From a virus, in IMG/VR virus record IMGVR_UViG_3300011114_000882, positions 1-28,636 of that record: a stretch of DNA of 28,636 nt. One strand, given 5' to 3'. Of this stretch, positions 1-28,636 are shown one piece after another; position 1 is the stretch's first letter, and every line of letters starts with the position of its first letter. The notes below the pieces were generated by a model, which was given only the letters and a program-made list of their open reading frames with translations, was not told the origin of the DNA and made no database searches. A program made the position numbers and the translations under genes.

Positions 1-1022
1 CAAGCCCAGACGGCGCTTACGGTGCTACTTCCAATACCCCACAGGGCTGGACAGTACCAACAGACGGCGTTGAGGCCGGTTATAACTACCTCAATACCCG
101 CTTTACCGGTACATCCGCGAGCTGGTTATCAGGTGGTGCTACAGGTGCAACAGGCGCAGAGCTCTTCACAATCCCAGGTAACGATCAAGGTGTAGCTAAT
201 CTTTTAGCGAACTTTGAACTTTCAAGTAACATCCCACAAATGGTTGTTGCTTTCGAAAAGACAGCTGTAGAAGCTGGTACCCGTAGATTAGCAGCTCGTT
301 GGTCAGTAGAACTTGAGCAAGATCTCAAGAACATGAACGGTATCGATATCGATAACGAACTCACCAATGCTATGAGTTATGAAATTCAAGCTGAAATCGA
401 CCGCGAAATGATTATCCGTATGTGCCAAGTAGCAATCAATGCTGGCTTTGGTGCAGGATATTCAGTCTGGTCACCAGTTTCAGCTGATGGCCGTTGGTTA
501 GGTGAACGTAATCGTGACTTCTATGCCAAGATTATCGTTGAAGCTAATCGCGTTGCTATCCGCAACCGTCGTGGTGCAGCTAACTTCATCGTTGCTACTC
601 CTCGCGTCTGCGCAATGTTAGAAATGCTACCTGAGTTCCAATGGTTCTCAGTACAAGGAAACGTAAACACACAACCAGTTGGTATCGCGAAAGTTGGTAC
701 CGTTGGCGGTCGTTTTAATGTTTACCGTGATACCCGCACAGAAGCACAATATCAAGTCGGCACTCGCGCTGCAGTCCTTGAATATGCTCTTCTAGGTTAT
801 AAGGGTACAGAGTATTATGATACCGGTATCGTGTATTGCCCTTACATCCCTGTAATGGTACAACGCACAATCGGACCTAATGACTTTGCTCCAAGAGTTG
901 GTTTAATGACCCGTTATGGTGTCATCGATCATATCTTCGGTGCAAATCTGTACTACCACTTGATTATCGTAACTGGTCTCGGCACAAGCTTCGTCCCAGG
1001 TACACAATCAGTGTTCTTGTAA
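1..1022 (+). CDS. 23: Major capsid protein, T4 gp23-like (5' end outside window)
   Basis: The frame is open from the first complete codon at position 3 to TAA at 1020-1022, giving about 339 C-terminal residues; the N-terminus lies upstream. The protein forms the hexameric head lattice in T4-like phages. The gp23 family is recognised from the central block around FEKTAVEAGTRRLAARWSVE, followed by ELEQDL, an EIDREMI helix, NFIVATPRV and the C-terminal RYGVIDHIFGANLYYH stretch. Glycine/threonine-rich loops (GGATGATGAE) precede the core. T4 gp23 is 521 residues, so roughly the last two thirds are present. Codons are unusually rich in C-ending and CGT/CGC choices compared with the A/T-ending neighbours, as expected for the most abundant virion protein. 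A strong terminator follows directly. The family call comes from remembered motifs; no database search was run. Confidence 0.94.
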   Translation, partial: SPDGAYGATSNTPQGWTVPTDGVEAGYNYLNTRFTGTSASWLSGGATGATGAELFTIPGNDQGVANLLANFELSSNIPQMVVAFEKTAVEAGTRRLAARWSVELEQDLKNMNGIDIDNELTNAMSYEIQAEIDREMIIRMCQVAINAGFGAGYSVWSPVSADGRWLGERNRDFYAKIIVEANRVAIRNRRGAANFIVATPRVCAMLEMLPEFQWFSVQGNVNTQPVGIAKVGTVGGRFNVYRDTRTEAQYQVGTRAAVLEYALLGYKGTEYYDTGIVYCPYIPVMVQRTIGPNDFAPRVGLMTRYGVIDHIFGANLYYHLIIVTGLGTSFVPGTQSVFL

Positions 1023-1054
1023 AATCCGGATAAAAGTATCCATAGTTAGTTTAC

Positions 1055-1084
1055 AAACCCTAGTAGCAATACTAGGGTTTTTTT
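1055..1084 (+). terminator. Rho-independent terminator after the capsid gene
   Basis: A perfect 10-bp stem (AAACCCTAGT, 1055-1064, with ACTAGGGTTT, 1071-1080) closes a 6-nt loop and runs into TTTTTTTG on the plus strand. It sits 33 nt after the capsid stop and before a convergent minus-strand gene. The minus strand has only a short T run after the hairpin, so termination should mainly act on capsid transcripts. Confidence 0.9.
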
Positions 1085-1100
1085 GTTTATTTTTAACGCA

Positions 1101-1415
1101 TTACCAGTTCTTACAGCTAAAATACTTTGCCGTACCTGGTTTAGCGGTAGCACACTTATGGCGAGCCCTGAAAGATTTGCGCCGTACAGGGTTTGATTTC
1201 TTAATGCGTAAGTTTGGATCCCCGTAGTGTACTCTTTTCAGCGTTCCGCCCACCCGCGCACAACGCATATATTTTTTATCTGCTCGGGTAGAAGATGTCT
1301 GGCCCGTAACTTTAGTACAACGCGCACCTTTCTTTTCCTGTACTTCTACCGGAAATGTCTCAGTGAACTCTTTTAATAGAGATTGCACCTTTGTATCAAA
1401 GTTATTAAATAGCAT
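1101..1415 (-). CDS. Small basic protein with a conserved Cys/Trp C-terminal module
   Basis: This gene encodes 104 residues, is rich in Lys and Arg, and converges on the capsid gene. The N-terminal third (FNNFDTKVQSLLKEF) looks helical. The C-terminal half has a run around VHYGDPNLRIKKSNPVRRKSFRARHKC that ends in KYFSCKNW. From memory, this kind of ending (GDP-x-RI-KK, RRKSFRARHxC, then WSC or FSC-x-W) recurs in uncharacterised proteins of T4-like marine phages, sometimes as a tail on larger proteins, and may be a virion or DNA-binding module. The cysteines could bind metal, but this is unproven. The start ATG (1413-1415, read on the minus strand) follows a CATAAATA element. No function is assigned. 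Confidence 0.75.
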   Translation of the reverse strand: MLFNNFDTKVQSLLKEFTETFPVEVQEKKGARCTKVTGQTSSTRADKKYMRCARVGGTLKRVHYGDPNLRIKKSNPVRRKSFRARHKCATAKPGTAKYFSCKNW

Positions 1416-1421
1416 ATATTA

Positions 1422-1429
1422 TATTTATG
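1422..1429 (-). promoter_or_regulatory. T4-late-like promoter element (CATAAATA)
   Basis: On the minus strand CATAAATA matches 7 of 8 bases of the T4 late promoter TATAAATA and ends 6 nt before the ATG of the 104-residue gene. It lies in the 34-nt divergent gap shared with phoH. Confidence 0.5.
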
Positions 1430-1435
1430 ACTCTT

Positions 1436-1442
1436 GTAAGTA
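1436..1442 (+). promoter_or_regulatory. Late-like promoter element before phoH (GTAAGTA)
   Basis: GTAAGTA ends exactly 7 nt before the phoH ATG. The heptamer and spacing recur before other first genes of units in this window (for example 9148-9154 and 19938-19944). The A-to-G change at the fifth position is shared with the element before gp25. Confidence 0.4.
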
Positions 1443-1449
1443 TTATTAG

Positions 1450-2208
1450 ATGAGCAAAAAAAAGCGTCCGTCTAAACTTAACTCTCAACATCCTACTAAA
1501 GACACTAGTCTTATAGTACACCAAAACGAAAAACTAAACAGACCGATTTTAATAAAGCAGCGACCGGATTTAACAATCCGTCAAAAAGAATTTCTTGGAA
1601 TAGCCTTAGATAATAACACTAAGATAGTATTCCTCTCAGGGCCTTCCGGTAGTAGTAAGAGTTTTCTCGCAACTCTTGCTGTACTAGAGTTAATGAATTT
1701 AAAAAAGGTAAGTGATTTAATTTATATCCGTAGTATAGTAGAAAGTAGTGATAATAAAATGGGATTTCTTCCAGGGGACGCGACAGAAAAACTTTCTCCC
1801 TATCTAGAGCCATTAATGGAGAAACTCGAAGAGATGTTGGATACATCCGATATAAACAACCTTCAAAAAGAGAAACGTATTCAAGGTAAGCCCACTGGCT
1901 ATCTTAGAGGATTAAGTTGGAATGCTAAAGGTATTATTATGGATGAGGCCCAAAACTCTTCTCAGAAAGAACTTACCACTCTCTTAACTCGGGTAGGGCA
2001 TTTTAGTAAGCTTTTTATATGTGGCGACCCTATGCAATCAGATATAAATGGTAAATCCGGCTTTGATAAAATGTGCAATATTTTTAATGACGACCTTAGC
2101 CGTCAACATGGGGTACATGTCTTTTATCTTACTGAAGAAGATATCGTAAGAAGCGAAATTGTAAAATTTATAGTAAAAAAACTCAACTTGTATAACACCA
2201 ACAAGTAG
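1450..2208 (+). CDS. phoH: PhoH-like P-loop ATPase
   Basis: This 252-residue protein is a PhoH-family nucleotide-binding protein, cytoplasmic and common in marine phages. Its role in infection is unsettled; phosphate stress and RNA metabolism have both been proposed. Visible motifs are a Walker A variant GPSGSSKS at about 64-71, YIRSIVESSDNKMGFLPGD at about 92-110 (typical of PhoH), Walker B IIMDEAQ at about 162-168, and CGDPMQSD at about 191-198. The end, DIVRSEIVKFIVKKL, is also typical. Residues 1-40 are a basic, probably disordered extension. Walker A has SSKS where GTGKT is usual, but the key lysine is kept. The ATG has no Shine-Dalgarno and follows a GTAAGTA element at 7 nt. A 73-nt gap with a hairpin separates it from the reductase gene. 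Confidence 0.94.
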   Translation: MSKKKRPSKLNSQHPTKDTSLIVHQNEKLNRPILIKQRPDLTIRQKEFLGIALDNNTKIVFLSGPSGSSKSFLATLAVLELMNLKKVSDLIYIRSIVESSDNKMGFLPGDATEKLSPYLEPLMEKLEEMLDTSDINNLQKEKRIQGKPTGYLRGLSWNAKGIIMDEAQNSSQKELTTLLTRVGHFSKLFICGDPMQSDINGKSGFDKMCNIFNDDLSRQHGVHVFYLTEEDIVRSEIVKFIVKKLNLYNTNK

Positions 2209-2234
2209 ACGGGCCCTTATAACTTTTTTTTATT

Positions 2235-2259
2235 GCGGGAAAAATTATATTTTGCCCGT
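2235..2259 (+). other. Imperfect hairpin upstream of the ribonucleotide reductase gene
   Basis: Four C/G pairs, one mismatch and four A-T pairs close a TTATA loop in the phoH-nrdJ gap. It has no T tract after it on either strand, so it is not a standard terminator. It ends 6 nt before the TATAAATA element. It could be a protein binding site or a 3' end-stabilising hairpin for phoH mRNA. Confidence 0.3.
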
Positions 2260-2265
2260 ATAATA

Positions 2266-2273
2266 TATAAATA
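2266..2273 (+). promoter_or_regulatory. T4-late-type promoter TATAAATA before nrdJ
   Basis: An exact match to the T4 late promoter octamer, ending 8 nt before the reductase ATG. With T4-like geometry, transcription would start within a few bases of the start codon. Confidence 0.55.
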
Positions 2274-2281
2274 ATATTCCT

Positions 2282-4483
2282 ATGAGTTTAAAAGCACTAT
2301 CTGACTACACCACATACGCAAAGTATGCAAAGTATTTGCCCGAAAAGCAACGGCGCGAAACCTGGGACGAAATGGTAGAAAGAGTATTTGATATGCATGC
2401 TACTCAATATGCAGAAGCTTTAAAAAATGACGAGTTTAAGAAAGAATTTGAATTCGCTAAGCTCCAAGTACGGAAAAAAAGAGTTTTAGGTGCTCAACGA
2501 CTCCTTCAGTTTGGTGGAGACCCAATCTTCAAGCATAACGCAAAGGTATATAACTGTTCCTTTGGATATATTGATCGCCCCGCTGCATTCCAAGAGGCAA
2601 TGTATTTATTACTCTGCGGGTGCGGTGTTGGATTTAGTGTACAGCATAAACATGTTAAAAAATTACCTAAAGTTGCTGCGACTACAAAAGGTAAAAAGGT
2701 ATATAAGCCTGAAGATAGTATTGAGGGCTGGGCCGACTGTGTTGGCGTGTTAATGTCTTCTTTTTTCTTAAAGCCCACCATGCCTGATTATTTCGGGTAT
2801 GACATTGAATTCGATTTCTCAAATATCAGACCTGAAGGAGCATTAATTGCTGGTCAATTTAAGGCCCCAGGCCCTAATGGATTAGCTGACTCTCTTAACC
2901 GCGCACGTAAAGTTATTACAAGTCGTCTTCAAAATAAAGATGTTACTGAACTACGCCCTATTGATGTGTATGATATCATTATGCATTGCAGTAACGCGGT
3001 TCTATCAGGTGGTGTGCGTCGTTCTGCTACTATTTGCTTGTTTAGTAAAGACGATGCTGAAATGCTAGCAGCTAAAACAGGCAACTGGTTCGAGGAGAAT
3101 CCACAACGCGGTCGTTCAAATAACTCTGTGTTACTCGTAAAGAAAGATGTCACCAAGGCAGAGTTTGATGCGTTAATTGAATCGACCAAGCAATTCGGAG
3201 AGCCTGGATTCGTTTTTGCCGATTCTGAGGACTGCGGCTATAATCCTTGCGTAGAAATTGGTCTATACCCCCAAACCGAGGATGGACGCTCTGGCTGGCA
3301 GTTCTGTAATCTCACTGAGATTAATGGCCGCTATTGCGACACTGAAGAGAAGTTTTTACAAGCATGTCGCGCCTCAGCAGTAATTGGAACGATGCAAGCT
3401 GGTTATAGTAATTTTAAGTATGTCAGTAAGGAAACCAAAGAGATTACTGAAAGAGAAGCTCTTCTCGGTTGTTCGATTACTGGTATTATGGATAACCCTG
3501 ATATTCTTCTTGCTCCAGATATTCAACGCAAAGGCGCACAGGAGATCAAGAAGATGAACAAAAAGATCGCCAAGCTTATCGGTATTAACCCTGCAGCGCG
3601 TACAACCTGTGTAAAGCCTGCCGGTACTACATCCTGTGTTCTAGGCACTGCTAGTGGAGTTCATCCTCATCATGCTCATCGTTATATGCGTCGAGTTCAG
3701 GCGAACCGTAATGAATTTCCTGCTCAGATCTATAAGCAAACTAATCCAGAAGCAGTAGAAAAGTCTGCTTGGAGTGCTTCTGGTACAGACGTAGTAGTTA
3801 CATTCCTTTGCGAGGTGCCTAAAGGTGCTATTGTAAAGAACCATTTAAGTGCGGTTGAGCTACTCGACAAAGTTAAACTTACTCAACAAAATTGGGTAGA
3901 GTCTGGCACTAATAAAGACCTTTGTGCAATGCCTGAGCTACGTCATAATGTGAGTAATACTATTACAGTACGCCCCGAGGAATGGGACGAGGTAAGAGAT
4001 TATATCTATAGGAACCGTCAGTGGTTTGCTGGTATATCTTTACTATCCTCCTCAGGAGATCTAGACTATGTTCAGGCTCCGCTTTGCACTATTTTAAATG
4101 CAAAAGAAATTGCCGAGACCTATGGGGATGCTGCTATTCTAGCCTCAGGTCTTATTGTTGACGGTCTAAGAGCATTTAATGACAATCTTTGGGATGCTTC
4201 AAGCGCAGTACTCTTTCATAGAGAGAATTACAATAACGCAGGCCAAGAAGATAAAAAAGAGTTCGTACGTAGAGCCACTCAATTTGCAGAACGTTACTTC
4301 GAGGGGGATATTCGTAAAATGACTTACTGTCTGAAGCATGTACAACTTTGGAAGAAATGGCTTGATATTAAACGCACTCATAAAATTATTGAGTGGGGCG
4401 ATGTTAAAGAAATAAACGAGACATTCGTTGATGCAACTACATTAGCAGGTCAAGCATGTGCAGGTGGAGCATGTTTAATATAA
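2282..4483 (+). CDS. nrdJ: Class II (adenosylcobalamin-dependent) ribonucleoside-triphosphate reductase, monomeric
   Basis: This enzyme reduces ribonucleoside triphosphates to dNTPs using a cobalamin-generated thiyl radical. At 733 residues it is close to the roughly 739 of the monomeric Lactobacillus leichmannii enzyme. By comparison with that enzyme, NPCVE (321-325) carries the radical cysteine C323 and catalytic E325. C92 in YNCSFGY and C342 in QFCNLTE are the likely active-site redox pair. The final CAGGACLI supplies the C-terminal shuttle cysteines C726 and C731. Also typical are CGCGVGFSVQ, SGGVRRSATI, TTCVKPAGTTSC and GVHPHHAHRYMRR. All key residues appear intact, so it should be active if the host supplies B12. 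A TATAAATA element lies 8 nt upstream, and the stop overlaps the next small gene. Monomeric class II enzymes are also known from cyanobacteria and some of their phages. Confidence 0.96.
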   Translation: MSLKALSDYTTYAKYAKYLPEKQRRETWDEMVERVFDMHATQYAEALKNDEFKKEFEFAKLQVRKKRVLGAQRLLQFGGDPIFKHNAKVYNCSFGYIDRPAAFQEAMYLLLCGCGVGFSVQHKHVKKLPKVAATTKGKKVYKPEDSIEGWADCVGVLMSSFFLKPTMPDYFGYDIEFDFSNIRPEGALIAGQFKAPGPNGLADSLNRARKVITSRLQNKDVTELRPIDVYDIIMHCSNAVLSGGVRRSATICLFSKDDAEMLAAKTGNWFEENPQRGRSNNSVLLVKKDVTKAEFDALIESTKQFGEPGFVFADSEDCGYNPCVEIGLYPQTEDGRSGWQFCNLTEINGRYCDTEEKFLQACRASAVIGTMQAGYSNFKYVSKETKEITEREALLGCSITGIMDNPDILLAPDIQRKGAQEIKKMNKKIAKLIGINPAARTTCVKPAGTTSCVLGTASGVHPHHAHRYMRRVQANRNEFPAQIYKQTNPEAVEKSAWSASGTDVVVTFLCEVPKGAIVKNHLSAVELLDKVKLTQQNWVESGTNKDLCAMPELRHNVSNTITVRPEEWDEVRDYIYRNRQWFAGISLLSSSGDLDYVQAPLCTILNAKEIAETYGDAAILASGLIVDGLRAFNDNLWDASSAVLFHRENYNNAGQEDKKEFVRRATQFAERYFEGDIRKMTYCLKHVQLWKKWLDIKRTHKIIEWGDVKEINETFVDATTLAGQACAGGACLI

Positions 4484-4641
4484 CCGATTTAAACTCTTTA
4501 CTCACACGCTATCCTAATGACCCTTACGGTTATTATGACGTGTGGGGAGACCGGCATTTTTGTTACTCTGAAAGAGAATACAATACATTACTACGAAGGG
4601 TATATGTAAATGTATTTGTATTAAATGGACGACGCCCTTAA
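4471..4641 (+). CDS. Small unknown protein between nrdJ and the Bfd-like gene
   Basis: This gene encodes 56 residues starting MFNITDLNSLL and contains many Tyr and Arg (PYGYYDVWGDRHFCY). The ATG at 4471 overlaps the nrdJ 3' end by 13 nt. An in-frame ATG at 4456 is possible, but 4471 has AGGTGGAG just before it; that string is also the Gly-Gly coding part of the nrdJ tail and so may be chance. It overlaps the next gene by 17 nt, which suggests translational coupling of nrdJ, this gene and the Bfd-like gene. No family was recognised. Confidence 0.6.
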   Translation: MFNITDLNSLLTRYPNDPYGYYDVWGDRHFCYSEREYNTLLRRVYVNVFVLNGRRP

Positions 4642-4834
4642 AAAACAGTTAGTAGGTACCTATTGTGTGTGCTATAATGTGTCTTATAGCGAAGTATGCT
4701 CATTAATCCTTAACATAAAGAGCATTAACACTATAGAGCATCTTCAGAGGTACATGTGTTGCGCTAAAAAGTGCGAACTCTGTCGGCCTGATCTTCAGAA
4801 AATTATTAATTACTACAGAAAAACTGATACCTAG
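4625..4834 (+). CDS. Bfd-like [2Fe-2S] protein
   Basis: This 69-residue protein resembles the [2Fe-2S]-binding domain of bacterioferritin-associated ferredoxin (the BFD-like family). Evidence is the CVC pair (C14, C16) near the start, a helical middle, and CELC (C50, C53) near the end; C16 to C50 is 34 residues, against about 32 in Bfd. VCYNVSYSEV after the first pair and RPDLQKII after the second match the usual pattern. Extra cysteines at 25, 45 and 46 are not part of the canonical cluster. It is the last gene of a coupled group after nrdJ and could donate electrons or sense iron. A link to reductase turnover is only inferred from position. The ATG lies inside the previous gene. Confidence 0.7.
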   Translation: MDDALKKQLVGTYCVCYNVSYSEVCSLILNIKSINTIEHLQRYMCCAKKCELCRPDLQKIINYYRKTDT

Positions 4835-4841
4835 GTAAATA
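4835..4841 (+). promoter_or_regulatory. Late-like promoter element (GTAAATA) before the lipoprotein gene
   Basis: GTAAATA lies directly after the Bfd-like stop codon and 5 nt before the ATG of the lipoprotein gene. The spacing is two bases shorter than the common 7. Confidence 0.35.
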
Positions 4842-4846
4842 TAGTT

Positions 4847-5815
4847 ATGCGTTATGTATATCTAAGTTTAATATGTCTTTTACTCACTGGTTGTTCGATG
4901 TTTCCTAACGTGAAGTGGCCTGAACAATGGAAGAGTCTAGCTAACGGTAGTACTGGCTCAGTAGTCGCAGCACAAAAGGTAAATGAAAATGTTAAACAAA
5001 TAACCGATGCGGATAAAAAAGTAGAAGAAGCCCGCAAAAAAATGGAATTAGATTATGCTAAATTTAGAGAAGATTTGCAAAAAGTCTATGATGATAAAAC
5101 CAAAAAAGATAATGAGAACTTTAATGTAATCAGTCAGTTAAACTATGGTATATATGAAATAACTCAAGAAAAGAAAAAAATAGATATTAATACTACTATT
5201 GCTCATTTACGCTCTAAAGAAATTATGCTCCGGGGAGACAAGCTTACAGAAGAACAAAAAGAAAAAATTAAAGACGAACTAGATGTAGAGAAGACCAAGA
5301 CTATTGATGAGCTTTATATAAAGTACAAAGCAAATATTGATCTAGCAATTAAACAGAAAGCCGCTTTAGATGCAGCTGAAGCTCTTATCTTAATTAAAGA
5401 GAAAGAAAAAGATGCTTTAAGAGTTGCTAATAAACAAACTATTGAAAGGTTAGAAGCTGATAGGAAAGCTGAAGTTCTGCGTATTGAAAAGGATACTGCT
5501 GACAAAGTTAAACTAGCTCGAGAAGCTCAAAGACAAGAAATGCTTGGATATATGATTAAAGCATTAGTGGGCGTAGGAATACTCTTTTTAATCCTTGGGG
5601 TGCTTTTAAAGAGTGTAACGTTCTTTGGAGTGTGCTTAGCCGCTTTTGGTCTTGCGTATGTAGCTATAATGGTTCCTATGTGGGTAATAGGCTCAGTAGT
5701 CGGCTTAATGATAGTAGCCGTGTTATGGAACTCTCACCGCACTACAATCAGTGCTGCGGTAAAACATAAGGCGCAACTATCTGCTCAGTTGCTGAGAGAG
5801 TCACCACCTCAATAG
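4847..5815 (+). CDS. Predicted lipoprotein with long coiled coil and C-terminal membrane segments (possible spanin-like protein)
   Basis: This gene encodes 322 residues. The N-terminus (MRYVYLSLICLLLTGC) is a lipoprotein signal with lipobox LTGC and lipidated Cys16; Ser at +2 fits outer-membrane sorting. Residues about 40-232 are charged, Lys/Glu/Ala-rich and strongly helical, as in a periplasmic coiled coil. Three hydrophobic stretches follow at about 235-254, 257-277 and 279-295, then a short basic tail. A lipid anchor at one end and membrane helices at the other resembles unimolecular spanins, which join inner and outer membranes during lysis. Known u-spanins usually have one helix and are much shorter, so this is tentative. 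No holin or endolysin was recognised nearby. The 3' end overlaps a convergent gene by 68 nt. A membrane-remodelling or superinfection role is also possible. Confidence 0.8.
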   Translation: MRYVYLSLICLLLTGCSMFPNVKWPEQWKSLANGSTGSVVAAQKVNENVKQITDADKKVEEARKKMELDYAKFREDLQKVYDDKTKKDNENFNVISQLNYGIYEITQEKKKIDINTTIAHLRSKEIMLRGDKLTEEQKEKIKDELDVEKTKTIDELYIKYKANIDLAIKQKAALDAAEALILIKEKEKDALRVANKQTIERLEADRKAEVLRIEKDTADKVKLAREAQRQEMLGYMIKALVGVGILFLILGVLLKSVTFFGVCLAAFGLAYVAIMVPMWVIGSVVGLMIVAVLWNSHRTTISAAVKHKAQLSAQLLRESPPQ

Positions 5816-6386
5816 TACCCTCTATTGCTCTAGCTTTAGCCTTACCAGTTAGCTGAGTTATAATCTCTTCTCTAGTAGCTACTAATATATTAGTATTAGC
5901 TGAAGGTAAATTAAGATACCCATCATTCTTAAGTTGTTGTAACTCTTTACGGCTTTCAAGTTCAAGCTTTTTAAGCTCGCGAGTGTTTTCTGCTTTTTTA
6001 TTTAATAAATGCAGCTTGTTAACAGTCTCGATTGCACCAGTACTTGCTGCAATTAAACTCGCTAACCCTGCCATCATTTCCGGGTCTCCGGTAGCTACAG
6101 TAATTTTCTGTAACTCTATTATACTCTTAACACTACTTTCTACTAATTCAGCTGAATGCTTTAATACAAAGTCTTTCATCTCCTCATCTGTTTTTGGAGG
6201 AACTACAGGCACACTATTATTAGCAGGAGCCCCTACTGTTTTAGTTACTACCGATGTAGCTACAGTAGTTCCAGCTGGCGGATTTAAACCGGCAATAAAC
6301 GCATCAATAGAATCTATAATATTGGCATTGTTATCCGGATTGCCAGACACTGGGGGGATATTCACTAAAATATTTATACTAGGCAT
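5748..6386 (-). CDS. Conserved phage protein, possible small terminase subunit (gp16-like)
   Basis: This gene encodes 212 residues from ATG 6384-6386 (MPSINILVNIPP). A longer reading from 6491 is open but would cover a plus-strand gene on the opposite strand, so the shorter start is preferred. The N-terminal 70 residues are Pro/Ala/Val-rich and probably disordered. Residues about 70-150 are helical, with EEMKDFVLKHSAELVESS and a DPEMMAGLASLIAASTGAI segment followed by a charged helix of Lys, Glu and Leu. That order resembles T4-like small terminases, where a helical region containing a '..EVxAxLIKxxxxxNxxLL' pattern precedes a charged helix, but the match is weak. The C-terminal 23 codons overlap the lipoprotein gene tail to tail. 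A scaffold or other structural role remains possible. Confidence 0.7.
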   Translation of the reverse strand: MPSINILVNIPPVSGNPDNNANIIDSIDAFIAGLNPPAGTTVATSVVTKTVGAPANNSVPVVPPKTDEEMKDFVLKHSAELVESSVKSIIELQKITVATGDPEMMAGLASLIAASTGAIETVNKLHLLNKKAENTRELKKLELESRKELQQLKNDGYLNLPSANTNILVATREEIITQLTGKAKARAIEGTIEVVTLSATEQIVAPYVLPQH

Positions 6387-6422
6387 GGCTTTTTCAAGAG
6401 CAGAGTATATTATAAACCTACT

Positions 6423-6578
6423 ATGAAAGAAGTAATCGTAACTGTACAAGGACACGGCACATTTATTATCGCCGCCGATAAGGTAGCACAACTTATCAGC
6501 TGGCTTTCATCCAATAAAGCTATTGGGGTAAACGAGAATAACAATAACTTCGGTGGACAAACTTTGTTAAGGGGTTAA
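6423..6578 (+). CDS. Small unknown protein upstream of dut
   Basis: This short gene encodes 51 residues, begins MKEVIVTVQGHGTFIIAADK and ends GGQTLLRG. The first half looks like two beta strands and the middle (KVAQLISWLSSNKA) like a helix. It starts 37 nt from the divergent gene and ends 9 nt before dut, so it is probably transcribed with or just ahead of dut. No Shine-Dalgarno is present; TTATAAAC lies just upstream of the ATG. Short proteins of this kind are common next to T4-like nucleotide-metabolism genes. No function is assigned. Confidence 0.65.
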   Translation: MKEVIVTVQGHGTFIIAADKVAQLISWLSSNKAIGVNENNNNFGGQTLLRG

Positions 6579-6580
6579 TA
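6574..6580 (+). promoter_or_regulatory. Late-like element before dut (GTTAATA)
   Basis: GTTAATA differs by one base from GTAAATA and ends exactly 7 nt before the dut ATG, the commonest spacing here. It overlaps the end of the preceding 51-residue gene. Confidence 0.3.
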
Positions 6581-6587
6581 TAAAACT

Positions 6588-7085
6588 ATGTTCCCTGTAA
6601 CTCTTAAATTCGTAAAAACGCATGAGCTGGCAGTACTACCTAAGTACAACCATAACGATCCTTATACTGGAGACTCTGGATTGGATGTTACTGCTGTTGA
6701 GACGACTATAGTGCCTGCTAAAGGTTATGCGGTAGTGCCTGTTGGACTTAAACTCGCATATGTAACTCCTGGTTACTGGTTCCGTGTTGAAGGGCGTTCC
6801 GGGGTCGGCTTTAAAAAGCATATCTTTCCTCATTTTGGTATTATTGATAATCCATATCGCGGAGACATGGGCGTTAAGCTTTATAACTTCGGCACAGAAG
6901 ATCAAACCTTTAATGCTGGTGATAAAGTAGCTCAGCTTATTCTCTACCCTCTCATTCAAGCTAATATTGAGTTTGCTATAGAGGTAAGTGAGTCAAAGCG
7001 GGGAGAAAAAGGTTTTGGCTCGTCTGATAAAGTTTTAGAGCGCGCTAGTGAAGTCATTTATGATAATCGATTCGGTACGGCTTGA
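6588..7085 (+). CDS. dut: dUTP diphosphatase (trimeric dUTPase)
   Basis: Hydrolyses dUTP to dUMP and pyrophosphate, keeping uracil out of phage DNA and supplying dUMP for dTMP synthesis. All five motifs of the trimeric family are visible in 165 residues: GDSGLDVTA (about 28-36), EGRSGVGFK (68-76, where GRSS is usual, so one serine is a glycine), GIIDNPYRGDMG (84-95, with the catalytic-water Asp and the nucleoside-stacking Tyr), GDKVAQLIL (111-119) and RGEKGFGSS (138-146, the mobile C-terminal arm). Residues 147-165 extend past motif 5. Length is typical or slightly long. Three bases separate its stop from the clamp loader start, so they are probably co-transcribed. Confidence 0.96.
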   Translation: MFPVTLKFVKTHELAVLPKYNHNDPYTGDSGLDVTAVETTIVPAKGYAVVPVGLKLAYVTPGYWFRVEGRSGVGFKKHIFPHFGIIDNPYRGDMGVKLYNFGTEDQTFNAGDKVAQLILYPLIQANIEFAIEVSESKRGEKGFGSSDKVLERASEVIYDNRFGTA

Positions 7086-7088
7086 GTA

Positions 7089-8030
7089 ATGACAATTAGC
7101 GATCAGCTTCAAAGTATTTGGGTAGAGAAGTACCGGCCTACTAAGCTAGCCGATATGGTTCTCTCTGATACCCTTCGTACGTTTGTAGAAGAGTGCAGAC
7201 GTAAACAAGAGATACCTAACCTATTACTAGTAGGTAATGCGGGTACGGGTAAAACCACTCTAGCTAAAGTAATCGTTAATGAGATATTAGACGCTCAATA
7301 CCTTTATATTAATGCTAGTGAGAAGAACGGTATTGATGAAGTACGTACTTCTATTCTTACGTTTGCTCAAACTAAGAGTCTTGACGGTAAACTTAAAGTT
7401 ATCTTCTTAGATGAATTCGATAACTTTACCGATGCTGGTCAAAGAGCATTACGTAATGTTATGGAAGAGTATGCGGGTAATACCCGGTTTATTCTTACTG
7501 GTAATTATCTACATCGTATTATTCAGCCTATTCAATCACGGTGTCAGGTCTTTACTGATTTTACTCCTCCTATTAAAGAGTATGCTAGACGTATAGTGTA
7601 TATTTTACAGCAAGAGAATGTAAAGGTAGCAGCAGATCAAGTAGACCGTATTAAAGAGGTTATCCGGTACTATTATCCCGACCTTAGACGGATTATTAAC
7701 TACATACAACGTAGTGTTATTGATAGTACACTCAATTTACAAGTCACCATTAATAATGAGGGATTCGCACAGGACATCCTGGAGAAGCTATCTTCTAAAG
7801 ACGACTTAATGTCTCTACGTAAGTTTGTTATTGAGAGTGAGCAAGTATTCGGTAATGATTACCCTAAATTACTTAAAGACTTGTTTAATGCAGTTTATAA
7901 GAGCTCTTTACCTGAAGATAAAAAAAGACTTGCATTACTGCAAGTCTCTGAATCTTTGTATAGAAGCGCTCTAGTGATGGATCAAGAAATTAACTTCTTT
8001 TCGTGCTTAATTAATTTAAACGGGCTCTAA
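7089..8030 (+). CDS. 44: Sliding clamp loader subunit, T4 gp44 / RFC small-subunit-like AAA+ ATPase
   Basis: This 313-residue AAA+ ATPase loads the replication clamp at primer ends. The opening WVEKYRPTKLADMV is the family's N-terminal box. Walker A GNAGTGKT is at about 49-56, Walker B IFLDEFD at 105-111, sensor 1 LTGNY at 136-140, and the SRC arginine-finger motif at 150-152. The C-terminal third is helical, as in the clamp-loader collar. T4 gp44 is 319 residues, an excellent length match. In T4 four gp44 and one gp62 form the loader; gp62 and the clamp gp45 are not recognised in this window. It starts 3 nt after dut. Its last 15 nt overlap the convergent structural-type gene. Confidence 0.94.
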   Translation: MTISDQLQSIWVEKYRPTKLADMVLSDTLRTFVEECRRKQEIPNLLLVGNAGTGKTTLAKVIVNEILDAQYLYINASEKNGIDEVRTSILTFAQTKSLDGKLKVIFLDEFDNFTDAGQRALRNVMEEYAGNTRFILTGNYLHRIIQPIQSRCQVFTDFTPPIKEYARRIVYILQQENVKVAADQVDRIKEVIRYYYPDLRRIINYIQRSVIDSTLNLQVTINNEGFAQDILEKLSSKDDLMSLRKFVIESEQVFGNDYPKLLKDLFNAVYKSSLPEDKKRLALLQVSESLYRSALVMDQEINFFSCLINLNGL

Positions 8031-9047
8031 GTCGAGTACTTTTATACCTTTCATATCTGCCACAGTATGCATAGCCTGTAAGCGGGCCGTGTGCTCATCT
8101 AAGCTATCGTTTTCTATAAAGGAATTAGCGAATGTATCAATTACTTCTTCATATTTGTCTATAAATTCCTCTTGGCTCATTTCTCTTCTTGATTGCTGTA
8201 ATTCTTCAATCTCTACAGGCGGTGCTTCATTTACTTGTTCTTTATAGCACCCAGGCTTTATAGAACCATCCTCGTACATACACTCTGGTACAACAGAATT
8301 AGTTTCTTCATTCCAGCACTCTGCTTTTACTTTAGATTTATTAGATTCTAGTACTGGATACTCTTGGGAATCTACATCGTTAGTTGCGTCTTCAGTAATC
8401 ATTTGCATATAAAGCCCCTCGAGAGCCACAACTGATTCTTTCGTTAATTTTTTATTGCCTTTAAGTGGCTTAAAGTTTGAAGGTTTTTCATCATTATACT
8501 TGTTACCCCCTACAGAAGGCTTTACATTCTTTTCAGCGAGTTTATAATCGCCTTTTTTGATCCAATTCTGCTCGTAGCCTGAACGATTCTGCTCTTTCGT
8601 TTCTGGTTCGTCTTTATTAGCTTCCCATTTACCAGGCTTAATATAGTCTTTATTAGCTCGCTCACTCTTGGCTGAGACAGGGGGTAAACTCACTCCGGTA
8701 TCAATTACTTTTATTAAACCAATAGGAATAGTTACTAAATTACCATATGAACCAGGGGATGGCTCTTGGTAGAGATCAACATGAGTAGCTGGCATACCAG
8801 TGTTTATACCCAATGCCCCAGCATTGTTATTAGGGGTGTGTAATTTGCCTATCCGTAAATTATAACCAGATTTGCTTATATCTTCTAAGCGCTGTTGTAT
8901 CATCGCAGCTAAGTCTTCATATCCCTTAACTGATTTATAATTAGATTTAAGCTTAACAACATCGCCCTGTAAGAAACCTGCGCCTTGCTTATAACGATCG
9001 TATATAGTTTCATACAAAGGCAAAAAGACTGATTTAAAGTGACTCAT
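8016..9047 (-). CDS. Conserved T4-like phage protein, probable virion or assembly protein
   Basis: This gene encodes 343 residues. The N-terminal domain (about 1-112) begins MSHFKSVFLPLYETIYDRYK and has GFLQGDVVKLK, then GNLVTIPIGLIKVID; it resembles the opening of uncharacterised proteins in T4-like marine phages and may be a small barrel. Residues about 115-205 are a Lys/Asn/Glu-rich low-complexity linker. A helix with LTKESVVALEGLYMQMI follows. The C-terminal 65 residues are acidic and helical (EEFIDKYEEVIDTFANSF). Cysteines occur at ECWNEE, PECMYED and PGCYKEQ. The gene is alone on the minus strand and overlaps the clamp loader gene by 15 nt. A CTAAATA element sits 7 nt before its ATG. 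No function is assigned. Confidence 0.75.
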   Translation of the reverse strand: MSHFKSVFLPLYETIYDRYKQGAGFLQGDVVKLKSNYKSVKGYEDLAAMIQQRLEDISKSGYNLRIGKLHTPNNNAGALGINTGMPATHVDLYQEPSPGSYGNLVTIPIGLIKVIDTGVSLPPVSAKSERANKDYIKPGKWEANKDEPETKEQNRSGYEQNWIKKGDYKLAEKNVKPSVGGNKYNDEKPSNFKPLKGNKKLTKESVVALEGLYMQMITEDATNDVDSQEYPVLESNKSKVKAECWNEETNSVVPECMYEDGSIKPGCYKEQVNEAPPVEIEELQQSRREMSQEEFIDKYEEVIDTFANSFIENDSLDEHTARLQAMHTVADMKGIKVLDLEPV

Positions 9048-9054
9048 ATCTTTA

Positions 9055-9061
9055 TATTTAG
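9055..9061 (-). promoter_or_regulatory. Late-like promoter element (CTAAATA), minus strand
   Basis: On the minus strand CTAAATA ends exactly 7 nt before the ATG at 9047. It faces away from the gp25 element in the 114-nt divergent gap. CTAAATA is a form I recall for late promoters of T4-like cyanophages. Confidence 0.5.
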
Positions 9062-9147
9062 TAAAAGCTGCCTATTATCACGGGAGTTAACTAACAACTT
9101 TTAAACCAAAGCAATAATAAGTACAGTCCGGAAACTGGCTTGTAATG

Positions 9148-9154
9148 CTAAGTA
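9148..9154 (+). promoter_or_regulatory. Late-like promoter element (CTAAGTA) before the tail gene run
   Basis: CTAAGTA ends exactly 7 nt before the gp25 ATG. It is the only candidate promoter for gp25, gp6 and the next three tail genes, which are separated by 2-12 nt. Confidence 0.45.
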
Positions 9155-9161
9155 TTTAATC

Positions 9162-9605
9162 ATGGCAAGCCTCGTCTTTAATACATTAGCCCCAAGTTTT
9201 CGGATTACCACCGATAACCACATTTACTCAGACCTTCATTTAGACTTCAGCTCCCCTGTTAAAAGAGATGTTACTTCAGACTATGATTTAGCTGCTATAA
9301 ACAACTCAATTGTAACTTTATTTAATACTATGCCTGGACAAAACTTATTAAATCCAGATTATGGGTTAAATTTGCTTCAGTATTTGTTTGAGCCAGCTTC
9401 TGATGTTATAGCTCAACTTATAGGGGATAGAATCTTTAAAGGCATTAAAGTGTATGAACCACGCGTAACTATACAAGGTATTAATGTAGAAGTAAATATA
9501 GACGAGCAAATGTATACAGTAACATTAAATATGATTGTGCCCACATTAAACAGCAGTATTAGCATCGCCGGCGCTCTTACAAAAAACGGATTTAATCTCT
9601 TATAA
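9162..9605 (+). CDS. 25: Baseplate wedge protein, gp25-like
   Basis: This 147-residue protein is a gp25/GpW-gp25 family wedge component that nucleates the sheath at the baseplate of contractile tails (T4 gp25 is 132 residues). Evidence includes DLAAINNSIVTLFNTMPGQ followed by NPDYGLNLLQYLFEP and the conserved YEPRVTI with its EPR core, then beta strands to the end. The N-terminal 40 residues hold HIYSDLHLDFSSP, typical of the family opening. It is the first gene of the tail run, and gp6 starts 3 nt after it. The gp25-gp6 pairing is standard for contractile-tailed phages and supports both calls. Confidence 0.9.
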   Translation: MASLVFNTLAPSFRITTDNHIYSDLHLDFSSPVKRDVTSDYDLAAINNSIVTLFNTMPGQNLLNPDYGLNLLQYLFEPASDVIAQLIGDRIFKGIKVYEPRVTIQGINVEVNIDEQMYTVTLNMIVPTLNSSISIAGALTKNGFNLL

Positions 9606-9608
9606 TAT

Positions 9609-11444
9609 ATGGCAACAAGTAATACAACTGACAGTCTTAATTTAGATATAAAAAAGAACGAGTATGTTGCTTTTGATGCTGTATCTCTGAGAGATTTTAT
9701 ACGGCAACGACTTACCGATAGTGGGTTATTTACTGATCAATATTTCGAAGGATCCAATATTGCTGCTATTAATAATATTATTGCTTATTCCTTCCACACT
9801 TTAATGTATTATCTTAATCAGACTTCAACTGAATCTATGTTCAGTGAGTCCCAGATTTATGAAAATATTAATCGTATAGTAAGTCTTATTAACTACTCCC
9901 CTGTAGGTTCCCAAACCTCTACACTTTCTTTTTCTACATCAGCTACGGCTGCCCTTGAATATGGCACCTATACAATACCACGCTATACTTTTGTAAGAGT
10001 TGGTAATGCTACATACTCGTTTAACACGGATATAACGTTTACAAAAACAGTACAAAACGGTGCAGAGTATTTAACAAAGGTAGGAGACCAATATCTTTTA
10101 TATCAGGGCACTTATATAGAATATCCGCTTTATACAGCACGCGGTGAAGCTAATGAAATAGTGTTTCTTGTACCAGGGGAAGATACTATTATAGATCATT
10201 TTAATGTAGATGTTTACGTAAAAAGTATTAATAGCGGAAAATGGTCGAAGTGGGCTCGTTCTGAGTCCCTTTATCTTGAAAACTCTACTTCTCAAAAGTT
10301 TGAAATACGTTTAAACGGCAATAAAAATTACGAAATTAAATTTGGCGATAATATTAACGGCGCGCAATTAACTGTAGGAGATATTGTGTCAGTATATTAT
10401 TTGCAATCTCTTGGAACAGCTGGAGAAGTAGGCAGTGGCGCGATTGATGGCCAGCCCGCAATTTTATATTCTACCGGACAGTTTAATATAATTAAACAAG
10501 ATGTTATAAGTCCAGATTTAATTTTGCTTAATGATACTAATATATTATATCTGCAATTTGCAAACAGCAACATTTCTACTGCATATACTGAAGCAGAGAG
10601 TGTAAATAGTATACGCGCAAACGCTCCTGCTACATTTAGATCTCAGTTTAGAGTGGTTACCGCAGCCGATTACGAATCTTTTATTAAAAATTCTTTTGCA
10701 AATATTATTAACGATGTTAAAACTCTTAATAATAATGAATATACTAACGGCCATTTAAAATATCTTTACGACATAGGTTTAACTAATCCGGGACAAGATT
10801 ATAGAGTACTTTATAATCAAATGGCGTTTGCTGACGCATGTAACTTTAATAATGTTTATGTTTATGTTTTACCTAAAGCAACTAAGTTAATTACAAACAA
10901 CTACGTAAATTATTTAACTCCAGCTCAAAAACAATTAATTATCTCGTCTGTAAGTGATAAAAAAACTTTAACTTCAGAATTAATTATAATGGATCCAGTT
11001 TATAAAGCTGTTACTATGGGGCTAGGTAAAGACGCAGTAGATCTAACCGATATTACTAATTCTCGATTGGTAGTTACTTTATTAAGAAACTCAAAAATAC
11101 CAGAAAGCGTTATAAAAGACAGGGTAAAAAACATTTTTGAAACTTATTTTAATCCTATTAATATAACTTTAGGATTTACGGTTAATCTTACTGATATAAC
11201 TGGTAGCATTTTAGCTCTTGATGGAGTAAAACAAGTTACTACCACCAATCAAGATCAATCAACTAATGGTTTATCTCTTATTGTATACAACCCTTCATAT
11301 CCTGTAAATGACATTATATCAACCACCAAAAACTTCACGCTAAGAAATTTTGAGGCGGTATATCTAGATAATATTGATGAGCTTATGACAAGAGTGGTTG
11401 TTGAGTTAGAAGTTACTAGAAATACTTCTATAGTAAACTTTTAA
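9609..11444 (+). CDS. 6: Baseplate wedge protein, gp6-like (baseplate J family)
   Basis: This 611-residue protein forms the inner ring of the baseplate wedge (T4 gp6 is 660). The N-terminal segment around NIAAINNIIAYSFHTLMYYL and ESQIYENINRIVSLINYSP is the typical helical opening. A beta-rich middle ends with EIKFGDNINGAQLTVGD, and SIRANAPATFRSQFRVVTAADYE at about 333-355 is the characteristic baseplate-J segment. The C-terminal third has FNPINITLGFTVNLTDI and a closing hydrophobic strand region. Position directly after gp25 agrees. The 5' leader is TATAATAT with no Shine-Dalgarno. The gene is A/T-rich like the rest of the tail run. Confidence 0.87.
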   Translation: MATSNTTDSLNLDIKKNEYVAFDAVSLRDFIRQRLTDSGLFTDQYFEGSNIAAINNIIAYSFHTLMYYLNQTSTESMFSESQIYENINRIVSLINYSPVGSQTSTLSFSTSATAALEYGTYTIPRYTFVRVGNATYSFNTDITFTKTVQNGAEYLTKVGDQYLLYQGTYIEYPLYTARGEANEIVFLVPGEDTIIDHFNVDVYVKSINSGKWSKWARSESLYLENSTSQKFEIRLNGNKNYEIKFGDNINGAQLTVGDIVSVYYLQSLGTAGEVGSGAIDGQPAILYSTGQFNIIKQDVISPDLILLNDTNILYLQFANSNISTAYTEAESVNSIRANAPATFRSQFRVVTAADYESFIKNSFANIINDVKTLNNNEYTNGHLKYLYDIGLTNPGQDYRVLYNQMAFADACNFNNVYVYVLPKATKLITNNYVNYLTPAQKQLIISSVSDKKTLTSELIIMDPVYKAVTMGLGKDAVDLTDITNSRLVVTLLRNSKIPESVIKDRVKNIFETYFNPINITLGFTVNLTDITGSILALDGVKQVTTTNQDQSTNGLSLIVYNPSYPVNDIISTTKNFTLRNFEAVYLDNIDELMTRVVVELEVTRNTSIVNF

Positions 11445-11456
11445 TTAAAAGTTAAA

Positions 11457-13994
11457 ATGGATATCACACCACAAGACATATACGGGTTTACAGTTTATGG
11501 GTCTACGTTTTCTTCTACTGTTACCGGGGCTTCCGCCACCTTAGTTAATAATGTTTCAGGGTTTACTTTAGCCACACCGTTTACATGTTCTTTAAATTAC
11601 TCAACTAGTGCCACAAAATCTGCAATAACATCTTTATATGATATTGTGTGGTGGTTTGGAGATGGTACGTATAGTAAAGAGTTCTCTCCATCTCACATAT
11701 ATAACTGGCCAGGACAGTATGAAATAAAAGTAGCTTTATATAGCTCTTTATCAGCTAGTGTACCGACTTTAAGTGGGCGCACTTTTTCAACTGTAGTCAA
11801 GGTTGTAGATTACCTTTCCACCCTCCCTGATACAAATTATTTATCTGATAATTTATCTTGGAATTACGGGGTAAGTGGTTACTACAATAAGTCTTGGAAC
11901 GATATTATGGTTGGTAGTGTATCAGCTGGAGCATGCTTTTACGGATATCAATCCTGTAAGTCTGGTGTTATTTCCAGTGGGCCCGTACCACTCACTGTAA
12001 ATTATTATACTACTAACATAAAAGATAATGAGAGTATAAAATTTACTTTTTACTCTGAAGGTTCTCTCTCCCAGCCCTATACTGAGGTTCCTCCTAGTCA
12101 GTTAGCAAATTTAAGACCTCGCTGGAGATTTACTACCGTATCAGCTAGTCCACTAGATGATGGGTTTGTTATGAATGAGTATATTCCACTTAGTAGTACG
12201 GAGTATAGAATACTTTCTTCTGGGGTGCCTTCTGTTTCCGGTGGTACTGTAGTAGGGTTATCAGGAAGTTTTCAATTTTATTATATAGATGATATGCCAT
12301 CTATGATATATAACAGCGCATCAGCTTTAGTATCCGCTAATCCTACAACGATTTGGGTTAACCTGAATACTAATAACATAATTAATCCCCAAGAATATAG
12401 TTATAATAATGTATTTTCTTATTCTAACACATTAGTCAGTCTTTCATCTTTTTATTATGTACAGAGTTTAACTGCAGATCATATAGGGATTAATTTAAAC
12501 GGTAAGGTACCGTTTTATGAAACATACTGGCCTCGAGTTGAAAGTAGGTTTGCAACTACTATAAATAGTGCTTATAATTTAAATACTGCCGGAGAGTTTA
12601 TTATTGGAGATAGTTATACAGTAGCAACTATAGGAAATACCAATTTTATATCCATTGGCGCATCAGCTAATAATGTCGGAACGACTTTTGTAGCAACAGG
12701 CGCCGGAACGGGTAATGGAACTGCTTATGTAATAGGCGGCACTGCAGCAGCAGAATTTATATCAAATAAAGTTTTATTAAACTTCCCTATCACTACTGCC
12801 AATAATTATTTGGCAGAAATAGTATCAAGCCTAAGCTCCGTGACGGTTAGTGCAACATTTAATATAAGCACTGTACCTGCTTATTTTAATGCTTTAACTT
12901 ACACTATATATCAATACGATGCTTTAAATAGAAACACGGGGGGATATTACATCGGTACTTTCACACCATACACTACTGGCGCATTTGTATTATCAGCATG
13001 GTCTCAAGATGTGGTACCGTCTGTAAACGATATGATTCCGCTTTCATCAACCGGTTATAATCCTATTTCTTCAATTGCACAATCTAGCATATTAAATAGT
13101 AAACGTATTCAAGGCACTAGTAACGAATTTAATGTGGTAAACTTTGAAAATACATATTTTGCACGTAAATTTAATCAAGGCTTTGATTATGGAGCACAAT
13201 TAAAAAAATACGCTTTGCAGACCACTATAAATCAAAATGAAGTATTTTTCGATACGTATTTGCCCGCTATTGCAGGTATAAGCGCTACTTCTGAAGATAC
13301 GTTTGGTGGTATTGTGTTTGAAAAAATAGCTAATTTTGTTCCTAACAATGTAGATCTATCTAAAGCTAATATATCTCAATTTTATTCTTTAACACGGTCT
13401 TTAGGGCTCGAGCTCGACAACTTTGATTATGACATACCACCCACGTTAAGTAGAGTGGTAGACTTATACTCTACCCAGCAGAGCGTTGTGTGGGGTGCAC
13501 GGTCTTTATTTAGCCGTAATTTTGCTGCAACAACTGGACATATTAATTTAGGAAGAGAACTTACGCCATATAATATCAATACGACAGTCGTTACTGCTGG
13601 ACAAAAAATAGTAGTTAATGATATTTTTAATACTGAAAATTATGAATTAATAGAGGTACCAGCTATTAATTCATATAGTTCTATAACAGCTCGAAACTTG
13701 CCGTTTACTAATTGGGGTTCCCCAGCAAGTGCCTTGACGTATCCTCTTAATATATACCCGTTAAGTGCGTTTTTTGGGTGCGGGTTAACAACCCCTGTTA
13801 TAAACAACTATAGATTTTTCGTTTATAATGATGTTGTAGACAACCAACAAGTTGAAGGCTTGGTCAATTGGGACGATCCTTACACCACCTTAACAGAGAG
13901 TGCGTCTGCCCATAATGAGTGGGTTAGAGATGGAGGCACTCTAGAAACTATTTTTAACTACTATATTCACAAAGGATTGGGCTTAATTAAATAA
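11457..13994 (+). CDS. Large baseplate/tail protein with PKD domain (gp7 position)
   Basis: This gene encodes 845 residues. The N-terminus (about 40-120) holds a PKD-type beta sandwich: WWFGDGTYSKEFSPSHIY then WPGQYEIKVAL. Residues about 379-430 contain IIGDSYTVATIGNTNFISIG, a glycine/threonine-rich insert seen in many aquatic phage tail proteins. Residues about 555-845 have NTYFARKFNQGFDYG, FYSLTRSLGLELDNFDYD and the end LETIFNYYIHKGLGLI, which look like a structural core and resemble baseplate wedge proteins. It follows gp6 by 12 nt, the place of gene 7 in T4 (1032 residues), but identity with gp7 is positional inference. Surface PKD domains often mediate protein or carbohydrate contacts. 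Confidence 0.75.
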   Translation: MDITPQDIYGFTVYGSTFSSTVTGASATLVNNVSGFTLATPFTCSLNYSTSATKSAITSLYDIVWWFGDGTYSKEFSPSHIYNWPGQYEIKVALYSSLSASVPTLSGRTFSTVVKVVDYLSTLPDTNYLSDNLSWNYGVSGYYNKSWNDIMVGSVSAGACFYGYQSCKSGVISSGPVPLTVNYYTTNIKDNESIKFTFYSEGSLSQPYTEVPPSQLANLRPRWRFTTVSASPLDDGFVMNEYIPLSSTEYRILSSGVPSVSGGTVVGLSGSFQFYYIDDMPSMIYNSASALVSANPTTIWVNLNTNNIINPQEYSYNNVFSYSNTLVSLSSFYYVQSLTADHIGINLNGKVPFYETYWPRVESRFATTINSAYNLNTAGEFIIGDSYTVATIGNTNFISIGASANNVGTTFVATGAGTGNGTAYVIGGTAAAEFISNKVLLNFPITTANNYLAEIVSSLSSVTVSATFNISTVPAYFNALTYTIYQYDALNRNTGGYYIGTFTPYTTGAFVLSAWSQDVVPSVNDMIPLSSTGYNPISSIAQSSILNSKRIQGTSNEFNVVNFENTYFARKFNQGFDYGAQLKKYALQTTINQNEVFFDTYLPAIAGISATSEDTFGGIVFEKIANFVPNNVDLSKANISQFYSLTRSLGLELDNFDYDIPPTLSRVVDLYSTQQSVVWGARSLFSRNFAATTGHINLGRELTPYNINTTVVTAGQKIVVNDIFNTENYELIEVPAINSYSSITARNLPFTNWGSPASALTYPLNIYPLSAFFGCGLTTPVINNYRFFVYNDVVDNQQVEGLVNWDDPYTTLTESASAHNEWVRDGGTLETIFNYYIHKGLGLIK

Positions 13995-13996
13995 AA

Positions 13997-14989
13997 ATGG
14001 CTGTATTTAACACAATAAACACATTAACCAACACCACTAGTTTAAGTGGTGCAAGGGATATTAATGCACCGTATAATTTTCAGAACTGGAAAGCACGTAA
14101 TTCAAATATACCCCCAGGAGATTTAACCAGTCAATACAACGCATATTTAAAAGGTTGGTACACAAATAGAGATGTGGCAAATGTTGTATCTATAAATTAT
14201 GTAAAAGACTATTATAAAACATTTTTAAAAACTCTCGGTGTTACGGCTCGTACTGCAAGCGAAAAGGAATTATTTGAAAATGTTGAAATTGAAGATAGCG
14301 TAAGCCTGCAATCAGTTATTGTCGGTTATGCGCGCCGGTTAAAAGACATAGCAGTATATATAGCTAATAAACGTAATAGTGTGTATTATAGTAAATTAAA
14401 AAATAATTTAACCGGCACAAGTACTTCTTTAGAGCGTTTGTTTTATAACTATATTTTAACTGCTTTCACTCGTAAGATAACCCCTGACGGTATTATCACT
14501 AGTTTTATTATAACAAAACCAGATATATTAGAGTCTTTACCGTACCTAAGCACCATTTCAAGTATCTTTAATATACAAATTGAAGAAGTATATGATACCA
14601 GCAATTACTTCGATAGAGACCCATCAGTTCCGATAAGTAACTATGCTACTATAGCTACAGGGATTCCTGAAGCTCTTTATTCTGCTGGCTCATATAGTAT
14701 TCCTGAGGAGTACTTAATAGCTAACGTGATACAATCAGTAGCAACAACTAATTCAATCTCAATGGCTACAACACTACCCACATATTTTACCTTTACAGGA
14801 GATGGCTCGACTACTACATTTACGTTAAGCAATATAACTTCATCGACGGCGAGCGACTATCAAGTTAGTGTTGAAGGTATTATACAAGCTCCCGATAGTA
14901 GCTATACTATAAGCTCTACAAACCAGAATATTTTGTTCAGTGAAGCGCCGCCTTTTAATGGTATAATTGTGGTGGTTAAACGTTATTAA
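13997..14989 (+). CDS. Tail/baseplate protein (gp8 position) with C-terminal fibre-type domain
   Basis: This gene encodes 330 residues and begins 2 nt after the previous gene. Residues 1-255 are mixed helix and strand, with RDINAPYNFQNWKARNSNIP near the start and a helical EIEDSVSLQSVIVGYARRLK segment. The last 65 residues (about 264-330), with TFTGDGSTTTFTLSN then IIQAPDSSYTIS and a closing IIVVVKRY, match a small beta domain repeated in many phage fibre and virion proteins. The length is near T4 gp8 (334) and the position fits gp8, but no convincing gp8 sequence match was seen. It may link the wedge to the collagen-like fibre encoded next. Confidence 0.7.
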   Translation: MAVFNTINTLTNTTSLSGARDINAPYNFQNWKARNSNIPPGDLTSQYNAYLKGWYTNRDVANVVSINYVKDYYKTFLKTLGVTARTASEKELFENVEIEDSVSLQSVIVGYARRLKDIAVYIANKRNSVYYSKLKNNLTGTSTSLERLFYNYILTAFTRKITPDGIITSFIITKPDILESLPYLSTISSIFNIQIEEVYDTSNYFDRDPSVPISNYATIATGIPEALYSAGSYSIPEEYLIANVIQSVATTNSISMATTLPTYFTFTGDGSTTTFTLSNITSSTASDYQVSVEGIIQAPDSSYTISSTNQNILFSEAPPFNGIIVVVKRY

Positions 14990-14992
14990 AAT

Positions 14993-16429
14993 ATGGCTCT
15001 AGTAAAAATAAGCTCCAATATGATAGTACCGCCCGCGGTCAGCGGGTACTCTGGATCTTCCGGTTCATCCGGGTATAGTGGCGCCTCTGGGCCCGGTTCT
15101 GGTTACTCTGGTTATTCAGGATGGTCTGGTTATTCAGGCTACTCCGGACCGACCGGTGCCGGCACATCTGGCTACTCAGGGCCTAGTGGGTATAGCGGCC
15201 CATCAGGGTATTCTGGTTCAGGTATTTCCGGAAGATCTGGTTACTCAGGTATTTCAGGGTATTCTGGTTACTCAGGCTACTCCGGACCGACCGGCGCGAC
15301 GGCCGCCTCAGGTTATTCTGGTTACTCCGGCATTTCAGGTTATTCAGGATATTCAGGTATATCAGGTTACTCTGGTACCTCAGGTTTTTCCGGCATATCA
15401 GGTTTTTCCGGTAAATCAGGTTATTCAGGTTACTCGGGGTATTCTGGCTACTCAGGTATTTCTGGTTACTCAGGCATTTCTGGCTATAGCGGTATTTCTG
15501 GTTACTCAGGCTACTCAGGTATTTCTGGGTACTCCGGCATTTCAGGATATTCTAGCTACTCAGGATATTCCGGTATATCTGGTTACTCAAGTACATCTGG
15601 CTACTCAGGCATTTCAGGCTATTCAGGTATAGCTGGAGCAGGAGCGGCATCAGGATATTCAGGCATTTCAGGGTATTCTGGTTACTCTGGTATTTCAGGT
15701 TATTCTGGTTACTCAGGTTATTCAGGCATTTCTGGTTACTCAAGCACGTCTGGTTACTCAGGTATATCTGGTTACTCAAGCATTTCAGGGTATTCTGGCA
15801 TTTCCGGGTATTCTGGCATTTCCGGGTATTCTGGCATTTCCGGGTATTCTGGTATTTCAGGGTACTCAAGTACATCAGGTTATAGTGGCGCTGGCGCAAA
15901 AGAAACAGTTACCTATGGTAATTCATTTACTGCTGGTAATATAATTAAAAAAACTTCTGGTGGATGGGCCCTTGCTCAAGCTGATTCAGCTGCAAACGCT
16001 GAAGTAGTTGGGGTAGTACAATCAGCTACAGGAGCTAATTTTACCGTAATATATTCTGGCCCGATTACAGGGTTTACAGGGCTAGTCGATAGTCAAGTTT
16101 ATTTTCTATCAGACACCGTAGCAGGTTCTGCAGTATCAGTAGAACCCACCACTGCAGGTAGCGTTACAAAACCCGTAATGATTGCTACCAGCTCTACTAC
16201 TGCAAATGTAGAGATAATGAGAGGATTCTTAGTAACTGCATTTGCACCAACAATATTTGCAAGCTATATTGTTAGTGGTTTACCTGCCGCAAACGCATAC
16301 GCATATGGTATAGCATTTGTTACAGATGCAAATCAAGCTGCTGGTACAAGTTTAGGTACTACCCCCACAGGAACAGGCGCGGTAGTAAGAGCAGTATATA
16401 GTAATGGAACAAGTTGGTTGTTACTTTAA
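14993..16429 (+). CDS. Collagen-like tail fibre with (Gly-Tyr/Ile-Ser)n repeats
   Basis: This gene encodes 478 residues. Residues 1-17 (MALVKISSNMIVPPAVS) are probably the attachment end. Residues 18-302 are Gly-X-Y triplets, mostly Gly-Tyr-Ser and Gly-Ile-Ser with Gly-Phe-Ser, Gly-Thr-Ser and a few Gly-Pro triplets near the start. Two short breaks (TGATAASG near residue 105 and GIAGAGAASG near residue 220) interrupt the pattern. Residues 303-410 form a beta-rich domain starting KETVTYGNSFTAGN. The tip, about 420-478, has VSGLPAANAYAYGIAFVTDA and ends VYSNGTSWLLL, which fits the common phage fibre C-terminal domain. Proline is nearly absent from the repeat core, so a true collagen triple helix is uncertain. 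Other-frame open readings here are by-products of the repeat. Confidence 0.9.
   Translation: MALVKISSNMIVPPAVSGYSGSSGSSGYSGASGPGSGYSGYSGWSGYSGYSGPTGAGTSGYSGPSGYSGPSGYSGSGISGRSGYSGISGYSGYSGYSGPTGATAASGYSGYSGISGYSGYSGISGYSGTSGFSGISGFSGKSGYSGYSGYSGYSGISGYSGISGYSGISGYSGYSGISGYSGISGYSSYSGYSGISGYSSTSGYSGISGYSGIAGAGAASGYSGISGYSGYSGISGYSGYSGYSGISGYSSTSGYSGISGYSSISGYSGISGYSGISGYSGISGYSGISGYSSTSGYSGAGAKETVTYGNSFTAGNIIKKTSGGWALAQADSAANAEVVGVVQSATGANFTVIYSGPITGFTGLVDSQVYFLSDTVAGSAVSVEPTTAGSVTKPVMIATSSTTANVEIMRGFLVTAFAPTIFASYIVSGLPAANAYAYGIAFVTDANQAAGTSLGTTPTGTGAVVRAVYSNGTSWLLL
15044..15898 (+). repeat. Gly-Tyr/Ile-Ser coding repeat array
   Basis: About 95 nine-base triplet-of-codon units encode Gly-X-Ser, often in a Tyr-Tyr-Ile order. 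Most copies differ at third bases. Positions 15791-15844 hold three identical 18-nt copies in tandem, with a fourth diverged copy after them, which suggests recent slippage or unequal exchange. Such arrays change length easily between strains. Confidence 0.9.
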
Positions 16430-16461
16430 TAGTTTAAAGTGTTGGCAGTTGATGTTCTGGT

Positions 16462-16469
16462 GATAAATA
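16462..16469 (+). promoter_or_regulatory. Late-like promoter element GATAAATA
   Basis: GATAAATA matches 7 of 8 bases of the T4 late promoter and ends 9 nt before the ATG of the 495-residue gene, in the 49-nt gap after the collagen-like fibre. It would start a new transcription unit inside the tail run. Confidence 0.5.
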
Positions 16470-16478
16470 ATAGTAGTA

Positions 16479-17966
16479 ATGTCCACCAGCAACACAGTTG
16501 TAGATACCGCTACTACACAAAGCCAGATAGACTCTTATCTTAATACCTTATCTCAAAAGTATTTAGCTAATGACGTATATATTGTTTCTGGTACCAATAG
16601 CGGTATTGTATCTGCTAGTGTAACTGCTTTATCTCCATATAGTAATCTATCTAATCGGTATTACCCTACAGTAGCAGGCATTTCTAATAAAGGCATTAAT
16701 TTAATGACCCGTGCCCAGTTAGGGGGGTATTTTGTACCAAGTAATTTAGGTGCTTCTCAGTACCTTGCTAAAAATATAACTTATACATTTAATTCTGATC
16801 AAATAAAAAATGGTGAAGTATATCACTTCATTGAACCAACGAGATTCAATAAAGGCCGTGGATTAACCCAAAAGGACCAAGGGAACGTAATAGATCACCT
16901 CATTAACATAGACTGGATCAAAGCTAGTAATGTATCTGAGTATTACAATGGTAATATTATTAATACAGATACTTTTCAAAAGTTCTTACCGTATCAATCA
17001 GTATATGAGACCAGAAAATCGGATAGTAACGGGGTGGTAAATGCCCGTAATGATTTTGAATTTTGGCATGGGGATAAAAAACAAACTTGGACGGAGTCTA
17101 ATAGTGCTACCAAATTAACCCCTGAAAAGTATTTTGATTTAGCTTCCCGGATACAAGGATTAGTAACCACTACTGGTAAAGAATTGTATTCCTGGAACAC
17201 TGATGTATTTGGTAATCAGTATGCGCTTTATAAAACTATAACCAACCCACACTCTTTATATGACTCTACCACAGCAACTGGTTTGTTATGGGTTAAGACT
17301 ATTGATGATACTATAAGTCTTGCACCTTCTGGATTAAATTTAATATATAATGCCCATAAAAACAGTATCACTGATTATAGCCAATTAACCGGTAATAATA
17401 TTATTAATTTTGAAGTGTTCTTTGATACTTTAGTAATACAACTATCAAGCTCTATACTATACGAAAAAATTACTTTTAATTACAATAACTATACTATTGA
17501 GCAATCTTTACAAAACTTTCAAGCTCTTAATATAGGCAATACCAACAGTAACGCCCTATCTACTCAAACCTTAAACTCTATATACGGTATCCCTGGACCT
17601 ACTGCTAACACTTATTACGGCGGTAACTGGTATAGTGGGAATGAAAAGCTTATAACTATTTGCACATTACTCTCTACCACTTTAAGTGGTACTAGTACCT
17701 CTATTATCAGTACCAGCGGGCTTTCAAGCTTTATAATACCAGTATTGTATAGACTAGATCTTAATAATCCCCAGGAACGGGTAAGAATATACCCAACTAA
17801 TGATACTGATTTTACTGAATATGTTTACCCGCTTTCTAATGTAAGTTATATGGAAGCGCCGGTGTTTTGCTATAACGAAGATACTAAACTTTACTTAACC
17901 ACTTTTATTTCTTTTTCAGGAGTAAGCCAGCAAGTAAATCTTATTAACTATAAAATAAACGCGTAA
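16479..17966 (+). CDS. Tail/virion protein of unknown function
   Basis: This gene encodes 495 residues. No family was recognised. The sequence is Asn/Thr/Ser/Tyr-rich and mostly beta by appearance, as expected for an appendage or baseplate protein. Landmarks are a helical N-terminus ([18 protein letters not shown]), NEFW-like [15 protein letters not shown] in the middle, [18 protein letters not shown], and a C-terminal [20 protein letters not shown]. There is no signal peptide or membrane segment. It follows a GATAAATA element, and its stop overlaps the next start (TAATG), so the two are translationally coupled. The context between a fibre and a repeat-linker adhesin suggests a structural or attachment role. 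Confidence 0.7.
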
Positions 17967-19690
17967 TGTCTGTCACCACATTTACATTTCCAACTTCTGC
18001 AAGAAACTCGCTTACTAATATAAGCGGGACGGCACCATTTACAATAGTATTTCAGCCGAGCGCTATGGATGTTGGTACTAATGTTATAGGTAATATTACC
18101 TATGGGCTATCTGGCGGGGCTAGTTATATTAAACAGTATACATACTACTCTCTAGCTGCCGCTTTAGCAAATCCAAATAATGTTGATAGCCGCAGTAATT
18201 TTCCTTATACTTTTTATAATTCGGTTTCCGGTCAAACTATAACCACTATAACAGTCTCCGCTACTCTTATTCCAAGCTTAGAAATAGTGGTATATACTAT
18301 TGATGTTTATACTTCAAGTCCTTGGTTAACTAAAACCCCATTAGCTGCTGGTAGCGACAGTGTTTTTAATACAGTACATTTAATTAAAAGTAGAGCTTGG
18401 AGCACTTATAATAATCAAATAATAGTTGCTGAAGGCAAAATTACAAGTCTTTCTGCTAGTCAAATAATACTATTTAATACGTCCGATATAGTTTCTGCTG
18501 CTGTCTTTAAACCAGTTGAGCCTAATCTTCCGGTACCGTCAGTTACTCCGTCGATAACACCTAGTGTTACAGTAACACCTACCCCCACTGTTACTCCTAC
18601 TGTCACTCCTACTGTTACACCTACCGTTACCGTTACTCCTACCGTTACACCTACCGTAACACCTACCGTAACACCTACCGTTACCCCTACCGTTACCGTT
18701 ACTCCTACTGTAACGCCTACCGTTACCCCTACAGTTACCGTAACACCTACGGTAACCCCGACAAAAACCCCGACACCTACTCCTACGGTAACCCCGACAG
18801 TAACTCCGACGATTACCCCTAGTATAACTATTACACCAACAGTAACACCTACAGTTACACCTACAGTTACACCCACTGTAACACCTACCATAACTCCAAG
18901 TATTACTCCAAGTATTACTCCAAGTATAACTATTACGCCTACAGTTACACCTACAGTTACACCCACTGTAACACCTACCATAACTCCAAGTATTACTCCA
19001 AGTATTACTCCAAGTATAACTATTACGCCTACGGTAACACCTACAGTAACACCTACCGTTACACCTAGTGTAACTCCTTCTTTATCCCCACCACCGCCTA
19101 GCCCTACACCTACCCCGACAGTAACTCCTACACCTACCCCGGCTAGTGGGTTATGCGATACGTACGAGTATTATACTACGGCAGGTGTTGATAATTTATC
19201 TGTTTACCTTTGTGTTAACGAAGGCGCTGCGACCCAGCAAAACGTAAATAGCGGCGACCAGCTTTGCCTTTGGAACGCATCGCAACCTTTCCCTGTTAAC
19301 CCTGGTAATTTTGGTTCGTGGACTCGAGTTGGGGATTGTTATGTACCACCAACCCCTAGTGTTACTCCTTCTGTAACGCCCACGGTAACACCTTCTGTTA
19401 CTCCTAGCAATACTCCCGCCCCTACTCCAGGATCTTCACCGTCTCCTACACCTAGTATAACTCCTACCGTAACTCCTACACCCTCTCCTTCCCCAATACC
19501 TTGCTATTTGTATAAAATCTACGCTGATAACGACACGGGGCTTATAGCGTATACCTATACTAGTTGCGCTGGAAATGTTATTTCAGTATCGTCTAGCGGT
19601 TATATACCAGGACAATATGATGAAGTATGTGCGCGTGTTAATACAGTTAGCTCTTTCCAGACCGTTACAGGCGGTACTGTGAGCTGTTAA
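17966..19690 (+). CDS. Adhesin-like tail protein: N-terminal domain, Pro-Thr-Val-Thr linkers, two four-cysteine modules
   Basis: This gene encodes 574 residues. Residues 1-190 form a beta-rich domain with [12 protein letters not shown] near the start, possibly a degenerate PKD-like fold. Residues about 191-396 are a Pro-Thr-Val-Thr linker containing [14 protein letters not shown] blocks. A 62-residue module (397-458; Cys at 397, 416, 434 and 458) follows, then a second Pro/Thr linker (about 459-512) and a final 62-residue module (513-574; Cys at 513, 534, 555 and 574). The same kind of module opens the 1033-residue protein encoded at 23505. The layout resembles rod-like linkers that present small disulfide or metal-bound heads. 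The ATG overlaps the previous stop. Binding target unknown. Confidence 0.8.
18535..19150 (+). repeat. Pro-Thr-Val-Thr coding repeat array
   Basis: Short repeats of ACACCTACNGTN type encode Pro-Thr-Val-Thr-Pro. The same codon pattern occurs again at about 19340-19501 in this gene and at 23688-23890 and 24142-24300 in another gene. Antisense open readings of Val-Gly repeats across it are by-products. Confidence 0.9.
18851..19030 (+). repeat. Perfect 90-bp tandem duplication
   Basis: Positions 18851-18940 and 18941-19030 are identical base for base, and each encodes the same 30 residues. Other parts of the array vary at third positions, so this copy event must be recent or kept uniform. Confidence 0.95.
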
Positions 19691-19702
19691 TTTTAAACTT
19701 TT

Positions 19703-19924
19703 ATGTTAACGTTTACCGAAATTCACGAAAGTATACAAGCGAATAGAATTGCTTTGAAAGAAAAAAAATTCTGCCTCACGCTTAATGGTATTATTGTGCC
19801 GATTCGTGGTGTTCACAGTATACAACCTGTTAATGGGGATCAAGAGCTTTGGGCAATCCCGCAGGACCCAGATGTTGCGTATATACAGATAAAAGAATCT
19901 GACGCCATTACTATACTACCATAA
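19703..19924 (+). CDS. Small unknown protein in the tail gene run
   Basis: This gene encodes 73 residues, begins MLTFTEIHESIQANRIALKE and then has a beta-like part with FCLTLNGIIVPIRGVHSIQP. It lies 12 nt after the adhesin-like gene and 27 nt before the large LamG-containing gene, and it has no repeats. It could be a tail-assembly chaperone or a small structural subunit; neither is supported by a motif. No Shine-Dalgarno. Confidence 0.6.
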   Translation: MLTFTEIHESIQANRIALKEKKFCLTLNGIIVPIRGVHSIQPVNGDQELWAIPQDPDVAYIQIKESDAITILP

Positions 19925-19937
19925 TTTAAACCTCTCA

Positions 19938-19944
19938 CTAAATA
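19938..19944 (+). promoter_or_regulatory. Late-like promoter element (CTAAATA)
   Basis: CTAAATA ends exactly 7 nt before the ATG of the 1166-residue gene and is identical to the minus-strand element at 9055-9061 in both sequence and spacing. Confidence 0.5.
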
Positions 19945-19951
19945 TAACTAT

Positions 19952-22900
19952 ATGATTCTTAGCGCTGCACCTATTATACTCGATTACGGTTATGATAATA
20001 ATATATCCGTTAATAGTGGTGTGGTATATACCTTTGATCTTTTAAACTTTAGTAACACCCCAGCACTTTTAAGCGCAAAAGATGTAACTCTTAATCAAGA
20101 TCAATTATTAATACTAACTAATAGTATTAAACTTCAAGATTATTTTGATCCTGTTTTTGTTCCTTCCCCATCGCAATACGTGTATGGTTCTTTATTACAA
20201 AACAGCGATGGTAGCTATCTTTACGTAACTGACCCGGTTAATACTGGCGCGAGTATTTCCACTACTACCAATTTAAACTCTGCCACTGTATTTAACTTTT
20301 ATTTCCCGGCTTCTGCTAATAAAGTACAGATATTTTACACTGTTAATAATACTGATGGCACCTCTACTGATTTATATTTAATTAATAATAGTAATACTAA
20401 TACTATCTCAGGTAACGAAATTCTGCTTAATACTAATTACTATACTTATTATTATATATTGAGCGGGTCCTCTCTGTCTTTACTCACTTTAAACCCGCTT
20501 ATGTCGGGCAAATGGTTAAATAAAAGCTTAAATTTTGCAACTTTAACTGCAGCTTCTCCTAATGACTTAACAGTACCCGCTACTAATATTTTTAAAGCTA
20601 CTAGATTTAATAATGAAAATTTTGGTTATGAACTACAAAAAACTGGTCAATCTGATTCAGTAAAATATAATAAAACAAATAACTCTTTAGACATAAGCAA
20701 TACCTCAGGCAGCTTAAAATATAATTACCTTATTAGCTCTGCATTTAAGACCCTTTCAGCAGACACTCAAAGTTTAAGCGCTAATGCGGCAGTATTAAAA
20801 AACTATTACTCTCCTGAGCATAACCAGACTGCAGTACTTGATGTGCCTCTACGTTCTTATACTAAAATATATACCGGATTAAATGAAACTGCCGGCCACG
20901 ACAAAATATATTTAGGTTATAATGCTTCTACTGCTAAAATTAATTTCTTTAAAGACGGTAGTACATATTTTCATTACCCTAACGATACACAAACTCTTAA
21001 ATTATCGGCCTCTACTTTAATTGATTATGGCGCATATGCTGATGTTATTCCCGCTCGTTCAGATAAAATATTTAAGAAAGTAGCTAATTATAAAACTTTC
21101 ACTAACTGGGGGGATAGTACTAATAAACCTCAAAATGGTATGTATTTTTGTTCTTGGTTGTCAGCAGGTACCGACTCTCAAGGTAGTTTAAATACCACTA
21201 CAAGACCAGTTTGGATAGATCGTTATTATGATCCTAAGCATATAAACATAACTAGTATTAATTTAACTACGATTACGACTCTTTCTGCTGTATTAACTAA
21301 TAGTACAAATAATTACCCCAATATAATATGGGATACTCCTTCGGCGTTAACCCTGGAGCCTGGGGTATTATATTATTATCATAGAATTGGAGATACTGAT
21401 AATGAAAGTACTGTTGATAGCCTTTCAGGGTTACTGTATCATATAAATGAATGGGGCCCTAACTTAGTTAACAAAGTAAATTTTTTATCCGCAGGTAAGA
21501 TTCCTTCTTTTACTAATAGTAACTCTGCAATTGATATAACTGTAAAAACCCCTTATTATAATATAAACAATACGTATGGGTATTTAAATACTAATGAGCA
21601 AGATTTCTCTAATAACAAAGGTAATACTTTATCATTTTTTGCTTACAATAATGACTGGAGCAATTTAAAAGGCGATCAAATACTTGGTAACTACTTCGGT
21701 GGTGGTATGGGCATATTTGTTAATACCCCTATTTTAACTCCCTTTTTTACGGTGGGGGCTTATGACTACGCTTTAAGTGCAGGTACTGTTCGTACATTTA
21801 ACGCAGATCTTACATTATTAAACTACGAAACATATACCACATTTTCTTCTGCGGGTAACACCCCGGCTTTAAGCGCGTATGCAACCCCGGAATTTGTATT
21901 AAAAGGTAATTATGATGAAAGTTACCATGTAATCGATAATTCAGGACCGCATTATTTATCCACGTTTGACCCAGATGATTTATTAACGAGTAAAATATCT
22001 TTAACTGGTATATCTTTAACTACCACCTCATTATTTTCAGCGAGTAAGATTGTAAATGCATATTTAATTAATAAAGACTCATCGACTAGTAATACTTACA
22101 TAGTACTTAAAAACCATAAAGCTAATAATAGTGTAACTTATAATAAATTTGTATTATCTGCTACTTCGGGTATTACTACAGTAAGTTTAGTATCTTCAGT
22201 TACTTCGTCTGATTCAGCTATTTTGTCTGCTTATAATAATTTTACAGTAGATCTTTCAGGCTTGCCTAGATATTATAATAGCAATATACCTGTAACATAT
22301 GCGCCAGCAGTAAGTGGATATGAGCAATGGAAAGGCACGGAAGCTTGTATAACTAGCACCAACACATTATTTTCTCTTTATGGTAATGGTACTTCTGCAA
22401 CATCGGCGACTGCGTGGTATATAGCGAAAGACAATATACCTATATTAGGGGTTAATAATCCTGAGTGTATTAATTGCGATCAAGAAGATAACCTCTGGGT
22501 TACCTACAACACTAACTTTTTAGCCAAACTCAATACAGACGGTAAAATTCTTTGGAGTAAACAAATTAATACTAGTGATAGTATTATAACTCCATATAGT
22601 ATTCGTAATATTAATTTTATTGCGCAAGAGTCTACAGATAATACTATTTCTTATTATGCTTTAATACTCGACGGTAGAACTCAAACTATTTATAAAGTAG
22701 ATACTGATGGTAATGTAGTTAAAAAGCTTTATATTAATGGGCTATTACCTGGCGGTGATTGTACTGGTTTTGATTATCAAAGAAAGTACATTAAACCAAC
22801 TATTAGCACCCCAGGCATTAAAGCCAAACTTGTTGTAAAAGACTCTACTCTAGCAGTACCGGTTCCTATATATTATACATTAAATTACAGTGTATCCGGA

Positions 22901-23452
22901 CTAGCAGTAGGTTGGCATCATTTTGCCTTAACATATAATGAAGTTAATACTGCAAAGCTTTATGTAGATGGTAACATAGTTAATCAAACTACATACACAA
23001 ACCCCACAACTGGTATCTCTTATCGTATATACAATTATAAAAATAACCCACAAATAAATATAGGGACAAGTAGCTTTAAAACCGGTATTTTGAGTGAGTG
23101 GATACAGACTACTGAAACATACACATATAGTGGCAAAATAGCAGATATACGCTTTTATAATATAGCTTTAAATAACTCTGATATACGCGCTATTTCTAAG
23201 AGCTATCAACACAATCAATTTAATAATCTTTCCTGGATAGTAGATGCGCCGGTTAGAGGATATATAGAAGAAATCGAGAGGTTTTTCTTACATAGAATGC
23301 CTGGTTCTAAATCTCCGTATTTTAACATAAAAATTAAGAATTCAAGTATTGCAGACCCAGCAGTACGGGCTATTGCAGAAAATAACATTAGAAACACAGT
23401 TAACAATATAGCACCAGCATATACTCAATTGCTCTCTATAATCTGGGAGTAA
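19952..23452 (+). CDS. Large tail/adhesin protein with propeller-like and LamG-like domains
   Basis: This gene encodes 1166 residues. Most of the first 800 are beta-rich with many Asn, Thr and Ser and no obvious repeats. Around 839-925, NPECINCDQEDNLWVTYN, KLNTDGKILW and YKVDTDGNVVKKLYINGL look like blades of a beta propeller. Residues about 950-1085 form a LamG/concanavalin-like domain: GWHHFALTYNEVNTAKLYVDG followed by SGKIADIRFYNIALNNSDI. The C-terminal 60 residues have EEIERFFLHRMPGSKSPYF and end in a helical APAYTQLLSIIWE. LamG-like domains often bind sugars, so host-surface binding is plausible but unproven. The last residues may anchor it to the tail. Confidence 0.8.
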   Translation: MILSAAPIILDYGYDNNISVNSGVVYTFDLLNFSNTPALLSAKDVTLNQDQLLILTNSIKLQDYFDPVFVPSPSQYVYGSLLQNSDGSYLYVTDPVNTGASISTTTNLNSATVFNFYFPASANKVQIFYTVNNTDGTSTDLYLINNSNTNTISGNEILLNTNYYTYYYILSGSSLSLLTLNPLMSGKWLNKSLNFATLTAASPNDLTVPATNIFKATRFNNENFGYELQKTGQSDSVKYNKTNNSLDISNTSGSLKYNYLISSAFKTLSADTQSLSANAAVLKNYYSPEHNQTAVLDVPLRSYTKIYTGLNETAGHDKIYLGYNASTAKINFFKDGSTYFHYPNDTQTLKLSASTLIDYGAYADVIPARSDKIFKKVANYKTFTNWGDSTNKPQNGMYFCSWLSAGTDSQGSLNTTTRPVWIDRYYDPKHINITSINLTTITTLSAVLTNSTNNYPNIIWDTPSALTLEPGVLYYYHRIGDTDNESTVDSLSGLLYHINEWGPNLVNKVNFLSAGKIPSFTNSNSAIDITVKTPYYNINNTYGYLNTNEQDFSNNKGNTLSFFAYNNDWSNLKGDQILGNYFGGGMGIFVNTPILTPFFTVGAYDYALSAGTVRTFNADLTLLNYETYTTFSSAGNTPALSAYATPEFVLKGNYDESYHVIDNSGPHYLSTFDPDDLLTSKISLTGISLTTTSLFSASKIVNAYLINKDSSTSNTYIVLKNHKANNSVTYNKFVLSATSGITTVSLVSSVTSSDSAILSAYNNFTVDLSGLPRYYNSNIPVTYAPAVSGYEQWKGTEACITSTNTLFSLYGNGTSATSATAWYIAKDNIPILGVNNPECINCDQEDNLWVTYNTNFLAKLNTDGKILWSKQINTSDSIITPYSIRNINFIAQESTDNTISYYALILDGRTQTIYKVDTDGNVVKKLYINGLLPGGDCTGFDYQRKYIKPTISTPGIKAKLVVKDSTLAVPVPIYYTLNYSVSGLAVGWHHFALTYNEVNTAKLYVDGNIVNQTTYTNPTTGISYRIYNYKNNPQINIGTSSFKTGILSEWIQTTETYTYSGKIADIRFYNIALNNSDIRAISKSYQHNQFNNLSWIVDAPVRGYIEEIERFFLHRMPGSKSPYFNIKIKNSSIADPAVRAIAENNIRNTVNNIAPAYTQLLSIIWE

Positions 23453-23455
23453 ATA
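23449..23455 (+). promoter_or_regulatory. Late-like promoter element (GTAAATA)
   Basis: GTAAATA includes the stop codon of the preceding gene and ends 6 nt before the ATG of a 13-codon reading frame at 23462, which itself precedes the 1033-residue gene. Because TAA is the stop codon, part of the match could be chance. Confidence 0.35.
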
Positions 23456-23461
23456 TAAACA

Positions 23462-23503
23462 ATGGCAATATTATTTTTTACAAGCACTAAGGGGCTAAAC
23501 TAA
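23462..23503 (+). CDS. Possible 13-residue leader peptide
   Basis: ATG 23462 to TAA 23501-23503 encodes [13 protein letters not shown]. It ends 1 nt before the start of the large downstream gene. It sits where the first start codon after the promoter element would be. It may be a translated leader coupled to the next gene, or simply non-coding leader. Confidence 0.25.
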
Positions 23504-23504
23504 A

Positions 23505-26500
23505 ATGGCTTGTACAAATTGGCTATTTACTACCGCTTCTGGATTTGATCCACTCACTATAACACTTTGTGACGGTAATACAGTTTCCATTAACGTTTAT
23601 GACGGGGATATACTCTGTACAAACGATAGTGGTGGTACACCTCCATCATCCGCAGGTACTGGTTCTTGGTCATATGTTTCTGACTGTACCCCATCGCCCA
23701 CTCCTACCCCTACCCCGACAGTAACCCCCACACCCACTGTAACACCTACCCCGACTCCTACACCTACGGTAACCCCTTCCTTATCCCCGCCTCCTACACC
23801 TACGGTAACACCTTCCTTATCCCTGACCCCTACCCCGACAGTAACCCCGACAGTAACCCCGACAGTAACCCCGACAGTAACCCCCTCATCGTCTACTCCT
23901 GGGTTTCTTTTATCTATCAATGGCGGGCAGCTAGGAGTAACAGCTACGACCGGTACCGGTAATTATCCTGCCGGTCAGACCCGTAACTTTAGCGCAACAT
24001 TTGCTGCTGGGTATCAATTAGATTATTGGTCAACAACTCCAACAATAACTATTGTCTCCCAATCTACAATAGGCCAAACATCCTATGGTAGTATTACAAT
24101 GCCGGCTTATGCGCAAAGCATTACACCGGTTGGAAAACTAATCCCCGGAGTATCTCCTACTCCGACGCCCACTCCAACAGTTACTCCTACCCCTGGTACA
24201 TCCCCGGCTCCAACCCCTACTGTTACCCCTACCCCTACTGTTACTCCTACTGTTACTCCTACCCCTACAGTTACCCCTACCCCCGCTCCGTCCCCAATAC
24301 CAGCTCAATTATCAATTTATACTCCCTGGGTTGTAGCTTTAACCGGATCTCCGATCTGGGTTGAAAGTATATACCCAATTAGTAAAAATGTAACCGGGTA
24401 TAATATATTTTATTCTGCAAATGGAGCATTATCATCATCTTATATAGCAAGTGGTGACAAAGAAAACTTTTTACTATACACGTATCTTTCTGCTGCTCCT
24501 GGGAATTCTTATTACACTGTTATTGCTAATTCAACTGCTGGATTTACTGTACTACCTCGCACTCTCTCTAACAGGTTATATATAAAGAATACCTTGCCGA
24601 CGTATAATATTGATAATTATTTTGATCCAGTCACGCAAATACCAACACTACCTTATAGCTTAAATAATGTGCTTGTAGGTTCTAACGAATGGGCAGTAAG
24701 CGATGTAATTAATGGCTCGTTTAGTAAATTAAACGATAACTTTAATTACCTTAGTAATATTGCCCAAGTACTTAAACTTAATAATGAACTTTCTTTAATT
24801 GAATGGACCGCTCAGTTAGTTAATGATAGTATGACAACATTTGTAAGCTTTACCTCGGCGTACTCGTGGAGAACTAATATTGATGGGTTAAATTGGGAAA
24901 ACACGTTTGATAACATTAGCGCTGTCGGTATTGCAGATGGTAATATAAAGGACTTTAAATCTTATCAGTTCACTGACAATTCAGCGCCGGATTATTATAA
25001 TTACATTGCATTTAGCTCATCAGGTATCGTACCGTCTGATCATATACAAATACGTACCAATGATTGGCGCCATACACTTGTATTGAGTGCAACTAGTCTC
25101 GGTAGCAATATTCCTTCGTTTAATTGTATTAGCGCAATTGATGTTCTTAATAATCAATTATATATATTAGACACTGACACCGTTTATAGAGCATCAATTT
25201 CTATTGTACCTGACAACCCCTCTACCTCTAAACTAATCGCGATCAGTCAAGTAGGGGGCGTTTCCGGTACCCGTACATTTAATACAGGCTTTAACACCCC
25301 CACTGAAATTAAAGCGTATGATGATTTAGTTTATGTCTGTGATAGTCTTAATAGCTGTGTTAAAGTTTATAATGCTGCGTTGAGCTGGGTTAAAACATTA
25401 TATGTAGACGCGTTAAGTGGTTATAGCTCCGAACGTATTGAAATTAATAGAGCGGACGACAATGTGTATATACTTGGTAAAACATTTGCTCCAGTACCAC
25501 CTATCATTACTTCGTTAAGTGCTATTGGGGTAGTAAGCGTGGATACCACAGTTTACCGTGTTATATTTGACCACGATGGGTTAAGACTTAAAGACAATAC
25601 TACTAATGTATTATCAGCATTTGCACTATATGGTCTTTTATCTGGCGCCCAAAGTTATGTACAGCTAACTAGTGCAGTAATGCTAAGCGCTGCATATAGC
25701 GCAACCCCCACTGTGACTTATCTAGCTGCCTCTGGTGCCAAGTATACAGATTTTAAAATACAGGCGCTTGGTAACAACAATTTTAATTCGGATCTTTCTA
25801 ATAGTGTGCCGACCCCTAACAATTATTATTTTGGGAGCCCGTACAAGGTGTTTGTAATTAACCCTATAGGAGAGTTAGTTAATTCGTTTAATGTTCCTAA
25901 TAATTTAGAGCATGTAAACGCGGCTTATAATATAAAATCAGATACTGTTATCAATAAAATGGTAATTGATCCGACCGGGGCGTTTTTATATTTTATTACT
26001 AAAGATAACATCTACAAGTATCTTACGAGTGGCACAGCTTTAAATCGAATAACTAACCCAAGTAAGTCTAGCAATAGCCTAGGAACATCAGAAAATATTG
26101 CTACTGGTTATATTGATGATAGACTTAACTTTTATGTATGCGCTGATAAACGTATCTTTAAATATGTAGACATACCCGAAACATTAGATTTGTTTGATGT
26201 AGACTCAATAAACAGTTTAATTCTGCCACTTTCAAGTATTAATATTAACCCAAATGAATTTATACAGGATTGGGTTTATAATAAGAGTATAATGCGTTTA
26301 TTACAAAATCACGAAATACTTTATAAAGCAATAAAATATAAATACAATATCAATCTTGATCGTAATGGCAATTTAATTAATACTGATGGAGGTGCGTCAA
26401 GCTTTACAGTAGTTGGGTTAAGTGGTATTGATCTTGCAGTACCTTTTAGTGTAGATCAAAACTTTTTCATACACAGTAACGAGTTTGTAACCTCTACGGT

Positions 26501-26606
26501 TATTAATAGAGCATTAACTAATATCTATGCTTTACAGAACAATATGCTCGCGCTTATATCGCCACGAGTTAACCGGGCATTACCTCAGCCGAATAACGAC
26601 CTTTAA
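23505..26606 (+). CDS. Large tail/adhesin protein: four-cysteine module, Pro-Thr linkers, InlB-type repeat, propeller-like region
   Basis: This gene encodes 1033 residues. Residues 3-61 are a four-cysteine module (Cys 3, 22, 38, 61) with [14 protein letters not shown], homologous to modules in the 574-residue protein. Pro/Thr linkers lie at about 62-132 and 213-265. Between them (about 134-210), [20 protein letters not shown] and [10 protein letters not shown] resemble a bacterial InlB-type surface repeat. Residues about 370-500 include [19 protein letters not shown] and [10 protein letters not shown]. About 530-670 and 780-890 show NHL-like segments ([34 protein letters not shown]). The C-terminus has [19 protein letters not shown] and looks more helical. 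This is probably a host-contacting tail appendage. The stop overlaps the convergent small gene by 4 nt. Confidence 0.8.
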
Positions 26607-26821
26607 GGGTTAAATCCCTTCTGAAAGTCAAACTTAAGAGCGCGGGTACTTGCCTCTATTATTCTTATTACTAATTGGTTATCTTGCGCGTTGCATTTAA
26701 ACATTGCTTTTTTATGGGCCTCATACTCATCTTTAGCCTGTATACCAATTTCCTTTAAATTAATCTGTTCTGTAGTATTTTCATCGTATACACCTAGAGT
26801 AGCGATATAAAGAGTATTCAT
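26603..26821 (-). CDS. Small unknown protein of T4-like phage type
   Basis: This gene encodes 72 residues, begins [20 protein letters not shown] and ends FDFQKGFNP. The order strand, acidic loop, [11 protein letters not shown] helix, then LVIRIIEA strand suggests a compact alpha/beta fold. Similar short proteins occur in T4-like phages as far as I recall, with no known role. It converges with the adhesin gene, sharing 4 nt at the stops. A CATAAATA element lies 23 nt upstream of its ATG. Confidence 0.65.
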
Positions 26822-26844
26822 GCTGGATTATGGGATATTGCAAA

Positions 26845-26852
26845 TATTTATG
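26845..26852 (-). promoter_or_regulatory. T4-late-like promoter element (CATAAATA), minus strand
   Basis: On the minus strand CATAAATA matches 7 of 8 bases of the T4 late octamer. It ends 23 nt before the ATG at 26821, a longer leader than for the other elements here. Confidence 0.45.
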
Positions 26853-26900
26853 TGTAATTTTAGTAAAGCAAGTAGAAATAATTAGAACCTCTATTATAAT

Positions 26901-27137
26901 ATGCAGGTAAATATGAATACTATAATGGAAAATGCAATCGTGCGTGATATTACAACTCGCACGTTAGGTGATGAAAGCGTTGAACAGCGTATGTCTGCTG
27001 TTCGTCGTCGTTTTAGTGCAACTAAGTACAATGTGCTTGGTTTCATTAATCGCACTAGCCAAGTAGTTCTTGAGCCACGCTTCTATAATGTGCGTGATGT
27101 CAAGGGCCGCTGGGCTAAGGTTCGTCAAGCTCGTTAA
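26901..27137 (+). CDS. Small arginine-rich protein with highly biased codons
   Basis: Up to 78 residues. Starts are possible at 26901 (MQVNMNTIM), 26913 and 26925 (MENAIVRDITTRT). TATAAT ends directly before 26901, so if that is a -10 box the true start is 26913 or 26925. There are 12 arginines, including RRR, all coded by CGT or CGC, whereas AGA and other A-rich codons are used freely elsewhere. That and the perfect 15-bp terminator just after the stop suggest strong expression. The middle reads KYNVLGFINRTSQVVLEPRF and the end is basic (GRWAKVRQAR). Binding to nucleic acid or host RNA polymerase is conceivable. No family recognised. Confidence 0.7.
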   Translation: MQVNMNTIMENAIVRDITTRTLGDESVEQRMSAVRRRFSATKYNVLGFINRTSQVVLEPRFYNVRDVKGRWAKVRQAR

Positions 27138-27143
27138 ACTATC

Positions 27144-27183
27144 AAAGGACCTAGTATACAAAACTATACTAGGTCCTTTTTTT
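27144..27183 (+). terminator. Rho-independent terminator after the arginine-rich gene
   Basis: A perfect 15-bp stem (27144-27158 with 27165-27179) closes loop CAAAAC and runs into seven T residues (27177-27183). It starts 7 nt after the stop codon. The next gene begins 5 nt after the T run, which makes read-through control likely. Confidence 0.95.
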
Positions 27184-27188
27184 CTATA

Positions 27189-27458
27189 ATGGATATATCG
27201 TTTAAGTCCGTAGCATTTCAATTACAATACACAAGCGCACAGATTGATGCTGTGTACGCCTTGCTCGGTTTAGTAGATAATGGTAATTATCGGATCCCAT
27301 CTGCGACTTTAAAGATGTATAAAGGCGATTTACCAGAAAAATTTAAAGAGTGGCTAGAACAGTGTGATGAAAATATAAATATATGTTTCGAGCATCACAA
27401 GATGCCTGATACTAACCTCTCATCACTTAATGATTGGGACTTAATTGAATACGATTGA
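27189..27458 (+). CDS. Small unknown acidic protein
   Basis: This gene encodes 89 residues: MDISFKSVAFQLQYTSAQID, then a helical YALLGLVDNG, a basic LKMYKGDLPEKFKEWLEQC helix and an acidic end (NDWDLIEYD). It has cysteines at CDENINIC. It sits directly after a terminator with TATAAT overlapping its ATG, so its promoter is unclear; read-through of the terminator may supply it. It is followed after 3 nt by the next small gene, so the two are probably an operon. No family recognised. Confidence 0.6.
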   Translation: MDISFKSVAFQLQYTSAQIDAVYALLGLVDNGNYRIPSATLKMYKGDLPEKFKEWLEQCDENINICFEHHKMPDTNLSSLNDWDLIEYD

Positions 27459-27461
27459 AAT

Positions 27462-27713
27462 ATGAACATAACCTTAATTGGTAACGTCAACGAGCTAACT
27501 GCTACCGAGCAGAAAGCTCTCTATACCGATGGAGCTGACATTTACACTGGAGTTTATTATCTAGTTGCAGATGCCGAGTACTTCACTCAGAACGGCCGAG
27601 ATGTAAATCCAAATATTCCAGCATTACGCTCTCTTTCGGGCGCAACTAATATTACTTGGATTATCACTACGTTCCGCGGCAAGAGAGTAGCGTTTGGCTC
27701 CGTACCTGCTTAA
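27462..27713 (+). CDS. Small unknown protein
   Basis: This gene encodes 83 residues: MNITLIGNVNELTATEQKAL, then GVYYLVADAEYFTQNGRDV and WIITTFRGKRVAFGSV at the end. It looks like a small alpha/beta protein without cysteine or membrane segment. It starts 3 nt after the previous stop, so it is probably co-translated. No Shine-Dalgarno and no family recognised. Confidence 0.6.
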   Translation: MNITLIGNVNELTATEQKALYTDGADIYTGVYYLVADAEYFTQNGRDVNPNIPALRSLSGATNITWIITTFRGKRVAFGSVPA

Positions 27714-27738
27714 AATTATTTAATAGGGTAGATTTTAC

Positions 27739-27767
27739 TTGACCTGCTTAATGTGGTTCAATACTAT
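27739..27767 (+). promoter_or_regulatory. Sigma70-type promoter (TTGACC - 17 nt - TACTAT)
   Basis: The -35 box TTGACC (27739-27744) matches 5 of 6 consensus bases, and TACTAT (27762-27767) matches 4 of 6, with the ideal 17-nt spacer. The expected transcription start is near 27774, which is the A of an in-frame ATG. Confidence 0.5.
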
Positions 27768-28118
27768 ATTGGTATGAAACGTAGCATCGCTAGACTCCCG
27801 ATCGTTGAGCAGCCTAATAAATGGCTGGGTAATGATAAAAACGGGGTATGGGAACGCGGTCAATATCGTTATTGTTATCTTACTATCCGTCGATTAGATG
27901 ATGGTAAGTTTAAGGCAGTCATGGGCGCATCTGTAGACACTAGCTACCCGAGTGTTTCATTACCAGAGTGTGGATACTTTGCATTTAATACGTTTAAAGA
28001 AGCCGAGCAACACCTCTATAAATACGTTAATTGGATTCGAGACGTACATGACGGTCAAGCTAAACTTGATCTGCAAACGCGTTTGCACAAAATGAACCCT
28101 GATGTATTTCCATTATAA
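27753..28118 (+). CDS. Unknown protein, start at GTG 27753 or ATG 27774
   Basis: This gene encodes up to 121 residues from GTG 27753, or 114 from ATG 27774 (MKRSIARLP). The GTG lies between the -35 and -10 boxes of a sigma70-type promoter, so if that promoter is used the ATG is the better start. Neither has a Shine-Dalgarno. The protein has NKWLGNDKNGVWERGQYRYCY, LTIRRLDDGKFKAVMGAS and a helical EAEQHLYKYVNWIRDVH segment; it looks like a compact alpha/beta fold. It probably begins a small early unit that includes the glycosylase-like gene. No family recognised. Confidence 0.65.
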   Translation: MVQYYIGMKRSIARLPIVEQPNKWLGNDKNGVWERGQYRYCYLTIRRLDDGKFKAVMGASVDTSYPSVSLPECGYFAFNTFKEAEQHLYKYVNWIRDVHDGQAKLDLQTRLHKMNPDVFPL

Positions 28119-28149
28119 AAATATTTATACTATTTAATTTCGATATATT

Positions 28150-28578
28150 ATACAAACTTTTCTTCCATATCAAGATTTTAAAGAATCTGCTCGATGCTTA
28201 GATTATAGACGTCTCGGTAAACAGCGAGTTGAGGTTCTTCAGCTTCTTAACTCTTTTAGTAGACCGGATTATAAAGGGTGGAAAAATCATCCAGCCCGAG
28301 AAATGTGGCGTGGTCATGAAAATGCATTAGTAATGTACGGCCAAGCTATTTGTAATGAATGGATTTCTCGAGGCTATAAAGATACTTGTTTTGGAAAAAT
28401 TACCGCTCATTACCATTTTAACAAGGGTTCTACGTTTCCTTTATGGATTGATAATAAAGACATACACCTCAGTCACAAATCAAACTTAATACGGAAGTAT
28501 CCGGAGCATTATAGCCCTTTATGGCCTGATGTACCTAATAATTTAGAATACGTGTGGCCTGTAGCTGTAATTAAGTAA
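28150..28578 (+). CDS. Pyrimidine dimer DNA glycosylase-like protein (MSMEG_6728-type), apparent AUA start
   Basis: The frame is open from after TAA 28135-28137. Family members begin MQTFLPY, and here the corresponding codons are ATA CAA ACT TTT CTT CCA TAT, so the likely start is ATA at 28150 (or ATT at 28147). The first ATG (28303) would remove the conserved segment DFKESARCLDYRRLGKQRVE and so is not credible. The protein is then 142 residues, the usual family length. Other matches are GWKNHPAREMWRGHENAL, EWISRGYKDTC, LSHKSNLIRKYPEHY and YVWPV at the end. Family members are annotated as pyrimidine dimer glycosylase or endonuclease V-like repair enzymes, but the activity of this branch is not well tested. 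Confidence 0.8.
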   Translation: MQTFLPYQDFKESARCLDYRRLGKQRVEVLQLLNSFSRPDYKGWKNHPAREMWRGHENALVMYGQAICNEWISRGYKDTCFGKITAHYHFNKGSTFPLWIDNKDIHLSHKSNLIRKYPEHYSPLWPDVPNNLEYVWPVAVIK

Positions 28579-28581
28579 ATA
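28575..28581 (+). promoter_or_regulatory. Late-like promoter element (GTAAATA) before the last gene
   Basis: GTAAATA overlaps the stop codon of the glycosylase-like gene and ends exactly 7 nt before ATG 28589. Confidence 0.35.
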
Positions 28582-28588
28582 TACGGGT

Positions 28589-28636
28589 ATGAAACTAATA
28601 TTAATCCTCCTCGTAGTTGGTGGCCTCGGCTACTAC
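28589..28636 (+). CDS. Start of an exported or membrane protein (cut by window end)
   Basis: Sixteen codons are visible: MKLILILLVVGGLGYY. The Lys-then-hydrophobic run looks like a signal peptide or membrane anchor. The promoter-like element with 7-nt spacing supports this start. The rest lies beyond the window. Confidence 0.5.
   Translation, partial: MKLILILLVVGGLGYY

Follow-up and report, generated by a model that had tools for sequence, protein, structure and literature searches.

Near-cognate start codons have been characterized in few genes, according to the available text of one study (PMC5472188). The gene infC starts with AUU in E. coli, AUC in Streptomyces and AUA in S. aureus, as given in the accessible parts of two papers (PMC5472188; PMC13009471), and pcnB of E. 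coli has an AUU start, as stated in a title cited within the second (PMC13009471). In the same partly available sources the near-cognate codon of infC and pcnB is either suggested or demonstrated to restrain or regulate expression (PMC5472188; PMC13009471). In S. aureus the AUA start of infC was seen by ribosome density, and AUA starts are also described for ccpN and citZ; in the text at hand, AUA reporters of ccpN and citZ in poor medium yielded about 10% of the AUG level, and that of ccpN up to 30% in rich medium (PMC13009471). The Streptomyces gene sigR begins with GTC behind a long Shine-Dalgarno sequence (SD), is repressed by IF3 and has been mis-annotated by gene callers, as far as the available text goes (PMC5472188). 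In T4 endonuclease V (DenV), the accessible description is of an N-terminal threonine whose alpha-amine forms a Schiff base, with a nearby glutamate being catalytic (PMC3285167).

The gene considered here belongs to the MSMEG_6728 family and has ATA at the family start codon. The first-pass annotation had called AUA starts extremely rare in bacteria, a statement that needs qualifying, given the description of infC, ccpN and citZ of S. aureus in the part of PMC13009471 available. The gene lies in a viral record 28,636 bases long, the whole of which is referred to below as the window, and which probably represents part of the genome of a T4-like myovirus. T4-like genes in the window include those for gp23, PhoH, ribonucleotide reductase, dUTPase, the clamp loader and the baseplate wedge; the best-listed relative of its capsid protein is 38.4% identical, and no tRNA genes were found in the window. 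At 27150–27189 a 9-bp inverted repeat, CCTAGTATA...TATACTAGG, with a 6-base loop and followed by seven T, was noted by eye; this terminator-like hairpin and T run end directly before the ATG at 27189, i.e., at a gene start. The region 15000–19140 is repetitive, having many mutual matches with a related contig, and its repeats are probably tail-protein domains.

The frame is open on the plus strand from 28138 to 28578, closed upstream by an in-frame TAA (28135–28137) and ended by a TAA whose last base is 28578. After the upstream TAA come the codons TTT CGA TAT, ATT (28147–28149) and ATA (28150–28152), followed at 28153 by the CAA that encodes Gln2. Codon-by-codon reading found no ATG, GTG or TTG between this stop and Gln2, and bore out the earlier statement that ATT and ATA are the only near-cognate codons there. 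At its family start the window gene thus carries a near-cognate codon, and no canonical start is available in frame before Gln2. Read from ATA it occupies 28150–28578 on the plus strand, 142 codons plus stop. When calling is confined to ATG, GTG and TTG, the ORF starts at the first canonical in-frame codon, the ATG at 28303–28305 (Met52 of the family alignment), and yields 91 amino acids. This is the truncation that had been foreseen. A family alignment of 14 members has 41 invariant columns, and 21 of these lie in the 51 lost codons, which agrees with the high conservation claimed for that part; the 14 were drawn from 20 members after omission of duplicates, near-duplicates and L003, which has an internal stop. 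Callers limited to these three codons would thus clip the most conserved end of MSMEG_6728 proteins. RNA structure near the window start showed nothing unusual (z −0.10).

Assignment of the protein is based on two profiles. It scores 174.2 bits on NCBIfam NF038085, the MSMEG_6728 family (cut-off 100; model positions 1–148 of 149), and 75.7 bits on Pfam PF03013, Pyr_excise (E=3.8e-21; gathering score 23); T4 DenV scores 53.3 bits on the same Pfam profile. Position 1 of the NF038085 model falls on the ATA codon, so that the comparison with MSMEG_6728-type proteins places the family methionine at 28150, with codon AUA, as the first-pass annotation had it. An AF2 model of the protein has a pLDDT of 89.6, with first helices at residues 10–16 and 19–37. 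In VIA-align this model matches T4 endonuclease V with Z 9.5 (rmsd 3.2, 105 residues aligned; next best Z 4.0), a score to be read knowing that, for helical folds, values below about 13 can be frequent. The structural alignment opens by pairing residue 1 of the model with residue 2 of the chain. In one MAFFT alignment the invariant Glu28 stands over DenV Glu23 (the catalytic glutamate is Glu22 in mature numbering), but the hhalign match is not significant. A direct sequence link to T4 DenV was dropped: hhalign of the family profile against T4 DenV was not significant, PDB sequence searches gave weak matches with other names only, and Foldseek alone on the model gave no match at E≤0.001. The proposed link to T4 endonuclease V rests on Pfam and on the VIA comparison of a predicted structure. 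The description of the locus as a DNA repair gene thus rests on family and predicted fold; no reported activity for the MSMEG_6728 family was found in the available portions of the literature searched.

The place at which these proteins begin varies little. A canonical codon (ATG, GTG or TTG) stands exactly before Gln2 in all 118 distinct members listed in one sample in which the first codon was left free; in a second set, 65 of the 71 distinct viral members and 79 of the 80 genome loci have it at the family position. Those that depart from this are L061, L072, L101, L103, L107, L109 and L147. L101 and L103 have GTT at the family position and ATG or TTG one codon upstream, giving Met-Val-Asn-Thr-Phe; initiator methionine is trimmed before valine, so these two would regain the usual N-terminal position. 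At L147:136, in a family member from Actinophytocola xanthii, there is a CTG behind GGGGAGG, without a canonical in-frame alternative. Start distances vary widely in 32 dCMP deaminases. Relatives of DenV have a start position as fixed as that of MSMEG_6728 proteins: all 63 distinct ones begin Met-Thr, and their starts are ATG in 42 and TTG in 21, with no ATT, ATC or ATA (collectively ATH). The 21 DenV genes starting with TTG (set L441–L519) mostly share a similar upstream stretch, which perhaps overlaps the preceding gene. Since DenV relatives are equally locked yet have no ATH, locking alone does not yield AUH starts. Methionine is retained before glutamine, and MSMEG_6728 proteins with Gln2 probably keep it. 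By analogy with the T4 enzyme, we infer that the N-terminus of the family may be fixed by catalysis, in which event a near-cognate codon at the same site would be the sole possible substitute for a lost AUG.

Near-cognate codons at this position are not confined to the window. Viral contigs were scanned for ATH-Gln-Thr-Phe together with the LGKQRVE block at fixed spacing, a pattern into which ATH directly before Gln2 is built, and 33 contigs were found with ATH exactly at the family start codon. Thirty are distinct (ATT 23, ATC 6, ATA 1). In 24 of the 33 there is no canonical in-frame start before Gln2, which defines the strict cases; nine have one. With the first codon left free, the 178 distinct relatives with the core pattern among the matches listed have ATG (147), GTG (24), TTG (2), ATT (3), ATC (1) or ATA (1), that is, ATH in five of 178 listed members not chosen for their start codon. 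Among the matches listed, ATH occurs in none of the 118 of one sample and in five of the rest, which makes the rate of 5/178 uncertain. That sample derives from 120 stretches: 118 new and distinct loci, L034, and one stretch, presumably a locus already counted, that was omitted. The query of one free-codon scan began with Ile, a slight bias. Capture-recapture puts the family in viral_contigs at about 560 members, probably too low, since the order of the records may be identical in the two scans. In actinobacterial chromosomes (396 genomes) ATH was found in none and NTG in 19, and 80 further genome loci have ATG (57), GTG (22) or CTG (1), with no ATH.

With the first codon omitted, a FastTree tree of 196 members requires at least 21 changes between ATH and other codons; when the strict cases alone are counted, the window among them, the minimum is 15. 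Neither figure can separate gain from loss. Several ATT genes recur, nearly unchanged, in contigs that bear different sample numbers (L285/L297, L288/L301, L279/L295 and L275/L299), which makes sequencing error unlikely for those genes. In the clade L275/L279/L304 the proteins are 70–79% identical, and ATT and a purine-rich SD are present throughout; the most distant pair has third-base identity in 11 of 43 shared codons, i.e., its silent sites are saturated. Judged from sequence, the ATT codon of this clade bears the marks of a long-used AUU start. In contrast to these old ATT lineages, the ATA codons are shallow: both cases, the window and L008 (= L293), are tip changes beside ATG relatives that are 96–98% identical.

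With respect to SD strength, 21 strict distinct ATH members have a median of −8.7 kcal/mol compared with −4.3 kcal/mol for 98 ATG members (p=2e-5). After thinning to 90, 70 and 50% identity the difference gave p = 1e-4, 0.0017 and 0.024, respectively, the last with 13 ATH and 60 ATG members. At the same loci 60 bases further upstream the median is −2.8 kcal/mol. Ninety percent of the strict ATH set lie at or below −6, and one in ten is weaker than −3; the ATA site of L008 has an SD of −7.3 kcal/mol. Taken together, the stronger SDs, the at least 15 changes on the tree and the retention of ATT despite saturated silent sites point to near-cognate starts as a genuine and recurring feature of this phage family. 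The analogy drawn earlier with the AUU of infC fits the family, in view of its 33 ATH contigs, mostly ATT with a strong SD. No paper on recurrent AUU or AUC starts in these phage genes was found in the one literature collection searched, and start codons are not discussed in the available text of the literature that names MSMEG_6728.

The window gene differs in this respect. The expected SD region (28130–28146, plus strand) contains none, the duplex energy being +0.1 kcal/mol, and the site in the nearest relative, L002, has the same value. The 16 other plus-strand genes of the window that were compared have a median of −1.65 kcal/mol, against −1.5 for random window 17-mers, which suggests that this phage mostly does without SDs; three of the 16 reach −7 or better.

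Comparison with other genes gave a less secure result. Three strict ATH starts (five in all) among the 178 listed relatives compare with none in 358 controls (p=0.036 and 0.004, respectively), of which 71 are dCMP deaminases, used for the strict test only, and 287 are other ORFs of the same contigs. The control zero is partly circular, because the 287 were counted for having a canonical codon at the voted site; the rest of the 450 ORFs voted on had a canonical codon upstream (93) or within three codons (24), were unclear (17) or had none (29). Two of these 29 have ATA with one vote each, one with an ATG a few codons on and the other in a spurious-looking frame, and the strict difference is not significant if both are counted. 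With so weak a control, enrichment of ATH over other genes is not established, and it is not claimed here. In seven of the 71 dCMP deaminases the closest canonical codon lies upstream by more than 10 codons; one of the seven is L254, an ambiguous ATC case. The phage dCMP deaminase at L254:601–930 may start at ATC behind AAAGGAGG; in frame, the closest canonical start lies 27 codons before the reference point.

The recent history of the window codon can be read from its two nearest relatives. The L002 protein is 97% identical to that of the window, and its contig is collinear with the window at about 91–93% nucleotide identity. The 12 bases before the start codon are identical in the two, and L002 has ATG at the window's ATA, so that the codon is not conserved among close relatives. 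The first-pass annotation had named just such an ATG as the result that would tell against an AUA start, and its discovery weakens the proposal; what the ATG in L002 shows is a recent single-base change, not that the window ATA is unused, but it turns a sequencing error or a damaged allele into a serious rival. With identical flanks, the ATA is most simply a recent G>A change. No second contig with ATA was found: TTTCGATATATTATRCAAACTTT matches one contig in viral_contigs, that of L002, in a search that may omit records of the window's own genome or of one very near. Between the two genes dN is 0.0153 and dS 0.319, start codon excluded. The second-nearest of 19 relatives, L003 (79% amino acid identity), has an in-frame TAA within the gene and is, by its sequence, a broken copy or an error. 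The TAA of L003:1501–1905 stands where the window and L002 have GAA, in a different gene neighborhood. An outgroup comparison with L003 places ten changes on the window branch, one at the start codon and nine elsewhere, these nine being silent (9/9); 13 are assigned to the L002 branch and six are unplaced.

We favor, at a probability of about one half, weak but real initiation at the AUA at 28150, giving a protein with a predicted endonuclease V fold. The ATG at 28150 would have mutated recently to ATA, leaving this codon as the only workable start, and the protein would still be made from AUA, in lower yield, by the ordinary initiator tRNA. The family start position, judging by its members, appears nearly fixed, while its codon varies among ATG, GTG and TTG and, repeatedly in phages, ATT, ATC and ATA. 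A catalytic N-terminal amine, as in T4 endonuclease V, would bar a move to a nearby AUG, and a near-cognate replacement would arise in the same place, usually backed by a strong SD. Use of AUA in the window is the least certain step, because its site has no SD.

The lack of a compensating SD and the recency of the change also fit a loss-of-function or strongly weakened allele from which little or no protein is made; the premature TAA of L003 in the same gene adds to this, as it suggests that the gene may be dispensable. Set against such a loss are a frame with no frameshift or internal stop and the absence of replacements among the nine polarized window-branch changes besides the start, silent changes that could predate the ATA. 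We consider loss rather unlikely. It is also unlikely, and somewhat more so, that the ATA stems from an error of sequencing or assembly, or from a minor variant picked up by the assembler, the phage truly having ATG at 28150: the codon is known from one contig and differs from L002 by a single G>A in identical flanks, but the window otherwise gives no hint of poor sequence and has long open frames, the part shared with L002 is collinear with it, and ATH in 5 of the 178 unselected members listed is far above a plausible per-base error rate, by our estimate. Initiation one codon upstream, at the AUU at 28147, would use the commonest near-cognate start of the family (23 of 30 distinct). The product would begin Met-Ile-Gln, and since initiator methionine is not removed before isoleucine its N-terminus would be displaced by one residue; with 118 of 118 distinct listed free-codon members starting directly before Gln2, this is most improbable. 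A start at ATG 28303, the first canonical codon and the choice of gene callers, is hardly credible, as the 91-residue protein drops the 21 invariant columns and both first helices of the model.

Beyond initiation at AUA 28150, a broader and more doubtful reading may be put forward by analogy. The start would be locked by a catalytic N-terminal amine, and in many phage lineages AUG would have been exchanged for AUU, AUC or AUA, which IF3 discriminates against, with strong SDs, holding a DNA-incising enzyme low or IF3-dependent; the window would represent a first step, from AUG to AUA before an SD evolved. Here "many lineages" stands for a minimum of 15 state changes on the tree, in either direction. 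A locked N-terminus as the cause would predict the same pattern in further enzymes whose N-terminus is catalytic, and the absence of ATH in 63 DenV relatives disfavors this. The recurrent AUU and AUC starts of the family are a stronger result than the AUA of the window, and they offer a natural set in which to study the evolution of AUU, AUC and AUA starts, the SD strength they need and their possible control by IF3.

With T4 endonuclease V (PF03013; 1enk, 2end) the MSMEG_6728 family appears to share a Pfam family and a predicted fold, and it differs at position 2, which is Thr in DenV and mostly Gln in MSMEG_6728 proteins. The infC and pcnB genes are chromosomal, whereas the near-cognate starts of the MSMEG_6728 family are found in phages and the codon differs between close relatives. 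Regulation is proposed or described for infC and pcnB, in the text available, and the window site differs from them in having no SD. The strong SDs of infC and ccpN of S. aureus and of Streptomyces sigR are likewise missing at the window, with its +0.1 kcal/mol; in the accessible part of PMC13009471, ccpN (AUA) and cvfC1 (AUU) of S. aureus both have a strong SD, unlike the window ATA, and reporter yields near 10% of AUG in poor medium. The phage members with ATT or ATC resemble ccpN and cvfC1, as there described, in their strong SDs. With sigR, as presented in the available text of PMC5472188, the MSMEG_6728 phage genes have in common a non-canonical start that has an SD before it and is miscalled by gene finders.
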